From: Arthrobacter antibioticus
GTDB taxonomy: Bacteria; Actinomycetota; Actinomycetes; Actinomycetales; Micrococcaceae
Assembly (NCBI RefSeq): GCF_030063205.1
Contig: NZ_JASISQ010000001.1
Location: 1-64,000, forward strand
Direction: 5' to 3'
Length of the DNA: 64,000 nucleotides
In this document: piece after piece, positions 1-64,000 of the stretch
How positions within the stretch are numbered: the first letter of the stretch is position 1
Layout of the letters: the number at the start of each line of letters is the position of its first letter
Notes under the pieces: model-generated
What the model saw: only the letters and a program-made list of their open reading frames with translations
What the model was told of the DNA's origin: nothing
The model's database searches: none
Position numbers and translations under genes: made by a program

Positions 1-2
1 AG

Positions 3-89
3 CCCATCGGCCCTGCCCTCTACGACACAGCCTTCAGCCCAGAAGACGGCAACGGAATTCAACAAGGATGGGGCGGAAGAAGCCACTGA
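3..89 (+). CDS. 3' end of an unidentified protein gene (partial)
   Basis: The plus frame open from the window edge to a TGA at 87-89 gives a protein-like tail (ends ...GIQQGWGGRSH). The gene begins outside the window. The family is not recognised. Another plus frame stays open to a TAA at 121-123, so the frame choice rests only on composition and how protein-like the translation looks. Confidence 0.3.
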   Translation, partial: PIGPALYDTAFSPEDGNGIQQGWGGRSH

Positions 90-119
90 CACGCCCGGGC
101 TGTACACACATTTTGGCCG

Positions 120-581
120 CTAACCCGTGTTCCACGCATAACCGATGGTGGTAAAAGGAATCTTGATGATCAGCAGTGGAAACAAGAACGCTAAGTTGTA
201 CCAGAAAATCAATTGCACAAGCACAGGAGTGCCCCTAAAGAACCAGATATAAAGAGTGGCAAGCCAGTTCAACACTGGGTTATGCGCCAACCTCATAACG
301 GCTAGAAGGACACCCAGTAACAGTCCAAGCACAGTAGCTACCACCGAGATCATAATTGTGATCCAGATGCCGCTGATGATCTTGGGGAAGAAAAGGTACG
401 CTGCTACCTCGTTCCAGCGGATGTTCTGGTTGGATGCCAAAGTCCACGCCAACCACGCGAACACGGCGAGGGCCAAGGTTCCGATAATCCATCGATCCGT
501 GTGCTTGAGTCTGACAACTGGAACCAATGTTCCGTCAGGGCTCTTTAAGCTGGTCGGGCGTGCACCGCGTTGGATGGCCAC
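120..581 (-). pseudogene. Truncated polar amino-acid ABC transporter permease (HisM/GlnP type)
   Basis: This is the N-terminal half of an inner-membrane permease that would work with the binding protein encoded just upstream. It has a charged N-terminus, a first membrane segment near residues 30-50, then the family's second segment (GIWITIMISVVATVLGLLLG), and FFRGTPVLVQL, a hallmark of amino-acid permeases. Translation starts at GTG (579-581), 3 nt after the upstream stop. The frame stops at a TAG after 153 residues, where relatives run to well over 200. The segment carrying the EAA loop that contacts the ATPase is missing, and positions 1-119 do not encode it in any frame. The protein is therefore probably non-functional, and no ATPase gene is visible. 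Family assignment is firm; the cause of truncation (deletion or rearrangement near 120) is inferred. Confidence 0.75.
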
Positions 582-584
582 GTG

Positions 585-1568
585 CTACTTGCCGTCATTG
601 ACGATGGCGGAGGGAACGGCCATCTTCTCAACGTTCCAGGCCTGCAGGATCTTTTCGTAGCTGCCCTCCTCGATCAGTGACTGCAGAGCCTTCTGGACCG
701 CTTGGATGACCTTTGGATCCTTCTGGCTGATAGCTATACCCCAAGGGCTGGTGGGACCATCAATGATGACGGCATCAAGAATGCTTTCTGAGGTCTGAGC
801 ACGGTATGCGGCTACCGGATAGTCATTGACAGCTGCGTCAGCACGCCCATTGCGAACCTGCAGGATAGCTTCCTGATCGCCCGCAAATTTTAGAATGTTG
901 ATGCTTGCTTTGCCGGATGACTTGCACTCTTTGTCGAAGTCTTCCAAAAGAGATAGTGAAGAGCCATTGTCAACTACCGAGACAGTCTTGCCACAGGCAG
1001 TCTCCGGAGCGCCCATACTGGCTGGATTCCCTTTTTTCACCACCCAGCCGGACCCCGATTGGACATAGTCCACAAAGGAAACGGTTTTGCGGCGTTCTTC
1101 ATTGTCCGTCATGGAGGACATGATGATGTCATACCGTCCGGTGGTTATCCCGGGTATCTGCGCGTTGAAGTCTTCATTCTTGATGGAGATGGCCAGGCCA
1201 AGCTTATTGGCAATGGCACGGCCTAACGACGGATCAACTCCCACCAACGTTTCACCATCAGTGGCGAACATTTCCATGGGCGGGTAACCCTCGGAGGTGG
1301 TCATACGAAGTCCCTCTGACACCATCGTTGCGGGCAGCATGGATGTCAGCTCAGCGTCTGGTTTGACGGCATCGATGACATCCTTGGCCAAGTCTTCACT
1401 GGGTGCCGGGACAGCGGTAAAGGCACTGTTGGAAAGTGTAGGTTCGGCTCCCACACCTGAGAGCGACTGGCCACCACATGCTGAGGTCAGGAGGGCTGCG
1501 CTGACAGCAATGGATGCTAAGACCCATGGGGAGAAACTCTTCTTTGAGCTACTGGCTAAACGGTGCAT
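585..1568 (-). CDS. Amino-acid ABC transporter substrate-binding lipoprotein (SBP family 3)
   Basis: Predicted extracytoplasmic lipoprotein that captures a polar amino acid or similar small solute. A signal peptide with lipobox LTSAC|GG occupies residues 1-31. The mature part has family-3 features: the YPPMEMFATDGETLVGVDPSLGRAIANKLG-type N-lobe, the DIIMSSMTDNEERRKTVSFVDY hinge segment, and a C-lobe with GRADAAVNDYPVAAY and SPWGIAISQKD. Length is 327 residues, slightly long because of a spacer after the lipid anchor. The ATG at 1568 follows an AGGGAAG ribosome-binding site. It lies between the amidohydrolase (51 nt upstream) and the truncated permease (3 nt downstream), so the three form one transcription unit. 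The ligand cannot be told from sequence; the amidohydrolase hints at an acylated or amidated amino acid. Confidence 0.88.
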   Translation of the reverse strand: MHRLASSSKKSFSPWVLASIAVSAALLTSACGGQSLSGVGAEPTLSNSAFTAVPAPSEDLAKDVIDAVKPDAELTSMLPATMVSEGLRMTTSEGYPPMEMFATDGETLVGVDPSLGRAIANKLGLAISIKNEDFNAQIPGITTGRYDIIMSSMTDNEERRKTVSFVDYVQSGSGWVVKKGNPASMGAPETACGKTVSVVDNGSSLSLLEDFDKECKSSGKASINILKFAGDQEAILQVRNGRADAAVNDYPVAAYRAQTSESILDAVIIDGPTSPWGIAISQKDPKVIQAVQKALQSLIEEGSYEKILQAWNVEKMAVPSAIVNDGK

Positions 1569-1619
1569 AGTACTTCCCTGTCGATTGTTGTGTTGATAGT
1601 TGTTTGTTAGCTAAGAAAG

Positions 1620-3245
1620 TTAAGCAGACTTGCGGTAGCGAACACGACCGCCCACCACTGTGGCTTCCACAGGAATATCGCGGATATCCGAGCTCGAGAC
1701 TCGGCAGGGGTCTTCACCTAGGACAGTAAAATCGGCCAACATGCCGGCTTTGAGCCGGCCCTTAAGCCGCTCTTCACCGGAAGCGTGGGCAGCCCCACTG
1801 GTGAATCCGGCTATCGCCTCTTGCACAGTGACGCGTTCGGAGGGTTGCCAGCCGCCTTGTGGCAGGTGGTTGCTGTCTTGGCGGGTCACCGCGGCGTGGA
1901 TTCCGTGCAGTGGGTGGGGCTGTTCCACTGGAGAATCGGAGCCAAAGGCGGGAATGGCCCCTGCATCGATCAGTGAGCGCCACGCGTAGGAGGCCAATTT
2001 TCGATCCGCTAAAAGGTTGGTTACCAGTCTGTAATCACTGGTGCAATGTGTGGGTTGCATTGAAGGGATCACACCCAGACGCGCGAGTCTTGAAACATCC
2101 CCGGGCAGAAGATGCTGTGTGTGTTCTATACGATGACGTAACGGCTGTGCACCAGCTCCCTGCCGTGTTGCGGAAACCGGGTGATTGGTCAGGTCTTCAT
2201 AAGCGTTGAGAACCAAGTGGTTTGCTCGGTCTCCAATGGCATGTGTTGCCACTGCAATGCCAGCACTGGCAGCACGGCGGACCAGGCGAAGCAGTTCCTC
2301 AAAGGGTGTGACCGCGATGCCAACATTGCCGTCCTCACCCGGGAATGGTTCCGAGACATGGCAGGTGTGTGAACCAAGTGCCCCGTCGGAGAACAATTTC
2401 ACAGGACCAGTGCGTAGCCAAGGGGTTCCAGCACCAGTGAATCGGCGCTCTGCGATGGCCAGATCAAGGGCAACTGCAGGGATTGCTTTGTGTACACGAA
2501 GTTGCAAATCTCCGGCAGCTTCAAGAGTTCGGTAGGCCGCCAAGCAGTCTTCGCCATCAAAATCATGGATCCCCGTGAGGCCAACTGAGAGTAGGAAATC
2601 CTGTGCCGTTTTGAGCTGCTGCGTAAGGTCTCCAGCTGCCGAGCTGTGCATGATGGCTTCTAGGGGTCCATGGGCTGCTTCGCGAAGGATTCCGGTTGGC
2701 TCACCAGAAGCGTCCCGCTCAATTTCTCCCCCTACGGGATCACAGCTCGCAGCTGTAATTCCAACCGCGCGAAGTGCTGCTGTGTTGGCCCACACGGTAT
2801 GCCCGTCAACACTGGGCAGAGCGGCGGGGCGTCCTCCTGTGACGGAATCCAAGGCTTGCCGGGTGGGTTGGATTGGTACAGTCCATGCGTTGAAATCCCA
2901 GCGTCCGCCGAATATCCAAGCATCATGGGGCAGAGGCTGGGCGAAGGTGCGGATTCTCTCTAGCGCCTCTTCTAGATCTTTGGCCCCACGCAGGTCAACG
3001 GCAGCCAGCTCCCGGGCCAAGTTCGCCGTGTGGATGTGGGCATCAGTTAGCCCTGGAATAACGGTAGCGCCCGCTAAATCAATCGTTTCTATGGCGCCGA
3101 CAGTGTGCGCACGTAGTTCCTCTGAAGTACCTAGCGCGATGATTTCTTCGCCGTGGCTCAATAAAGCTGTGGGGGATGATCCGGGAGTCTGATTGGACGG
3201 CTCAGTTAAGAAGCGTCCATTGACAAATAAGCGTTGTTCAAGCAT
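1620..3245 (-). CDS. Amidohydrolase family protein, YtcJ-like
   Basis: Metal-dependent hydrolase of the amidohydrolase superfamily, YtcJ/imidazolonepropionase-like branch; probably cleaves an amide or N-acyl bond. Visible motifs: PGLTDAHIHT (metal-binding HxH near residue 64), the YtcJ-typical DGHTVWANTAALRAVGI, LFSDGALGSHT, THAIGDRAN, HRIEHTQ, and FGSDSPVEQPHPLHGI with the catalytic Asp. I chose the ATG at 3245 (541 residues) because GAAGGA lies 6-11 nt ahead and the protein then starts at the usual beta-strand MLEQRLFVNGRF; the frame is open further, to an ATG at 3308. It opens the unit with the amino-acid transport genes and is divergent from a LysR gene, which suggests that regulator controls it. 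Substrate unknown. Confidence 0.85.
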   Translation of the reverse strand: MLEQRLFVNGRFLTEPSNQTPGSSPTALLSHGEEIIALGTSEELRAHTVGAIETIDLAGATVIPGLTDAHIHTANLARELAAVDLRGAKDLEEALERIRTFAQPLPHDAWIFGGRWDFNAWTVPIQPTRQALDSVTGGRPAALPSVDGHTVWANTAALRAVGITAASCDPVGGEIERDASGEPTGILREAAHGPLEAIMHSSAAGDLTQQLKTAQDFLLSVGLTGIHDFDGEDCLAAYRTLEAAGDLQLRVHKAIPAVALDLAIAERRFTGAGTPWLRTGPVKLFSDGALGSHTCHVSEPFPGEDGNVGIAVTPFEELLRLVRRAASAGIAVATHAIGDRANHLVLNAYEDLTNHPVSATRQGAGAQPLRHRIEHTQHLLPGDVSRLARLGVIPSMQPTHCTSDYRLVTNLLADRKLASYAWRSLIDAGAIPAFGSDSPVEQPHPLHGIHAAVTRQDSNHLPQGGWQPSERVTVQEAIAGFTSGAAHASGEERLKGRLKAGMLADFTVLGEDPCRVSSSDIRDIPVEATVVGGRVRYRKSA

Positions 3246-3400
3246 TCCTAATCCTTCGAGCGGCATCAGGCCGCTGTATTGATGAAAACAAAGTGTGGGA
3301 TGAGTCACAAATAACTACTTTGTCTACTCTAGGACACTTTGTGGCAGGATATGAGCTGATGAACGCCGAGAATACGCTGTACTGACTTCAAGGAAAGCTA

Positions 3401-4309
3401 ATGCTCAATATTGTGCACATCCGTACCCTGACTGAAGTGGTGAGGCTGGGCTCGTTCACTGCGGCGGGAAATCGACTGGGCTATACAGCCTCGGCCGTCT
3501 CCCAGCAAATGGCATCTTTGGAACGTGAGACTGGTATTCAATTGTTCGTTAGAAGCGCGCGGAGTATCCAGCCCACACCAGCAGCCCAAGCTATGAGTTT
3601 GCACGGCGTGAAACTTATGCGTGAGGCAGAACTGCTAATTGCCGCAGGAAATAGTGCCGGGGGCAGTCATGAAGCGACTTTACGGGTGGGCGCGTTTCCT
3701 TCAGCGGCCACGTTCATTGTTCCCATGCTGTTGGATTCGCAAGTTTGGCAGTCACGCGGTGTGGGCTTGTTGGTCACTATTGGTGAGCCAAGCGCTACCG
3801 TGCCTGGTTTACGTGCGGGCGGTGAACTGGATGTTTGTCTCGTGTATCAGCTCGGGGAATCAGGTCTGGTCTTGCCGCAGGGGGTCACTAAGACGTGGCT
3901 GGGGGAGGACCCCTTTCAGATCATTGTGCCTGCGCGCTGGCGCATGGATTCAGCAGCAGTGGTTGGAGCGAATGACGTGGCGGGGATGCCATGGATTCTA
4001 CATCTGCGCGGTTCTAGTGATTCAAGCGTCATTGATTCCGTGTTGGCCAATGCAGGAATTCACCCACGTGTTGTCGCTTTCAGTGACGACTTTCAAGCCA
4101 CTTTGAGATTAGTGGCAGCGGGGCATGGGATTGCCATGGTGCCGTCGCTGGCAATGCTGGAACGTCCGGCCGGGATCACGGTGATACAGGTGCCCCAAAT
4201 TGCTTTGTCTCGACAGCTAATCGGCCTATCAGCAGAAGATGCTCCAGCCGACCTTGTGGCAGCTTTCTGGGAAGCAGTGGGTCAAAAATACCAGCCCAAA
4301 AATGCTTAG
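3401..4309 (+). CDS. LysR family transcriptional regulator
   Basis: 302-residue LysR-type regulator. Residues 3-60 form the winged helix-turn-helix (VVRLGSFTAAGNRLGYTASAVSQQMASLERETG), followed by a linker helix and a periplasmic-binding-fold effector domain from about residue 90. The ATG at 3401 follows CAAGGAAAG. Divergent to the amidohydrolase/transport genes across a roughly 155-bp region, the typical layout for a LysR protein controlling its neighbour and itself. That region contains CACAAA at 3307-3312 and TTTGTG further on, but no convincing T-N11-A palindrome was fixed. Effector unknown, possibly the imported compound. Confidence 0.88.
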   Translation: MLNIVHIRTLTEVVRLGSFTAAGNRLGYTASAVSQQMASLERETGIQLFVRSARSIQPTPAAQAMSLHGVKLMREAELLIAAGNSAGGSHEATLRVGAFPSAATFIVPMLLDSQVWQSRGVGLLVTIGEPSATVPGLRAGGELDVCLVYQLGESGLVLPQGVTKTWLGEDPFQIIVPARWRMDSAAVVGANDVAGMPWILHLRGSSDSSVIDSVLANAGIHPRVVAFSDDFQATLRLVAAGHGIAMVPSLAMLERPAGITVIQVPQIALSRQLIGLSAEDAPADLVAAFWEAVGQKYQPKNA

Positions 4310-4365
4310 ACCCTAAAGTGCCTACATCCAGCGTAAAGCTCCACGCTCAACTGTGTCCTGGCCTA

Positions 4366-4728
4366 TCAGGTCTCTCGTGGAGATTCATCAGCTGGGTCAA
4401 CGCGAGCCGCGTCTGCGTCGCTGCGGTCCATTTCGGCATGGAACTGATCCTGGGTTCCGCCCAAAGGACCCGCGTCGGGCTCACCATCGCTGCCAGAGTC
4501 TTCGTCTTGGAAGAAACTTGGATCGGGCGCCCCCAAACTGGGGTCGGCACCTAAGGCTTCGGCATCAGTTTGCTGCCCCAGAATAGTCGGGTCAGGCGAG
4601 CCTGGATTGGCAGTATTGCCAGCAGGTAGCTCCTCCTCCAGTGCTCGGGTGCTCTCCTGCGATCCAACTGATGCAGACCCGGGAGACTGGTTGTGGAGCG
4701 GATTCATGTTTTTCTTATCACTATTCAT
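4366..4728 (-). CDS. Acidic low-complexity hypothetical protein
   Basis: A 120-residue hydrophilic protein rich in Ser, Asp, Glu, Gly and Pro, with no predicted membrane segment, no cysteine and no recognised domain; probably intrinsically disordered. It is called real because an excellent ribosome-binding site, AAGGAGAACCTC, sits directly before the ATG at 4728 and the frame runs without interruption. It lies 66 nt downstream of the YtxH-like gene on the same strand and may be co-transcribed. Function unknown; such proteins often accompany stress genes, but that is inference. Confidence 0.65.
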   Translation of the reverse strand: MNSDKKNMNPLHNQSPGSASVGSQESTRALEEELPAGNTANPGSPDPTILGQQTDAEALGADPSLGAPDPSFFQDEDSGSDGEPDAGPLGGTQDQFHAEMDRSDADAARVDPADESPRET

Positions 4729-4794
4729 GAGGTTCTCCTTGCGTGCTGCTTAATTGATTTGCAAGTTCTGAAGGTCAGGAGCGTTCCGTGCGCA

Positions 4795-5160
4795 CTAGCG
4801 TGCCGGTCCTGACGGGAGGGCTCCGCCTTCATCTGCCCAATCCTGCCCAACATCATTGTTCAAGGCGGGATCTGAATCCACATCCGAGAGGGCTGGTTGT
4901 TCGACTTCCGAAGAGTCTTTTTCGCGGGCAACTCGGCGTCCCGATTCGGTTCCGGCCACTTTGCCCACGAGACGGGCGCCGAGATCCTTTGCCTGGTCCT
5001 TTACGGTGTCTTCCACCGTCGTGACAGTTTCCTGCACGATATCTGTTTCCCAGACACTCTTGGCATTCTTCTTTAGGCTCTCGTAGCCGCGGCGTCCCAC
5101 TCGGGTGCCTACTACGTAGCCAACGGCCAGACCTGCTAGGAAGGTCAATTTTGCTTTCAT
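4795..5160 (-). CDS. YtxH-like small membrane-anchored protein
   Basis: 121-residue protein with one N-terminal hydrophobic segment (LTFLAGLAVGYVVGTRVGRRGYE), the pattern of YtxH/GvpP-like general-stress proteins, then an amphipathic helical middle (NAKSVWETDIVQETVTTVEDTVKDQAK) and an acidic tail. The ATG at 5160 was chosen over the longer frame (ATG at 5187) because AAGGAG precedes it and it places the hydrophobic segment at the extreme N-terminus. Exact function is unknown in the family. Confidence 0.72.
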   Translation of the reverse strand: MKAKLTFLAGLAVGYVVGTRVGRRGYESLKKNAKSVWETDIVQETVTTVEDTVKDQAKDLGARLVGKVAGTESGRRVAREKDSSEVEQPALSDVDSDPALNNDVGQDWADEGGALPSGPAR

Positions 5161-5378
5161 GGAGTCTCCTTGTCCGAACGTTTTCATACTTCAAAAAGGT
5201 GTGCCTGCGGGGCCGCTGCGGCAGATGAAACCCGTTGGCATTGCGTTTGTGCCCCGAAGGAGAAGTGCTGTTTTTACTGTATCTACCCACGCACGGTTGC
5301 GAAAGCCCCCACGCTGACGGCGCTGACATGCCACGCCATTCTCACTGCGCCTCACGAAAGCTGACAGTAGCCAGCGGG

Positions 5379-6128
5379 TCAGTCTTTTTCGTGGGCCAAC
5401 GCCGAGAGTACATCTGCGTTCAGGAAGGAAATCATGTCAAGTGGGATGCCAACAGGGCACACGGCCGTGCATTCGCCAATCTGTGTGCAGCCGCCTAATC
5501 CCTCAGCATCATGTTGATTAACCATGGCCAATGCCCGTGACTGGCGCTCTGGCTGCCCCTGGGGAAGTATTCCCAAATGATTCGCTTTGGCACCTGTGAA
5601 CAGCATTCCCGATCCGTTGGGGCATGCGGCGATACAGGCACCGCAACCAATGCAGACAGCGGCGTCGAATGCCCTGTCGGCGTCGTTCTTGGACACCAGA
5701 GCCGCCGCAGCGTCAGGTGCAGATCCTGTGGGGGCGCTGATGAAGCCGCCTGCCTGAATGATTCTGTCCATGGCGCTTCGGTCCACGATGAGATCTCGCA
5801 GGATCGGGAAAGATTGTGAACGCCAAGGTTCGACGTCGATCGTGTCGCCATCGTTGAAGTGGCGCATATACAGCTGACAGGTGGTGGTCAAGGCTTCGGG
5901 ACCGTGGGCGATGCCGTTGATAACAAGACTACACATGCCGCAGATACCTTCGCGGCAGTCGTGGTCAAAGGCCACAGGGTCGTCCCCGGCAGTGGTGAGT
6001 TGATCATTAAGCACGTCGAGCATTTCCAAAAAAGACATATCGGCAGAGATACCATCCACGGCGTAGTTAACCATCTGGCCGGGGGCAGTATGGTCATGTT
6101 GACGCCAGATGCGTACCGTGATGTTCAT
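5379..6128 (-). CDS. sdhB: Succinate dehydrogenase iron-sulfur subunit
   Basis: Electron-transfer subunit linking the FAD site of SdhA to membrane haem/quinone. Residues about 55-75 contain the 2Fe-2S ligands in [12 protein letters not shown] with a later Cys (TTTCQLYM); the C-terminal half has [14 protein letters not shown] and [18 protein letters not shown] for the 4Fe-4S and 3Fe-4S clusters. Length 249 residues fits the family. Its ATG (6126-6128) overlaps the end of sdhA by 4 nt, so it is translationally coupled. Order sdhC-sdhA-sdhB with a single membrane subunit matches type-B enzymes of Corynebacterium and Bacillus. Confidence 0.95.
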
Positions 6129-8077
6129 TTGTAGCTCCTCTGGGCCAGCTCAACGTTGGAGTATTCTAAGATTTCCTTACGCAACCGCGGCGGGGAGTCC
6201 TCGTCCGTGAATTCCCACGCCGCAACATAGGTGAACGCACCATCATTGCGCAACGCTTCGCCGTCGGCCGTCTGGCTCTCAGTCCTAAAATGGCTGCCAC
6301 AGGACTCTTCCCGGTGCAACGCATCAATGCACATGAGCTCGGCTAGCTCGAAGAAATCACCAACACGGCCGGCCCGTTCCAGTGTCTGGTTTAGTTCCTC
6401 GTTCACGCCAGTGACTTTAACATTTGTCCAAAACTCGTGTTTGAGTGCACGGATCAGCTCAAGCCCCTGGGCAAGTCCCTGGGCGCTGCGCTCCATTCCA
6501 CAATATTCCCAGAGAATGCTGCCTAGTTCCTTATGGAATGAATCAACGCTCCGGTTGCCGTCGATGGCAAGGAAGTACTTCAGGCGAGTTCGGACCGTCT
6601 CAAGCGCTTTCACTGCCTCCGGGTGGGATGAATCGAAGGCCGTGACAGGATTTCTGGCGAAATAGTCATTGATGGTGTTAGGCAGAATGAAGTAGCCGTC
6701 GGCCAAACCCTGCATTAGTGCGCTGGCACCGAGCCTATTAGCACCGTGGTCTGAGAAGTTCGCTTCGCCAATGACGAACAATCCGGGAATGGAGCTCTCC
6801 AGATCGTAGTCCACCCAGAGCCCACCCATGGTGTAATGCACCGCAGGATAGATCCGCATCGGCACCTGGTAGGGATCTTCATCGGTGATTTTTTGATACA
6901 TGTCAAAAAGGTTGCCGTATTTTTCCTCGATGGCAGCCCGACCCAGCCGGGCTATTGCGTCGGCAAAATCCAGGTAGACTCCGCGTCCGCCCGGTCCCAC
7001 CCCATGCCCGGCATCGCATTGACTCTTGGCTGCCCGGGAGGCCACATCCCGGGGAACGAGGTTGCCGAACGCGGGGTAGGCACGTTCGAGGTAGTAGTCC
7101 CGCTCGTTGAGTGGAATCTGCGCTGGGGACCGGGTATCACCAGCTTTCTTCGGAACCCAAATACGCCCGTCGTTGCGCAATGATTCGCTCATCAGCGTCA
7201 GTTTTGATTGATGCTCTCCACTGACAGGAATACAGGTTGGATGGATTTGTGTGAAGCACGGGTTAGCGAACAGTGCGCCTTTGCGGTGCGCCCGCCAGGT
7301 GGCCGTTGTATTGCAGCCCATGGCATTCGTGGAGAGATAATAGACGTTGCCATAACCACCTGAGGCGAGAACGACGGCGTCGGCCAGGTGAGTCTCCAAG
7401 GCCCCGGAGACCAAATCCCGGACCACAACGCCCCTGGCCTTCCCATCGATGACGATGAGGTCAAGCATCTCGTGGCGTGTGTTGACTTCCACGGTGCCCG
7501 CAGCGACTTGGCGCTCAAGTGCTTGGTAAGCGCCCAACAACAATTGCTGGCCCGTCTGGCCGCGAGCGTAGAAAGTTCGAGAAACCTGCACGCCGCCAAA
7601 GGAGCGAGTGTCCAATAGTCCGCCGTAGTCCCGAGCGAACGGAACGCCCTGGGCAACGCACTGATCGATGATGGAAGAACTGACTTCCGCAAGGCGGTAG
7701 ACGTTTGACTCCCGGGAACGGTAGTCCCCGCCCTTGACGGTGTCGTAAAACAGGCGGCGAACGCTGTCCCCGTCGTTGCGATAGTTTTTAGCTGCATTAA
7801 TCCCACCCTGTGCGGCGATGCTGTGGGCGCGCCGAGGGCTGTCTTGATAGCAGAAACTCTTGACGTGATAACCGGCCTCCCCCAGAGTTGCCGCGGCCGA
7901 AGCGCCCGCCAATCCAGTACCGATCATGATGACGGAGAGCTTGCGCCGGTTGGCAGGGTTGATCAGTTTGGCGCCAAAGCGACGAGACTCCCACTGATCG
8001 GCCAGAGGCCCCGCGGGAGTCTTGGTGTCTTGAATGGGTTCTCCGATTGTGAAAAACTGTTCCATCAGTTCACCCAT
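6125..8077 (-). CDS. sdhA: Succinate dehydrogenase/fumarate reductase flavoprotein subunit
   Basis: Oxidises succinate to fumarate with covalently bound FAD in the TCA cycle and respiratory chain. FAD-binding [18 protein letters not shown] at about residue 52; [14 protein letters not shown] contains the FAD-linking His; [18 protein letters not shown] and [21 protein letters not shown] are active-site and FAD-binding motifs. The 650-residue length and the [13 protein letters not shown] signature fit the Bacillus/Corynebacterium group. Two starts are possible: ATG 8077 (within sdhC) or ATG 8065, which shares an A with the sdhC stop (TGATG); AGGA precedes both. Either way it is coupled to sdhC. 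Confidence 0.95.
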
Positions 8078-8805
8078 CCTGCAAAGATAGCCACTGGTGG
8101 AACTAAAAAGCCCACCAAGATCACCAGCGTAATCACCATTGCCAACTGGTTGAGGAAACGGCGTCCGGATAACGATTTATTGGCACCAAGGGACGCGAAC
8201 GCGCTCCAGATGCCGTGGCGCAAATGAAAACCAAGAGCTATCAGGGCTATCACGTAAGAACACAAAACCCACCAAATTGCGAAACCGTTAACCATTCTTT
8301 GGTAGGGGCTCGCCGAGGCCCCACCAGGAGCAATGACATCAGCTGACAGGTGTAAAAGGTGGTAAATCACGAAGAGACCAATGACGACTCCGCCCCAACG
8401 CATCGTGAATGAGGCGTAACTTCGCTGGACACCACGGCGGTTCTTGCGACTCTCGTATCTCCATCCGCCTTTGCCTGCTGTGGCGTGCCGGGAGCGGTGC
8501 CACAAGGTGAGGGCAGAGAAAATGTGGAGCAGGACACTTGCCAACAGAATTACGCGCAAGATCCACAACACTCCGGCATGGGGCAGAAGTGGCTCCCCGA
8601 TCTCACGTAGGTAGCCCGCGTATCCATCGAAGCCCTGTTGACCCTCGAAAACCTTCAAGTTCCCGTACATGTGCGCCAGGAGGAACAGGATCATGATCAG
8701 CCCGGTGACGGCCATTGCCGCGTGGAGCAGCACAGAGGATCGAGCCGCTGTGGAGCGCGCACTTCTTGATGGTGCACCGGTCACATTGTTCGTCTTCACC
8801 TGCAT
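8065..8805 (-). CDS. sdhC: Succinate dehydrogenase cytochrome b subunit
   Basis: Single membrane anchor of a type-B succinate:quinone oxidoreductase, expected to carry two haems b and the menaquinone site. Five hydrophobic segments can be read (starting [98 protein letters not shown]), with His residues in HMYGNLK, LLHIF, IYHLLHL and GFHLRHG as haem-ligand candidates. I chose the ATG at 8805 (246 residues); the frame is open to 8883, but the upstream 26 residues look non-conserved and would touch the next gene. First gene of sdhCAB. Confidence 0.9.
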
Positions 8806-8882
8806 AACAAAGCTCTCATGTGGACACCTTAGATCGCGACCTGACAACACGCTAGAGCGCTGTACGAATCCGTAGGAGGGCA

Positions 8883-10154
8883 CTATTTGGTGGAGGCCTG
8901 GGCGTTCATAAGGATGGTCTCCAAAGAGACATCAATATTGGCCAGCTGTTCGGTATCGACGGGTAGAGCCGAGCGAATAAGTGCCTTGATATGTTCCGTT
9001 TGATCCCAGATGTTTACGTTCATCCCGGCGATTACGCGGTGCTCTTTGAGCCAAAAAACCATGAATTCCAAGGTTTCTTTATCTCCTCGGAAGAGAACTT
9101 CCTCGTAGCCGGCTGGTGCCACATAACCGCAGTACTCCATGCTTAGCCCGAACTGGTCGGTGAAAAAATAGGGTACCTCTGAATACTCCGCGTTTTGACC
9201 CAGCATGGACCGGGCCGCCACTGCTGGCTGGCTCAGCGCATTGAACCAGTGCTCGCTACGAATGTGTAGACCCAACAGCGGGTGAAAAGCGTTAGCAACG
9301 TCACCGGCGGCATATATGTCAGGGTCGGAGGTGCACAGGTGTTCATTGACCTTGATGCCGTTCTCCAACTCCAGACCGGCTGCCTGCGCCAGGGCAGTAT
9401 TGGGCACGGCTCCGATCCCAGCAACAATGAGATCAGCATCGATCACGGTTCCATCAGATAATTCCACGCCGGTGCCCTGGCGGGGATTATCTCCTGTGAT
9501 ACGTCTTACTTGGGTGTTGCAGCGTAGATCCACTCCGTGGTCTGTATGCAAGGTGGCAAAGATCCCGGCTACCTCAGCTCCCAGGATGTGTTGGAGAGGA
9601 ATTTCCCCGCGTTCTAGCAAAGTAACGTCTAAGCCGGCATCCCGTGCGGCGGCGGCAACTTCCAGCCCAATCCAACCAGCGCCTATGATGGCCACGCGGG
9701 AGCTCACTGAGAGTGCAAACTTCAGCTGCTGGCTGTCTTCAATACGACGGAGATAGTAAACCCGGTGTCTGTCACTGCCGGATATGGTCAGCGGGCGTGG
9801 GGACGCGCCCGTGGTCAGTAGCAGCTTGTCATAGTAGACAGAGCCTCCCCGAGCGCAATCCACCCGGTGCGCTGACGTATCGATCCCAGTGGCCTTGGTA
9901 CTACTTCGAAGTTCGATCTTGTTTTTTGTGTACCAAGATTTGGAGTGGACGAAGATCTTTTCCCGCTCCACTGTGCCTTGTAGGAACCCTTTGGAAAGCG
10001 GTGGCCGTTCATAGGGGCGCTCTGGTTCTTCCCCGATGAGCACAATACGGCCAAGGAACCCTTCCGCACGCAGCGCCTCGGCGGCTTTTGCGCCCGCCAT
10101 TCCAGCACCAACGATGACGAATGTCTCCTGGGTTGACATGCGTTCAGTATCCAT
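8883..10154 (-). CDS. FAD-dependent pyridine nucleotide-disulfide oxidoreductase (ferredoxin reductase type)
   Basis: 423-residue flavoprotein resembling the reductases of dioxygenase and P450 systems: FAD site VIVGAGMAGAKAAEALR, PYERPPLSKGFL typical of ferredoxin reductases, NAD-binding IIGAGWIGLEVAAAARDAG, and IYAAGDVANAFHP. It moves electrons from NAD(P)H to a ferredoxin-like partner; no ferredoxin gene is adjacent. ATG 10154 has TACGCT at 10162-10167, 7 nt upstream, in keeping with a leaderless start; ATG 10139 is an alternative, and neither has a ribosome-binding site. It ends about 77 nt before sdhC and is divergent from the molybdopterin oxidoreductase, a possible functional neighbour. 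Confidence 0.85.
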   Translation of the reverse strand: MDTERMSTQETFVIVGAGMAGAKAAEALRAEGFLGRIVLIGEEPERPYERPPLSKGFLQGTVEREKIFVHSKSWYTKNKIELRSSTKATGIDTSAHRVDCARGGSVYYDKLLLTTGASPRPLTISGSDRHRVYYLRRIEDSQQLKFALSVSSRVAIIGAGWIGLEVAAAARDAGLDVTLLERGEIPLQHILGAEVAGIFATLHTDHGVDLRCNTQVRRITGDNPRQGTGVELSDGTVIDADLIVAGIGAVPNTALAQAAGLELENGIKVNEHLCTSDPDIYAAGDVANAFHPLLGLHIRSEHWFNALSQPAVAARSMLGQNAEYSEVPYFFTDQFGLSMEYCGYVAPAGYEEVLFRGDKETLEFMVFWLKEHRVIAGMNVNIWDQTEHIKALIRSALPVDTEQLANIDVSLETILMNAQASTK

Positions 10155-10395
10155 AAAATTGAGCGTAGCCCCACAGGCGGGTATCGGCTAGGGGCCTATG
10201 GCACCCGCTGTACAGCCAGGGTGCGCAGGTGTAGTCAACGCCAAATTGTGTTCACTGGTGAGGGCTCCGGGTAGAGAAAAGTGCGTTTTGCCTTGCAGCT
10301 CTCCCGAATAGCTGTTAGGCCTAGGGTAGGTGCGCGATGACCCCGGTGGCACACCTTTTCAATCACCGGCCGGGGTGGCTGAAGGGAAGTGCGGC

Positions 10396-12711
10396 ATGGC
10401 ACGGAACAAATCTCCTCGCCTGGAAGAACCAAGCCAGGAAAATATTGAGGTTAGCAGCCCAAAGGAGTGGGCGGCTGGAGTACCAGGTGTCTTACATTCG
10501 ATGGGGCCGGCACTTCGTGACATGGGTGTGGAGCGGAGCCGTAAAACGTTGCTGGCGATGAACCACAAGGACGGCTTTGACTGCATGAGTTGTGCCTGGC
10601 CTGACCCCGATCACCGTAAGACCTTCGAGTTCTGTGAGAACGGAGCTAAAGCCGTTACGTGGGAAGCCACACCCATCACCGTCAGTTCGGGCTTCTGGGC
10701 AGAGCATTCTGTCAGCGAACTTCGTCAGAAATCTGAGTATTGGCTCGGCCAGCAGGGCCGACTTACCGAGCCGGTGTACAAGCCAGCGGGGGAGGACCAC
10801 TACCGTCCTGTCAGCTGGGATGAGGCATTCAAGATCCTGGGGGAGAAGTTGAACAGCCTGGCGTCACCTGATCAGGCTGTTTTCTACACCAGTGGCCGCA
10901 CCTCCAACGAGGCAGCATTTGCATACCAGCTCTTTGTACGCGCTTTCGGCACCAATAATCTGCCGGACTGCTCCAATATGTGCCATGAATCCACCGGTTG
11001 GGCTATGGGAGAAACTCTGGGGATCGGTAAAAGCACTATCTCCTACGACGACTTCGGTAAATCAGATCTCATCATTATCATGGGACAAAACCCTGGCACT
11101 AACCACCCCCGAATGCTCACCGCCCTGGAAGAGGCAAAAAATAACGGGGCCCAGATTGTTGCCGTCAATCCACTGCCTGAGGCAGGGCTGCGACGTTATA
11201 AAAATCCGCAAGAAGTTAAAGGCATCGTAGGACGTGGCACTGATATTGCCGACCAGTTTATGCAGATACGCCTGGGCGGAGATATGGCCCTGCTGCAGGC
11301 TGTATCCAAACGGGTACTGGACGCCGAAGAAGCTAATCCGGGTACTGTCCTTGACCGAGAGTTCATCCAGGACCATTGCGAGGGGCTGGAGGAGCTAAAA
11401 ACTCATCTGAACCAACTTGATGAACAGGCCGTCATGGAATCCACCGGGCTGACTTTGGCTGAGATTGATGAACTGGCAGGGCGTTATCTCAAAGCTGAAC
11501 GAGTCATCATCACCTGGGCCATGGGTTTGACTCAACAGAAAAAGGGGGTCGCTGCCATCAAGGAGATCATCAACCTCCTGCTGCTGCGTGGCAACATCGG
11601 AAAACCCGGTGCCGGGGCCTCTCCTATCCGCGGACACAGCAACGTCCAAGGTGACCGAACCATGGGCATCTGGGAGCAGATGCCGCCAGCATTTCTAGAT
11701 GCACTTGAAAAGGAGTTTGGCTTTGAGCCGCCTCGCGGACATGGAACTGACGCTGTGCAGACCATTGTGAAAATGCGCGACGGCGACATGAAAGTTTTCG
11801 TGGCGATGGGCGGGAACCTTGTGGCCGCAATTTCTGATACGCACGCTGCGGAGGCGGCTATGGAGAACTTGGAGATGAGCGTTCAGATTTCCACAAAATT
11901 AAATAGATCCCACACGGTTCTCGGTCAGGAGGCACTGATTCTGCCCACCATGGGCCGCACTGAAATTGACCGTCAGGCAAGCGGTGAACAATTCGTTTCA
12001 GTGGAGGACACAGTGTGTGCCGTCCATCCATCGTGGGGAAAGGTGGAGGCAGTGGCACCAAATCTACTCTCCGAGGTGGCAATCGTGTCCCGGCTGGCCC
12101 AGGCAACTTTGTCAGAGAAAGTAAAGGTGGACTGGGCTGGTTTTGAGGGGAACTATGACCTGATCCGCGATCATATTTCGCGGGTGGTGGATGGCTGTGA
12201 GAACTACAACCAACGAATCCGGCAGGAGGGCGGGTTTGTCATGGCCAACGGCCCACGTGACTCCAGGACTTTTCACACTGCCACTGGTAGAGCCATGTTT
12301 ACTGTGAATGATCTTGAACACGTGCAGTGCCCGCCGGGGCGCCTGATCTTGCAGACCATGCGCTCACACGACCAGTTCAACACCACTATCTACGGTCATG
12401 ACGACCGCTACCGAGGGATCAAAAAAGGTCGTGAAGTGGTCTTTGTCAACCCGGCGGATCTCGCGACCCTGGGTCTTGCGGATGGCCAGTACGTTGATAT
12501 TTACGGCGAATATGCAGACGACGTGGAACGTGTATTGCGCAACTACCGTGTGGTGGCCTATCCCAGTGCCATCGGTTGTGCAGCTGCATATTATCCGGAA
12601 GCTAACGTACTTGTTCCGCTGGAAGCGGTGGCCGAGGAGAGCAACACTCCCGTATCCAAACATCTGGTGGTCCGGCTCGAGCCAGCGGCCGCAGGCACCC
12701 CTGCCCACTAG
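10396..12711 (+). CDS. FdhF/YdeP-type molybdopterin oxidoreductase
   Basis: 771-residue bis-molybdopterin guanine dinucleotide enzyme of the formate-dehydrogenase-alpha-like YdeP family. The N-terminus has DGFDCMSCAWPDPDHRKTFEFCENG, the YdeP form of the cluster-binding region; then FYTSGRTSNEAAF, NLPDCSNMCHESTG, IIIMGQNPGTNHPR, GNIGKPGAGASPIRGHSNVQGDRTMGI and a C-terminal dinucleotide-binding domain with QFNTTIYGHDDRYRGI. The ATG at 10396 is preceded by GAAGGGAAG; the frame is open to 10330 but those residues look like leader. No partner subunits or Mo-cofactor genes are adjacent. Substrate is not settled in this family; acid-resistance and oxalate/formate roles are proposed for relatives. 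Confidence 0.88.
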   Translation: MARNKSPRLEEPSQENIEVSSPKEWAAGVPGVLHSMGPALRDMGVERSRKTLLAMNHKDGFDCMSCAWPDPDHRKTFEFCENGAKAVTWEATPITVSSGFWAEHSVSELRQKSEYWLGQQGRLTEPVYKPAGEDHYRPVSWDEAFKILGEKLNSLASPDQAVFYTSGRTSNEAAFAYQLFVRAFGTNNLPDCSNMCHESTGWAMGETLGIGKSTISYDDFGKSDLIIIMGQNPGTNHPRMLTALEEAKNNGAQIVAVNPLPEAGLRRYKNPQEVKGIVGRGTDIADQFMQIRLGGDMALLQAVSKRVLDAEEANPGTVLDREFIQDHCEGLEELKTHLNQLDEQAVMESTGLTLAEIDELAGRYLKAERVIITWAMGLTQQKKGVAAIKEIINLLLLRGNIGKPGAGASPIRGHSNVQGDRTMGIWEQMPPAFLDALEKEFGFEPPRGHGTDAVQTIVKMRDGDMKVFVAMGGNLVAAISDTHAAEAAMENLEMSVQISTKLNRSHTVLGQEALILPTMGRTEIDRQASGEQFVSVEDTVCAVHPSWGKVEAVAPNLLSEVAIVSRLAQATLSEKVKVDWAGFEGNYDLIRDHISRVVDGCENYNQRIRQEGGFVMANGPRDSRTFHTATGRAMFTVNDLEHVQCPPGRLILQTMRSHDQFNTTIYGHDDRYRGIKKGREVVFVNPADLATLGLADGQYVDIYGEYADDVERVLRNYRVVAYPSAIGCAAAYYPEANVLVPLEAVAEESNTPVSKHLVVRLEPAAAGTPAH

Positions 12712-12738
12712 GCAGCGCATGTTTAAGGGAGCTCCAGC

Positions 12739-15321
12739 TTAGGAGCGCTCCAGCGCTTTGGCGAGATAGGGAGCGGTTCGGCTGTCCTCAACCGTCGAGA
12801 CGTATTCGGGCGTGCCTGCTGCCATAATCCGCCCCCCATCGGTTCCACCGGAAGGACCCAGATCAATGACCCAGTCGGCCGCTGCAATGACGTCCATGTC
12901 ATGTTCAACCACCACCACCGTATTACCGGCGTCCACAAGCCGGTTGAGCTGGTGCAACAAAAGACGAACATCCGCCGGGTGAAGGCCGGTAGTTGGTTCA
13001 TCCAGAAGGTAAAGTGTGTGGCCGCGGCGGGCGCGCTGAAGTTCGGTGGCTAATTTGATGCGCTGGGCCTCACCACCGGAGAGTTCGGTTGCAGGTTGGC
13101 CAAGGCGAAGGTAGCCAAGGCCCACTTCAAGGAGAGTAGCCAAGCTGCGTGCTGCCGCCGGAATATCGCAGAGGAAGGCAGCTGCCGCGTCCACACTCAA
13201 GGCCAGCACTTGTGCAATGTTCTTGCCGTGGTATTCCACGGCAAGGGTTTCTTCATTGAATCGAGATCCGTGGCAAGTAGGGCAGGGTCCGTAACTGCCG
13301 GGTAGAAACAGGAGCTCTACTGCTACTGAGCCCTCTCCAAGACAGGTTTCACACCGCCCGCCAGCAACGTTGAAGGAGAAGCGTCCTGGACCGAATCCTC
13401 GAGTGCGGGCCCCCTCTGTGGCTGCAAACTCGCGCCGAACGGCGTCAAAAAGTCCAGTGTATGTAGCCAGGTTGGAACGCGGTGTACGGCCGATGGGTCG
13501 TTGGTCAACTTGAACCAGTCGATCCACGGGATCCAGCCCGGTCATTTTGCGCACAAGCTCAATGGGTTGATCCGCACCCTCGTGAGGTTGCTGCTCGCCA
13601 CCCTCAGCCGCGGCTGGCAGGGGATCTTGATCTACAGTGTGCACGTGAACTCCCGCGGCCCTGGACATGACCTGAAGCAGGCTTGACTTGCCGGAGCCGG
13701 ACACACCAGTGACAGCTGTGAGTACGCCCAAGGGGATAGCCGCATCGACACCCACCAGGTTATGCAACGTGATGCCGTCCATCTGAACCCAGTTCTTAGC
13801 GTTGCCCCGATGAGTGAGCGCGCTCTCTCCCTCACCTGTTTTTTTGGCTTGGGCACCCACACCAGCTTTGATCGGCGCGGCAGGTGAGGCCGTGCCGAAG
13901 AGGAAGGGCCTGGTCACCGAGTCCTCTACCTGCGCGAGGCCGGCAACAGGTCCGCTGTAGAGTATTCGTCCGCCGGCTTCTCCCGCTTGGGGACCCACAT
14001 CGACCAGCCAGTCCGCGCGCCGCACAAGGTCCATATTGTGCTCAACCACGAAGACGGAGTTGCCCGATGATTTCAGCTGCTCCAGTACCTCCAGCAAAGG
14101 TTCGGCATCTGCTGGGTGCAGTCCCGCTGATGGCTCATCAAGGACATAAATGACACCGAATAGACCTGACCGCAGCTGTGTGGCGATCCGCAGTCGCTGC
14201 ATTTCACCGGGGGAGAGGGTGGGCGTGGCCCGGCCCAGGCTCAGGTACCCAAGCCCAAGATCCAAAAGAACTCGTACGCGTTGGAGCAGGTCTTTAGCAA
14301 TGGCCGCGGCAACGGCCGTGCTAGTGCCGTCCCCTCCCTGGTCGCAGGTTTCGAGCTCTTGCAGCACTGAGGTGAGATCCGTCAAGGAAAGAGTGTTCAT
14401 CGCGGCGATATTGCGCCCCTGCACCGTCACTGCCAAGGCAGCTGCCTGCAAACCACTTCCCTCGCAGCTAGGGCAGGGACCTGAATGCATGAAGGCCAGA
14501 GAACGTTCGCGCATGGACGCACTCTTGGAGTCGGAAAGGGTATGCAGAACGTGGCTACGTGCGCTCCAGAACCTGCCCTTGTAAGGTTTTGCCACACGAT
14601 CACGCTGTGGGGTGACCTCCACGACGGGCTGCTCGTCCGTATACAGGATCCATTCTTGCTGCGTCCGTGGCAACTGGTTGAACGGGACGTCGATGTTATA
14701 GCCGAGGTGGGCGAGGATATCCCGCAGATTTTTGCCCTGCCACGCGCCCGGCCAAGCAGCCACTGCACCCTCGCGAATGGTAAGTGAGGGATCCGGGACC
14801 AGGAGCTCTTCACTGACAGTGTGGGCAATACCCAGTCCATGGCACACGTGGCAGGCTCCGGCCACCGTGTTGGGAGAGAAAGAATCCGAATACAGTATCC
14901 CCGCGCCGTCCGGATACTCCCCGGCACGGGAGAAGAGCATGCGTAGTGAGTTCGACAAGGTTGTGAGCGTTCCTACTGACGAGCGTGTGCTTGGTGTTCC
15001 CCGTCGCTGCTGCAACGCCACTGCAGGAGGCAGCCCAGTAATTTCCTCCACCAACGGGGTGTTGCCCTGCTGGATCAGCCGCCGGGCGTAGGGTGCAACT
15101 GACTCGAAGTAGCGGCGCTGGGCCTCAGCAAAAATGGTTCCAAACGCCAAGGACGATTTGCCGCTACCGGAGATGCCGGTAAAGGCAACAATCGCGTCCC
15201 GCGGAACATCAACGTCAACATTTTTAAGGTTGTTCTCGCGAGCACCTCGAACGCGTACATACCCCTCCAACGGCTCATCAGAAGCTTGAAACTGTGGCGT
15301 GGGAACATGAGAATCTAACAT
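12739..15321 (-). CDS. UvrA paralogue (excinuclease-like ABC ATPase)
   Basis: 860 residues, shorter than the roughly 950-residue housekeeping UvrA. Two ABC ATPase modules: Walker A GISGSGKSSLAFGT (about residue 50) and GVSGSGKSSLLQVM; zinc-finger cysteine pairs CHVCHGLG, CPSCEGSGL, CETCLGEGS and CPTCHGSRF; Walker B YVLDEPSAGLHPAD and YLLDEPTTGLHPAD. The second signature is canonical (LSGGEAQRIKLA) but the first reads LSPGEMQRLRIA. Such paralogues (UvrA2/DrrC-like) are linked to DNA-damage or DNA-binding-drug tolerance and cannot replace UvrA alone. Convergent with the molybdopterin enzyme, 27 nt apart. Family assignment firm; specific role inferred. Confidence 0.88.
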   Translation of the reverse strand: MLDSHVPTPQFQASDEPLEGYVRVRGARENNLKNVDVDVPRDAIVAFTGISGSGKSSLAFGTIFAEAQRRYFESVAPYARRLIQQGNTPLVEEITGLPPAVALQQRRGTPSTRSSVGTLTTLSNSLRMLFSRAGEYPDGAGILYSDSFSPNTVAGACHVCHGLGIAHTVSEELLVPDPSLTIREGAVAAWPGAWQGKNLRDILAHLGYNIDVPFNQLPRTQQEWILYTDEQPVVEVTPQRDRVAKPYKGRFWSARSHVLHTLSDSKSASMRERSLAFMHSGPCPSCEGSGLQAAALAVTVQGRNIAAMNTLSLTDLTSVLQELETCDQGGDGTSTAVAAAIAKDLLQRVRVLLDLGLGYLSLGRATPTLSPGEMQRLRIATQLRSGLFGVIYVLDEPSAGLHPADAEPLLEVLEQLKSSGNSVFVVEHNMDLVRRADWLVDVGPQAGEAGGRILYSGPVAGLAQVEDSVTRPFLFGTASPAAPIKAGVGAQAKKTGEGESALTHRGNAKNWVQMDGITLHNLVGVDAAIPLGVLTAVTGVSGSGKSSLLQVMSRAAGVHVHTVDQDPLPAAAEGGEQQPHEGADQPIELVRKMTGLDPVDRLVQVDQRPIGRTPRSNLATYTGLFDAVRREFAATEGARTRGFGPGRFSFNVAGGRCETCLGEGSVAVELLFLPGSYGPCPTCHGSRFNEETLAVEYHGKNIAQVLALSVDAAAAFLCDIPAAARSLATLLEVGLGYLRLGQPATELSGGEAQRIKLATELQRARRGHTLYLLDEPTTGLHPADVRLLLHQLNRLVDAGNTVVVVEHDMDVIAAADWVIDLGPSGGTDGGRIMAAGTPEYVSTVEDSRTAPYLAKALERS

Positions 15322-15452
15322 TTTCCCGACACTAGACCATTAATGATCTACAAGAAAATTCACTCGAGTTCCCGAGACCGGCAGAATCCGCGTCCTTGAC
15401 GGAAAAGAGGATGCCCAAATCTGGACTACACGCACGTTGGAAAGCGAGTGCC

Positions 15453-16178
15453 TCACTGGATGAAGCCACTTGCCCCGAGCGCACTTCCGATGCCGTATGT
15501 GGCGGCCAATGCCAGTGCGCCACCAATAACTAGTCGTGTGGCTGAGACGGTTCTGGAGCTGCCTCCGATGGTTGCGCTAAGGGTACCGGTAAGGGCCAAG
15601 GCAAGCAAAACAGCAACGAAGGTCACGGGAATTGCCAGCTCAGTTGGCGGAAGCAAGATGGCGAGCATTGGCAGGACTGCACCAATGGTAAACGCTGCCG
15701 CTGAAGCGTATGCAGCTTGCCAAGGATTAACTTCATCGTGCTCATTGATGTTTAGTTCAACCGAGAGATGTGCGGCTAGAGCGTCATGTGCGGACAGTTC
15801 CAGTGCCACTTGCGCAGCTGTTGTGACGCTGAGCCCTTTGGCTTGGTAGAGACCAGCGAGTTCAGCCAATTCGGTCTCAGGGTCCTCCTCCAATTCGCGG
15901 CGTTCCTTCTCGATCAACGCCCTTTGGCTATCTCGCTGGCTACTGACCGAAACGTACTCGCCAAGAGCCATCGAGACTGCACCGCCAACAACTGCAGCGA
16001 TCCCGGCCACGAGGATCGGAGCCGGCGAATTTGTCACACCAGCCACCCCAACAACGGTTGCAGCAACTGAGACTATTCCGTCATTAGCACCAAGAACCCC
16101 AGCTCGAAGCCAGTTCAGCCGCCCTGCGAGGTTAGCCGTGTGTGGTTCATTCTCATGGAAACTTTCTATTTTGTTCAT
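15453..16178 (-). CDS. VIT1/CCC1 family iron/manganese transporter
   Basis: 241-residue membrane protein of the vacuolar iron transporter family. N-terminal GRLNWLRAGVLGANDGIVSVAATVVGVAG is the family's first membrane segment, followed by VGGAVSMALGEYVSVSSQRDSQ, a charged cytoplasmic stretch rich in Glu (EKERRELEEDPETELAELAGLY) that acts as metal-binding domain in relatives, and three C-terminal segments. It probably exports Fe2+ or Mn2+ from the cytoplasm. ATG 16178 is preferred since the longer frame (16211) overlaps the phosphoketolase gene; the gap is then 11 nt, so the two are likely co-transcribed. No strong ribosome-binding site was seen. Confidence 0.87.
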   Translation of the reverse strand: MNKIESFHENEPHTANLAGRLNWLRAGVLGANDGIVSVAATVVGVAGVTNSPAPILVAGIAAVVGGAVSMALGEYVSVSSQRDSQRALIEKERRELEEDPETELAELAGLYQAKGLSVTTAAQVALELSAHDALAAHLSVELNINEHDEVNPWQAAYASAAAFTIGAVLPMLAILLPPTELAIPVTFVAVLLALALTGTLSATIGGSSRTVSATRLVIGGALALAATYGIGSALGASGFIQ

Positions 16179-16189
16179 ACCAGGGGTTT

Positions 16190-18589
16190 TCACAGTTCCG
16201 GTGGTGACCACAGCCAGTCACGAATTTCCGGCATGTCCTCCAGATGCTCGTGGATGTAGGCTTCATGGCGAGCCAGCATGTGTTTGCAGTGCTCCGCCAG
16301 TTCCTGTGCGCCCTCAAATTCTCCACTGACTCTGTGCAGAGCTTCCAACGTCAGGTGATATCTGCTCATTTTATTAAGAACCACCATGTCAAAGGGTGTA
16401 GTGGTGGTGCCTTGTTCGTTGTAACCACGAACATGGAATCGTCCTGGGTTGGCCCGGCCGTGAAGCAGCTGGTGGAAGGCCCTGGCATATCCGTGGAATG
16501 CGACAATAACTTCCCGATTTGCTGTGAAGAGCAGTTCGAAGTCTGGGTCGGAGAGACCGTGCGGGTGCGTGTCAGTAGGGGGTAGTACCAGCAGGTCCAT
16601 GACGTTCACGACCCGCACCCTCAGCGCGGGGATATAACGCTGGATGAGCCAGGCCGCTGCCAACGTTTCTTCCGTGGGCACATCTCCGGCGCAAGCCATA
16701 ACGATGTCGGGCATGGCAATTGCTGTTTCGGAGGAGTTCTCATTTCCGGCCCAATGCCAAATGGAGGCACCGGCAGCTGCATGCTTGCGTGCATCCTCTA
16801 AGTTCAGATACTGGGGGTGCGCTTGCTTGTCCACCACCACGAGATTGACGTAGTCCTTACTGAGTAAGACATGCTCAGCGGCGGCCAACAAGGTGTTTGA
16901 ATCTGGTGGAAGGTAGATGCGGATGACTGAACCGGATAGGGACAAGACGGTATCAATGAGGCCAGGTCCTTGATGACTGAAACCATTGTGATCGTTGCGC
17001 CAGCACGTGGAGGTGAGCAAAATGTTCAGACTTGGCACAGGAACTCTCCACGGCAATTCGCGTGCATGCTGGAGCCACTTGGTGTGTTGGATGGTCATGG
17101 AAGCACTGACCATGGCAAACGCCTCATAGGTGGCGAAGAGTCCGTAACGGCCCGTGAGTACGTAGCCTTCAAGCCAGCCTTGGCATAGATGCTCGGAGAG
17201 GACTTCCATAACCCGACCATCCGGGGAGAGGTGGTCATCACCGCCTTGCAGCGGTTCCATCAGACATCTGTCCGTGACTTCGAAAACAGCACCCAAACGG
17301 TTGCTATTAGTCTCATCCGGGCTGAACAGTCTGAAGCGGGGGTCTTCGGAAGTATCAGTGTAGATATCGCGTAAAAATTCACCCAACACTCTAGTGGTTT
17401 CATGTTTCGTGGAGCCCGGGACCCCCACTTCAAGCGCGTAATTTTCCAGCGGGCGCAACGGCAGCGGGGCTATCTCGGGGCCGCCGTTAGCCCAAGGATT
17501 AGCTCCCATACGCAGCTGACCGGAAGGAGCCAAGGCAGCGAGTTCCGGTACCAGAGTACCCTGTGCGTCAAAGAGGGTGTCCGGCTGGTAGGAATGCAAC
17601 CACGCCTCCAGCTGGGCCAGATGGGCAGGATTTTCTCTTACTGCTGCCAGGGGGACCTGATGGGCCCGAAAGGTACCTTCAATTTGAATGCCGTCCACAG
17701 TATCTGGCCCGGTCCACCCCTTAGGCGTGCGCAAGATGATCGCAGGCCAGGGCGCGCAGTGGGCAACTGTTTGCCGGCGCGACTGGTCCTGGATACGGAG
17801 AATTTGTGTGTGGGCATTTTCTAACGCTTGCGCGAGCTGAGGATGTACCACGGCGGGATCCTCACCTGAGACGATCACGGGATCCCAGCCGTGGGCGCGC
17901 AGCAGTGCAATGACTTGCTCATCTGATTGCCGGCCGAGAACTGTGGGCCCGGAAATCTTGTAGCCGTTGAGGTGAAGTATGGGCAGTACGGCTCCGTCCC
18001 GCTGGGGGTTCAGGAATGACGGTGCTTTCCAAGCACCCTCCAACGGAGCTGTTTCTGCTTCGCCGTCGCCAATGATGCAGGCCACTATCAGCTCTGGGTT
18101 GTCCATGACAGCGCCGGTGGCATGGGCCAAAGAGTAGCCCAGCTCGCCGCCTTCATGAATGGATCCCGGTGTTGGTGGGCCAACATGGCTAGGAATGCCA
18201 CCCGGGGTGGAAAACTGACGGATTAGCCGTCGGAGTCCAGCGTTGTCTTGACTGACTTCGGGATAAATTTGCGAATACGTTCCCTCTAAATAGAGGTTCG
18301 CGATCACGGCAGGTCCACCGTGTCCAGGTCCCGCCATGTATAAGATTTTGGCGCCAGTTTTACGAATTAGCCGATTCAAATGAACATAGATTAATGACAG
18401 GCCGGGACTGGTGCCCCAATGGCCAAGCAGACGAGGCTTTATCTGCTCAGGAAGTAGAGGCGTACGCAATAGAGCATTTTCCTGCAGGTAGATCTGGGCA
18501 ACTGTGAGGTAGTTGGCAGCATCCCAATACCGGTTCAATAGCTTGATTTCACCAGGTTCCAGGGGCGAGCGATGATCCTGAGAAGGCAT
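16190..18589 (-). CDS. xfp: Phosphoketolase (xylulose-5-P/fructose-6-P)
   Basis: 799-residue thiamine-diphosphate enzyme cleaving xylulose 5-phosphate (and often fructose 6-phosphate) with phosphate to acetyl phosphate plus a shorter sugar phosphate. Seen: WGTSPGLSLIYVHLNRL, GPGHGGPA, the ThDP motif starting GDGEAETAPLEGAWK, NGYKISGPT, RTPKGWTGP, the DETNSNRL segment, and a C-terminal domain with GRANPGRFHVRGYNEQG. Full length for the family. ATG 18589 is preferred over 18637, which would overlap the PPOX gene. Sits between the PPOX and VIT genes on the same strand. No acetate kinase or phosphotransacetylase gene is nearby in the window. Confidence 0.94.
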   Translation of the reverse strand: MPSQDHRSPLEPGEIKLLNRYWDAANYLTVAQIYLQENALLRTPLLPEQIKPRLLGHWGTSPGLSLIYVHLNRLIRKTGAKILYMAGPGHGGPAVIANLYLEGTYSQIYPEVSQDNAGLRRLIRQFSTPGGIPSHVGPPTPGSIHEGGELGYSLAHATGAVMDNPELIVACIIGDGEAETAPLEGAWKAPSFLNPQRDGAVLPILHLNGYKISGPTVLGRQSDEQVIALLRAHGWDPVIVSGEDPAVVHPQLAQALENAHTQILRIQDQSRRQTVAHCAPWPAIILRTPKGWTGPDTVDGIQIEGTFRAHQVPLAAVRENPAHLAQLEAWLHSYQPDTLFDAQGTLVPELAALAPSGQLRMGANPWANGGPEIAPLPLRPLENYALEVGVPGSTKHETTRVLGEFLRDIYTDTSEDPRFRLFSPDETNSNRLGAVFEVTDRCLMEPLQGGDDHLSPDGRVMEVLSEHLCQGWLEGYVLTGRYGLFATYEAFAMVSASMTIQHTKWLQHARELPWRVPVPSLNILLTSTCWRNDHNGFSHQGPGLIDTVLSLSGSVIRIYLPPDSNTLLAAAEHVLLSKDYVNLVVVDKQAHPQYLNLEDARKHAAAGASIWHWAGNENSSETAIAMPDIVMACAGDVPTEETLAAAWLIQRYIPALRVRVVNVMDLLVLPPTDTHPHGLSDPDFELLFTANREVIVAFHGYARAFHQLLHGRANPGRFHVRGYNEQGTTTTPFDMVVLNKMSRYHLTLEALHRVSGEFEGAQELAEHCKHMLARHEAYIHEHLEDMPEIRDWLWSPPEL

Positions 18590-18611
18590 GTTTTTGGTCC
18601 CGTCTAGTGAG

Positions 18612-19103
18612 TTATTCAAAGGATGCACGCCTTGCATCGCTCAAGGGTGTTCTCCACATATCAGGGTTTACAACCTGAAACCGTCTCCCGCTGAGATTTA
18701 ACGGACGCACACGCATGAAGTGGTTTTTAATACCGCCCTGCCACGGCTGAAGCATAAGGTTCTCCACAGTCTGGATTTGAGCGGGTTCCTTGATTTGCAT
18801 GACAGTACCGCGAAGGACAATGCTCCACGCCTTCGCTGTCTCGGGCAGGTAGCCATCGATTTCAAAGGCTACAGGCGTATTGCTCGTTGAGCCGTAGAGT
18901 TTGGTGCCTTCTGCCGTTCGGAACACGAGGGTTTCAGCGTCCACCACGTAGTTGACCGGAAATATATCCGGATGATCATCAACAACAACAGCTAGACGGC
19001 CAAGCACTTGTTCTTTAAGTAAATCCCAACACTCGGGCTTTGTCAGGTGTTCTATGGGGTGTGCTTTCGACGAAGTCGCTGCCGGCGCCTTTTCACTTGT
19101 CAT
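18612..19103 (-). CDS. Pyridoxamine 5'-phosphate oxidase-fold protein (PPOX family)
   Basis: 163-residue split-barrel flavin/F420-binding-fold protein. Diagnostic stretch: CWDLLKEQVLGRLAVVVDDHPDIFPVNYVVD followed by LVFRTAEGTKL, typical of actinobacterial PNPOx-like proteins of unknown substrate. ATG 19103 was chosen because the longer frame adds a segment not matching the family. It precedes phosphoketolase by 22 nt. A second copy of the family with the same motif order lies at 26232-26702, so the copper operon sits between two paralogues in direct orientation. Confidence 0.85.
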   Translation of the reverse strand: MTSEKAPAATSSKAHPIEHLTKPECWDLLKEQVLGRLAVVVDDHPDIFPVNYVVDAETLVFRTAEGTKLYGSTSNTPVAFEIDGYLPETAKAWSIVLRGTVMQIKEPAQIQTVENLMLQPWQGGIKNHFMRVRPLNLSGRRFQVVNPDMWRTPLSDARRASFE

Positions 19104-19371
19104 GAAAGCAACCCTATGCCTTGTGCGCCGGACTTTATAGGGCCCTAGGTCCTGAACTAGCCAATAGAACAGGAGCACCGTTTTCGACGTCATAAATGTC
19201 CCTAACGAGCCCGCAGCAGAGGCAAAGACGCTCTACAATGACTCGCTGTGGAAGCAAAAAATTAAAGATATCTAGGTGCCTTGGGAAGGCAGATGCAAAA
19301 GTTCACGGCAAGAGTGAGGGTCTCGAATCTGCCATCCGGTATTGCGCAGCTGTAACCAGGGTCGTTGGGCT

Positions 19372-20961
19372 TTAGGCGAGGTAGGAGAAGACACCCATCA
19401 TGCCGCGTTCGGCATGATAGGCGTTGTGGCAGTGAAAGAGCCATTGGCCCGGATTATCGGCATCGAACTGGACGCTCACGGTTTCCATGGGCCGGACAAT
19501 GACGGTGTCTTTCCGGGCCCCAGCGGTTCCGATTTGGAACGTGTGGCCGTGGATGTGCATGGGGTGCCACATCATGGTGTCGTTGATGAATTTCACTTCC
19601 ACGCGTTCCCCGGCTTTGAGGTCAAAGGCGTTCTCGAAGGGGTGGGCCGGGTCGAAGCGGTGTCCGTTAATGCCCCAGTCGTACTTCATCATTCCGCCGG
19701 TCAGGCGCAGTTCATGGACCCGGTCGGGTTTCTTGGCGGGCAGCGTCACGGAGGGGTCCGCGGTGAGTTGACCGCCGTGGAGAACTGTTCCGGTCAGGGT
19801 GCTGGGCAGGGACTCCCTGGCCGGCACGGTCCCGGTCCCGGTGGCAATGAGCCCGTAAGTCATCTGCCCTTTCCCTTCGGCCAGCGCCAATACGGGGGTG
19901 ATTCCGTCCTTAGCGGTCAGGAGAGCGTCGATGCGCTCACCCATGCCCAGCACGACGGCGTCAACCTCGGTGTGCTTGATGGGTAACCCGTCGGTGTGAG
20001 TCAGGGTGAGCTGCTGACCGGGAACCCCTACCCGGTAGGCGGTGTCTCCGGCGGCGTTGATGATGCGCAGACGGATCTTCTCACCCGGTGTGGCCGTGAA
20101 CGTTTCCGGATTCTCCGGGTCTTTGCCGTTGAAGAGATGTAAGGGGTAGGCAACATCACCGGCGTCTCCACCTAAAAAGTCACTGGAGGCGCCCATGAGC
20201 ATGTGGCCCATCGACATGCCGCCCGGGCCAGTGTTCCCTTGGCTTGTTTTTCCCTGGTCTGTCTTTTCCTGGTCCGGGTTGCCGTGGCCCATGCCATCCA
20301 TGCCGCCCCCTGACATGCCCCCGCCCATGCCTTGGGAGAGTTCCTTCAGAACATCGGTGGGGGTTCCGCTGATGCCGTCGAGCCAGTCGTCCAGGACGAT
20401 CACCCACTCCTTGTCATAGACGAGCGTCTCGTTCGGGTCCTCGATGATGAGCGCCCCGTAGAGAGCTTGTTCGCGCTGCATTTCCACGTGTGAGTGGTAC
20501 CAGTAGGTGCCAGGGTGGGGAAGTTTGAAGTTGTAGCCGTTCTGGGACCCGGGGGCGAAGGCGTCCTGCGTGAGACCGGGGACGCCGTCGTTGTTGTTGC
20601 TTAGGGCTAGGCCGTGCCAGTGCACGCTGGTGCCGGCACTGAGTTTGTTGGCAATAGTGATCGTGAGTTGGTCGCCCACGGTGCCGCGCAGGGTTGGTGC
20701 CACGAGGGTACCGTTGTAGCCGGCGGTAGTGATGGGCTTGCCAGCCAAGGTGGTGGTCAGCGGTGCCGGGCTCAGCGTTTTGGTGATGGTTGTTCCGGTG
20801 GCGGCCCGGGCAGCTTCGATCTTAGCAATCAATGGATCCGTGGGCAGGATCCGGTTTTGCTGGCTTGCTGTGGTGGCGGGAGTGCAGGCGCTGAGTGCAG
20901 CTATGGCGGTAGCGGCCACGGACAGTCCTAGGAAGGAGCGCCGGGTGGGGGTGTTGTTCAT
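19372..20961 (-). CDS. Multicopper oxidase (Tat-exported lipoprotein)
   Basis: 529-residue laccase-like oxidase that probably oxidises Cu(I) to less toxic Cu(II) outside the membrane. The Tat signal TRRSFLGLSVAATAIAALSAC ends in a lipobox. All four copper-ligand motifs are present: HWHGLAL (about residue 118), YWYHSHVE, HPMHIHGHTFQIG and HCHNAYHAERGMM. A Met/Gly/His-rich insert (GMGGGMSGGGMDGMGHGN and GGMSMGHMLMG) at about residues 213-258 resembles CueO-type copper-binding loops. ATG 20961 has AAAGGAATT upstream. Last gene of the six-gene copper operon, 75 nt after the BNR gene. Confidence 0.93.
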   Translation of the reverse strand: MNNTPTRRSFLGLSVAATAIAALSACTPATTASQQNRILPTDPLIAKIEAARAATGTTITKTLSPAPLTTTLAGKPITTAGYNGTLVAPTLRGTVGDQLTITIANKLSAGTSVHWHGLALSNNNDGVPGLTQDAFAPGSQNGYNFKLPHPGTYWYHSHVEMQREQALYGALIIEDPNETLVYDKEWVIVLDDWLDGISGTPTDVLKELSQGMGGGMSGGGMDGMGHGNPDQEKTDQGKTSQGNTGPGGMSMGHMLMGASSDFLGGDAGDVAYPLHLFNGKDPENPETFTATPGEKIRLRIINAAGDTAYRVGVPGQQLTLTHTDGLPIKHTEVDAVVLGMGERIDALLTAKDGITPVLALAEGKGQMTYGLIATGTGTVPARESLPSTLTGTVLHGGQLTADPSVTLPAKKPDRVHELRLTGGMMKYDWGINGHRFDPAHPFENAFDLKAGERVEVKFINDTMMWHPMHIHGHTFQIGTAGARKDTVIVRPMETVSVQFDADNPGQWLFHCHNAYHAERGMMGVFSYLA

Positions 20962-21036
20962 AATGAATTCCTTTGCGGGTGTCCGGTTGGACCGTCGGTG
21001 GCGTTGGTGGCGAAGAAGTCCCCAGCGTTCACCGTG

Positions 21037-21930
21037 TCAGGGTGTGGCCAGGGAGAAGGTGGCTCCGCCGTCGGAGGAGCTTTGCACGCCTTCAGCAGTG
21101 GCCGCCCAGATTCTGGGTTTACCGGCTGTGCCGGCCACAGCGGTTACGGCCTGAACCTGCCCTTCAACCTTCCCGGCTTGAGTCCAGGTCAGTCCGGCAT
21201 CACTGGAGGTATTGACGTTGCCGTCGGGGGTGATGCCGACAGCCTGTGTGGGTGCGGCCCCCGCTCCAGCAGATTCGTTGGCGAAGGACACGAACTGCAT
21301 GAGCGGGGCGTCTGGAACTGCTTTCCAGGTTTTCCCGCTGTCGGTGGAGCGTTGCAAGCCATCTTCGGTGGTGGCCAAGACTATTGAGGTGGCCGGATTT
21401 CCGGCCAATACTGCCGGGGTAAAGCTCGCCGTGGATGTTGCCCATGTGACGCCATCGACGCTGGTGCGCAATTCTCCGTCAAAGGCGACGAGTCCGTGGT
21501 CAGTGCTGCTGAGAGCGTGGAAGTCTGATTGGCCACCGCGCGAGAGAGGTTCCCACGTTTTGCCGGCATCTAAGGAACGGATCAGGCCCACGGGGTTTGG
21601 CAGTGTGGAGCCGGGGCCGGGGTGCCCGGAGGCGTAAAACACCAAAGGATCCGCTGTTGCGGTGAAGCCCATTAGGTCAATCGTCTGCGCTCCGATTTTG
21701 ACGGGGGTTTTGTTGGTGGCGTCGTAGAGACCGTCGTGGGTGGCGAGGAGAATCTGCTTGGATACAGGATCCACAACGATTCCGTGGACATGCCCGTCAT
21801 CAGCTGAGACGGGTTCGGGGGCAGCCGCAGTGGTTGTCGGTGGTGTGCAGCCAATCAGAGTCAGTGGCAGAAGCAAGGCTGCGCTGAGCAGTGGAAGGCG
21901 AGTGCGCGAGAAGAGGGTTAGAAATTTCAA
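21037..21930 (-). CDS. BNR/sortilin-like repeat lipoprotein (F510_1955-like)
   Basis: 297-residue predicted lipoprotein with beta-propeller repeats. The signal peptide ends in the lipobox TLIGC. Repeats carry the Asp-box pattern: SLDAGKTWEPL, SVDGVTWATS, STDSGKTWKAV, SSDAGLTWTQAG, SSDGGATFSLA. I place the start at the TTG at 21928-21930, which has GGAG 6 nt upstream; the longer ATG frame (21990) has no such site and would delay the signal peptide. Relatives are found in actinobacterial copper clusters beside multicopper oxidase genes. Biochemical role unknown; a periplasmic binding or scaffold role is inference. Confidence 0.83.
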   Translation of the reverse strand: MKFLTLFSRTRLPLLSAALLLPLTLIGCTPPTTTAAAPEPVSADDGHVHGIVVDPVSKQILLATHDGLYDATNKTPVKIGAQTIDLMGFTATADPLVFYASGHPGPGSTLPNPVGLIRSLDAGKTWEPLSRGGQSDFHALSSTDHGLVAFDGELRTSVDGVTWATSTASFTPAVLAGNPATSIVLATTEDGLQRSTDSGKTWKAVPDAPLMQFVSFANESAGAGAAPTQAVGITPDGNVNTSSDAGLTWTQAGKVEGQVQAVTAVAGTAGKPRIWAATAEGVQSSSDGGATFSLATP

Positions 21931-22012
21931 GGAGGTCTCCAAAGGAAGAGGGGAGGGCTGTGGCCGGTGGCGGCCCATCAGGGTCGCCACCGGCGTGTAG
22001 AGCGGGCGGTCT

Positions 22013-22627
22013 CTACAGAGCGGCCAGCAGTTTTTTCATGTCATTGATTTCAGTTTCTTGGCTGGAAACAATTGATGTGGCCAAGGTGACGGCGTCAGTG
22101 TTCTTTCCCTCGGCTACTTCAGTCTTGGCCATTTCAAGGGCGCCTTCATGATGAGCTGTCATCTGGACAAGAAACAATTTGGCTGCCTCAGTGCCTTCGG
22201 CTGCCTTGAGTTTGTCCAAGTCGGTGCTGGTCATCATGCCGGCCATGGCGTGATCTTCGGTCATGGTGGTGGGTTCACCCCAAGACTTGAGAAAGTTCGT
22301 CATGGTGGTGATCTCCGGGGCTTGGGCGGCCTTGATGTCTTTGGCCAAAGCTGCGATTTTTGTGTCCATGCCGGGTTTTGCCAGCATGATCTCGCTCATC
22401 TCCACCGCTTGGGAGTGGTGGGGCAGCATCATCTGGGCGAACATCGTATCCGCGGCGTTATGCGCGGCCCCGGTGTCAGTACCGACTTCGGTTGGCTGGG
22501 CGGTGGACATGGCCGAACCGCCGTGGTCCATGCCCTCCATCGAGCCGGGGTCGGCGGCTGTGGAACAGCCACCCAGGGCAATGAGGGCGGCAAATGCGGT
22601 GGCAGTAAGGGGCAGAAGTTTTTTCAC
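22013..22627 (-). CDS. DUF305 family copper-associated lipoprotein
   Basis: 204-residue exported protein: Lys-rich start, hydrophobic stretch and lipobox ALGGC at residues 17-21, then a Met/His-rich linker (GSMEGMDHGGSAMS). The DUF305 (ferritin-like helical bundle) core shows MLPHHSQAVEMSEIML and MTAHHEGALEMAKTEV, with His/Met pairs suited to metal binding. Start is a GTG (22625-22627) with GAGGACTG upstream. Such proteins are often next to copper pumps and oxidases; a copper-binding role in the envelope is likely but inferred from motif and context. Confidence 0.87.
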   Translation of the reverse strand: MKKLLPLTATAFAALIALGGCSTAADPGSMEGMDHGGSAMSTAQPTEVGTDTGAAHNAADTMFAQMMLPHHSQAVEMSEIMLAKPGMDTKIAALAKDIKAAQAPEITTMTNFLKSWGEPTTMTEDHAMAGMMTSTDLDKLKAAEGTEAAKLFLVQMTAHHEGALEMAKTEVAEGKNTDAVTLATSIVSSQETEINDMKKLLAAL

Positions 22628-22732
22628 GGTAAACAGTCCTCAACTCAATTTTTCATTACAGATGGACGCAACCCTTTAGTGGAGTGCGTTAACGTGGGCC
22701 CGTCACTTGGTGACAGGTCAGTATCGGACGTT

Positions 22733-23170
22733 TTACGTCCGGCTGATAGAAAGTTGAGTCAAAGAAGGCGGATCCAGAAGTCGGCCCGAGATTTTGTATC
22801 CAGCCTGATCCGATGCGGTGGGACCGGCGGAGGGGTCGGGAACGAGACCGGGCTGCGGGGCCGTTGGCGTTCCGGTACCAGGAGCGGGGATACAGGATCC
22901 GTGGCCGGCCATGGGCATTTCGCAGCCTAAGGGAGAACATCCGCACACCGTGGCGTCGCCCAGATGGTTGGATGTATTCGGAACTTCGCCATGGTCGGCG
23001 ATCGACATGGTTGCTGATGTGCCGGCGTGTGCCGTTGCCATCGGTGACGCTTGGGCGCCAGCAATCATGTGCATTCCCAGAATACCGGCCACAAGAAGCA
23101 GGATCAGGGTGAGGGCCCCGCCCAAGCGCAGCAAGGACCCCGGCAGAGGCAGCGTGGCTGACGAAGTCAT
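22733..23170 (-). CDS. DUF6153-like small membrane protein
   Basis: 145 residues with one hydrophobic segment near the N-terminus (LRLGGALTLILLLVAGILGMHMI), then an exported Met/His-rich stretch (HMIAGAQASPMATAHAG) and a Cys pair in VCGCSPLGCEMPM. This resembles actinobacterial DUF6153 proteins seen near copper genes. AAGGATCCCGTC precedes the ATG at 23170. The C-terminal third is Pro/Gly/Thr-rich and unrecognised. A copper-handling role is inferred from residues and operon position. Confidence 0.7.
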   Translation of the reverse strand: MTSSATLPLPGSLLRLGGALTLILLLVAGILGMHMIAGAQASPMATAHAGTSATMSIADHGEVPNTSNHLGDATVCGCSPLGCEMPMAGHGSCIPAPGTGTPTAPQPGLVPDPSAGPTASDQAGYKISGRLLDPPSLTQLSISRT

Positions 23171-23193
23171 GACGGGATCCTTCCTGATGGTTT

Positions 23194-23220
23194 GTACACT
23201 CCAGTCGTTGTGTAGTGTAC
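23194..23220. promoter_or_regulatory. Inverted repeat GTACACT-N13-AGTGTAC
   Basis: A perfect 7-bp inverted repeat in the 84-bp gap between the copper ATPase and the DUF6153-like gene; a further GTAC follows at 23227-23230. It could be an operator for an internal promoter, or an RNA hairpin modulating read-through. No regulator family is assigned. Confidence 0.35.
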
Positions 23221-23254
23221 CGGAGCGTACTGGGTGATTCCGGTGAGTCTTGTA

Positions 23255-25411
23255 CTAGCTCACATCCGCGGGATTGAGCTTGAGGCGGCGCAGCAGCTGG
23301 GCATTCAGTGCCACCACGATGGTGGATAGCGACATGAGCACTGCTCCTGCCGCGGGGGAGAGTACAAAACCGATGCCGGCCAGTACCCCGGCAGCCAGCG
23401 GGACGGAGATGATGTTGTAGCCAGTAGCCCAGATCAGGTTTTGCCACATTTTGCGGTAGCTGGCTTGGGAGAGATCCACGGTGGAGAGCACAGCGCGGGG
23501 GTCGTTGCCCGCCAGGACCACTCCCGCTGATTCCATGGCGACGTCCGTTCCGGCTCCGATCGCGATGCCAACTTCCGCCCTGGCCAGGGCCGGTGCGTCA
23601 TTGACGCCGTCACCGACCATGGCAACTTTCATCCCGCGGCCTTGTAGCTCGGCAACTTTTTGGTCCTTATCCTGTGGCAGCACCTGGGCGAAGACCTCGT
23701 CGATGCCCAGTTTAGCGGCGACAGTATCGGCAACTTGCTGCGCGTCACCGGTGATCATGGCAACCTTGATGCCACGTCCCTGCAGGGCGTGGACTGCCTG
23801 CAAGGATTCGGTCCGGACTTCATCTTCTAGTGCGACGGCGCCGATCACGGCACCATCTTTGATGACGTGAAGCACCGAAGCGCCTCGGTCCATCCACCCA
23901 GTAGTCGCGGCTGCGATCTGTTCCGGTTCGGTGAGTCCGAGTTCTTTCAGCAGTGCTGGGCCGCCGACGGCCACGGTGGCACCGTCAATGGTGGCTTGAA
24001 CTCCGCGACCGGTCATTGACTGGAACGCAGTGGCTGCGAGCGCTGGAGTCTCGGTCTTGCTGGCGGCGGCAATGATGGCGCGGGCCACGGGGTGTTCGCT
24101 GTCTGATTCCACAGCAGCGGCCAGTGCCAGTAGCTCATCAGTGCTCAGTGCCGGAACGGCAGCGACGTCGGTGAGAGCTGGTTCGCCCTTGGTCAGGGTT
24201 CCGGTCTTATCGAAGAGGACGACGTCGATGGTGCGCATCCGCTCCAACGCCATCCTGTCCTTGATCAAGACTCCTGCCTTGGCCGCACGCTCGGTGGAGA
24301 TGGCAATGACCAATGGAATGGCTAGACCCAGAGCATGGGGGCAGGCGATGACGAGCACTGTTACGGTGCGGGTGACGGCGTCGGGAATGCTGCCCAGCAG
24401 TGACCAAACAATGAAAGTGATGACGCCGGAGCCAGCGGCGAAGTAAAACAGGAACGCGGCGGCACGGTCAGCTAGTGCCTGTGCCCGGGACGTGGAGGAC
24501 TGAGCCTCAGCCACCAGCCGCTGAATTCCGGCCAGCGCAGTGTCATCGCCAACAGCTGTCACCTTCACCCGTAGGGAATTATCGGTGGCCACGGTTCCTG
24601 CCACCACAGGGTCTCCGACCGAACGAGAAATAGTTTTGGACTCGCCGGTGATCATGGACTCGTCCACTTCCGCGGAACCGTCGGTGATCTCGCCGTCGGC
24701 CGGTAACCGAGCGCCGGGACGAACCAGAACAATGTCTCCGGGGTTTAATTCTGCGATGCTAATGGTCTCTGTGCCATCGTCGGTTACCCGCTCGGCCTCA
24801 TCTGGTAATAGCGCGGCCAAGGCGTCAAGGGCTCCTCTGGCAGAGCCCAGCGCCCGCATTTCGATCCAGTGGCCCAGCAACATGATGGCTACCAGCAAGG
24901 CCAGTTCCCACCAGAAATCCAGGTCAAAACCGCCAAGGCCCAGGCTCGTCACCCACGAAGCAATAAACGCAACCGTGATGGCCATGGAGATCAGCAACAT
25001 CATGGCCGGTTGGCGGGACTTAATTTCCTGCCACCCACCCTTAAGGAATGGTTGGCCGCCATAGAAGAAGATCACAGTACCCAGTACGGGTGGAATCCAG
25101 TTTGAACCAGGGAACTGCGGCACGGTGTAGTTCAGGAGATGCCCGAGCATGGGGCTGAAGAACACGACGGGGAGGGACAGGATCAAGGTGAGCCAGAAAC
25201 GGTTCTTGAACATGGCAGTACTGTGCCCGGCATGCTGACCTCCGCTATGCACAGCATGGTCATCATCAGTCATGCCGCCATGACTGAGCGAGGAGTGATC
25301 CGGCATCGTTTCACCGGCAATGTGGTGTTCTTCAGGCAGGTCCTGATGCGGGTCCCGAGGTGGTCCTGGATTGGCGGATGGTCGTTCGATGGGATGGTGG
25401 CGCTTGTCCAT
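23255..25411 (-). CDS. copB: Copper-translocating P-type ATPase (CopB/P1B-3 type)
   Basis: 718-residue heavy-metal pump exporting copper from the cytoplasm. The N-terminus is His/Met-rich without a CxxC metal-binding domain (HHPIERP, DHSSLSHGGM, HSGGQHAGHS). Membrane motif CPHALGLAIP in place of CPC is the hallmark of CopB-type P1B-3 pumps. DKTGTLTKGEP is the phosphorylation loop; HPVARAI is the nucleotide-binding HP motif; GDGVNDAPALA is the hinge. Eight membrane segments are consistent with the family. AGGAGTGAC precedes the ATG; the CopZ-like stop is 41 nt upstream. Confidence 0.93.
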   Translation of the reverse strand: MDKRHHPIERPSANPGPPRDPHQDLPEEHHIAGETMPDHSSLSHGGMTDDDHAVHSGGQHAGHSTAMFKNRFWLTLILSLPVVFFSPMLGHLLNYTVPQFPGSNWIPPVLGTVIFFYGGQPFLKGGWQEIKSRQPAMMLLISMAITVAFIASWVTSLGLGGFDLDFWWELALLVAIMLLGHWIEMRALGSARGALDALAALLPDEAERVTDDGTETISIAELNPGDIVLVRPGARLPADGEITDGSAEVDESMITGESKTISRSVGDPVVAGTVATDNSLRVKVTAVGDDTALAGIQRLVAEAQSSTSRAQALADRAAAFLFYFAAGSGVITFIVWSLLGSIPDAVTRTVTVLVIACPHALGLAIPLVIAISTERAAKAGVLIKDRMALERMRTIDVVLFDKTGTLTKGEPALTDVAAVPALSTDELLALAAAVESDSEHPVARAIIAAASKTETPALAATAFQSMTGRGVQATIDGATVAVGGPALLKELGLTEPEQIAAATTGWMDRGASVLHVIKDGAVIGAVALEDEVRTESLQAVHALQGRGIKVAMITGDAQQVADTVAAKLGIDEVFAQVLPQDKDQKVAELQGRGMKVAMVGDGVNDAPALARAEVGIAIGAGTDVAMESAGVVLAGNDPRAVLSTVDLSQASYRKMWQNLIWATGYNIISVPLAAGVLAGIGFVLSPAAGAVLMSLSTIVVALNAQLLRRLKLNPADVS

Positions 25412-25452
25412 GTCACTCCTGGCTCAGTGGGGCAGAAAAAGTTGGGTGCTGT

Positions 25453-25812
25453 TTATTCTGCGGTGAGGGAATAGCCAGCTTTTTCAACAGCGGCTTGCAC
25501 GGTATCGCGGCTGGCATCGCCTGTGACGGAAAGCGTTGAGACTGCGCCGGATATCAGTTCAACTGTGGCCGAATCCACTCCCGATAACGCTGCTACGGCC
25601 GTTTCTACGCTTTTCACGCAATGCCCGCACGTCAGTCCTTCCAACGCGTAGCTCGTGTCTGCAGTTTCGGTGGGAACTGCTTCGGCCAGAACTGCTTTGG
25701 ACGCAACTGCGGGAGATGAGTTCATGGACGTTGAGTCGGTGGAGCAGCACCCGCAGCCGCTGCCGGAAACGGGTGTCAGGGTGAGATCATTAGGGGTGTT
25801 ACTTGCGCACAT
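25453..25812 (-). CDS. Heavy-metal-associated (CopZ-like) copper-binding protein
   Basis: 119 residues. The C-terminal 70 residues form an HMA domain with the metal site LTCGHCVKSVETAV; the N-terminal half is a linker with a Cys cluster GSGCGCCSTDS that could bind additional metal. It likely buffers cytosolic Cu(I) and passes it to the CopB pump next door. ATG 25812 is chosen because AAAGGAAATA lies directly upstream; the longer frame (25896) begins within the untranslated leader. First gene of the copper operon; its promoter overlaps the CsoR-like site at 25916-25946. Confidence 0.88.
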   Translation of the reverse strand: MCASNTPNDLTLTPVSGSGCGCCSTDSTSMNSSPAVASKAVLAEAVPTETADTSYALEGLTCGHCVKSVETAVAALSGVDSATVELISGAVSTLSVTGDASRDTVQAAVEKAGYSLTAE

Positions 25813-25915
25813 GTCAGTTATTTCCTTTGAATGAGGATGGAGGGTGCGTTGGGGTTGAACGGCAGTGGCGGCCGGAATAATCCTCGGTCGAGACAAACTA
25901 CTTCATTGACAACAG

Positions 25916-25946
25916 ACCCAACATACCCCCTAGGGGTATGTTGGGT
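25916..25946 (-). promoter_or_regulatory. CsoR-type copper operator overlapping the operon promoter
   Basis: Perfect inverted repeat with 14-bp arms (ACCCAACATACCCC and its complement) around a 3-bp spacer; the core TACCCC-N3-GGGGTA is the known CsoR operator pattern. On the minus strand it covers the spacer of a promoter with -35 TTGACC (25944-25949) and -10 TATGTT (25920-25925), 18 bp apart, about 100 nt ahead of the CopZ-like start codon. Repressor binding would block RNA polymerase until Cu(I) releases it. No csoR gene is in the window, so the repressor must be encoded elsewhere. Confidence 0.82.
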
Positions 25947-26231
25947 CAAGGTGATGCGAAGCACATTCGCTGAAGCTTAGGGACTGTTTCGCCAATACTG
26001 GTTTCCTGCAACCGGGGCACTAGGAGAAATTAACTACGTAGGGAAAATTGTTAATGGCAGGAGTGAAGACTCTACGCCCGGACTGACCGGTCCTGCTGGA
26101 TTGTCCTGGCGTTGCCGATGACCCAGGGAACATGCCACCGCGTACTGTGAGGATGGTGGCTGAAATAACGGCCTTGCCGCTGTGGCAGTGAAGTCGCCCG
26201 GAACCAAATTGCCATATTCGAACGCCGGGTT
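25947..26231. other. Intergenic stretch without recognised genes
   Basis: 285 bp between the copper operon promoter and the second PPOX gene. Open frames here are short and overlap the PPOX 3' end in another frame; no RNA or repeat was recognised. Confidence 0.4.
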
Positions 26232-26702
26232 TCACTCAGCGGAAGTATGGGGATCCTTAGCTTGGGTAGTCCACCACTCGCCCGGGGCAGCCACAGTGAA
26301 CCGTCGGCCGGTGATAGAGCTCGGAGTAATTCGGAGGAAAGCATTCTTACTGCCGGAATGCCAAGGAAAAAGCATGATTGAAAAGCTGTCAAGAACCTCC
26401 TCGGTTGAACTGATCAAAGTACACATACCTTTAATGACAACACTCCACGCAACGCCGCTGATGGCATCAACCCCGTCAGCTTCCAGAGCCACGGCAGTGT
26501 CCCCCAAGGCGGCGGAGAGCTTGGTTCCTGGCGCCGTGCGAAAGACCAGTGTGCCGTGGTCCACTGCAAAATTTATGGGAAAGATATCCGGATGATCTTC
26601 TACCCAAAGGCCCAGTCTGCCGACAGAGACTCCGCGGAGCAAATCCCAGCACTCGTGGGCAGGGAGCTCTTCCGTATGGGCGTGGGCTGGGGTATCCGTC
26701 AT
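26232..26702 (-). CDS. Pyridoxamine 5'-phosphate oxidase-fold protein (PPOX family), second copy
   Basis: 156-residue split-barrel protein with the same motif order as the one at 18612-19103: CWDLLRGVSVGRLGLWVEDHPDIFPINFAVD, then LVFRTAPGTKL, AVALEADGVD and a C-terminal FLRITPSSITGRRF. Likely binds a flavin-type cofactor; substrate unknown. ATG 26702 begins MTDTPAHAHTEELPAHECWDLL; no strong ribosome-binding site is evident. It lies upstream of the copper operon on the same strand, without obvious co-transcription. Confidence 0.82.
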   Translation of the reverse strand: MTDTPAHAHTEELPAHECWDLLRGVSVGRLGLWVEDHPDIFPINFAVDHGTLVFRTAPGTKLSAALGDTAVALEADGVDAISGVAWSVVIKGMCTLISSTEEVLDSFSIMLFPWHSGSKNAFLRITPSSITGRRFTVAAPGEWWTTQAKDPHTSAE

Positions 26703-26810
26703 GGCATAGATTCTAAGTGTGTTCCAGTGGCGTGGGTAGGGTCCAAAGACCCGCAGCAGAGTTCTTGCTTCTGTTCTGGGCCATCTCCAACGTTGCTAGT
26801 CAGGGGCAGT

Positions 26811-26912
26811 GATATAACGCTGCACTGATATAGCGCTGCACTGATATGACGCCGGTGGGAGAGCGGCAGTGGGAGAGCGGCAGTGCCAGAGCGGCAGTGC
26901 CAGCACCGCCGT
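26811..26912. repeat. Two adjacent minisatellites (16-bp and 14-bp units)
   Basis: Units GATATARCGCTGCACT at 26811-26826 and 26827-26842 plus a partial at 26843-26853, followed by 14-bp units GGGAGAGCGGCAGT at 26857-26870 and 26871-26884 and variants GCCAGAGCGGCAGT (26885-26898) and GCCAGCACCGCCGT (26899-26912). They lie just upstream of the small Rho-N gene. Confidence 0.85.
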
Positions 26913-26971
26913 GGCGGCCGAGACTAGAGACGGCGCATGAAGAGACGGACTATGAAGAGAAAGAGTATGAC

Positions 26972-27238
26972 ATGCCAGAAAAAGAAAACACCAGCATCAA
27001 AGATCCTGACATGTATCAGGCGCTCCGAGACGACGGCGCGTCCCAGCAAAAAGCCGCCCGCATCTCCAATGCAGCCGCTAAGAAGGGCCGCAGCTCAGTC
27101 GGGCGCAAAGGCGGTAAAGCCAACTCTTATGAGGAGTGGACTGTGGAACAGCTGCGTACCAAAGCAAAAGAAATCAATTTGACCGGGTATTCGCGTAAGC
27201 GCAAGGGAGAATTGATAGAAGCACTAAGGGATTCCTGA
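26972..27238 (+). CDS. Small Rho-N domain (DUF7218-like) protein
   Basis: 88 residues. The C-terminal half contains the Rho termination factor N-terminal (SAP-like) helix-extension-helix motif, EEWTVEQLRTKAKEINLTGYSRKRKGELIEALR, a nucleic-acid-binding module; the N-terminal half is basic with Lys/Arg/Ser (KKGRSSVGRKGGKANS). ATG 26972 gives the familiar start MPEKENTSIKDPDMYQALR; the frame is open to 26846 but the upstream part runs through the minisatellite. The ribosome-binding site is weak (GAAGAGAAAGAG). Possible DNA- or RNA-binding protein; target unknown. Confidence 0.78.
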   Translation: MPEKENTSIKDPDMYQALRDDGASQQKAARISNAAAKKGRSSVGRKGGKANSYEEWTVEQLRTKAKEINLTGYSRKRKGELIEALRDS

Positions 27239-27250
27239 CTATCAAAGTTT

Positions 27251-27309
27251 CAGCACCTGAACAAGACAGCACCTGAACAAGACAGCACCTGAAGAAGACA
27301 GCACCTGAA
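27251..27309. repeat. 16-bp minisatellite, about 3.7 copies
   Basis: Units CAGCACCTGAACAAGA at 27251-27266 and 27267-27282, a one-base variant at 27283-27298 and a partial at 27299-27309. Begins 12 bp after the Rho-N gene stop; may arise from slippage. Confidence 0.88.
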
Positions 27310-27380
27310 CGTCTGCGGATGACCCGCGCCCACGGCAGCAACCAGGGCACGCCATGGGGAGTAACAATCTCGAGCAAATA

Positions 27381-27409
27381 TTGACCTAAATACAGTAACG
27401 CTATCTAAT
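27381..27409 (+). promoter_or_regulatory. Promoter of the MocR gene, predicted leaderless
   Basis: -35 TTGACC (27381-27386), 17-bp spacer, -10 TCTAAT (27404-27409). The GTG start codon lies 6 nt after the -10 box, where transcription should begin, so the mRNA probably starts at the start codon; no ribosome-binding site is present. Confidence 0.65.
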
Positions 27410-27415
27410 GAACTC

Positions 27416-28807
27416 GTGTCCATCGATTGCAGAGCCACTGAGATAGCCAGCCGGTTGCACCTGCAAGCAGACAGCATGCAGGTGGGGGACAAGATGCCCT
27501 CGGTGAGAGCACTGTCGAAAGCGTTTGGGGCGAGTCCGGTGACAATCACGGCCGCCATTAGCTCACTCACAGGTCTAGGTGTGGTGCGTGCTGAACCGGG
27601 ACGTGGCACGTTTGTGGCCGAGCGGGACAAATTTATCGAAGCGGACTATGCATGGCAGTCATCAACCCTTGGCCGCTCGCGCGTTGATGCTAGCCGTGCC
27701 GATCCGAACCGGGCAGGCAGGCCAGGAGTCAAAGGAACCGCTGGTCATGTTCAGCTCTCATGGGGCTACTTGGCACCAGAGCTACAGCCTTTCGATGAAC
27801 TTCGCACTTTGGCGGCCCGCTGTGCCAAAAGCCATCGGGCTTGGACCATGGCGCCCCCCATGGGACTTCCAGAGTTGCGCAGTGCTTTCGCCGCAGAACT
27901 GCGGGCAAGCCCAGAAGACATGCTGATCATGCCCGGCGGCCAGCAGTCGCTGGTCTTTGCCATGCGCACACTTGCCGATCCCGGTTCCACGCTCATCACC
28001 GAAAGCCCTAGCTATCCCGGAGCCACCATCGCCGCGCAGGCAGCTGGTCTGCAGCTGGCACCAGTACCAGCAGATTCGCACGGGATACGGCCTGACAAGC
28101 TCGCTGAGACACTTGAGCGGACTCAGGGCAAGCTCATTTACCTGCAACCAAGCTACGCCAACCCCACAGGATCGATCTTGAGTCCTGAACGGCGTGTAGA
28201 GGTTCTTGCCCTAGCTAAAAAACACGGTGCGTTCATCATTGAGGATGACTGGGCTAGGCACCTTTCCCTTGAAGGGTCAGCGCCGCTGCCGCTGTTTACG
28301 CAAGATTCGGATGGACACGTTGTTTCGATTGCCACTCTCAGCAAGCCGGCGGCCCCAGGTCTCCGCGTTGGTGCCATAGCGGCACGTGGGCCTGCTGGTG
28401 AGCGTCTGCGCACGGCTCGCATTGCCGACGATATGTGTGTTCCGGCCCTGACACAGGAGATCGCGCTGGGGTTGCTGGCTTCTAGCGCCTGGCCTCGTCA
28501 TCTTAAGCGCCTGCGAGCAGGCTTGCGCGAGCGCCGCGACGCCATGATGGCACAGGTACACTCCTCAATGATGGGAGCGCGGGTGGAGCACGTCCCCACC
28601 GGCGGCATCCACCTGTGGGTGAAATTGCCGGCTGGAACTGACTCAACGGCGCTCACGGCAAGGGCGCATACAGCTGGCGTGCTAATCGGTGACGGCAAAC
28701 AGTTTTATGTTGACGAACCACCTGCCGCGCACCTTCGACTTTCTTATAGCGCCGCGTCAATTGCGCAGATTCAGGAAGGTGTCCGGCTCGTGGCCACGCT
28801 GCTATAG
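27416..28807 (+). CDS. MocR/PdxR-type GntR regulator with aminotransferase domain
   Basis: 463 residues. Residues 1-72 form a GntR winged helix (MPSVRALSKAFGASPVTITAAISSLTGLGVVRAEPGRGTFV). Residues about 100-463 form a fold-type I aminotransferase domain that binds pyridoxal phosphate: SYPGA, YLQPSYANPTGS, IEDDWARHLSL, and the PLP lysine in IATLSKPAAPGLRVG. Such regulators sense PLP or an amino compound. GTG start at 27416 with no ribosome-binding site, consistent with the leaderless promoter just upstream. Convergent to mycothione reductase; no obvious metabolic target gene is divergent from it. Confidence 0.9.
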   Translation: MSIDCRATEIASRLHLQADSMQVGDKMPSVRALSKAFGASPVTITAAISSLTGLGVVRAEPGRGTFVAERDKFIEADYAWQSSTLGRSRVDASRADPNRAGRPGVKGTAGHVQLSWGYLAPELQPFDELRTLAARCAKSHRAWTMAPPMGLPELRSAFAAELRASPEDMLIMPGGQQSLVFAMRTLADPGSTLITESPSYPGATIAAQAAGLQLAPVPADSHGIRPDKLAETLERTQGKLIYLQPSYANPTGSILSPERRVEVLALAKKHGAFIIEDDWARHLSLEGSAPLPLFTQDSDGHVVSIATLSKPAAPGLRVGAIAARGPAGERLRTARIADDMCVPALTQEIALGLLASSAWPRHLKRLRAGLRERRDAMMAQVHSSMMGARVEHVPTGGIHLWVKLPAGTDSTALTARAHTAGVLIGDGKQFYVDEPPAAHLRLSYSAASIAQIQEGVRLVATLL

Positions 28808-28847
28808 GACTGTTGGCAGCTACCCTACTTTTTACAGCTACAGTCCT
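28806..28847. terminator. Possible bidirectional terminator between convergent genes
   Basis: AGGACTGT (28806-28813) and ACAGTCCT (28840-28847) can pair, with an inner AGCT pairing and a run of five T in the loop region. It spans the ends of the MocR and mycothione reductase genes. The long loop makes it a moderate candidate. Confidence 0.4.
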
Positions 28848-30259
28848 GTGGGTTCGGGCAAGCCCAGGAGCGCATTTTCAACCAGTTCGGACAATGCTGG
28901 ATGGATCCAGTACTGCTTGCTGGCCACCTCATGCGCGGTTTGACCAAAATGCATGGCCTGGATCAGTGGCTGGATGATGGTGGCGGCCTCGGGGCCGATC
29001 ATTTGTGCGCCCAGGAGTTTGCCGGTGGCAGGATCGGCTAACACTTTCAAGAAGTGGCCAGTGTCCTCGCGTGCCCAACCGGCAGCGATATCGGCATATT
29101 TTTGCACCTTCACCGCATGGGGAATGCCAGCCTTGACGGCGTGGGCCTGGGTCATCCCCACGGATGCGATTTGCGGATCGGAGAACACCGCGGCCGGCAC
29201 AAAGCGATGGTCAGAGCGGATTCGCTTCTCTGGGTTGGCCAAGTTGTGCTTGACCACCTTGGCTTCGTGGTTGGCCACATGCTTGAGTTGGTAGTGCGAA
29301 GATATGTCGCCAAGCGCGTAGATTCCCTCTACGCCTGTGCGCTGGAATTCATCAACCACCACACGGCCATGGTCATCCAAATCCACCCCGGTTTTTCCCA
29401 CATCCAGATTTGCCCCGTTGGGGTCCCGGCCAATAGCGACGAGGAAGAGTTCGCAGTGAACAGTAGCCAACCCATTCGGGTCCTCTACCTGAAGTTCGAC
29501 GCCGTCGGCTGAGTTCTCCACGCTGTGCACCGTTGTGTTGAGCAGGACTTTGTAGCGGGCTGAAGCTTCCTTGGTGAACTGTGCAGATACGTCCGCGTCT
29601 TGGGACTTGAGCAGCCGAGAACCGCGTGCGATCTGTGTGACGCGGACGCCAAAGGAAGAAAAAACATGCGCAAACTCGGCCGCGATATACCCGCCACCCA
29701 AAATCGCGATGCTGGCCGGCAATTGGGCTAGTCGCATGATTGTGTCAGAAGTATGGAACGCAGTGCCGGGACCGGAAGAGCCCGGAACAGTGGCAAGGCC
29801 CGGCAGCTGAGGGACCACCGCATGCGAACCTGCGGCCAGCACAAACCTCTCAGCCGTTACCTCTGTTGTACCGCCGTCGTGCAGGTCAACACGCAAAGAC
29901 TTATGCCCGGTGAACTTTCCCCGCCCGGCAAACACCGTGATGTTTGGGCACTCGGGGCCCTCTCGATACTCCCGTCCACCGGCTTCTATGGCGTCGATAC
30001 GGCCAAAGATTCGATCCCTGATGCCCGGCCAATCAACTGAATTCAGCTGTGCATCGATCCCTAGCAGGCTACCGTGCCGGGTGGCGTCAGCAAGCTCGGC
30101 CGGGTGGACAAACATTTTGGTGGGAATACAGCCCACATTCAAACACGTCCCGCCGAAGGAGCCATCCTCAATAATGGCAATATTCCAATGATCAAATTCC
30201 GGACCGGGGATCGAGTTTCCTGAACCGGTGCCGATGATGACTAAATCGAAGTGAGGCAT
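28838..30259 (-). CDS. mtr: Mycothione reductase
   Basis: 473-residue flavoprotein disulfide reductase that regenerates mycothiol from its disulfide with NADPH. N-terminal FAD motif IIGTGSGNSIPG in the variant form typical of mycothione reductases; redox disulfide GGTCLNVGCIPTK (residues about 35-47); NAD(P) motif ILGGGYIAAEFAHVFSSFG; the second FAD motif IYALGDISSHYQLKHVAN; and a C-terminal dimer domain with the catalytic His in YWIHPALSELVENALL. ATG 30259 starts at the conserved MPHFDLVIIG; the frame is open to 30307. Supports an actinobacterial host. Alternative members of the family (glutathione or mercuric reductase) are less likely given the N-terminal motif. Confidence 0.9.
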   Translation of the reverse strand: MPHFDLVIIGTGSGNSIPGPEFDHWNIAIIEDGSFGGTCLNVGCIPTKMFVHPAELADATRHGSLLGIDAQLNSVDWPGIRDRIFGRIDAIEAGGREYREGPECPNITVFAGRGKFTGHKSLRVDLHDGGTTEVTAERFVLAAGSHAVVPQLPGLATVPGSSGPGTAFHTSDTIMRLAQLPASIAILGGGYIAAEFAHVFSSFGVRVTQIARGSRLLKSQDADVSAQFTKEASARYKVLLNTTVHSVENSADGVELQVEDPNGLATVHCELFLVAIGRDPNGANLDVGKTGVDLDDHGRVVVDEFQRTGVEGIYALGDISSHYQLKHVANHEAKVVKHNLANPEKRIRSDHRFVPAAVFSDPQIASVGMTQAHAVKAGIPHAVKVQKYADIAAGWAREDTGHFLKVLADPATGKLLGAQMIGPEAATIIQPLIQAMHFGQTAHEVASKQYWIHPALSELVENALLGLPEPTGL

Positions 30260-30455
30260 ACTCCTGCTTTCATTGACTGAGAATGGACGTGCCGAATTCT
30301 CTCCCAAGGCTACCGGTCAGCGGGGCGGGCCAGGACGCTACTTAGCTCATCGGCCAAGGAAGTTGATCCAGCACACACTCCCGCTATGGAGTGAAGTGGG
30401 CGTGCTGGCTGACCCGCTGCAGGCTGGTGCATTCAGGGGCCTGCCGTGGGTGGCA

Positions 30456-30878
30456 TCACTCGCCTGTGGGCCGTTTTCGCAGTGACTTGGTGGCTGAACG
30501 CTGGGATTTGGCTGCTTGGTGCCGACGTTTAGAACCGCGTGTGGGCTTGGTTGGACGCCGTGAGGGAGCCTCCGGGGCTAGGCCGGTGGCAATAATCTGG
30601 GCGAGCTTGGCCAAGGCAGTTTCACGGTTCCGTAGCTGCGAACGTTGTTCCGATGCGGCCACCGTGATAACCCCAGAGTTGAGCCTGGGCCCCAAGTGTG
30701 TTGCCAATTGGGCCCGCTGCTCATCATCCAGGGTGGCCGAGCCCAAGACATTCCAAAACAGTTCTACCCGGCTATCCGAAGTGTTGACGTGCTGTCCGCC
30801 TGGACCCGACGAGCGTGAAAAACGCCAGCCAAGCTCCGCGGCTGGAATCGTGAGCGTGGGTAATACCTCCAGGTCCAT
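30456..30878 (-). CDS. arfB: Peptidyl-tRNA hydrolase ArfB (stalled-ribosome rescue)
   Basis: 140-residue release-factor-like protein. FSRSSGPGGQHVNTSDSRVELFWNV contains the GGQ motif that hydrolyses peptidyl-tRNA on stalled ribosomes. The C-terminus is the expected basic tail (RRPTKPTRGSKRRHQAAKSQRSATKSL) that enters the empty mRNA channel. Length matches ArfB. Single gene, same strand as the next upstream hypothetical, about 79 nt apart. Confidence 0.92.
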   Translation of the reverse strand: MDLEVLPTLTIPAAELGWRFSRSSGPGGQHVNTSDSRVELFWNVLGSATLDDEQRAQLATHLGPRLNSGVITVAASEQRSQLRNRETALAKLAQIIATGLAPEAPSRRPTKPTRGSKRRHQAAKSQRSATKSLRKRPTGE

Positions 30879-30956
30879 GTGCCAAGTCTTGCACGCGTGA
30901 TGTGAAGGGCAACCATGCGCCAGTCATCCCGGAACCGGATCAACTCACAAAAGTCT

Positions 30957-31532
30957 CTATAAATGCTGTCCGGCCAAGATGCTAACTTCTTCTGGGGTTG
31001 GGCGCGCCAGGCGTGCATCAAGTGTAACTTGCAGCCTGGCTGCAGCCACCTGAACCCGATGGGGTAAGGTGCTCCTGGTTTCGCTCCGTGGCTCCGGAGC
31101 AAGAGCAATGTGTTTGTTTGAGCTCTCACCCAGTGGATTACTAACGGAGACCCAGGCAACGTCAAACAGCTCCAATTCCTCGGTACGAGCCAACGAGCTG
31201 TGCGCGAGGACCTCCAAAGTGGCTAGTCCGAGGGCTTTGGTACCCTCACTGCTAGAAAGCGCTCGGTCAAGGGCCCATTGGGCGCGACGCCACCATTCAC
31301 TGCGGTCATCGGCAAGGCGCTGTTGGTCAAGTACTTTCTTATCCGATTCCCCTTTTTGAGCCAACTGGAGTGCATCAGCTATAGCCCGCTGCCTGAGCGT
31401 AAACCCGCCAACGACTGCGGCAACAATGGCGCCTATGAGAACAGCGAGGGGGCCCAATGCGGCCAGTACCTCCCACCATCGGGCTGGGCCCGAAGCTAGG
31501 TCCACGATGGCCAGGGTTTGTGACTGGTTCAT
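30957..31532 (-). CDS. Hypothetical single-span membrane protein
   Basis: 191 residues with one clear membrane segment at residues about 22-45 (EVLAALGPLAVLIGAIVAAVVGGF), followed by a predicted cytoplasmic helical region (AIADALQLAQKGESDKKVLDQQRLADDRSEWWRRAQWALDRALSS) and a C-terminal tail. Similar architectures occur in Actinobacteria as hypothetical proteins. ATG 31532 was preferred over 31559; neither has a strong ribosome-binding site. No function is proposed. Confidence 0.7.
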   Translation of the reverse strand: MNQSQTLAIVDLASGPARWWEVLAALGPLAVLIGAIVAAVVGGFTLRQRAIADALQLAQKGESDKKVLDQQRLADDRSEWWRRAQWALDRALSSSEGTKALGLATLEVLAHSSLARTEELELFDVAWVSVSNPLGESSNKHIALAPEPRSETRSTLPHRVQVAAARLQVTLDARLARPTPEEVSILAGQHL

Positions 31533-31701
31533 GTCGCCAGTGTAGATGAACGTACTCACCGGCTAACGCATATTGGCGATGAATGAACCTAGACTCAGAG
31601 TGAGTAACCCATAACAGCTGGGCGATAGACACCAAGAAGTTCAAAACGGGCTCAATCGTCTCAGTGGTGTCCATGCAACAGCCAGATCAGAAGGAATCAT
31701 T

Positions 31702-32889
31702 ATGAGCACTCCTGCCACCAACACAGAGCTGGGCCAACGTTCGGATGTGCTCAACCTCGACGCTTTGTTCAGTGCGCAGGAGCTTGAACTACGCGGCACA
31801 GTGCGCAGCTTTGTGGATGAGCGCATCCGCCCAAATATTGCCCGCTGGTATGACGGGGCCTTGTTCCCCGTAGAGCTTGTGAAGGAAATGGGGTCGCTGG
31901 GTTTACTGGGAATGACGCTAAAAGGGTATGGCTGCCCGGGGCGCTCCGCCGTTGAATACGGGTTGGCCGCCATGGAACTTGAGGCCGGCGATTCGGGTCT
32001 GCGGACATTTGTCAGCGTACAAGGCTCGTTGGCCATGACTGCCATCCATCATTGGGGCTCCGAAGAGCAAAAAAACCAGTATCTTCCGGGTATGGCGACG
32101 GGCGAGATCATTGGTTGTTTCGCATTGACCGAACCCACCGCGGGCTCTGATCCCTCCGCCATGGCAACCTTTGCGCGCCGCGACGGTGACGGCTGGGTCC
32201 TCAACGGGGCTAAACGGTGGATTGGGCTTGCCTCGATTGCCCATATCGCTGTGGTGTGGGCCATGACGGATGACGGGGTCCGCGGATTTTTGTTGCCGAC
32301 CGGCACGCCAGGATTTACCGCTACCCCCATCGAAGAAAAGCTGTCCATGCGGGCTTCGATCCAATGCGATCTCACCTTCGAGGACGTCCACTTACCCAAT
32401 GACGCGCTGCTTCCCGGGGCCAGGGGATTGCGCGGCCCCTTTTCCTGCTTGAACGAGGCCCGCTACGGGATCATCTGGGGCGCCATGGGTGCTGCTCGTG
32501 ACAGCTATGAGGCGGCCTTGGCTTACTCGCTGGAAAGGTTGCAGTTCGACAAGCCGCTGGCTGCCTATCAAATTACGCAGCAAAAACTCGTGAATATGTG
32601 TCTTGAGATTCAGAAAGGCACTTTGCTGGCTATCCACACCGGGCGCATGAAAGAAGCCGGCACCCTAGAGCCGGTTCAGATTTCTGTGGGCAAACTAAAC
32701 AACTGTAGGGAAGCCATTCAAATATGTCGTGACGCCCGGGCAATCCTAGGCGGCAACGGCATCACTTTAGAATATTCGCCACTGAGGCATGCCAATAACC
32801 TTGAATCTGTCCGAACCTATGAAGGAACCGATGAGGTTCACACCTTGATTTTGGGTAGCCACATCACCGGAATTCCGGCCTTCCGCTAA
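31702..32889 (+). CDS. Acyl-CoA dehydrogenase (glutaryl-CoA dehydrogenase-like)
   Basis: 395-residue FAD enzyme of the acyl-CoA dehydrogenase family. Motifs: CFALTEPTAGSDPSAM (substrate/FAD site), GAKRWIGLASIAHIAVVWA, RYGIIWGAMGAARDSYEAALAYSLERLQFDKPLAAYQ, ILGGNGI, and SVRTYEGTDEVHTLI, where the Glu in YEGT matches the catalytic base of glutaryl-CoA dehydrogenase. Substrate is probably a glutaryl- or short-chain acyl-CoA in lysine/tryptophan degradation, but related crotonobetaine enzymes cannot be excluded. AAGGAATCATT precedes the ATG. The SDR gene follows after 9 nt. Confidence 0.9.
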   Translation: MSTPATNTELGQRSDVLNLDALFSAQELELRGTVRSFVDERIRPNIARWYDGALFPVELVKEMGSLGLLGMTLKGYGCPGRSAVEYGLAAMELEAGDSGLRTFVSVQGSLAMTAIHHWGSEEQKNQYLPGMATGEIIGCFALTEPTAGSDPSAMATFARRDGDGWVLNGAKRWIGLASIAHIAVVWAMTDDGVRGFLLPTGTPGFTATPIEEKLSMRASIQCDLTFEDVHLPNDALLPGARGLRGPFSCLNEARYGIIWGAMGAARDSYEAALAYSLERLQFDKPLAAYQITQQKLVNMCLEIQKGTLLAIHTGRMKEAGTLEPVQISVGKLNNCREAIQICRDARAILGGNGITLEYSPLRHANNLESVRTYEGTDEVHTLILGSHITGIPAFR

Positions 32890-32898
32890 GGACAACCC

Positions 32899-33729
32899 AT
32901 GGATCAGAAAACCATCATCATTACCGGTGCCAGTAGTGGAATTGGTGAAGCTGCTGCCCGCACGCTGGCTCAGACGGGGGACAGAATTGTCATTATTGGA
33001 CGCTCACCCAAGCGGACACAAGCTGTTGCGGAGGACATTGGTGCCGAACATTTTGTCGCCGATTTCTCCAGTCTCGATCAGGTGCGCGAGTTAGCTATTA
33101 CCCTCAAAAAGAGCTACCCCAGGATTGACTTGTTGGCCAATAATGCCGGAAGTATTATGGGCAGACGCGAGCTGACCCAGGATGGCTACGAGAGCACGTT
33201 TCAAGTCAATCATCTGGCCCCGTACCTGCTGACAAGAACGCTTGAGAACGTGCTGCTGGCCAGCAAAGCCAAAGTCATTAGTACTTCCAGTGTTGCCCAC
33301 AGACTGTTTGGTCAATTGGATTTGAACGACCTTTCATCGACGAAAAAGTACTCCTCCAACCTGGCCTATGGGAACGCCAAACTAGCCAACATCCTTTTCA
33401 CGAAGGAACTTCACCGCCGCTTCACCGCTGAAGGCCTGAACGCAGCCGCTTTTCATCCAGGCGGGGTGGCCACCAATTTTTCTGCCGGTTCTAAAAGCTA
33501 TTTGCGTTTCCTCTACGGCAGCGGGTTGCGAACATACATGCTCACCCCCGCACAAGGAGCACACACTCTTGTGTGGCTCGCTTTGGGTGAGCCAGGCATT
33601 GACTGGTTTTCCGGCGGTTACTACGCCAGAAGCAGGCCTGCTCGCATCAGCCGGCAAGCCAACGATCCTGACGTGGCCCAGCAGCTCTGGCAACGCAGTG
33701 AGGAGATGGTAGAGCCGTGGTTGCCGTGA
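32899..33729 (+). CDS. SDR family oxidoreductase
   Basis: 276-residue NAD(P)-dependent short-chain dehydrogenase, retinol-dehydrogenase-like subgroup. Cofactor site TGASSGIGEAAARTLA at residue 10, LANNAGSIMGRRELT, and catalytic Ser in STSSVAHRLFG with the active-site YGNAKLANILFT (Tyr and Lys). AAGGACAACCC, partly formed by the upstream stop codon, precedes the ATG, so it is co-transcribed and probably coupled to the acyl-CoA dehydrogenase. Substrate unknown. Confidence 0.9.
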   Translation: MDQKTIIITGASSGIGEAAARTLAQTGDRIVIIGRSPKRTQAVAEDIGAEHFVADFSSLDQVRELAITLKKSYPRIDLLANNAGSIMGRRELTQDGYESTFQVNHLAPYLLTRTLENVLLASKAKVISTSSVAHRLFGQLDLNDLSSTKKYSSNLAYGNAKLANILFTKELHRRFTAEGLNAAAFHPGGVATNFSAGSKSYLRFLYGSGLRTYMLTPAQGAHTLVWLALGEPGIDWFSGGYYARSRPARISRQANDPDVAQQLWQRSEEMVEPWLP

Positions 33730-33894
33730 CGTCACGATGGGTGCTTAGCGGAGGTCATGGCGGAACTGAATCCGGAAGGATCTGGCGGGCCCACCGAGCG
33801 TGACCGGGTCATATCCTTGGCAGCGCGGGTGGTTGGCTGTCAATGCAGGCTGACTGAGGACGATCAACCCGGTAGCTGCGTTTCTGAACCCGGC

Positions 33895-33950
33895 TGTGCA
33901 CTTAGAGGCAAGCCTGTGCACTTGGAGGCAAGCCTGTGCACTCAGAGGCG
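33895..33950. repeat. 20-bp tandem repeat
   Basis: Units TGTGCACTTAGAGGCAAGCC (33895-33914) and TGTGCACTTGGAGGCAAGCC (33915-33934), then a partial, diverged third copy. The flanking 33730-34097 contains no convincing gene apart from this repeat. Confidence 0.75.
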
Positions 33951-34097
33951 CCGCCGGCTGAGACCACCCCTGATGGACCTGTGTAGCCTCTAGAGACATC
34001 ACGCTACTAGGTGCATGATGGAGATAGCTGAATTCAGCAAAGAAGCCAAGCGTAGGCCGCCATCACCCCTGGCCTCGGACTAAGGAGCTGACACGTC

Positions 34098-34202
34098 ATG
34101 AGCATGATGGGACTTGTTATTGTCATAGCAGTTATTGTAATTCTCACAGTGATCATGGGTTTGATCGCTACCCACGGCACCTATGAAAAACCAAACCGCT
34201 AA
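34098..34202 (+). CDS. 34-residue single-span membrane peptide
   Basis: Short open frame ATG 34098 to TAA 34200-34202 encoding MSMMGLVIVIAVIVILTVIM followed by a 14-residue polar tail (GLIATHGTYEKPNR). About 20 residues form one hydrophobic helix. A good ribosome-binding site, TAAGGAG, ends 10 nt before the ATG. It is isolated between the SDR and the ABM-like gene, with no partner identified. Such small membrane peptides often tune transporters or complexes, but no function can be assigned here. Confidence 0.6.
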   Translation: MSMMGLVIVIAVIVILTVIMGLIATHGTYEKPNR

Positions 34203-34274
34203 GTAGACTCACGCGCCATAGGGGGCTGGCTGCTGCTCGCTGTAGCTACTGCTAAAAGCACGTAGACTTCTTCA

Positions 34275-34853
34275 GTGTCAAAATTGCATCCCGTTACAGT
34301 ATCCATCGCCCGCAGTGTCCAGCCCGGCTACCACCGCCAATTCGCCGCATGGGCTCATGCTGGCCAAGAACTAGCCAGAGAATGGCCAGGTTACCTGGGT
34401 TCAGGATGGGTACGGACCAGCCCTGAGTCCGATGAATGGCATGTCATGTACCGTTTCTCCAACATTGACACACTCAAGGAGTGGGACCACTCCCACGAGC
34501 GTAAATGGTGGATTGACAGTTGCGGTGACCTGATGAAAATGACCCGTGTGGAGCACCGCACAGGCATTGAGGGCTGGTTTGACCAGCCCGGGGACGTCTC
34601 GGTCACGGTACCGGAGACAGTGGTGCCCCCGCGCTGGAAGCAGGCAGTAGGGATCTTCCTGCCGTTCTTCCCATTAAGTCTGCTGGCTAATATTTTTTTG
34701 CGCCCCCTCACCGAAGATTGGCCCCTAGTGCTCGCTGTGCTGCTGAATGTTTGTGTTTTGACCCCTGTCATGACCTACTTTTTCCTGCCGCTAAGCACAA
34801 GATTGCTCCGTCCGTGGCTGCAGGCACCACGGAAAGGCCACAAAGCCAGCTAG
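34275..34853 (+). CDS. Antibiotic-biosynthesis-monooxygenase-fold membrane protein
   Basis: 192 residues. Residues about 5-95 form an ABM ferredoxin-like domain (VSIARSVQPGYHRQFAAWAHAG, GYLGSGWVR, WHVMYRFSNIDTLKEWDHSHERKWWI); residues about 118-175 contain two membrane segments (VGIFLPFFPLSLLANIFL and VLAVLLNVCVLTPVMTYFFL). This ABM-plus-two-TM form is a known family without a firm function. GTG start at 34275; TAGACT at 34263-34268 could be a -10 box 6 nt ahead, suggesting a leaderless mRNA. Its stop overlaps the stop of the convergent exporter gene. Confidence 0.8.
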   Translation: MSKLHPVTVSIARSVQPGYHRQFAAWAHAGQELAREWPGYLGSGWVRTSPESDEWHVMYRFSNIDTLKEWDHSHERKWWIDSCGDLMKMTRVEHRTGIEGWFDQPGDVSVTVPETVVPPRWKQAVGIFLPFFPLSLLANIFLRPLTEDWPLVLAVLLNVCVLTPVMTYFFLPLSTRLLRPWLQAPRKGHKAS

Positions 34854-36319
34854 CTGGCTACAGCAGCTACCTCCGCGGCGGCATCGTTATCCTCGGGAAA
34901 GTCAACCTTGCGCATAAAAGCGGCAATGACAACGATGCCCACAGAAACACAGGCGGCAACTGTGAACGCATTGCTTAAACCACTAACTTGGGCGGCGATC
35001 TCATCCTTACCGGCTGCGCCGGCAGCCACTGTACCGGCCGCCATGACACCTACAAGCAGTGCCGTGCCGGCCGCCGCGCCTAGCTGCTGGAGAGTCGATA
35101 GCACAGCCGATCCGTGTGAGTGCAGGGAATGTGGCAGGGGGTTCAGCCCGGCCGTAAAGGCAGGGGTAAAGATGAATGCCAGCGCAAGGGACATGAGCAA
35201 GTGCAGGCCAATAATCATCAGCAGAGGCGTGTTTCCATCCAGCCTTGTGTAGCTGAATAAAGCAAGCGACAATAGAGCTCCGCCGGGCATCAGCAGGGGG
35301 CGTGCACCAACCCTGTCAAACAGCTTTCCAACCCAGGGTGCCAGCAGCCCCATGAGCAGCCCACCAGGCAGGAGCATCAGCCCAGTGGTGAGAACATCGA
35401 GCCCTCGGACGTTTTGAAGGTACATGGGCAAGAGAATAATGACACCGAAAAGCGCCACCATTGCCAGGACCATCAGTGCAAGCGCAAGTGTGAATTGTGG
35501 GATCAAGAATGGACGCAGATCCAACAGTGCGCTGTCCTTGCGCTGCAATCGTAATTGCAGGAGAACAAACGCTGCCATGAACAGCAATGAAATCACAAGA
35601 GAGAGCAAAGCGATCTGTTGCGTCGTATTGTCCTGGGAGCCAATGCCGCTGAGGCCATACACAAGACCGCCGAAGGCTGGGATGGATATCAGTACCGACG
35701 GAATAGAGAGTTTGCTACTTGCCCGTTGATTCTTAGTGGTGAGCAGGCGCGCTCCCACGATCAATGCGATCACGGCCACCGGAAGTACCAAAAGGAACAT
35801 GAACCGCCATGAGAGTGAGTTCAAAATGATGCCGGAGAGAGTGGGGCCGATGGCGGGTGCAACCGAGATCACGATGGAAACATTACCCATAATCGCACCG
35901 CGGCGGTGTGATGGAACTAGGTCCAAGATAGTGGTCATGAGCAACGGCAACATGATCGCTGTTCCGGATGCCTGGACCACCCGCGCCAGGAGGAGGACCT
36001 CGAAGCCCGGTGCCAGTCCCGCCAGCAGGGTACCCGTGGAAAACAGACCCATCGCCAGGATGAATACGGTACGTATGGAGAGCCGGCTCAGCAGATATCC
36101 CGTGGCCGGGATGACAACTGACATGGTCAGCAAAAAGGCCGTGGCCAGCCACTGGATGGTTGAGGATGAGACGTCGAACTGATGCATCAAACGGGGCAGC
36201 GCCACGTTCATGATGGTTTCGTTCAAGATCACCACAAACGTTGAAACCAACAATACTGCGATGGTGGTGCGGTCTTTAGAGGAGAGCCGTTCAGGCGCTT
36301 TCTGGGTGGCGATAGTCAT
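34850..36319 (-). CDS. MFS multidrug exporter, DHA2 (14-TM) family
   Basis: 489-residue proton-driven exporter. N-terminal TTIAVLLVSTFVVILNETIMNVALPRL is the typical DHA2 first helix; motif A-like GYLLSRLSIRTVFILAM and motif C-like VVQASGTAIMLPLLMTTILDLVP and SIVISVAPAIGPTLSGIIL follow; hydrophobicity fits 14 segments. ATG 36319 starts after AGGACCTCAC; the frame is open to 36427 but lacks family similarity there. Substrate not predictable. No adjacent TetR or MarR repressor is visible. Confidence 0.9.
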   Translation of the reverse strand: MTIATQKAPERLSSKDRTTIAVLLVSTFVVILNETIMNVALPRLMHQFDVSSSTIQWLATAFLLTMSVVIPATGYLLSRLSIRTVFILAMGLFSTGTLLAGLAPGFEVLLLARVVQASGTAIMLPLLMTTILDLVPSHRRGAIMGNVSIVISVAPAIGPTLSGIILNSLSWRFMFLLVLPVAVIALIVGARLLTTKNQRASSKLSIPSVLISIPAFGGLVYGLSGIGSQDNTTQQIALLSLVISLLFMAAFVLLQLRLQRKDSALLDLRPFLIPQFTLALALMVLAMVALFGVIILLPMYLQNVRGLDVLTTGLMLLPGGLLMGLLAPWVGKLFDRVGARPLLMPGGALLSLALFSYTRLDGNTPLLMIIGLHLLMSLALAFIFTPAFTAGLNPLPHSLHSHGSAVLSTLQQLGAAAGTALLVGVMAAGTVAAGAAGKDEIAAQVSGLSNAFTVAACVSVGIVVIAAFMRKVDFPEDNDAAAEVAAVAS

Positions 36320-36792
36320 GTGAGGTCCTGAATGCTGATGGATGAAATGGCGCGTTGGTGGGGTGGGCGTTAGGGGAGTCTTTTGTCTCACGTTTGCAAG
36401 CGCAGCTACTCTCGGATCTATTCCCATTTCTTATGTGGCTTGTTTGATGGACGACGGCGTGGGCTAGCCATTCCTGTACCGATCCCGAGCTAGATAACAG
36501 CGGAGTGTCCTTGATTCTCATGGTGCGTTTTCTCCCCGGGGCGAGGGTCGGGGGTAAATCCCGGAGCTGGTGCTGGCGGGTATTCACGGAGGCGGTGCCA
36601 GGAGATTTCTTTTCCTCAGCAGGCCTATGGGCCACAGGTCACACGCAGCAAAGGTAGTCGCCTGCCCATCTGGAGCCATGGAGCTCGATGCGCATGCAGG
36701 GAAAGAGACTTTTTTTGCGGGGCTAGTGCCAAGGCACAAAAGTAATAGTACGGTGTCCAAGCGGCATTTTACGTGTAGTAGTAATTAGTAAT
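36320..36792. other. Intergenic region between exporter and metal importer
   Basis: Long divergent spacer holding promoters of the exporter and the metal ABC operon. Short frames here look spurious; no riboswitch or RNA was recognised. The end nearest the importer is AT-rich (TAGTAGTAATTAGTAATT) and leads into a DtxR-type box. Confidence 0.4.
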
Positions 36793-36811
36793 TTCGGTAA
36801 GCCTAAACTAT
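36793..36811 (+). promoter_or_regulatory. DtxR/MntR-type metalloregulator box
   Basis: TTCGGTAAGCCTAAACTAT matches the DtxR-family consensus TTAGGTTAGCCTAACCTAA at 15 of 19 positions, including the central AGCCTAA. It lies 9 bp ahead of the start codon of the metal-binding lipoprotein gene. Mn2+- or Fe2+-dependent repression is inferred; no regulator gene is in the window. Confidence 0.65.
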
Positions 36812-36820
36812 GGTCATTGC

Positions 36821-37816
36821 ATGTCATTTTCTCTTGCCCGGTCCACGGCCCACCCCCGGTCCCAGAAGACCCACCGCCGCGCCATGATTGCAGGCCTAGC
36901 TGCGCTGGCGCTTGCACTGACCTCCTGCACCGCGGGAGATGCCGCACTTGACGCCGAAGTTAGCGATGGACCTCCGGTAGTTCTGACAACGTTCACTGTG
37001 CTGGCTGATATTGCCCAGAACATTGCGGGGGATAAGTTACAGGTGGAATCGATCACCAAAGTTGGAGCCGAGATTCATGGTTATGAACCAACTCCGGGGG
37101 ATATCCGCAAGGCCGGCAAGGCTGATTTGATCCTTGACAACGGTATGGGACTTGAAGCGTGGTTTGAACAGTTTGTGCAAGATGTTAAGGCCCCTCACGC
37201 CGTTGTAACGGAGGGTGTGGAAGCCATCAGCATCGCTGAGGATGTCTATAAGGACATGCCGAATCCACATGCTTGGATGTCACCTAAGAATGTTCAGATC
37301 TATGTCAAGAACATGGTGACTGCGTTTCAAAAACTTGATCCGGATAACTCCGCATTTTATGAAAGCAACGCTGCCTCCTACAACGCAACGCTACAGGAGG
37401 TCCAGGATGACCTGGTTGAGAAACTCTCTGTCCTCCCAGTTAGCCAGCGCGCCCTCGTGAGCTGCGAGGGCGCGTTTTCCTATCTGGCCCGCGACGCCGG
37501 TCTGACTGAGAAGTACATTTGGGCAGTCAACGCAGAACAGCAGGCCACACCCCAACAGATAACCGGCGCCATCGAATTTGTCCGGACCAACAAGGTACCG
37601 GCAGTCTTTTGCGAGTCCACCGTCTCGGCAGCACCCATGGACCGGGTTGTTGAGGCTACGGATGCTGTCTTTGGCGGAACCTTGTATGTCGATTCGCTTT
37701 CCGAACCCGATGGACCCGTCCCCACTTATTTGGATCTCATTCGTTATGACGCCAAGGTGATTGTCGATGCACTGACGGGCGGCACCGATAGTGCGCAGCA
37801 GGGAGAAAAATCATGA
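36821..37816 (+). CDS. Metal ABC transporter substrate-binding lipoprotein (Mn/Fe type)
   Basis: 331-residue cluster A-I binding protein (PsaA/SitA/MntA group). Signal peptide with lipobox LTSC at residues 27-30. Metal ligands expected for Mn/Fe binders are visible: His in AEIHGYEPTPGD, His in PNPHAWMSPKN, Glu in SCEGAFSYLARDAGL, and Asp in YVDSLSEPDGPVPTYLDLI. There is no His-rich loop as in ZnuA, which favours manganese or iron. The stop overlaps the ATPase start by 4 nt (ATGA). Probably repressed through the DtxR/MntR-like box upstream. Confidence 0.9.
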   Translation: MSFSLARSTAHPRSQKTHRRAMIAGLAALALALTSCTAGDAALDAEVSDGPPVVLTTFTVLADIAQNIAGDKLQVESITKVGAEIHGYEPTPGDIRKAGKADLILDNGMGLEAWFEQFVQDVKAPHAVVTEGVEAISIAEDVYKDMPNPHAWMSPKNVQIYVKNMVTAFQKLDPDNSAFYESNAASYNATLQEVQDDLVEKLSVLPVSQRALVSCEGAFSYLARDAGLTEKYIWAVNAEQQATPQQITGAIEFVRTNKVPAVFCESTVSAAPMDRVVEATDAVFGGTLYVDSLSEPDGPVPTYLDLIRYDAKVIVDALTGGTDSAQQGEKS

Positions 37817-38601
37817 ATGCCGCTATTGATGTCAATGCCGTAACAGTCCATTACGGGGAAGTCCTTGCCCTCGACGGGGCCACCCTAAAGCTGGAAAAGG
37901 GAAGAATTTGTGGGCTCGTGGGTATGAACGGTTCGGGGAAGTCAACCCTGTTTAAAGCCATTATGGGTTTGGTGAAACCGGACGCGGGAACGCTCACGAT
38001 TAATGGCGACACCCCTGCTAAAGCCAGGCGGTCCGGCGTCGTTAGTTATGTCCCGCAAAGTGAAGACGTGGACTGGCAATTTCCGCTCTCGGTACAAGAT
38101 GTGGTGATGATGGGCCGCTACGGACATATGGGACTGACCCGTCGTCCGCGCAAGGCCGACAGGCTGGTGGTGGCGGAAGCTTTGGAACGCGTGGAACTGG
38201 GGGAGTACGCGCAGCGTCAGATTGGTCAGCTTTCAGGTGGCCAGAAAAAGCGTACTTTTGTTGCTCGTGGAATCGCGCAGGGCGCCACAACGTTGCTGCT
38301 GGATGAGCCTTTTGCTGGTGTAGACAAGCGCTCTGAGGCCACTATCGCCGCCCTGTTGCGTGGTCTTGCCCAGGAAGGTGCCACCATTTTAGTTTCCACC
38401 CATGACTTGCATGCGCTCCCGGATCTGGCAGACGAGGCGGTGCTGTTGATGCGTCGGGTACTGATGCACGGCACTCCTGGGGAAGTATTGGCGCCTGAGA
38501 ACCTTGCTTTGGCTTTTGGTTTGGACAGCACACATGCAGCTGCCGCAAATATGGCGGCTGCCGGCATGAGCGGGGCACACCGCAGCGGGGTTTCGGCATG
38601 A
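37813..38601 (+). CDS. Metal ABC transporter ATP-binding protein
   Basis: 262 residues. Walker A GMNGSGKST (about residue 38), Q-loop YVPQSEDVDWQFPLSVQDVVMMGRYGHMG typical of Mn/Zn transporters, signature QLSGGQKKRTFVARGIA, Walker B LLLDEPFAGVD and H-loop STHDLHALPDL. Energises import of the metal captured by the adjacent lipoprotein. Overlaps both neighbours by 4 nt, so all three are translationally coupled. Confidence 0.94.
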   Translation: MNAAIDVNAVTVHYGEVLALDGATLKLEKGRICGLVGMNGSGKSTLFKAIMGLVKPDAGTLTINGDTPAKARRSGVVSYVPQSEDVDWQFPLSVQDVVMMGRYGHMGLTRRPRKADRLVVAEALERVELGEYAQRQIGQLSGGQKKRTFVARGIAQGATTLLLDEPFAGVDKRSEATIAALLRGLAQEGATILVSTHDLHALPDLADEAVLLMRRVLMHGTPGEVLAPENLALAFGLDSTHAAAANMAAAGMSGAHRSGVSA

Positions 38602-39467
38602 GCATCCTTGAATTCTTGATTGAACCGTTCGATTTTGTTTTCATGCAGCGCGCACTTGCTGTCACGTTAATTGCCGCGGTGGTGTGTGCCGTGCTCTCGT
38701 GCTGGCTTGTTCTCATTGGCTGGTCGCTGATGGGGGACGCAGTCTCACACGCCGTTCTGCCCGGGGTAGCCCTGGCCTACATTGTTGGTGCCCCCTTCGC
38801 CGTTGGCGCTGTGCTCTTCGGCTTTCTCGCGGTGGCTTTGATCGGTGCGGTTCGTGACACCAGCCGGGTCAAGGAAGATGCCGCGATTGGGATCGTCTTC
38901 ACCACCCTGTTCGCCTTGGGTCTGGTGCTGATTTCGGTGACACCAAGCCAAACGGATCTCACCCACATTATTTTCGGAAACTTGCTGGGGTTGAGCCATT
39001 CTGATCTCAAGCAGGTGCTGATTCTTGGTGCTTTCACCCTGGCGATCCTGCTCATCAAGCGGCGTGACTTCACGCTCTTTGCCTTCGATCCCACGCATGC
39101 CCACGCCATCGGTTTGAACCCGCGCGTGCTCGGTGCATTCCTGCTGGGTCTCTTGGCCCTGACTTCCGTAGTTGCCTTGCAAGCGGTGGGGGTGGTGTTG
39201 GTGGTTGCGATGCTCATCATTCCTGGGGCCACGGCCTATTTGCTCACAGATCGTTTTGGCCGGATGCTATTTTTGGCACCAACCATCTCAGCGGTCTGTG
39301 CAGTCGTGGGCCTCTACGCCAGCTATTACCTTGACGCCGCCTCAGGTGGCATGGTGGTTTTGGCACAGGGTGCTGCCTTTACGCTGGTCTATTTGTTTAG
39401 CCCACGCCATGGTTTGATCTCTACCCGGATGAATGCGGCGCGACGCCGGAAGCTGGTTGCCGCCTGA
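38598..39467 (+). CDS. Metal ABC transporter permease (ABC-3 family)
   Basis: 289-residue integral membrane permease. N-terminal MQRALAVTLIAAVVCAVLSCWLVLIGWSLMGDAVSHAVLPGVALAY is the ABC-3 hallmark; HIIFGNLLGLSHSDL and ALQAVGVVLVVAMLIIPGATAYLL are later conserved stretches; about eight or nine hydrophobic segments. It starts 4 nt inside the ATPase gene (ATGA). There is only one permease gene, so it would act as a homodimer. Confidence 0.93.
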   Translation: MSILEFLIEPFDFVFMQRALAVTLIAAVVCAVLSCWLVLIGWSLMGDAVSHAVLPGVALAYIVGAPFAVGAVLFGFLAVALIGAVRDTSRVKEDAAIGIVFTTLFALGLVLISVTPSQTDLTHIIFGNLLGLSHSDLKQVLILGAFTLAILLIKRRDFTLFAFDPTHAHAIGLNPRVLGAFLLGLLALTSVVALQAVGVVLVVAMLIIPGATAYLLTDRFGRMLFLAPTISAVCAVVGLYASYYLDAASGGMVVLAQGAAFTLVYLFSPRHGLISTRMNAARRRKLVAA

Positions 39468-39509
39468 GTTCTCAGTTTCGCCCGGGGTTAGGCATGCAAG
39501 GATGGGTCA

Positions 39510-39908
39510 ATGACCTCAATCAACCTCAAAGCGTGGGCCCTGGCTGCTCTGCTGGGTACAAGTGCCATCAACCACATCAAGGACCCCAAGTTTTATTACG
39601 CCGTTGTTCCACCGTCACTGTGCAGCGATAAAGGCGGAAAATTTGCGCTAATGACACGTCATCAGTGGGTGATTGCCTCGGCCGTGCCGGAAGCACTCGC
39701 TGCGGTAGGACTCTTGATTCCCCGGACACGCAAGGCCGCGGCGACAGCCTCCGCTTTGATGTTCATCGCTTTCACCGCGGGGCACGTGACGGCCTTGCGG
39801 CGGGCCTGGGGGCCGGACGGAAATTCAACAGCTAAGAAGATCCACTCGGTCCGACTGCCCCTGCAGGTACCCCTGGTTGCCTGGGCATGGAGTGCCCGTA
39901 AGCCCTAA
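39510..39908 (+). CDS. DoxX-like small membrane protein
   Basis: 132 residues with four likely membrane segments (LKAWALAALLGTSAINHI, WVIASAVPEALAAVGLLIP, ATASALMFIAFTAGHVTAL, LPLQVPLVAWAWSAR). The start resembles DoxX-family proteins, with the conserved GTSAINHIKDPKFYYAVVPP. AAGGATGG lies upstream. Function unknown. It ends 42 nt before a strong hairpin terminator. Confidence 0.75.
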   Translation: MTSINLKAWALAALLGTSAINHIKDPKFYYAVVPPSLCSDKGGKFALMTRHQWVIASAVPEALAAVGLLIPRTRKAAATASALMFIAFTAGHVTALRRAWGPDGNSTAKKIHSVRLPLQVPLVAWAWSARKP

Positions 39909-39950
39909 CGACTAGCGCACCTCAATGCTAGGAAGCCAACTAGCAACAAA

Positions 39951-39979
39951 GCCGGGCACCCGTAGGTGCCCGGCTTTCG
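39951..39979. terminator. Bidirectional rho-independent-type terminator
   Basis: Perfect 10-bp stem GCCGGGCACC/GGTGCCCGGC (39951-39974) with a CGTA loop, followed by TTTCG on the plus strand. It lies between the convergent DoxX-like gene and the sulfatase gene. Confidence 0.8.
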
Positions 39980-40037
39980 TGGCAGGTGCCTTATTGCGGC
40001 AGGCCTGACTGTGAAACTGGTATTGCCGGATAGCTGG

Positions 40038-41561
40038 TTACTGGGTGATGAAACGTTCCACAGCAGTGACCGGGCGGACTCGCTCACTGGCCGGTATATC
40101 ACCGGCAAAGGCTAGCCATTGGGCAAACTTATCCCCACGCTCCACCAACTGGCGGTACATGGCAAGACGCATGGTGCGCACCCGCTCGCGATAAACGGGT
40201 ACATCAACGACATTGATCAGCTCATCAGGATCAGCCACCATGTCATAGAACTCGTCGATGCCTTCAGGATTGGCAATGTACTTCACTTCTTTATTGCGGA
40301 TCATTCGCTGAGCATAGGGGAAGTGGTGGCCGTGGAATTCGCACAGGATATTCTCGCGCCAGCCCGAGACCTCTTCACCATGAGCCAAGGGCAGTAGACT
40401 GCGGCCGCGTACCCCGGAGGCATCTGCCCCGGCGATCTCATGAAAGGTGGCCGTGAAATCCAGCAGACTGATGAAACGGTCCTCCCGCCGCTCGTGCTCC
40501 CCTGGTAGGGCAAGGATGGCGGGAATGCGGTAAATGTCTTCATACATGGCCGGGCCCTTGTCATTGAGCCTGTGTGCGCCCGTGAATTCGCCGTGGTCTG
40601 CGGTGAACATGACTGCGGTTGTATCACTGAGGCCCAGCTCGTCCATGACGTCCAAGATGCGACCTATTTCATGGTCGATCATGGCTACGTAGCCCCAGTA
40701 GACAGCTGTGAGCTTCTTCCATTCATCGACCGTGAAGCAGTCAGTGGACCAGTACTCTGCGTAGGCCTGCTGCACCATGGGTTTCCCATGGAAAGTTTCA
40801 GCGAAGGAACCCGGTAGTTCCACTGTGGCCGGATCAACCATGTCATACCATTTTTGCGGAATCAGGTAGGGCAGGTGTGGACCGAAGATGTGGCAGGACA
40901 GGAAAAATGGTGTGCGATCTCCGCCTTCCTGCAAAGCTCCAGCAGCAAATTCACGCAATTTCGCGATGGTTTGGTCCGCCAAGAAAGCCTCAAAGGTAGC
41001 TTCTGTTGGTTGGTCAGTCACCCCGGCAATCAAATGCCCCTGGCTGCCGTCCGCACGAGTGGTGTAGACCGGGCTGGAGATACGGAAGTCAGGGAAGTCG
41101 TTTGCCTTCAGCCACCCTTCGTACCCTGGGTCATCAAAGACGTTTAGCGCCCCGGGCAGGTGGATTCCTTCAAAGCCGTAATGTTCGGGGCCACGGTCCT
41201 TGCCCACATGCCACTTGCCCACGTGTCCGAGCCGATATCCTTGCTCAATCAAGGCCGCCGAGAACGTAGGCAGCCCATCAGGAAGCTCCTCACGATGGCC
41301 TGAGTTCCATTCGTAGTTTGCCAATAATCCGTGTTCAAACGGTTGTAACCCGGTGAGCAGGCTGGCCCGGGCGGGGGTGCAGATGGCTGTGGGGGTGTAG
41401 GCGCGGTCAAAGGTGGTCCCTCGCCCGGCCAGCCTGTCGAGGTTGGGTGTGTGTTGCGAAGTGTTGCCATAGCAGCCAAGGGTGTCGATACGTTGCTGGT
41501 CCGTCATCAGGAACAGCATGTTCCGGCGGGAGCCGCCTGTGTTAGGAGAACTGTCAGTCAT
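40038..41561 (-). CDS. Sulfatase (type I, formylglycine-dependent)
   Basis: 507-residue alkaline-phosphatase-fold sulfatase that hydrolyses a sulfate ester to sulfate and alcohol. FLMTDQQRIDTLGCYG begins the metal site; ICTPARASLLTG is the CxPxR motif whose Cys is converted to formylglycine; later VMFTADHGEFTGAHRLNDKGPAMYEDIYRIPAIL completes the metal site. No signal peptide is seen, so it is probably cytoplasmic. It ends the operon with a TauABC-like importer (7 nt after the binding-protein stop), so imported sulfate esters or sulfated amines are likely substrates. No formylglycine-generating enzyme gene is nearby. Confidence 0.92.
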   Translation of the reverse strand: MTDSSPNTGGSRRNMLFLMTDQQRIDTLGCYGNTSQHTPNLDRLAGRGTTFDRAYTPTAICTPARASLLTGLQPFEHGLLANYEWNSGHREELPDGLPTFSAALIEQGYRLGHVGKWHVGKDRGPEHYGFEGIHLPGALNVFDDPGYEGWLKANDFPDFRISSPVYTTRADGSQGHLIAGVTDQPTEATFEAFLADQTIAKLREFAAGALQEGGDRTPFFLSCHIFGPHLPYLIPQKWYDMVDPATVELPGSFAETFHGKPMVQQAYAEYWSTDCFTVDEWKKLTAVYWGYVAMIDHEIGRILDVMDELGLSDTTAVMFTADHGEFTGAHRLNDKGPAMYEDIYRIPAILALPGEHERREDRFISLLDFTATFHEIAGADASGVRGRSLLPLAHGEEVSGWRENILCEFHGHHFPYAQRMIRNKEVKYIANPEGIDEFYDMVADPDELINVVDVPVYRERVRTMRLAMYRQLVERGDKFAQWLAFAGDIPASERVRPVTAVERFITQ

Positions 41562-41567
41562 GGACGG

Positions 41568-42596
41568 TTAGGCCTTCTTTGTGGAGGCATACAGCTCCGA
41601 GTCGTAGAACGTCTTGGGGTCCACAACAGCAGGGATCTTATCCGCGGCCTTGAACTGTTCCTGCAAGGCGTTCAGCCAAGTGTCAATAGTGCCCTTGGAG
41701 GAAAGATCTTCCAGTTCCTTGGAAGTGAAGAGCTTGGCCACACTGGCCTGGGCCTTCATGTCTTCTTCCTTGAGTTTGAGGAACTTGGCGGTCACCGCAA
41801 TAGTGGTGTCAAGATTTTCCTTGCGGTAGTCATTGGCACTCTTGACCACTGAAATGAACGCAATGGCCAATTCCTTGTCCTTTGCCGCACGTCCCGCCCC
41901 AGCCACGAACGTGGAGGGGAAGGTGAGCTGGTCAATGAAGTCCTCGTTGCCAAAGAGTTCAACCATGTCAGGCTTGCCCTTTTTGGCACTGTCGATCAGC
42001 GGGTACCACAACGCTGCCCCATCGATCTGTCCCGAAGCAAAAGCGGCTACGATCGTGGGCGGGTCCATGGGTGTGATTTCAAAGTCGGCCCGGTCAAGGC
42101 CTTCCTTGGCCAGCGCCAAGGAGAACAACTGATCGCCGGAGGTGCCGGTAGCGATGCCGATCTTCTTACCCTTGAGATCAGCCAGTGTCTTGAACTCAGA
42201 CTGGGCAATGATACGGTCCGCATTGGAAACTGAGTTGACGGCCCAAATCTCGGCTTTGCCGGAGGCCGGCAGCCAGAGGGCGCCGGATCCGATGTACGCC
42301 ACGTCCACGTTGTCCGTGCCCAGTGCCTGGATAGCAAGGGGGCCGTTAGTGAAGGGAATGTACTTCGGCTTCAGACCGGCGGTGGCCCAGTAGCCCTCTT
42401 GGTCGGAAACGGCCATCAAGGCGGCACCGTTAAAGTCGGCGATGTAACCGACCTTGATCTCCACGGGATCTTTCGCTGCGGCACCGGTGCCGGCAGGTTT
42501 GGAATCGGTGTTGCCTCCGCAGGCCGCCAGCAGTGAAATGGCGGCTGCTCCGATGGAGAGCTGGAGAACATTACGGCGTGAAAGAGATGAAGTCAT
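41568..42596 (-). CDS. ABC transporter substrate-binding lipoprotein (NMT1/TauA-like)
   Basis: 342 residues. A twin-arginine-like signal with lipobox (LSRRNVLQLSIGAAAISLLAAC) is followed by the TauA/SsuA fold: KVGYIADFNGAALMAVSDQEGYWATAGL, ALGTDNVDVAYIGSGALWLPA, LKGKKIGIATGTSGDQL and FASGQIDGAALWYP. AGGAGACACC precedes the ATG. Ligand unknown; linkage to a sulfatase suggests a sulfate ester or sulfonate. It follows the ATPase gene by 107 nt and precedes the sulfatase by 6. Confidence 0.9.
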   Translation of the reverse strand: MTSSLSRRNVLQLSIGAAAISLLAACGGNTDSKPAGTGAAAKDPVEIKVGYIADFNGAALMAVSDQEGYWATAGLKPKYIPFTNGPLAIQALGTDNVDVAYIGSGALWLPASGKAEIWAVNSVSNADRIIAQSEFKTLADLKGKKIGIATGTSGDQLFSLALAKEGLDRADFEITPMDPPTIVAAFASGQIDGAALWYPLIDSAKKGKPDMVELFGNEDFIDQLTFPSTFVAGAGRAAKDKELAIAFISVVKSANDYRKENLDTTIAVTAKFLKLKEEDMKAQASVAKLFTSKELEDLSSKGTIDTWLNALQEQFKAADKIPAVVDPKTFYDSELYASTKKA

Positions 42597-42703
42597 GGTG
42601 TCTCCTGGGTGTAGTTGCTGGCCCTCGTTGGCCGGGTAAGTTCGATAGTTGGTTTAGCGAGTGCAGTTCTGGATGGAGCCGGGCGGAGGTAAGCGACGGT
42701 AGC

Positions 42704-43501
42704 TTATTCGTCAGCGCCCTTGGCATCTGGCTGGTGATAGACGGCTTCCCATACCTGTGCCCGAAGTCTTGCGAACTCATCGGAGAGACGCATTTGCTCC
42801 GTTCGTGGGTAGGGGAGGTCAATGTGGATCTCTTTGTAGATGCGGCCCGGACGAGCCGCCATGACGATGACCCGGGAGGCCAAGAAGACTGACTCATCGA
42901 CGTCGTGGGTAATGAACATAACTGTGCGGCGTTCCTTGGTCCACGTGTGAAGTAGCTGCTCCTGCATATGCACTCGGGTCAGGGCATCAAGGGCTCCAAA
43001 TGGTTCGTCCATGAGCAAAATCTCCGGGTTGACAGCGTAGGCGCGGGCAATGGCACACCGTTGCTTCATGCCGCCGGAGAGTTCTTTGGGGAGGGCCTCG
43101 GCAAAGCGGGTCAGGCCAACCAGGTCAAGGTAGTGGTCCACGATCGCCTTGCGTTCCTTCGCCGGTACCTTCTTTAGCTCCAGACCAAATTCCACGTTCT
43201 TGCGCACTGTCAGCCACGGAAAGAGTGCGTATTGCTGGAAAATGACACCCGTTCGTGTGCTGGGACCGTTCACTTCACGATCATCGACCACCACACGGCC
43301 ACTGGTAGGATCCAGCAGCCCAGCCGCCGCATTCAGCATGGTGGATTTCCCGCAGCCGGACGGGCCCACAACGGTGACAAATTCGCCGTCGGCTATGTTC
43401 AGGTTCACGCCATCGAGCGCCGTGAACGTGGTTCCAGTAAGGGTGAATTCTTGGCGAAGGTCCTCAAAACGGATCATCGCGTTATTGGTAAGAGTGGGCA
43501 T
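42704..43501 (-). CDS. ABC transporter ATP-binding protein (TauB/SsuB-like)
   Basis: 265 residues. Walker A GPSGCGKSTMLNAAAG, Q-loop IFQQYALFPWLTVRKNVEFGL, signature ELSGGMKQRCAIARAYA, Walker B LLMDEPFGALDALTR, H-loop MFITHDVDESVFLASRVIVM; this whole pattern fits nitrate/sulfonate/taurine importers. AAGGAATCTCA overlaps the upstream permease end, indicating coupling. Confidence 0.93.
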   Translation of the reverse strand: MPTLTNNAMIRFEDLRQEFTLTGTTFTALDGVNLNIADGEFVTVVGPSGCGKSTMLNAAAGLLDPTSGRVVVDDREVNGPSTRTGVIFQQYALFPWLTVRKNVEFGLELKKVPAKERKAIVDHYLDLVGLTRFAEALPKELSGGMKQRCAIARAYAVNPEILLMDEPFGALDALTRVHMQEQLLHTWTKERRTVMFITHDVDESVFLASRVIVMAARPGRIYKEIHIDLPYPRTEQMRLSDEFARLRAQVWEAVYHQPDAKGADE

Positions 43502-43510
43502 TGAGATTCC

Positions 43511-44404
43511 TTAGCGGCGTTCTTGCCAGCGGGTCAAATGAGCTTCGACCATGAGTAGTAGACGGTCCATGACCAGACCCAGAATTCCAATGGCGATCAC
43601 GTTCACGAGGATGGTTGGCATGTCATAAAACTGCATGGCTGCCTGCATGCGGGCACCGAGCCCGTTGACGGCACCGAGCAATTCGGCGGCAACCACTGTG
43701 GCCCAGCCAGCTCCAAGACCGATGCGCATGCCGACCAGGATGAATGGAGACGATGCAGGTACTACAACGCGGCGGAAGATCACAAAGCTGTTCGCGCCGA
43801 GTACGCGGGCTGCATTAATGAGTGTGTTGTCAACGCTCACCACTCCCTGATAAGTGGAGATAACGCAGGAGAGGAATGCAGCCAGGAAAATAACAAAGAT
43901 CTTTGGTGTCTCGCCAATCCCCATTGTGACCATGACCAAAGGCAGCAGCGCCAGTGGGGGAATGGTGCGGAAAAACTGTACATAGGGCTCAATAATTGCG
44001 CGTCCTATGCCATACCAACCCATGATGAAACCAACCGGAATTGCCAAGAGGCTGCCTAGGAAGAAACCACTTAAGACTCGGGAGAGTGAGGCCCAAGTGT
44101 CTCCCGCCAAGGTTCCGTCAGCGATGACCTCACCGGCCCGAACACCTACTTCTAACGGGCCGGGCAAGGTGACCAGCCCTGAAGCTGAGAAAATCGTCCA
44201 CGCTGCCAAGCCAGCCGCCACAGAAACTATATTGATCACAATCATGGACTGACGGCTCAGCTTACGAGTGCCAGATCCTCGCGTTTTTTGTGGACTCGAC
44301 TTCTTTGGACTCGATGCTTTTATTCCCTGGTCCTCTTCGGAGGTTGGGCTGCCGGTGGATGCGGGTGCGTCATAGACCGGACTGACGGTGTCTTTTGGTG
44401 CCAT
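43511..44404 (-). CDS. ABC transporter permease (TauC/SsuC-like)
   Basis: 297 residues with an unusually long, Ser/Lys/Pro-rich cytoplasmic N-terminus of about 50 residues before the first membrane segment ([19 protein letters not shown]). Conserved [49 protein letters not shown] and the EAA-like loop [23 protein letters not shown]. First gene of the operon. Its ATG lies 6 nt after a consensus -10 box, so the mRNA is probably leaderless. Confidence 0.92.
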
Positions 44405-44410
44405 GGCTTA

Positions 44411-44439
44411 AATTTATGGCATAGATCACATGCTGTCAA
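44411..44439 (-). promoter_or_regulatory. Promoter of the sulfate-ester transport operon, predicted leaderless
   Basis: On the minus strand, -35 TTGACA (44434-44439), 17-bp spacer, -10 TAAATT (44411-44416), then 6 nt to the ATG of the permease gene. Near-consensus strength suggests regulation by repression, presumably by the divergently positioned ROK protein or a sulfur regulator. Confidence 0.7.
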
Positions 44440-44471
44440 GACTATTTACATAAGTAGGGTTGACGCCAAAT

Positions 44472-44481
44472 TGTCCGGACA
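44472..44481. promoter_or_regulatory. Palindrome TGTCCGGACA, candidate operator
   Basis: A perfect 10-bp palindrome between the ROK gene end and the transport promoter, 33 bp upstream of the -35 box. It could be a regulator site for the operon. Short enough to be chance. Confidence 0.3.
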
Positions 44482-44534
44482 TATTTCCCTCCTTGACCGT
44501 TGGAGCCACAGGAACGCTTCTAGGGAGACTTTGG

Positions 44535-45701
44535 CTAGCTTTGGTTCGACGTGGCCCAGTGTTTGAGGACCATCTGTGCGGCTCCGTCGCTTCCGGCGGC
44601 GACCGCGAATACAGCGGTGCTGATATCGGTGGAGCGTGGACCAATATCCAAGGACTGTTCTGCCAGAGCATTTCGGATGGGCACTAAAAGCTGTTCGCCA
44701 AACTGTGAAAGTTCCCCGGCAATGACCACACGGCTCGGATCCAGCAGCACGCAGGCACCACTGATGGCTCGGGCCAGCAGTTCAGCAGCCCAGTCCACTA
44801 CACTCCTTGCAATACTGTTGCCGTCTGCGGCCGCTTTGGCCATGGCGGCAATAGAATCAAAGGTCTGGCCTCGACGTGCAGATTCAAGCAGGACATTGGA
44901 TTCATTGATGTAACTCTCCAAGCAACCGCGACGTCCACACCAGCACACGGGACCAGCGAAATCAACACTCACATGTCCTAGCTCTCCCGCAGTTCCGTTG
45001 GCGCCGCGCAGAAGCCTGCCATTGCTGACGACGGCGCAACTCACTCCGGCGGAGAGTGCGGCATAGAGGAGGTTGTCGTTGGATTTAACATATGACATTG
45101 CCGCCAGACGAATGTTGTTATCCCACAACAACGGGACTGCTAATTCATCTCGGAGTGGTTGGAGGGAAGCGCCCTCAGGGTCGCTTTGTTGCTGCACTCC
45201 GTCTGAGAGTGAGTGGGGGTTGGCGTGCCTGCTGGCAATGCCAACCCCCATGCCAATCACGGTTTCGGCGGTGATGGCCCCAGAGCTAATAAGCTCGCGA
45301 AGCATGGTGGCGGCGTGTTGGACTTTTTCCTGTAGTGCGAGCGTTCCGGGGATCTGCGCACTTTCGTGGGTGACGCGTGAACCGTCAAAGCCTGTGACGG
45401 TGATGCTGATACGGCGTCGGCCTAGTTCGATGCCCACTGCGGCGCATGTTTTAGGGTTAAGCGAGAGTACTTTGGTGGGCCGGCCGCTCCGTCCAGGGGC
45501 GTGGATAAGTTGGTCATGTTCAGCAAGCACACCGTTCTGGCGCAGGTCGCCAACGATGGCCGAGAGGGTTGTGCGGGAGAGGTTTGTGTCAGTTTCCAGC
45601 TGACGACGGGTGCGGGTACCATGAATTGCCAGTGCGTCCAGAACGCGCAGCTCGTGTCTACGGCGAACTGCCTGCAAAACATCGTCATCGGATGTGAGCA
45701 C
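44535..45701 (-). CDS. ROK family transcriptional regulator
   Basis: 388 residues. The N-terminus is a winged helix-turn-helix (LRVLDALAIHGTRTRRQLETDTNLSRTTLSAIVGDLRQNG); the remainder is a ROK sugar-kinase-like domain with the zinc-binding CWCGRRGCLESYI and the AGELGHV segment, though the ATP-binding loop is weak, as usual in repressors. GTG start (45699-45701) with GAGGG upstream. It precedes the transport operon on the same strand with about 130 nt between, where the operon has its own promoter. It probably represses the sulfatase operon; the effector is unknown and might be a sugar released from a sulfated glycan. Confidence 0.87.
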   Translation of the reverse strand: MLTSDDDVLQAVRRRHELRVLDALAIHGTRTRRQLETDTNLSRTTLSAIVGDLRQNGVLAEHDQLIHAPGRSGRPTKVLSLNPKTCAAVGIELGRRRISITVTGFDGSRVTHESAQIPGTLALQEKVQHAATMLRELISSGAITAETVIGMGVGIASRHANPHSLSDGVQQQSDPEGASLQPLRDELAVPLLWDNNIRLAAMSYVKSNDNLLYAALSAGVSCAVVSNGRLLRGANGTAGELGHVSVDFAGPVCWCGRRGCLESYINESNVLLESARRGQTFDSIAAMAKAAADGNSIARSVVDWAAELLARAISGACVLLDPSRVVIAGELSQFGEQLLVPIRNALAEQSLDIGPRSTDISTAVFAVAAGSDGAAQMVLKHWATSNQS

Positions 45702-45963
45702 GGGCCCTCTTTCAGTTGTTAAAATATGGGGCTGCCAATGTTTTCAAAGGGCCCTCACTGACCATTATGTAGCTAGCATGGGTACTTTTGTAAAGCCTGT
45801 TGACTTAAATTATTTGTGGTGTACGTTCCAGCATTGACATCATTGGTTTCTCTGAATCCACCGGCGAGGTACTGTGCGGAATTCGGCAATTGAGGGTCAA
45901 GCCTTTCCAAATCAGCCCCAGAGGCCAATGATGGTAGATACCGGGCTGGCGGAGATCTGCCCT

Positions 45964-46521
45964 ATGGTTCATGAAAAGGCGGCAGACACTATGCAACAAG
46001 TTCCCAAAGTTCCAACAACAGCTGGTATTCCGGAAATTGTGGTCGGTGTTGATGGTTCACCGGAATCGATTCTTGCATTGCACTGGGCAACAACACTGGC
46101 GCCCGCTTTGGGCGCTACGATCGTAGCTGTGAGCGCATGGCAACTAGAGCCCGTTTACGGTCCCTACGCAGCAGCTGACTGGCATCCCAAAGCGATCGCC
46201 CAAGAAATACTCACGGAGACCTTATCCAAGGCTTTCGGCGAGAGTGTGCCCGAAGAACTTAGCGCAGAGTGTTTTCGTGGACAACCAGCAAAGGTCTTGA
46301 TGGAACGAAGCAAGTCTGCGGTGATGCTGATCCTTGGCTCACGAGGACGGGGCGGGTTCAAGGGATTGCTGCTGGGTTCTGTCAGCACTGCCTGCACCGC
46401 GCATGCGCAAAGCCCTGTTTTGGTGGTGCGGACTGCGCCCACATCTCAGGCCGCCGCAAATCCAGTGAATTCAGGGAACTCAGTGAATTCAGAGGGTACA
46501 GGGCTGGCGGATAAAGAGTAG
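45964..46521 (+). CDS. Universal stress protein (UspA family)
   Basis: 185 residues as annotated. Core: IVVGVDGSPESILALHWA (N-terminal beta-alpha unit with the ATP-contact Asp), and the nucleotide motif GSRGRGGFKGLLLGSVS (G-2x-G-9x-G-S). The C-terminal tail is Asn/Ser-rich (NSGNSVNSEG), with an imperfect nucleotide repeat. Start uncertain: ATG 45964 has GGAG 9 nt upstream; ATG 45991 begins closer to the domain; the frame is open to 45874. An ATP-binding, stress-related role is inferred from the family. Confidence 0.85.
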   Translation: MVHEKAADTMQQVPKVPTTAGIPEIVVGVDGSPESILALHWATTLAPALGATIVAVSAWQLEPVYGPYAAADWHPKAIAQEILTETLSKAFGESVPEELSAECFRGQPAKVLMERSKSAVMLILGSRGRGGFKGLLLGSVSTACTAHAQSPVLVVRTAPTSQAAANPVNSGNSVNSEGTGLADKE

Positions 46522-46763
46522 TCCTCACACCCATCCGGTGTCCATCAAACCTCAAGATGCTGGATCTGGAAGTGGTGGCCGCGTCACGGCCTGGGCGTAA
46601 GACCCAGGAAGTGAAACTGTTTGGGCCAGCCCCGCTAGTCAACCATTTGGCATCGACACGGCGGTCCAAGTGACCCAATGTGGAAGGGCTGGTCTGTGAC
46701 CAAGACAGGAACGCTCATACGACCTCTAGCTGTGAACGCAGCCAACGCTCTGGCCGCAGTCGA

Positions 46764-46798
46764 CAGTCCACATTCCACATTCCACAGTCCACAGTCCA
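46764..46798. repeat. 7-bp tandem repeat, five copies
   Basis: Consecutive CAGTCCA, CATTCCA, CATTCCA, CAGTCCA, CAGTCCA in non-coding DNA. A simple-sequence repeat with two unit variants. Confidence 0.8.
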
Positions 46799-47173
46799 CA
46801 GCGAAGCATGGCGGGAACCTGTGGCGCATTGTCTCCCCGGGACAGATTCGGTAGTGACGCCCTAGCGCAGAGGGAGCATTGGGGGACATAAATCCTCTCC
46901 AGTGAACGTCCCAGCCGTAAGCTTTGACTCGATTAAACTGATGGAGAAATTGTTGGGTTTGCATTTGCCGGACCGGCTATCGGCGCCGGTGTTTGCGAAG
47001 AATAATCCTCATGCCCTCGCATTTTATTAACGAGATCACTTTCATTTTTTGGTGCCTTAAAGAATGCTCCGGACAGTCCGGATGTCCTATAAGTTTGACT
47101 CGTTCGCAATCTGTGCCTTTAGTGATACTCCAGGTTCTCAGCCGATCGTTGGTGGTGTTCTACACTTTCAATC

Positions 47174-47290
47174 ATGATGGCATCAAGCTGGGTTGAAGTG
47201 CAGTTGGCTTATGAGCAAGCTGCAGACTAGTTCGTGCGTTCACGCCATCCGAGAATTGGGTCAGAAGTTCTCCATCTTCCTGCCTGCGGT
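47174..47290 (+). pseudogene. Possible fragment of a maleylpyruvate-isomerase-like gene
   Basis: Reading from ATG 47174 gives MMASSWVEVQLAYEQAAD, then a TAG where the family usually has Trp, followed by FVRS. This resembles the N-terminal helix of DinB/MDMPI proteins (AADWFV). Beyond 20-25 codons similarity is lost. Weak evidence; it could be coincidence. Confidence 0.22.
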
Positions 47291-47326
47291 ATGAGGACAG
47301 CATAGGGCTACTCACGCCGACAGAAG

Positions 47327-47551
47327 TTAGTGCAAACGGGTAGGGATGGCCCGGACGCGGTAGTGGACACGGTTGTGAGGGTAGTTGGTCAGCTCACTGG
47401 GAGCCACACTACGGATCCTTAAGACTTTTCCGGGGGACTGGTGAGGTCGGAGCAACCCGGTACAAACAATCAGTTCCAGAGAATCGCAAACTCTTATCAG
47501 GGCGCTGGTGGACTTCTCGTCCTCGTGGCTTAGGTGGGGACTCTTGCTCAC
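47327..47551 (-). CDS. Small hypothetical protein coupled to the MDMPI gene
   Basis: 74 residues, GTG start at 47549-47551 overlapping the upstream TGA as GTGA, the standard arrangement of translationally coupled genes. The sequence (MSKSPHLSHEDEKSTSALIR, then VCDSLELIVCTGLLRPHQSPG) has no membrane segment and no known domain. The overlap is the main reason to accept it; it might instead be read-through decay in a gene-poor region. Confidence 0.42.
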   Translation of the reverse strand: MSKSPHLSHEDEKSTSALIRVCDSLELIVCTGLLRPHQSPGKVLRIRSVAPSELTNYPHNRVHYRVRAIPTRLH

Positions 47552-48216
47552 CAGGACTCAAGTTTGGTTGTGGTGCTTAGTGGGCCACGGCCGGCTAGCC
47601 ATGCCATTAAGGAGTGGCGCTCAGAGGAAGATTCCAACCGATCCGGAACAGTTGTAAGCAACACTGGCAGGTCCCAAGCTACGTATTCCTCGGGCCAGTC
47701 CAGAGGTGAATAGCCAAGCCCGAGGTCAACATGGTGCATCTCCACTTCGCGCAACCTGTGCGCGGGACATCCAGCAACGCCGTAGTCTCCTCCACCCAGA
47801 AAATTGTCGTTTGGCCACCCCGCCAGGCTGCATTTGGCAAGGGTCTGCTCGAGTGCGGACATGCTGGCATGAAGGTCGGTGATGATCTCAACAGCGGAAC
47901 GCGTGGCCCCTTGTTCTATTTCGTGACGGCGTTGCTGTTCACCGTCCTGGTACTTCGGTACATCTTCTCCCGCCAATGCACCTGCTAAACGGCGGGCATG
48001 TGCGTCGGCATTGCGGGCCAGATGGGTTAGTACATGGCCCACGCTCCAATCCGGGAGGAGACTCGCTGAACGAATGTCTTTTTCGGTTAGGTGTGCCACA
48101 CGGGATGCCAATCTTGCCTGTGCGTCGAGGCAGAGTTGGGTGGCAGCTTCCGGATCCGTTTCAAGGTTCATAAGTACATCAGTCACTTTCACTTGATTCT
48201 TGCAGGCTATCTCCAT
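47548..48216 (-). CDS. Maleylpyruvate isomerase family mycothiol-dependent enzyme
   Basis: 222 residues, MDMPI_N/DinB-like four-helix bundle. The first helix is CLDAQARLASRVAHLTEKDIRSASLLPDWSVGHVLTHLARNADAHARRL, with the family's LPDWSVGHVLTHLA carrying a metal-binding His; MHHVDLGLGY near residue 180 supplies the further His. Members isomerise maleylpyruvate or act as mycothiol-S-transferases; the substrate here is unknown. Start uncertain: TTG 48225, ATG 48216 and ATG 48171 are in frame, none with a convincing ribosome-binding site; 48171 best fits the usual family N-terminus. Confidence 0.8.
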   Translation of the reverse strand: MEIACKNQVKVTDVLMNLETDPEAATQLCLDAQARLASRVAHLTEKDIRSASLLPDWSVGHVLTHLARNADAHARRLAGALAGEDVPKYQDGEQQRRHEIEQGATRSAVEIITDLHASMSALEQTLAKCSLAGWPNDNFLGGGDYGVAGCPAHRLREVEMHHVDLGLGYSPLDWPEEYVAWDLPVLLTTVPDRLESSSERHSLMAWLAGRGPLSTTTKLESW

Positions 48217-48399
48217 TCCCCCCAAGGGCGTTCAGGACTCGACGCTCCAAACCTTGACCCTGGAAGACTGGCAGCTCTTGCTAATCCCAGATACGCATCC
48301 TAGGAGTGATCCTGGAGTCAAAACGAATTGACTGTATGCGGTCATCCTCGACGTCCTTCCTTCGTTACCAGTCAACACGTGGGTGCGACCATCGGTGTC

Positions 48400-48954
48400 C
48401 TAGAGACGAAAATCAGTAGTCTGGGTCAGTTCTACCTGAGATAAATCCCGATCTAAATAACCAAGTCTTATAGCTGTTGGTTCGGGGTTGCCAGCATCAA
48501 GGCAGCGGTGCACTAGCGAGAGACCTGCTTTCTGCGCCACCAGGGCTGAGGAGACGATTCGTTCAAGCAAATACGCCACGATCGGGAGGCCAATCGATTT
48601 TATCTCGCCTGTTCCATGGCGAGAAGCGAGAGTTCAGTGGTCAAAAACTTGACCTTGCGCTTCGTACGCGAAGCGATATCCGAGATTACAATACGCCCCA
48701 AGGCTAATCGAGTAACCGCCCTACCCAATGATCTGGAAGTCTCCGGGTTTCCTGCCTATCCATGCCCCAAGTTCGTCTCGATCCCACGATCTGAGCTGGC
48801 GATTCAGCATTGTGTGTCATCTGCCGGGCTGCACTGTGCCGAATGCTCGCAAACATGTGTCCAGAGTCTAAGGGTCACTACGGATTAAGTGCTCTCCTTC
48901 GGCGTCCTCGTTCCCCAGGCGTTCAAGGACAAGACGCTTTGTCTGCAGGGTCAT
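48400..48954 (-). pseudogene. GNAT (RimJ/RimL-like) N-acetyltransferase pseudogene
   Basis: Strong ribosome-binding site AGGAGG 8 nt before ATG 48954, then MTLQTKRLVLERLGNEDAE, the classic start of RimL-type acetyltransferases. The same frame later gives SWDRDELGAWIGRKPGDFQI, NLGYRFAYEAQGQ, VAYLLERIVSSALVAQKAGL and LVHRCLDAGNPEPTAIRLGY, all in family order, ending at TAG 48400. Four stops interrupt it: 48868-48870, 48817-48819, 48721-48723 and 48634-48636. Between the first two, family-like sequence (GHMFASIRHSAARQM) appears in a shifted frame, implying two compensating frameshifts. An intact, unrelated GNAT gene lies directly upstream. Confidence 0.85.
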
Positions 48955-48983
48955 CAAGACATCCTCCTGAGTTGCTGGTTGAA

Positions 48984-49409
48984 CTATCTAAAATGAACAA
49001 AAACGTGCACTGCGTTCGGAATGACATTTGAGCCTTCAACCATTCCGAGTGATTGGTAGAAAGCACGTTGCTTCGGCTCATCGTCGGTGATCAGCACCGT
49101 TTGCCGTACGTGGTGGTATCTCTGTTGGACGTGGTCTATCAGCGCACGGCCAACGCCGGTATTTTGGAACTCCGGGCGAACCAAAATATCTTGCAGATAG
49201 CAGATTGTTGAGTCGTCAGAAATTGCCCGAGCAAGACCTATCAATTGACCCGTGCCGTTGTGCGCTGTAACAACGAATGATGAGTTGCTGATGGCCCTAA
49301 AAAGCAGGTCTGGATCATTTGTATACGCAATCCACCCCACAGAGTCATATAAAGAGAGAATTTCGTGGTTTGACACTTCTGCAGAGGTCAAGACGTTGAA
49401 CGCAGCCAT
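48984..49409 (-). CDS. GNAT family N-acetyltransferase
   Basis: 141-residue acetyltransferase using acetyl-CoA. The acetyl-CoA-binding motif A region is LQDILVRPEFQNTGVGRALIDHV (Q/RxxGxG/A as QNTGVG), followed by the family C-terminal AFYQSLGMVEG. It is compact, like single-domain members acting on small amines or proteins. ATG 49409; no strong ribosome-binding site seen. It ends 29 nt before the GNAT pseudogene on the same strand. Confidence 0.87.
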   Translation of the reverse strand: MAAFNVLTSAEVSNHEILSLYDSVGWIAYTNDPDLLFRAISNSSFVVTAHNGTGQLIGLARAISDDSTICYLQDILVRPEFQNTGVGRALIDHVQQRYHHVRQTVLITDDEPKQRAFYQSLGMVEGSNVIPNAVHVFVHFR

Positions 49410-49467
49410 TCCCTAAGTCTTACACGCAAACTTTAGAGCCGAAATCCCGCCAAGAGCTTGAGATGTT

Positions 49468-50838
49468 TCAGGATGGATAGACCATAGGTAAGTTTGGTTG
49501 CTGCATTAGTTTTGAGAGTTTATCCAATGACCAGATAAACAGGGCCGCAGCTCCCAGTGGGGCGATGAAGGCTGCCATCGTCACGATGAAGATTCCAATG
49601 GCTGAAGCAGCTAAAGCCAGTGCTACTGTCACACCAAACCGGAATGAGCCCCGGCCCGGGAGCAGGCGTCCACTAGGTAGCGCAAGCGCAGTGCCCAAGA
49701 GTAGCGCCGAAGCGAGGGTCAAGGGCCATTGCATCAAATGGTCCGCCCCCAGCGCCTGGGCCGCCGATTCTAGGACCAGGCTCCCACAACAGGTCAGTGT
49801 GGCGGCTAGGAAAGGCGCGCCATAACGCTGGAAAAGAGTCAATCCGTAAGCAATAACAATTGGAATCGCCGCCAAGGCCCCTGCCGCCAAACCTAGATTC
49901 ATGGCATGTGTGGAATCGCGGGCAACAGGGGAGATGAGACTGCCTGTGAGCGCGAACACAACGCAGCCTGCTCCAAGAATTAGCGACACACCTGCCCATA
50001 CACTAATTGTTAGGTACCCACGACGAGTCAGCCTCGGGTTCAAAATCGTTGCTTGATCTTTGCCCAGTATCGGACTGTACTGACGCTTTTCTGCCGTCCG
50101 AACGGACGGGTCACCTCGCAGGGCCATGACAAGGAGAGTGGTGGCACTCATAACTCCGATTATTTGGCCCGCGTGTATGAGTATTCCCACGACAGGAACA
50201 GCTATCGCCGCCAAAAGGCTGGGCAACAGCACACGGATTGCTGCTATGCGAATTTTTGGCAGTACCGAACTGGCCGGTGCAACAAGAGCGAACGTTCCAG
50301 CGATCCATGCCAGTCCCAAAAAGATCAGTGTCGAGGATCCAAACCAGCCAGAACCCAGGCCGGCATCCGCTTCATCAAACCCTACTGAGAAGCTCGCTGC
50401 CGAAAAAGCCGTAAACGCACAGGCAGGTATGGCACTGACAGCAGTTAACAGGGCAGCCGGGGCGGAGAGTTGCCCACTCCGGTGCAGGAGTACGACGGCG
50501 GAGAGAGCAAGTGCCAGCGGGGCAGCAAAAAAAGCTAGCGCGTAGTAAGTACTCTCTGCGCCTGTGAGCACTATCGCGTTGCTGAGTAGGAGCCAACCTG
50601 CAATCAAATAGACGAATAACGCTGCGCCTGCGCTAATTGCCGCCCAACGTCGTGTGGCTCTTGTACTCAATCCGTGAGCCCTGATGGACCAAGCCTCGGA
50701 AATCGAGGGACGTGCACTGCCACGTTCACTTGCGTGCTGTTCTAGGGTATCGAGCATAATATGCCCGTGATCTTTCCGCCACGCTCTTGAATACCAGCGC
50801 AACAGTTGACCGTAAGGACTCTTGCCGCGGTTGCTCAT
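49468..50838 (-). CDS. PadR-linked polytopic membrane protein
   Basis: 456 residues. The N-terminal cytoplasmic part (YGQLLRWYSRAWRKDHGHIMLDTLEQHASERG) is the conserved motif of actinobacterial PadR-linked permease-like proteins, followed by about twelve hydrophobic segments. ATG 50838 shares an A with the PadR stop (TGATG); ATG 50853 is an alternative inside padR. The pair is therefore translationally coupled. The function of the class is not established; an envelope-stress or export role is inferred. Confidence 0.8.
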   Translation of the reverse strand: MSNRGKSPYGQLLRWYSRAWRKDHGHIMLDTLEQHASERGSARPSISEAWSIRAHGLSTRATRRWAAISAGAALFVYLIAGWLLLSNAIVLTGAESTYYALAFFAAPLALALSAVVLLHRSGQLSAPAALLTAVSAIPACAFTAFSAASFSVGFDEADAGLGSGWFGSSTLIFLGLAWIAGTFALVAPASSVLPKIRIAAIRVLLPSLLAAIAVPVVGILIHAGQIIGVMSATTLLVMALRGDPSVRTAEKRQYSPILGKDQATILNPRLTRRGYLTISVWAGVSLILGAGCVVFALTGSLISPVARDSTHAMNLGLAAGALAAIPIVIAYGLTLFQRYGAPFLAATLTCCGSLVLESAAQALGADHLMQWPLTLASALLLGTALALPSGRLLPGRGSFRFGVTVALALAASAIGIFIVTMAAFIAPLGAAALFIWSLDKLSKLMQQPNLPMVYPS

Positions 50839-51194
50839 CAGAGATGCGCCCATGACATTGTCGCCACCGCGGGTCTGCCCGGAGCAGGGCGTGGCGTTAG
50901 TAGACGACTTTGTGCGGCCAGAACCCTTGCTGCGAGCCGCTCGGTTTCTAGAATGAGTGCTTGATGCCCATCTTCGGTCAATTCGTAGTAGCGGCGTGCG
51001 CGGCCGTCAACAGTTTCTTCACCTGCGCGACGAAGGCGTCCATCTCGCTCCAACCGTTCGAGCGTGGCATAGAGCGTGGTCACTCGTAACGAGACGGTTC
51101 CCGCCGTTAGCGCTTCAACATCGCGCAGGATGCCATATCCGTGTTGTCTGCCACCAGCAAGGGCTGCGAGAATCCAAAACATTACTTCAGTCAT
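50838..51194 (-). CDS. PadR family transcriptional regulator
   Basis: 118 residues. Winged helix with the PadR signature: FWILAALAGGRQHGYGILRDVEAL, VSLRVTTLYATLERLERDGRLRR, DGRARRYYELTEDGHQAL, and a short C-terminal dimerisation helix. ATG 51194 is preferred: TATATT ends 7 nt upstream, consistent with a leaderless mRNA, and the inverted repeat lies over that promoter, as in autoregulated padR genes. The frame is open to 51233. It probably represses itself and the coupled membrane-protein gene. Confidence 0.88.
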   Translation of the reverse strand: MTEVMFWILAALAGGRQHGYGILRDVEALTAGTVSLRVTTLYATLERLERDGRLRRAGEETVDGRARRYYELTEDGHQALILETERLAARVLAAQSRLLTPRPAPGRPAVATMSWAHL

Positions 51195-51201
51195 ATCAGC
51201 T

Positions 51202-51233
51202 AATATACCCACAATGGGAGTATCTAACGTCAA
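51202..51233 (-). promoter_or_regulatory. padR promoter with overlapping inverted repeat
   Basis: Minus-strand -10 TATATT (51202-51207) lies 7 nt before the ATG; a possible -35 TTGACG is at 51228-51233, with a long 20-bp spacer. An imperfect inverted repeat ATACTCCCA-TTG-TGGGTAT (51205-51223) covers the -10 region, a likely PadR autoregulatory operator. Confidence 0.5.
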
Positions 51234-51341
51234 GGTGCGCCCTTGAGCTGAAGTCTCTCACAAGTCACTAACTGGCAGATACTGGCCCAGCGTCAGAACC
51301 TGGCGCAGACTGCCCGTGGAACCCAGGGATTTGGGCTTTGT

Positions 51342-52370
51342 TTATCTCGCAATCGACTCGGGGATGATCTCGCTGAGATCAAGAATCACATTGCCGCGAT
51401 GGGCACTGCGCATAAGTGTCATGAGGCCTTCCGGACCGGCAGCTAGACCGCCTGAAATTCTTGTGTGGGGAAAACTAAAGTCACCGTCGGCGAGCCACTG
51501 GGCGTAGTGCGTGGTCCAAGCATGAATCTGTTCCGGTGTGTGGTAGGTGCTGAACGGACGAATATGCAACTGTTTGCGAATCCCCGTCATGATGTCGAAG
51601 CGTGGGCGCTGATCCGTCCCATCCTTGGAGAATTGTTCGGAGAGAGTCCCGCACAGCGCGAAGCGAGCGTTTTGGCCGGCATGTCTGATCGCCATCTCAA
51701 ACTGTGCGCCACCAACGGTGTCAAAGAAGACACTGAAGCCTTGGGGGAACTGCTCGCCGAGCCATTCCTCAATTCCGGCATTTTTATAGTTGAAGGCCGA
51801 ATCAAAACCAAGTTCGTCCACGAGCCAAGTTACTTTTTCGTCAGAACCAGCTGTGCCAACCACGCGCTGGGCTCCACGTTTCCGTGCAATCTGGCCCGCA
51901 AGTGATCCGACACCACCAGCAGCCCCGGTAATGAATACGGTGTCATTGTTTCCGACTTCTGCAATATTCACCATGCCGTGATAGGCCGTGGGCCCCTGAC
52001 TGAGCAAAACTTCTGGATTGGGAAACTGAGCGCTTGAAACTGGAAAAAGCGTATCCTGATCAGCCACAAAACGTGTTCTCCACCCGGCCATGCTTTGGAC
52101 TATGTCACCTGGGACGAAGCGTTGACTTTTACTTTGCTCTACAACGCCTACGGCACCTCCCCATAGGGGCTCACCAAGACAGTAAGGAGGCATGGGGAGG
52201 TCATTTCCTCGCATCAGATCTGCCATGACCGATGTCAACGCCATGGCAGTGTTTCTAACTAATATCGTTCCATCAGAGAGCTCAGGTAACTCCACCACTT
52301 CGAGGGCGAAGTCTTCAGGCCTGATTTGCTGGTTCGGACGGTTGGCAAGACTGATTTGTGTCGTCTTCAT
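51342..52370 (-). CDS. Zinc-independent MDR oxidoreductase (NADP-dependent, CurA/quinone-reductase-like)
   Basis: 342-residue medium-chain dehydrogenase/reductase. N-terminal NRPNQQIRPEDFALEVVELPEL and VRNTAMALTSVMADLM match NADP-dependent enal/leukotriene-B4 reductases (CurA group). Rossmann motif VFITGAAGGVGSLAGQIARKRGAQRVVGTAGSDEKV; FFDTVGGAQFEMAIRHAGQNARFALCG. Structural-zinc cysteines are absent. It reduces an alpha,beta-unsaturated carbonyl or quinone. AGAGGAACC precedes ATG 52370; the frame is open to 52574. Divergent to a WYL regulator, which probably controls it. Confidence 0.88.
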   Translation of the reverse strand: MKTTQISLANRPNQQIRPEDFALEVVELPELSDGTILVRNTAMALTSVMADLMRGNDLPMPPYCLGEPLWGGAVGVVEQSKSQRFVPGDIVQSMAGWRTRFVADQDTLFPVSSAQFPNPEVLLSQGPTAYHGMVNIAEVGNNDTVFITGAAGGVGSLAGQIARKRGAQRVVGTAGSDEKVTWLVDELGFDSAFNYKNAGIEEWLGEQFPQGFSVFFDTVGGAQFEMAIRHAGQNARFALCGTLSEQFSKDGTDQRPRFDIMTGIRKQLHIRPFSTYHTPEQIHAWTTHYAQWLADGDFSFPHTRISGGLAAGPEGLMTLMRSAHRGNVILDLSEIIPESIAR

Positions 52371-52464
52371 GGTTCCTCTTTGCTGGCTGGTGTAGGGCTT
52401 GGAGTAGCCGTATTGCCACGTTAACAACAGATGCGGCGCTGAACCGTCCTGGTTTGTTATTAGA

Positions 52465-53487
52465 GTGATGTTCGTGACTGAATATTTGAGGCGAAGTTTT
52501 GAGCTACTTGAGGTCCTGCAATCTGCTGCTGTGCCCGTACCCGCGCGCAATATTGCGGAACTTCTCGGTGTCAATGAACGCAGTATTCGCAGACATATTT
52601 CAGCGTTAAAAGAGGTCGGATTCGGGATCGACTCTGTTCCCGGTCCGCATGGTGGGTATCAACTTGGTCCGGGCCGCAGAGTTGCTCCCTTGCTGCCTAC
52701 TGAGACTGAAGTCGTGGCACTTTTGGCAGGGTTGTCGTCGTCGGCAGCGATGTCGTTGCAGCCATCTGCCATTGATAGAGACTTGCTCATCACTAAGCTG
52801 TCCCGCCTGTTGCCTGCTAAGCATAAACGGGCTGTAGATGATATTAACAGATATGTTGCCTCATACCAGGCCGCCGTACCCGGCACTTCAGCGACGACCA
52901 TAAGGGAACTGGCCAAATATTGTCGGCTTCGTCTACAACTGGAAGTTACCTACAATGCCCGTGGACTGTCGCAGCCTGCACAGCTTTACGAGCCACACCA
53001 GGTCATCCAAAATGACTACCTTTGGTATCTGGTTGCTTGGAATCCACACGAGGGCGAGTGGCGAACGCTGCGCATTGATCGTATTGCTGCCTACCTACCT
53101 GGTAAGCACCATTTTGTGCCTCGCCAGCCCCCGGGATCAGACATGGCCCAATACACGGCCAATTCGATTGCCACTGCTCCGTATGCATTCCGTGTTGAGG
53201 CTGTGTTCCATGCACCAGCGTCAGAGGTTGCCACACTTTTCCCGATTGACGCGGTCTTTATCGAGCCACTGGATGAGAACTCGTGCGTTGTTCATACCGG
53301 TGCGGACACCTACGAAACTGTTGCCGTCTACCTTCTGTCCGCGAATCTGCCATTTTTTATTCGCTCACCAGAAGAAATGCGGAAGAAAATGAATGAATCT
53401 GCTCACCGCCTACGTGTTGCCGCTAACATAGCCACAGTTGATGCTGGTCTACAGGAAACAAGTCGTGGACAGGCTGGTGAGCGATGA
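52465..53487 (+). CDS. HTH/WYL-domain transcriptional regulator (YafY-like)
   Basis: 340 residues. N-terminal HTH_11 (LLEVLQSAAVPVPARNIAELLGVNERSIRRHISALKEVGFGID), a linker, then a WYL domain (LEVTYNARG, YLWYLVAWNPHEGEWRTLRIDRIAAYLPG) and a C-terminal capping domain. GTG 52465 is directly followed by an in-frame ATG (52468); the true start is one of these, with no ribosome-binding site. WYL proteins sense nucleotides or nucleic acids in some systems, but here it more likely regulates the divergent reductase. Coupled to the DUF1697-like gene by a 4-nt overlap. Confidence 0.88.
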   Translation: MMFVTEYLRRSFELLEVLQSAAVPVPARNIAELLGVNERSIRRHISALKEVGFGIDSVPGPHGGYQLGPGRRVAPLLPTETEVVALLAGLSSSAAMSLQPSAIDRDLLITKLSRLLPAKHKRAVDDINRYVASYQAAVPGTSATTIRELAKYCRLRLQLEVTYNARGLSQPAQLYEPHQVIQNDYLWYLVAWNPHEGEWRTLRIDRIAAYLPGKHHFVPRQPPGSDMAQYTANSIATAPYAFRVEAVFHAPASEVATLFPIDAVFIEPLDENSCVVHTGADTYETVAVYLLSANLPFFIRSPEEMRKKMNESAHRLRVAANIATVDAGLQETSRGQAGER

Positions 53488-54014
53488 GTAAACATGTTGC
53501 CTTCTTCCGTTACGTTAACTTCGGCAAATTGGGCAGTCCCACAAGTAAGGATTTGGTGGATGCTTTCGGCGGACCAGATATGGCGAGGAATCACCAGACA
53601 AACGGCACTATTATCTTCCACTCCGATACGCCTAAAGCGCTCACACGAGCCGCCGTGGCTAAACTCCGAGCCTCCGGGTTCTCGCAGGAAGTGATTGTTA
53701 GACCCCTTGGAGATCTAGTGCGCATCGTTGCAGAGCAATCAGTAGTGCCAGCTGAGGAGACACTTCACAAAATCATGGTCTCGTTCTTTGACTACTGCCA
53801 CACTGAACTACCCAGAGAAGTCCCGTTTCAAAGTACGAACGGTCTCGTTGAAACACGGCGTCTGACGCAGCAATATGCCATTAGTGCCTGCTGGATAAAG
53901 AGGAGAACGGTAGGCGATGCAACAGTGCTGCTGGAACGGGTTCTTGGGGTGCCCGTAACTTCCCGCACCATGGGTACCCTCGAACGTCTCATCAAGAAAT
54001 ACTCCTCGAATTGA
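53484..54014 (+). CDS. DUF1697-like protein
   Basis: 176 residues; the N-terminal 85 residues follow the DUF1697 plan (FFRYVNFGKLGSPTSKDLVDAFGG, then TIIFHSDT, LRASGFSQEVIVRPLGDL), although the usual LLRGINVGG motif reads FFRYVNFGK, a diverged form. The C-terminal part has SACWIKRRTVGDATVLLERVLGVPVTSRTMGTLERL, the family's TVRNWRTVEKL-like end. ATG overlaps the WYL stop (ATGA). Function unknown. Confidence 0.68.
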   Translation: MSKHVAFFRYVNFGKLGSPTSKDLVDAFGGPDMARNHQTNGTIIFHSDTPKALTRAAVAKLRASGFSQEVIVRPLGDLVRIVAEQSVVPAEETLHKIMVSFFDYCHTELPREVPFQSTNGLVETRRLTQQYAISACWIKRRTVGDATVLLERVLGVPVTSRTMGTLERLIKKYSSN

Positions 54015-54050
54015 CGTCCGGCTTCGATCATCTTTAGCGCATGTTTGCAG

Positions 54051-54677
54051 CTAAGCGGCCCTGGCCGCTTCTATAAATTCTCTAATAAGCCCGGCATCCT
54101 TGACTCCGCGGCTGGATTCCACACCGCTAGAGACATCCACCCCGCTGGGGCGCAGCGCGTTGGCATATCCTGCCACATTGGCAGGGGTCAGCCCCCCAGC
54201 CAGCAGCCAAAAACCTGGCGGCACACCGTTCGCGAGCATGTTTGTATCAAAACTCACCCCTGCACCAGGCTCGACGGCGTCCAGCAAGACGCGTTCGGAT
54301 TCCCACAACTGCCGTTCGCTGGGGCTTAGAGAGCTGTACGCGTGCGCCGAGAATGCCCGCAAGGTGCGAAAACCCTCCTCACGAAGCCGATGCATGTCTT
54401 TCAAGGACTCATCCCCGTGTAATTGCACAGTTGTTACGGCGGCGCCCTGTGCAGTCCTGAGTACCTCATCGATGGGCTGGTTGCGGAACACCCCCACCGT
54501 TTCGACGCCGCACCCCGTTTCTACGCCGCGTCCAAGCTCGGCGGCGAGCGCTGCCGTGATTGTCCGTGGGCTTCCAGGGGCAAAAATAAAACCAATGGCA
54601 TTGGCGCCTGTGTCCACAGCCGCTGCAACAGTTTCGGGCGTCTGCAATCCGCAAATCTTTATATACAAGGCTGACAC
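54051..54677 (-). CDS. trpF: Phosphoribosylanthranilate isomerase
   Basis: 208-residue TIM barrel of tryptophan synthesis (N-phosphoribosylanthranilate to CdRP). Sequence shows YIKICGLQTPETVAAAVDTGANAIGF with the catalytic Cys, FAPGSPRTIT, VGVFRNQPIDEV, VQLHGDES, LLDAVEPGAGVSF, LAGGLTPANV and GVDVSSGVESSRGVKD with the catalytic Asp. It is isolated, away from any other trp gene in this window. Many Actinobacteria use the bifunctional PriA instead, so a separate TrpF may be redundant or specialised. Confidence 0.92.
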   Translation of the reverse strand: MSALYIKICGLQTPETVAAAVDTGANAIGFIFAPGSPRTITAALAAELGRGVETGCGVETVGVFRNQPIDEVLRTAQGAAVTTVQLHGDESLKDMHRLREEGFRTLRAFSAHAYSSLSPSERQLWESERVLLDAVEPGAGVSFDTNMLANGVPPGFWLLAGGLTPANVAGYANALRPSGVDVSSGVESSRGVKDAGLIREFIEAARAA

Positions 54678-54808
54678 TGTCCTGACTGGTTCAAAGGGGC
54701 CACTCGGGTATGAATTTCGCGAGGGAGATAACTGCCATGTTAACAGCAGGAACCGCCCTTTGGCTCCTATGGGTCCAAGCTCGGAGATGGTCTAGTGAGC
54801 GCAGGCGC

Positions 54809-55618
54809 TCAAAGGAAAATAGTTGCCGCAATTGCCCAGATGACGTAACCACTGACAGGAACAAGGACCAGCCATTCGCGTATTGAACCAGCATTCCCGA
54901 GGATCGGCACGGCAAAACTGCCGCCAGGGCGCCAGAAAATATTTACTAAAGCAACCCCGCGCAAAGCACTCGGGGGCCTGATTCGCAAGGGCCAGATAAG
55001 ATTACAGCCACCTGTCGTGAGCATGTCTCCAATTATGTGGATACCAACGCCCAGCGCCATGGTCAAAGGCAACCAGTAAGGTTCTTGGGGTGCAAACATC
55101 ATGACGAAAACGCCAACAGCAATACCCAGCACCCAAGGGAACTTTCGCATGGTGTCGGGAATGATCTTCAGTGCTTTTGCAGCAAAGGATGCCAACAGAA
55201 CAGCTAGCAAACCCGCTCCCGGATAGATGGTGCCGAAGTTTGCCAGCTCAATCGTCCACATTCCGGCTAGGGCAGCGATGCTGATAAAGAAGGCGAGACC
55301 CAAAATGGAGTGAGTTCCGTGCCGGTGCCCACCAGATATCGTGCCAATCTTTCGACACACAATATTTGACAGGGGTGGGAGGGACTTGGCAATGGTTGCG
55401 TTTCGGTGGTCGGCGTCGGGTACCAGGCCAGCACCTGCGGTTACCAACGCTCCTACAACCACACCCGCAGGAGTCGGATCAAGGATACCCATCCCGATGG
55501 AAAGATGCTCTGGAACGGCTGGCAGTAATTGTGAGAGGCCGCTGAGCCTCACCTCAAAGTGTGTTGTCAGGGCCAGCCAGAGCGCGGCACCGCTGGCAGC
55601 GTGATGGGCTCCCATCAT
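54809..55618 (-). CDS. Membrane-bound metal-dependent hydrolase (DUF457/YdjM-like)
   Basis: 269 residues. N-terminal MMGAHHAASGAALWLAL, the HHA motif, and LVTAGAGLVPDADHRNATIAK and GGHRHGTHSILGLAFF give the His/Asp-rich metal site of the YdjM family; HIIGDMLTTGGCNLIWPL is the second conserved segment. About six hydrophobic segments. ATG 55618 has AAGGA 9 nt upstream. Cellular substrate unknown; E. coli ydjM is SOS-regulated, but no LexA box was seen here. Confidence 0.85.
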   Translation of the reverse strand: MMGAHHAASGAALWLALTTHFEVRLSGLSQLLPAVPEHLSIGMGILDPTPAGVVVGALVTAGAGLVPDADHRNATIAKSLPPLSNIVCRKIGTISGGHRHGTHSILGLAFFISIAALAGMWTIELANFGTIYPGAGLLAVLLASFAAKALKIIPDTMRKFPWVLGIAVGVFVMMFAPQEPYWLPLTMALGVGIHIIGDMLTTGGCNLIWPLRIRPPSALRGVALVNIFWRPGGSFAVPILGNAGSIREWLVLVPVSGYVIWAIAATIFL

Positions 55619-55713
55619 GAGGGCACGTCCTTGCACTATCGGGTTCTTTGTTCTGATCCCGCAACACGTGGACAAAACCTGCTGCTTCAAGCCTATGCGT
55701 AGGTACCGACATT

Positions 55714-55938
55714 ATGGACCCAACGCTGGCGCGTATCCGTTTTCTTCTCTGGGGTCACTTGGGGCTTCCGGGGCCAAGGCCTGCAGCTTATCTTTGGGTC
55801 CTGAGCAAAGAACACGTCGAAGGTCATGCCCAGAATGGACCAAACGGCCCCAAACACCACTCGATGGTGGAGGATTTCATCAGTCTGATAGTTCCGGATC
55901 CCGGTGAGGTGCCAGTTCACTGGCATGAGGGAGGATAA
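55714..55938 (+). CDS. Possible small hypothetical protein
   Basis: 74-codon frame MDPTLARIRFLLWGHLGLPG ending ...PVHWHEGG. It lacks a clear ribosome-binding site. The opposite strand is also open here (55693-55926), so the evidence for either is thin. Possibly just intergenic DNA between convergent-facing promoters of the DUF457 and YqeY-like genes. Confidence 0.28.
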   Translation: MDPTLARIRFLLWGHLGLPGPRPAAYLWVLSKEHVEGHAQNGPNGPKHHSMVEDFISLIVPDPGEVPVHWHEGG

Positions 55939-55989
55939 TTACTTATAACGGCAGCCTAACTGCTGATTACCAGAATCATAAGGGAGCTC

Positions 55990-56454
55990 ATGTCAACGCT
56001 TAAACAACAACTCAAGTCTGATGTCGTCGCGCACATGAAAGCCGGCAATAAGATCGCGCTAACCACCGTTCGCAACGTTTTGGGTGAAATTGAAACACGC
56101 GAAAAGGGCGGAAAAACTCCCATTGAGTTCAACAACACGCAGGTCATCACGCTGTTGCAAAAAGAGGCTGCCAAACGCCGAGATACGGCAGAGATCTATA
56201 TTCAGGCTCAAGAGCAGGATCGGGCCGCGGCAGAAATAGCAGAGGCGGAGGTGATTGAAGCCTACCTTCCCCTTCCTCTGAGCGCCGATGAAGCGGCTGG
56301 AATCGTTGAGCGGATCATCACGGGACTAGAAGCTGAGCAAGGCAAGTTCTCTATGCGGCAAATGGGCTCAGCCATGAAACCGATCACTACCGAAATCGCT
56401 GGGCGTTTTGACGGCAAAATGATATCTGAAATGGTGCGTAAGCGCCTGCAATGA
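55990..56454 (+). CDS. GatB/YqeY domain protein
   Basis: 154 residues matching YqeY proteins: LKQQLKSDVVAHMKAGNKIALTTVRNVLGEIETREK, then QVITLLQKEAAKRRDTAEIY, EAEVIEAYLPLPLSADEA and MRQMGSAMKPITTEIAGRFDGKMISEMVRKRL. The domain is related to the tRNA-binding tail of GatB/GatE, and may bind tRNA; exact role unknown. AAGGGAGCTC precedes the ATG. Confidence 0.93.
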   Translation: MSTLKQQLKSDVVAHMKAGNKIALTTVRNVLGEIETREKGGKTPIEFNNTQVITLLQKEAAKRRDTAEIYIQAQEQDRAAAEIAEAEVIEAYLPLPLSADEAAGIVERIITGLEAEQGKFSMRQMGSAMKPITTEIAGRFDGKMISEMVRKRLQ

Positions 56455-56520
56455 AAGCTCGTGCTAGCTTATATGCAACTGATTCATACCTGTTTATTGG
56501 TTAGTTGAGGAGTGGCGCTC

Positions 56521-56850
56521 GTGGAAAATTTGTTGGGTGTACTTAAAATTGAAGAAGCCTCGCTTCTTCGTGAGGTTGAGTCTGAACGGTTGGCTTTGCT
56601 GGACGAAGACCAATTATTGGCTTTGCACAAACGGGTGCGCCGGGCACGCAACAAATACACAACTAATTACCGGCGAAAGGCTGCTGAACGAGTAGCCGAT
56701 GAAGGTGTCCGGAGTACGCCCAGACCCCTGAATGCAAAAGCTGCCCAGCGAGCGGAAGCCTTTGAAACGGCGCTCTCGCTGGTCAGTGCGCAACTCGCCG
56801 ATGCGGCTGCGCAGTCCGCACAAGCCATCAAGGCCGCGCAGCTGTGTTAG
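56521..56850 (+). CDS. Hypothetical helical protein
   Basis: 109 residues, mostly helical and charged (LLREVESERLALLDEDQLLALHKRVRRARNKYTTNYRRKAAERVADEG). This composition, with basic clusters in the middle and Ala-rich end (LADAAAQSAQAIKAAQ), is common in actinobacterial hypothetical proteins. GTG 56521 is chosen since GAGGAG lies 8 nt upstream; GTG 56512 would place the ribosome-binding site at the start codon. Follows the YqeY-like gene by 66 nt and may be co-transcribed. Confidence 0.7.
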   Translation: MENLLGVLKIEEASLLREVESERLALLDEDQLLALHKRVRRARNKYTTNYRRKAAERVADEGVRSTPRPLNAKAAQRAEAFETALSLVSAQLADAAAQSAQAIKAAQLC

Positions 56851-57007
56851 GCGCAAGTGGAGAGCTTAAGCTGAGCATGCCTGTGCACTAAAAGAACAGC
56901 ACAGCGCTGAGTCTATGAGAGTCTTGTTTTTCACCCTTGCCTGAAGCAGGGGACAACAGTTACGTTTCTAGCTCCATGAGGCGTTCACATTCCAAGGCGG
57001 AACCACC

Positions 57008-57271
57008 ATGATCCAACTGAAACAGGACAGCGACGGATATGTTCGCATGAGTAGGCATTTCCCCGCCAAGACAACAATTTCGATCACATTTTCAGATGGC
57101 ACGCAGGCAGAATTCAGCGGCCGCCGGATGAATGAAATTTATGATGAGGCATTGGCAGCGTACAGGTTGGGGAACAACCTTGATGCCAAGGGGTTTGACC
57201 GACTGGCCAGGAATATACATCGCCGCAACGCCGTTGACTACGTGCCGGTGCAGTCGGGAATGATGCCCTAG
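57008..57271 (+). CDS. Small hypothetical protein
   Basis: 87 residues (IQLKQDSDGYVRMSRHFPAK, then SITFSDGTQAEFSGRRMNEIYDEALAAYR). Beta-strand-rich N-terminus and helical C-terminus, no membrane segment or known domain. AAGGCGG precedes the ATG by 7 nt. Its stop codon's last base begins a GGGATA/GGGACA array, so its mRNA end would carry the repeat. Confidence 0.65.
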   Translation: MIQLKQDSDGYVRMSRHFPAKTTISITFSDGTQAEFSGRRMNEIYDEALAAYRLGNNLDAKGFDRLARNIHRRNAVDYVPVQSGMMP

Positions 57272-57345
57272 GGATAGGGATAGGGACAGGGATAGGGACA
57301 GGGATAGGGACAGGGATAGGGACAGGGATAGGGATAGGGACAGGG
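57271..57345 (+). repeat. Hexamer array (GGGATA/GGGACA)12 with G-quadruplex potential
   Basis: Twelve consecutive hexamers, seven GGGATA and five GGGACA in mostly alternating order, ending in GGG: thirteen G3 runs separated by 3-nt loops on the plus strand. It starts at the stop codon of the small gene and lies about 215 bp upstream of the flotillin gene. The complementary strand reads as a poly(Ser-Leu) frame that is an artefact. Confidence 0.92.
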
Positions 57346-57559
57346 TGTTGTAGTGGCCCACCCGTGTAAAGACGATAAGTGTGCTTACGGGTTGTTCAAC
57401 TGCGGATGAGCGGGTTGGTGTGAGATATTCGCGCATAGATTCGGGAAATTGCGCGAACATTACTCCATCATGTGGAGAATAATCCTATTGTCCGTAGGAT
57501 TGGACCCAGAAGGCGGACCGTGAAGTCCGAGAGGGCCGCCGTGAAATTCGAAAGGTCTC

Positions 57560-59071
57560 ATGTTACTGAACCTCATTCCTGTATTTATCGGTCTTGCTGC
57601 GCTGGTGGTGCTCATTATCATCGCCGCGGTCATCTCACGGATGGCATTGCATATTGCCAGCCCTGACGAGGCCCTGGTTATCTCCTCTAAGGACAATAAG
57701 AACCAGCCCGATCCGAACAGCCAGCGTGTTGTTTTTGGACGTATTTTCATCAATCCGTTTACACAGCGAGCCTACCCACTTTCGCTTGCCTCGCGTCAGG
57801 TGTCGTTGAAGATTGAAGGCATTTCAAAGAACGGCATCAAACTTCACCTCACCGGTGTTGCTCAGGTGAAAGTTGGTGGAGACGCTGATTCCGTGCGGAA
57901 GGCCGCGCAGCGTTTTTTGAATCAGCAGGACGCCATCGACCACTACACGCAGGAAACGCTGTCTGGTTCTTTGCGCTCAATCGTGGGTACGTTGACGGTG
58001 GAGTCAATCATCAAGGACCGCGCCACCTTTGCTAAGAGTGTGAAGGAAGAAGCCGAGCACTCCATGCACAACCAGGGCCTGGAGATCGATACATTCCAGA
58101 TTCAGTCAGTGGATGATGAAACAGGCTACTTGCGTAACCTTGGGCGTCCCGAGGCTGCCTTGGCCGAGAAAAACGCCAAGATCGCAGAAGCCCAGTCCGT
58201 GCAGGAAGCGGAGCAGGCTAAGGCCATTGCGGATGAGCAGGTTGCCCTCGCGCAGCAGCAGCTGATCATCAAGCGTGCAGAGCTCAAAGAAGTGGCAGAT
58301 GCCCGTCAGGCCCGTGCCGACGCGGCTGGACCACTTGCCGCGGCTGAACAAAATGAGCAGGTCATCATCCGCGATCAGCAAGTTGCCTTGCGGCGTGCTG
58401 AACTGCGTGAAAAAGAACTCGACACTGAGGTTCGTAAGCCAGCAGATGCCGAGAAGTACAGGCTCATCCAGCAAGCTGACGCGAAATTGGAAGAACGACG
58501 TCGAGCTTCCGAAGCCGCTGAAATCGAAGCCACCGTTGAACTCGCCAAGCGCAAGCTCACGGCGGAGGGTGACCGAGTGGCAGCAGAAGCTGATGCTGCT
58601 GCAAACACGGCGCGAGGTAACGCCGATGCTGCTGTGATTGAGGCACGCGGCCGGGCCGATGCCAACGTCATCAAGTCTCGTGGGCAAGCAGATGCCGAAT
58701 CAATCAAGGCAAAGGGAGTGGCGGAGGCTGCTGGTATTTCTGCTCAGGCTGAAGCTTATGAGAAGTTCAATGAGGCAGCAATCCTCAGCAAGGTCCTAGA
58801 AGTCTTGCCTGCCATGGCTCGCGAAGTTGCTGCGCCCATGTCTGCTATCAAGAACATGACGGTGGTCTCCAACGATGGTGCAAGCCAGTTGAGCAAGAAC
58901 GTCTCCAACGGTGTGCATCAGACAACCCAATTGATCAAGGACTCCACTGGTCTTGACATCATAGGCTTGTTGCAGAGTGTTGTAGGCAAGGACTCCTCGA
59001 ATGAACCCGATGGCGTCAGTGACAGCGCCGCCGAAACAGCTGGGAGCGAATTCGAAATCGACGCGCACTAA
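57560..59071 (+). CDS. floT: Flotillin-like SPFH-domain protein
   Basis: 503 residues. N-terminal membrane anchor (LIPVFIGLAALVVLIIIAAVI), an SPFH domain at about residues 30-210 (RVVFGRIFINPFTQRAYPLSL, TGVAQVKVGGDADSVRKAAQRFL, LRSIVGTLTVESIIKDR), then a long Ala/Glu/Arg coiled coil at about residues 215-420 (QVALAQQQLIIKRAELKEVADARQARADAA) typical of flotillins, and a C-terminal tail. It organises membrane microdomains. ATG 57560 follows GAAAGG; a terminator-like hairpin follows the gene. No NfeD-like partner is adjacent. Confidence 0.92.
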   Translation: MLLNLIPVFIGLAALVVLIIIAAVISRMALHIASPDEALVISSKDNKNQPDPNSQRVVFGRIFINPFTQRAYPLSLASRQVSLKIEGISKNGIKLHLTGVAQVKVGGDADSVRKAAQRFLNQQDAIDHYTQETLSGSLRSIVGTLTVESIIKDRATFAKSVKEEAEHSMHNQGLEIDTFQIQSVDDETGYLRNLGRPEAALAEKNAKIAEAQSVQEAEQAKAIADEQVALAQQQLIIKRAELKEVADARQARADAAGPLAAAEQNEQVIIRDQQVALRRAELREKELDTEVRKPADAEKYRLIQQADAKLEERRRASEAAEIEATVELAKRKLTAEGDRVAAEADAAANTARGNADAAVIEARGRADANVIKSRGQADAESIKAKGVAEAAGISAQAEAYEKFNEAAILSKVLEVLPAMAREVAAPMSAIKNMTVVSNDGASQLSKNVSNGVHQTTQLIKDSTGLDIIGLLQSVVGKDSSNEPDGVSDSAAETAGSEFEIDAH

Positions 59072-59153
59072 GCGCCTCTGTGGAGTGCTGCTAACAGTGC
59101 TAATAGCCTAGTGCTTGGAACTTAGAGCTATACCCGCATGGCTAGAGAGGAAG

Positions 59154-59180
59154 GGCCCCCATTTCAGTGATTTGGGGGCC
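59154..59180. terminator. Hairpin terminator candidate after the flotillin gene
   Basis: GGCCCCC (59154-59160) pairs with GGGGGCC (59174-59180) across a 13-nt loop. No T-run follows directly, so efficiency is uncertain; position just after the gene supports it. Confidence 0.55.
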
Positions 59181-59211
59181 ATTGCTCTCTCGTCATGGCT
59201 AGTCTGGGAGT

Positions 59212-59898
59212 ATGACTGTTGAAACCACTATCATCCATGACCTTCCAATGCATACCGTCCGACGTTCAATCGTCTCGCAGATGCAAAATAACGTTTACCT
59301 AATCACGGCTAAGAGCAGCGGTGCCCAGATCCTCATTGATGCAGCTGACGACTTGCCAGCGATCAACGCCTTACTAAAAGAGGCGTCCGCCGATGTTAAT
59401 ACCGGCGCTAAGGCGTCCTTGAAGATGATTGCAACCACACACCAACATTGGGACCACCTCCGTGCCTTGCCGTCCCTTGTCGCCCAAAGTAGTGCCCCAA
59501 CAGCGGCTGGTACGGACGATATTGCAGGGATCAAGACTCAAGCGGGCGTCTCAACGGATGTCTCTTTGCACAACGGTGGAACACTGGCGGTAGACGGTAT
59601 TGAGCTGACTACGGTGCACCTGCGTGGACACACACCAGGATCGATGGCCTTCATCCTACAAAGCGGTGGCTCGGAGCGCTCTGACACGCTAATTTTTAGC
59701 GGAGACTCTCTGTTTCCCGGCGGTGTGGGCAACACCGGCGAAGACAAGGCACGCTTCACCCAATTGCTAGACGATGTTCAGGATCGCCTCTTCAACAAGT
59801 ACCCGGATGACGCCATCGTCTTGCCCGGTCACGGAAATGCGACCACCCTTGGCAACGAGCGGGCAGCCCTGCCACAATGGCGTGAGCGCGGCTGGTAG
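59212..59898 (+). CDS. Metallo-beta-lactamase-fold hydrolase
   Basis: 228 residues. Zinc-binding motif THQHWDHLRAL (HxHxDH), LRGHTPGSMAF, IFSGDSLFPGGVGNT and LPGHGNATTLGNERAALPQW are all in order, typical of glyoxalase II-like/hydroxyacylglutathione-hydrolase-type actinobacterial proteins. Likely acts on a thioester or lactone; substrate unknown. Begins 32 nt after the hairpin. Followed by a tandem repeat. Confidence 0.9.
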   Translation: MTVETTIIHDLPMHTVRRSIVSQMQNNVYLITAKSSGAQILIDAADDLPAINALLKEASADVNTGAKASLKMIATTHQHWDHLRALPSLVAQSSAPTAAGTDDIAGIKTQAGVSTDVSLHNGGTLAVDGIELTTVHLRGHTPGSMAFILQSGGSERSDTLIFSGDSLFPGGVGNTGEDKARFTQLLDDVQDRLFNKYPDDAIVLPGHGNATTLGNERAALPQWRERGW

Positions 59899-59912
59899 CA
59901 GGTGGGCTACAC

Positions 59913-60103
59913 ACGCTTGGGGCCCCTCGGCGGCTACCGCGCACCCACCTCCCCAAACCCGCTACGCACGCTTGGGGCCCCTCGGCGGCTACCGCGCACC
60001 CACCTCCCCAAACCCGCTACGCACGCTTGGGGCCCCTCGGCGGCTACCGCGCACCCACCTCCCTAAACCCGCTACGCACGCTTGGGGCCCCTCGGCGGCT
60101 ACG
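59913..60103. repeat. 55-bp tandem repeat, about 3.5 copies
   Basis: Copies begin at 59913, 59968 and 60023 with a partial at 60078, exactly 55 bp apart and nearly identical. Each contains CTTGGGGCCCCTCGGCGGCT with the palindrome GGGGCCCC, then ACCGCGCACCCACCTCCCCA. The array fills the spacer between two plus-strand genes. It has no unique spacers, so it is not a CRISPR array. Confidence 0.92.
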
Positions 60104-60111
60104 CTTAGTCC

Positions 60112-60435
60112 ATGTACTTTATTGTTGTGAAATTTCAGGTTTTGCCCGAATCTGCCGAACAATTCATGGGTTTGGTGGGTGACTACACGGAATCCACGCG
60201 CGCTGAGCCGGGGAACTTATGGTTTGATTGGTCCCGCAGCGTCGAGGACCCCAACGAGTTTGTCCTCATTGAGGCCTTTCGCGACGACGACGCGGCAAGC
60301 AGCCACGTCTCCAGTGCACACTTCAAAGCTGGTCTTGAAACCATGCGTCCAGTCCTTGTGGCGACTCCGAAGATTGTCTCACGCAAAGTTGACGGCAGCG
60401 ACTGGGACACCATGGGCGAATTGCAGATCAGCTGA
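60112..60435 (+). CDS. Putative quinol monooxygenase (ABM family)
   Basis: 107-residue dimeric ferredoxin-like monooxygenase fold, cofactor-free in relatives. IVVKFQVLPESAEQFMGLVGDYTESTRAEPGNLWFDWSRS and FVLIEAFRDDDAASSHVSSAHFKAGLETM follow the YgiN/Lsr-type pattern, including the His residues of the active site. Starts 9 bp after the tandem repeat; its stop TGA (60433-60435) overlaps the presumed hrpB start. Confidence 0.87.
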   Translation: MYFIVVKFQVLPESAEQFMGLVGDYTESTRAEPGNLWFDWSRSVEDPNEFVLIEAFRDDDAASSHVSSAHFKAGLETMRPVLVATPKIVSRKVDGSDWDTMGELQIS

Positions 60436-63098
60436 TTCACCTGCCAAACACCGTTGCCAAGGAACTTCCCGACGGCCCATTTACTCTAGCCACGCTCGGA
60501 CAGGGACTGGTTTTCGCCACGTCACTGCCCGAGCTGGCAAGAGTATTCACCCAGTCCGGCGCGCAGCCCCCTGAGGGGACGGCAGCCGTTATCCAGGCAC
60601 CTCCGGGCACTGGTAAAACCACTCTCGTACCGCCGCTACTGGTTAACATACTCAACGCGAGCGGCGGAGGGCACAGGAGGATTCTTGTCACCTCGCCCCG
60701 CCGGGTGACAGTGCGGGCGGCAGCACGCCGTCTGGCCGCGCTGGATGGGACAGCGCTTGGTACCAAAGTTGGCTATACGGTGCGCGGAGAAAGTCACACC
60801 CGTGCAGGTACTTTAATCGAGTTCCTTACCCCCGGTATCCTCGTGCGGCGCTTGTTAAGCGATCCTGGGCTGGAAGGTGTAGTCGCCGTTGTACTCGATG
60901 AAGTCCATGAACGCGGTCTTGACACTGACCTGCTCCTGGGCATGCTGGGGGAGGTTCGGGCATTACGCGGTGATCTCTCCGTGCTGGCTATGTCGGCAAC
61001 GTTGGACGCACGAGGCTTTGCCTATCTTTTGGGGGCGGCCGACGGCGGACCGCCGGCCCCCATCGTTGACTGCCCGTCTGCGCTGTACCCCCTTGAAACA
61101 CTCTGGGCACCGTCAGCGCAACCTCGGATTGACCAACGAGGTATAACCCGAGCGTTCCTTAATCATGTGGCCGATACGGCAGCGACAGCCCACGCCAATG
61201 CCGTGGCCCAGAACGCTGACACGGACGCACTGGTGTTTGCCCCGGGCGCATGGGAGGTGGGGTATATCGCCGCGCGTCTGCGCACGATTGTGAAAGGCAC
61301 AGACGTACTTGAACTGCACGGGCAAGTGCCAGCCCGCGAGCAGGACAAAGCGGTCTCAGCCCGTGAAAGCGGCGGCTTGCCCCGCATCATCGTGTCAACA
61401 TCGTTGGCCGAATCGTCATTGACAGTTCCTGGCGTACGGTTGGTCATTGATTCCGGCCTCTCGCGTGAACCTCGCCGCGACGCCACCCGTGAGATGACAG
61501 GCTTGGTCACTGTCACCACCTCGCGTGCCTCCGCTGACCAACGGGCAGGACGCGCGGCACGATTGGGCCCGGGCACAGTAGTGCGCTGTTATGACCAGAA
61601 AACTTTTGCTGCAGCTCCTGCCCACCCCACCCCAGAGATAGCCGTGGCCGAGCTTAGTGCGGCTGCACTGACACTTGCCTGCTGGGGTTCGCCGGGCGGC
61701 AAGGGCCTCCTGCTGCCCGATACTCCTCCTGCGCAATCCATGAAAGCGGCGTTGACTGTCCTGGCTGAACTTGGGGCATTGGATTCAGGCGGACACGCAA
61801 CCGCTCTAGGTAAGACTTTGGCCCTCATACCCGCCAGTCCCCGCTTGGCTCGGGCTCTACTAGACGGTGCCAAGGTGGTGGGCTCCAAGTCTGCAGCAGA
61901 AATTGTGGCCCTGGTATCCGGTGATATTAGGGCCCCCGGAGCCGATCTCACATCAGCTTTGTCTTCGCTGCGCTCCGGACGCGATCCCGCAGCGCAGCGC
62001 TGGGCCCAGGAAGTGCGGCGCCTTCAACGAATAGTGCGCAAGACTCGTGAGAGCGCTAATGACAGCGCCAATCTCAAGCATTCGGTGCGGATTGGCGTGG
62101 ATGCAGCAGACGCTGTGGGCTACGTTGTTGGGCTGGCCTTCCCGGACAGGGTTGCACGGCTGGTTGTTGGTGCTGCTGGAAACCAGTACCTATTCTCCTC
62201 AGGTACCCGTGCGGGTCTACCCGCCGGCAGCTCACTGGCAGGGCGCGAGTGGGTGGCGGTGGCAGAAGTTTCCCGGACGGAAGGCCGGGACGCTGCAGGA
62301 ACGGGAGCGGTTATCCGTTCCGCCGGTCCTTTGAGTGAGAAAAATGCTGTGGAAGTCGCCTCTCGTATGCATACCGATGAGGTCATTGTGGAGTTCATCA
62401 ACGGTAAGCTCGCGGGGCGTCGGGAACGGCGGCTGGGTGCTGTGCTGCTCTCCTCCACACCAATCAAAGCGACTGTTGCCCAGGGACGGAACGCGGTTGC
62501 GGCCGCCATATCTAAGCAGGGCTTATGTGTGCTTTCGTGGAGCCGTGCTGCCAGTTCTTTGCGAAGTAGGCTTGCCCTACTTCGCCGTGAGCTGGGGGAG
62601 CCGTGGCCTGATGTTGGTGATGAAGCACTGCTGGCGCGGCTGCCGGAATGGTTGGGGCCCGAACTTGAATCCGTTGCGGCAGGTAGGTCTTTGTCTTCGC
62701 TGTCTCTGATAGAGCCTTTGCGACGCCTGCTACCGTGGCCCGAAGCGGCCAAGCTTGGCGAGTTGGTTCCGGAATCCTTGGTTGTGCCCAGTGGTTCACG
62801 GATTATGATTGACTACCCGCCCGTGTCCGACGGCGGCCCTCCCGTTGTTGCTGTGAAGCTGCAGGAGTGCTTTGGCCTGGTAAGTACCCCTCATCTGGTG
62901 GCCGGCCGCGTGCCAGTACTTTTTCATTTGCTTTCACCGGCAAGGCGGCCATTAGCTGTCACCGGCGACCTTGCCTCCTTTTGGAGTGGACCTTATGCTC
63001 ACGTGCGCGCTGAGATGCGTGGGCGCTATCCCAAACACCCATGGCCGGAAGACCCGTGGAGCGCGCCCGCGACTTCAAAACTGAAGAGCCGGATGTGA
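60435..63098 (+). CDS. hrpB: ATP-dependent RNA helicase HrpB
   Basis: DEAH-box helicase. Motif I IQAPPGTGKTTLVPPLL (60591-60641), PRRVTVRAAARRLA, motif II DEVHERG, motif III AMSATLD, then the helicase C domain (STSLAESSLTVPGVRLVIDSG, SADQRAGRAARLGPG) and the HrpB-specific C-terminus (WPEDPWSA). The frame is open from 60393 (previous stop TGA 60390) and carries motif I, but there is no in-frame ATG, GTG or TTG before motif I; the first is GTG 60705, which would delete motif I. The annotated start is the ATT at 60435, which overlaps the upstream TGA; CTG codons at 60432 and 60441 are alternatives. About 887 residues. Confidence 0.82.
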   Translation: MHLPNTVAKELPDGPFTLATLGQGLVFATSLPELARVFTQSGAQPPEGTAAVIQAPPGTGKTTLVPPLLVNILNASGGGHRRILVTSPRRVTVRAAARRLAALDGTALGTKVGYTVRGESHTRAGTLIEFLTPGILVRRLLSDPGLEGVVAVVLDEVHERGLDTDLLLGMLGEVRALRGDLSVLAMSATLDARGFAYLLGAADGGPPAPIVDCPSALYPLETLWAPSAQPRIDQRGITRAFLNHVADTAATAHANAVAQNADTDALVFAPGAWEVGYIAARLRTIVKGTDVLELHGQVPAREQDKAVSARESGGLPRIIVSTSLAESSLTVPGVRLVIDSGLSREPRRDATREMTGLVTVTTSRASADQRAGRAARLGPGTVVRCYDQKTFAAAPAHPTPEIAVAELSAAALTLACWGSPGGKGLLLPDTPPAQSMKAALTVLAELGALDSGGHATALGKTLALIPASPRLARALLDGAKVVGSKSAAEIVALVSGDIRAPGADLTSALSSLRSGRDPAAQRWAQEVRRLQRIVRKTRESANDSANLKHSVRIGVDAADAVGYVVGLAFPDRVARLVVGAAGNQYLFSSGTRAGLPAGSSLAGREWVAVAEVSRTEGRDAAGTGAVIRSAGPLSEKNAVEVASRMHTDEVIVEFINGKLAGRRERRLGAVLLSSTPIKATVAQGRNAVAAAISKQGLCVLSWSRAASSLRSRLALLRRELGEPWPDVGDEALLARLPEWLGPELESVAAGRSLSSLSLIEPLRRLLPWPEAAKLGELVPESLVVPSGSRIMIDYPPVSDGGPPVVAVKLQECFGLVSTPHLVAGRVPVLFHLLSPARRPLAVTGDLASFWSGPYAHVRAEMRGRYPKHPWPEDPWSAPATSKLKSRM

Positions 63099-63139
63099 GA
63101 GAACCTTAGTGCGGAACAGCTTGTGCTTACTGCTTGTGC

Positions 63140-63988
63140 TTACTGCGAAGGGTGGCTTGTCCCGACCCGCGTTGCCTCACGCCACTGATTATTTGTCAGA
63201 TGTGAACTTGCCTGGGCACCTACTTCTGCCATTCCGCCGTCGACCTCCCAACTGGCGCCTGTGACGTAACTGGCCGCAGGCGAGGCTAAGAAGGCGATGA
63301 CACTGGCAACTTCCTTAGCGGTTCCTGCATGTCCCAAGGGAATCCCGGGACGTGCAATCTCATGCGGATGCCTCGTTTCGGTTGCATCCAAATGGGTGGC
63401 AATTTCGCCCGGAGCCACGGCGTTGACAGTAATTCCATGCTCAGAGAGTTCAACGGCCAGCGTTTTGGTGAGTCCGTCAAGGCCAAACTTAGATGCGCAA
63501 TACGCACCAAAGCCAAAGCGTGGCTGATGTGCGTGGATGCTGGTGACAACCACTATTCGGCCCCCTGACTCACCGGCCACCAAAAGTTTCGCTGCGGCTT
63601 TCAGGCACAGGAACGCCCCGTTAAGATTGGTGTCGAGAATACGCTGCCAATCGGCATAGGTGGTATCAATCACCGAACTAAGCAAACCAACGCCCACGTT
63701 ATTGACAAACACACCCAGTGATCCCAGTTGCTTCGCAAGCGTATTCACGGCTGGCGCGCAGCTGTGCAGGTCGGTAGTGTCCAGCCACAACGATGAGGCC
63801 CGTTGACCCAAATTCTGGATTATGGCGGTTGTATCATCCGCCCCAGCCTCATCGTCGTGCCAGGTAAAGCCAACATCGTAACCGTTCTGGGCCAAAGCAA
63901 TAGCAGTGGCCTTTCCGATCCCAGTATCAGCTCCTGTCACGATCGCGGTTGATGGATACTTTCTTGTAGCTCTTGTCCTGACAACCAT
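63140..63988 (-). CDS. SDR family oxidoreductase
   Basis: 282-residue classical short-chain dehydrogenase. NAD(P) site VTGADTGIGKATAIALAQNGY, NNVGVGLLS, catalytic VVTSIHAHQPRFGFGAYCASKFGLDGLTKTLAVEL with Ser, Tyr and Lys, and VAPGEIATHL; C-terminal YVTGASWEVDGGM. ATG 63988 lies 12 bp from the window end, so upstream signals are not visible. Substrate unknown; a family with glucose- and 3-oxoacyl-reductases. Confidence 0.9.
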   Translation of the reverse strand: MVVRTRATRKYPSTAIVTGADTGIGKATAIALAQNGYDVGFTWHDDEAGADDTTAIIQNLGQRASSLWLDTTDLHSCAPAVNTLAKQLGSLGVFVNNVGVGLLSSVIDTTYADWQRILDTNLNGAFLCLKAAAKLLVAGESGGRIVVVTSIHAHQPRFGFGAYCASKFGLDGLTKTLAVELSEHGITVNAVAPGEIATHLDATETRHPHEIARPGIPLGHAGTAKEVASVIAFLASPAASYVTGASWEVDGGMAEVGAQASSHLTNNQWREATRVGTSHPSQ

Positions 63989-64000
63989 TTTCGTTACTTG

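Follow-up and report, generated by a model that had tools for sequence, protein, structure and literature searches.

Telomere-type GGGTTA arrays are built of G3 tracts with 3-nt loops, and contingency-locus simple sequence repeats are short tandem repeats of variable length that lie near genes and are linked to phase variation. The latter are named in the introduction of Rehm et al. (2015; PMC4692102), which was the closest match to the present locus among the matches listed in our literature searches and which describes the heptameric G-rich repeats GGGNATC and GGGGA(C/T)T of Xanthomonas and Nostoc. These repeats form quadruplexes by circular dichroism (CD), prefer the gaps between genes of the same direction and vary extensively in length (PMC4692102). 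Those located downstream of a gene are on its coding strand and either lie within 50 bp of the stop codon or overlap it. Among Xanthomonas transcripts, starts and stops are enriched at the quadruplex repeats relative to controls, with either strand transcribed, and the authors report that they identified no role in gene regulation (PMC4692102). The structures of simple DNA repeats from bacteria are the subject of a further article (PMC7015867). The string ATAGGGATAGGG occurs in 4 papers, none of which concerns such an array, judging from titles and the opening lines of abstracts.

A G-rich hexanucleotide array at a stop codon

We analyzed a contiguous stretch of 64,000 nt (referred to as the window). 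A sequence-only reading had reported a (GGGAYA)12 array with thirteen G3 tracts and 3-nt loops, situated on the coding strand at the stop codon of a small gene. Both the sequence and Tandem Repeats Finder agree with this description, and the features concerned are the following:

57008..57271, + strand: small 87-codon ORF that ends with the TAG opening the repeat register (ORF list, homologue search).
57269..57345, + strand (coding strand): TAG stop followed by the (GGGAYA)12GGG array with 13 G3 tracts (sequence, Tandem Repeats Finder, pattern counts).

Tandem Repeats Finder places the array at 57269-57345 with a period of 6 and 12.8 copies, and in its period-12 version (TAGGGACAGGGA) with 6.4 copies and 95% matches. 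The array starts with the TAG at 57269 and runs to 57345, a total of 77 nt in which 13 intact GGG tracts are separated by either ATA or ACA; this makes 12 full GGGAYA units and a thirteenth GGG. With T for ATA and C for ACA, the loop order counted by eye is T T C T C T C T C T T C. The repeat register takes in the stop codon of the small ORF.

The tract pattern of the array is far beyond chance. The pattern GGGN3GGGN3GGGN3GGG has 10 matches in the window, all inside the array, vs. 0.04 expected, and none of 100 shuffled sequences reached 10 matches. Genome-wide (3,792,603 bases, 21 contigs), the array accounts for 10 of the 17 matches, with seven found elsewhere, while GGGAYAx4 has a single site, namely the array. 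Canonical quadruplex motifs (loops of 1-7 nt) on the + strand of the window number three, non-overlapping and all in the array; on the - strand there are two, at 6990 and 36849. The array had also been described as an unusually strong quadruplex candidate, which holds true by tract count but not by G4Hunter: its mean of 1.49 is moderate rather than exceptional, and it contains only two of the 20 regions in the 64 kb with an absolute value of at least 1.5, the other 18 being outside.

No Rfam family matched 55500-60300 at E up to 1. A plasmid origin of the array region was rejected, as a distant-mode search of plasmid sequences against 56900-57600 gave no match. The window also carries a 55-nt tandem repeat at 59906-60102 (3.6 copies, 98% matches), directly after an ORF of the metallo-beta-lactamase fold (59212-59898), and a 7-nt tandem repeat, CAGTCCA, at 46757-46801 (6.4 copies).

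The 87-codon ORF matches no Pfam or NCBIfam family, and its homologue is present in 21 of 23 genus genomes, its own included. In its frame, seven more TAG codons follow the stop (counted by eye). A coding role of the array was rejected since this frame alternates between stop-Gly and Gln-Gly, and hence is untranslated past the stop. Changes in array length leave the small protein unaltered because the stop codon comes before the repeat. The reverse ORF 57092-57460, which encodes an SLSLSL pattern, has no Pfam family, and we take it to be a frame that the repeat keeps open by chance.

Variation and distribution of the array

Array copy number varies within the species (n = 2 genomes, the window and the conspecific G019), in line with the length variability that had been proposed from the sequence: at the same site, G019 has ten G3 tracts vs. 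thirteen in the window. The loop order is TTCTCTCTCTTC in the window and TTTTTTCCC in G019. Since both the ATA/ACA order and the number of tracts differ between the conspecifics, several steps of gain and loss are implied. Across 11,588 aligned columns (52425-64000 of the window), the two genomes differ by 75 substitutions, three of which are within the array, and by two indels, one of 18 nt inside the array and the other of 12 nt at 62047. The latter is an insertion in G019 relative to the window and lies inside the long ORF 60705-63098. The G tracts are intact in both conspecifics (13/13 in the window, 10/10 in G019) and only one loop base varies. This may reflect selection on folding; homogenisation by slippage predicts the same.

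In the other 21 genus genomes, GGGAYAx4 was not found. Similarly, runs of at least four GGGNNN or CCCNNN units are absent from the small-gene loci of 19 relatives (~3.2 kb each). Across the family, a 4.5-unit pattern is present in 4 of 395 genomes: the two conspecifics, G084 and G283. In G084 (L079), GGGACA and GGGGCA units make up a repeat of ~120 nt, and in G283 (L080) there is a 30-nt GGGACA array, each at another place. The flanks of these two arrays appear unrelated, as judged by eye.

Replication direction was deduced from G019, where dnaA is located at 309-1694 of a 3.6 Mb contig. GC skew was taken in 20 samples of 20 kb. All 10 samples between 0.6 and 1.76 Mb are positive, and of the 10 between 1.80 and 2.30 Mb all but the one at 2.05 Mb are negative, with the sign change between 1.76 and 1.80 Mb. 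The array is found at 1.685 Mb on the + strand, which probably places it on the right replichore, close to the terminus. The position of dnaA, the skew switch and the location of the array make the G-rich strand the probable template of the lagging strand, and this fits slippage.

We infer that the array originated by slippage and is nearly neutral. In the reading that we favour, and hold to be probably correct, it is a hexanucleotide variable-number repeat of recent, species-level origin that grew by slippage in tolerant non-coding DNA, most likely with no strong regulatory role. A short TAGGGA-like sequence at the small gene's stop codon would have provided the seed, from which the array probably grew by replication slippage in a setting of non-coding DNA, where changes in length would be cheap. 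Exposed G tracts on the lagging-strand template could fold, which would favour slippage. Any effect of the array would then be expected where the transcript of the small gene ends.

Transcript ends and the downstream flotillin gene

The features between the array and the end of the next gene on the same strand are the following:

57360..57392, + strand: predicted hairpin with a 7-pair stem, a loop of 19 nt and no T run (fold prediction).
57463..57500, + strand: promoter-like element CTCCATCATGTGGA-N16-CGTAGGAT (upstream alignment of 12 flotillin loci).
57560..59071, + strand: flotillin-like gene of 503 aa with Band_7 and Flot (Pfam, NCBIfam).

The array could serve the transcript of the small gene as a 3′ end element: a quadruplex in the RNA or DNA would make transcription pause or stop, or would shield the RNA end, and read-through towards the flotillin gene would thereby be limited. 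We consider such a role unlikely. The transcribed RNA carries the G-rich strand, starting at the stop codon, and ViennaRNA with quadruplexes enabled predicts three of them in the window array RNA (-39.5 kcal/mol vs. -1.1 without) and two in that of G019 (-25.8 kcal/mol vs. 0 without). These energies are RNA model values, from which we infer that the array may fold into quadruplexes in the cell. Furthermore, a terminator scan of the + strand from 56850 to 57620 (loops of 3-8 allowed) found no conventional terminator, and the enrichment of transcript starts and stops at the Xanthomonas repeats (PMC4692102) points in the same direction. On the other hand, that enrichment is seen with either strand transcribed and its authors report no role in gene regulation, while other species of the genus do without the array at this site, so that it is dispensable there. 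In addition, the predicted hairpin just past the array, which the scan missed because its loop of 19 exceeds the loops of 3-8 that the scan takes, could serve instead; it might conceivably be a 3′ end structure itself.

An extension of the same idea is that the array is a length-tunable transcript-end element, in which the 13 tracts would make three quadruplexes and 10 tracts two, and slippage would shift the read-through from the small gene to the flotillin promoter. We regard this as improbable.

The array had also been said to lie upstream of a flotillin gene, and the next same-strand gene is indeed flotillin-like. Its 503-aa product matches Band_7 (6.2e-20) and Flot (7.6e-10) in Pfam, and scores 233 bits against the NCBIfam FloT model, under the cut-off of 700. 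Among the named loci of its relatives, 30 of 32 bear the name Arthrobacter. The records L060, titled Vibrio cholerae 35D, and L053, titled Sporosarcina beigongshangi REN13, contain Arthrobacter-like flotillin genes with 86% and 91% identity to that of the window, respectively; the probable explanations are contamination and the misnaming of a genome.

Upstream of the flotillin gene, we aligned 12 loci that were chosen for looking alike (the window and 11 relatives). Eight of the 32 named flotillin loci are of this type, i.e. seven that were aligned and L053, whose upstream sequence matches that of G015 by eye; the other 24 (L036-L052, L054-L057 and L059-L061) have different upstream sequences by eye and were excluded. 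All 12 aligned loci share ATGTGGA (ATATGGA in one locus and AAGTGGA in another), exactly 16 nt, and then CGTAGGAT or a one-letter variant of it. GTGGA-N16-CGTAGGAT has exactly one match per genome in 5/5 chosen genomes, while the reversed control has zero. It should be noted that the element is partly palindromic. TAGGAT is a common -10 hexamer in actinobacteria, and the arrangement of GTGGAG followed by TAGGAT, 17 nt apart, is consistent with a promoter. A scan for the sigma-70 consensus did not flag the element at 57463-57500, as the first hexamer has too little resemblance to TTGACA. The element is likely the flotillin promoter, and it may perhaps include an operator. With that assignment, neither the leader nor the core promoter of the flotillin gene would include the array. 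A structured leader was rejected as too weakly indicated to claim: RNAalifold on 9 leader sequences gives only 4 pairs and -1.2 kcal/mol, and three of these pairs show changes on both sides, in one of the 9 sequences each. A weak leader hairpin, GGCGGACC...GGGCCGCC, is predicted at 57512-57540 of the window.

These results weaken the earlier suggestion that the array affects flotillin expression. Length-dependent, phase-variable control of flotillin by the array would agree with its variable length and its place upstream on the same strand, but the chances of it are slim: the 6-nt unit lies past a stop codon, hence no frame switching is possible, and the conserved promoter-like element starts 117 nt after the end of the array and is kept by other species that have no array. 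Finally, it is very improbable that the length difference is an artefact of assembly or sequencing, for although the window genome is in 21 contigs and assembly can collapse tandem repeats, the array is only 77 nt long and the ATA/ACA order differs too, beyond what collapse alone gives.

Comparison with known repeats

The slippage-grown, variable-number repeat that we favour can be set beside the systems introduced at the outset. Like telomere-type GGGTTA repeats, the array has G3 tracts and 3-nt loops; unlike them, it lies in the interior of a bacterial chromosome, has other loop letters and has no telomere role. It resembles a contingency repeat in being short, near a gene and variable in length (two genomes), but differs from one in that its unit is divisible by 3 and follows a stop codon, so that the frame is unaffected, and in that it ends 117 nt before the likely promoter of the next gene.

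With the Xanthomonas and Nostoc repeats, the array shares its position and its variability: it starts at the TAG at 57269, is on the coding strand and is followed by a gene of the same direction, and its length varies between close relatives (13 vs. 10 tracts, two genomes). In contrast to those heptamers, its unit is the hexamer GGGAYA with other loop letters, and whereas they form a dispersed family, GGGAYAx4 is confined to a single genome site. The Xanthomonas and Nostoc repeats prefer four units, while the array has 12 in the window and 9 in G019; and its host is Arthrobacter-like, not Xanthomonas or Nostoc. A further shared trait is the capacity for quadruplex formation, established by CD for those repeats and predicted from model energies for the array.

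G-rich repeats at stop codons are thus known from Xanthomonas and Nostoc, for which the authors report having found no function (PMC4692102). The present locus offers two natural lengths at a single site in a nearly identical background, which would be a clean setting for the question of transcript ending. Taken together, the array is the same kind of object as the Xanthomonas and Nostoc repeats without being a member of their family, and its main message is that repeats with the capacity for quadruplexes can emerge and vary inside one species.
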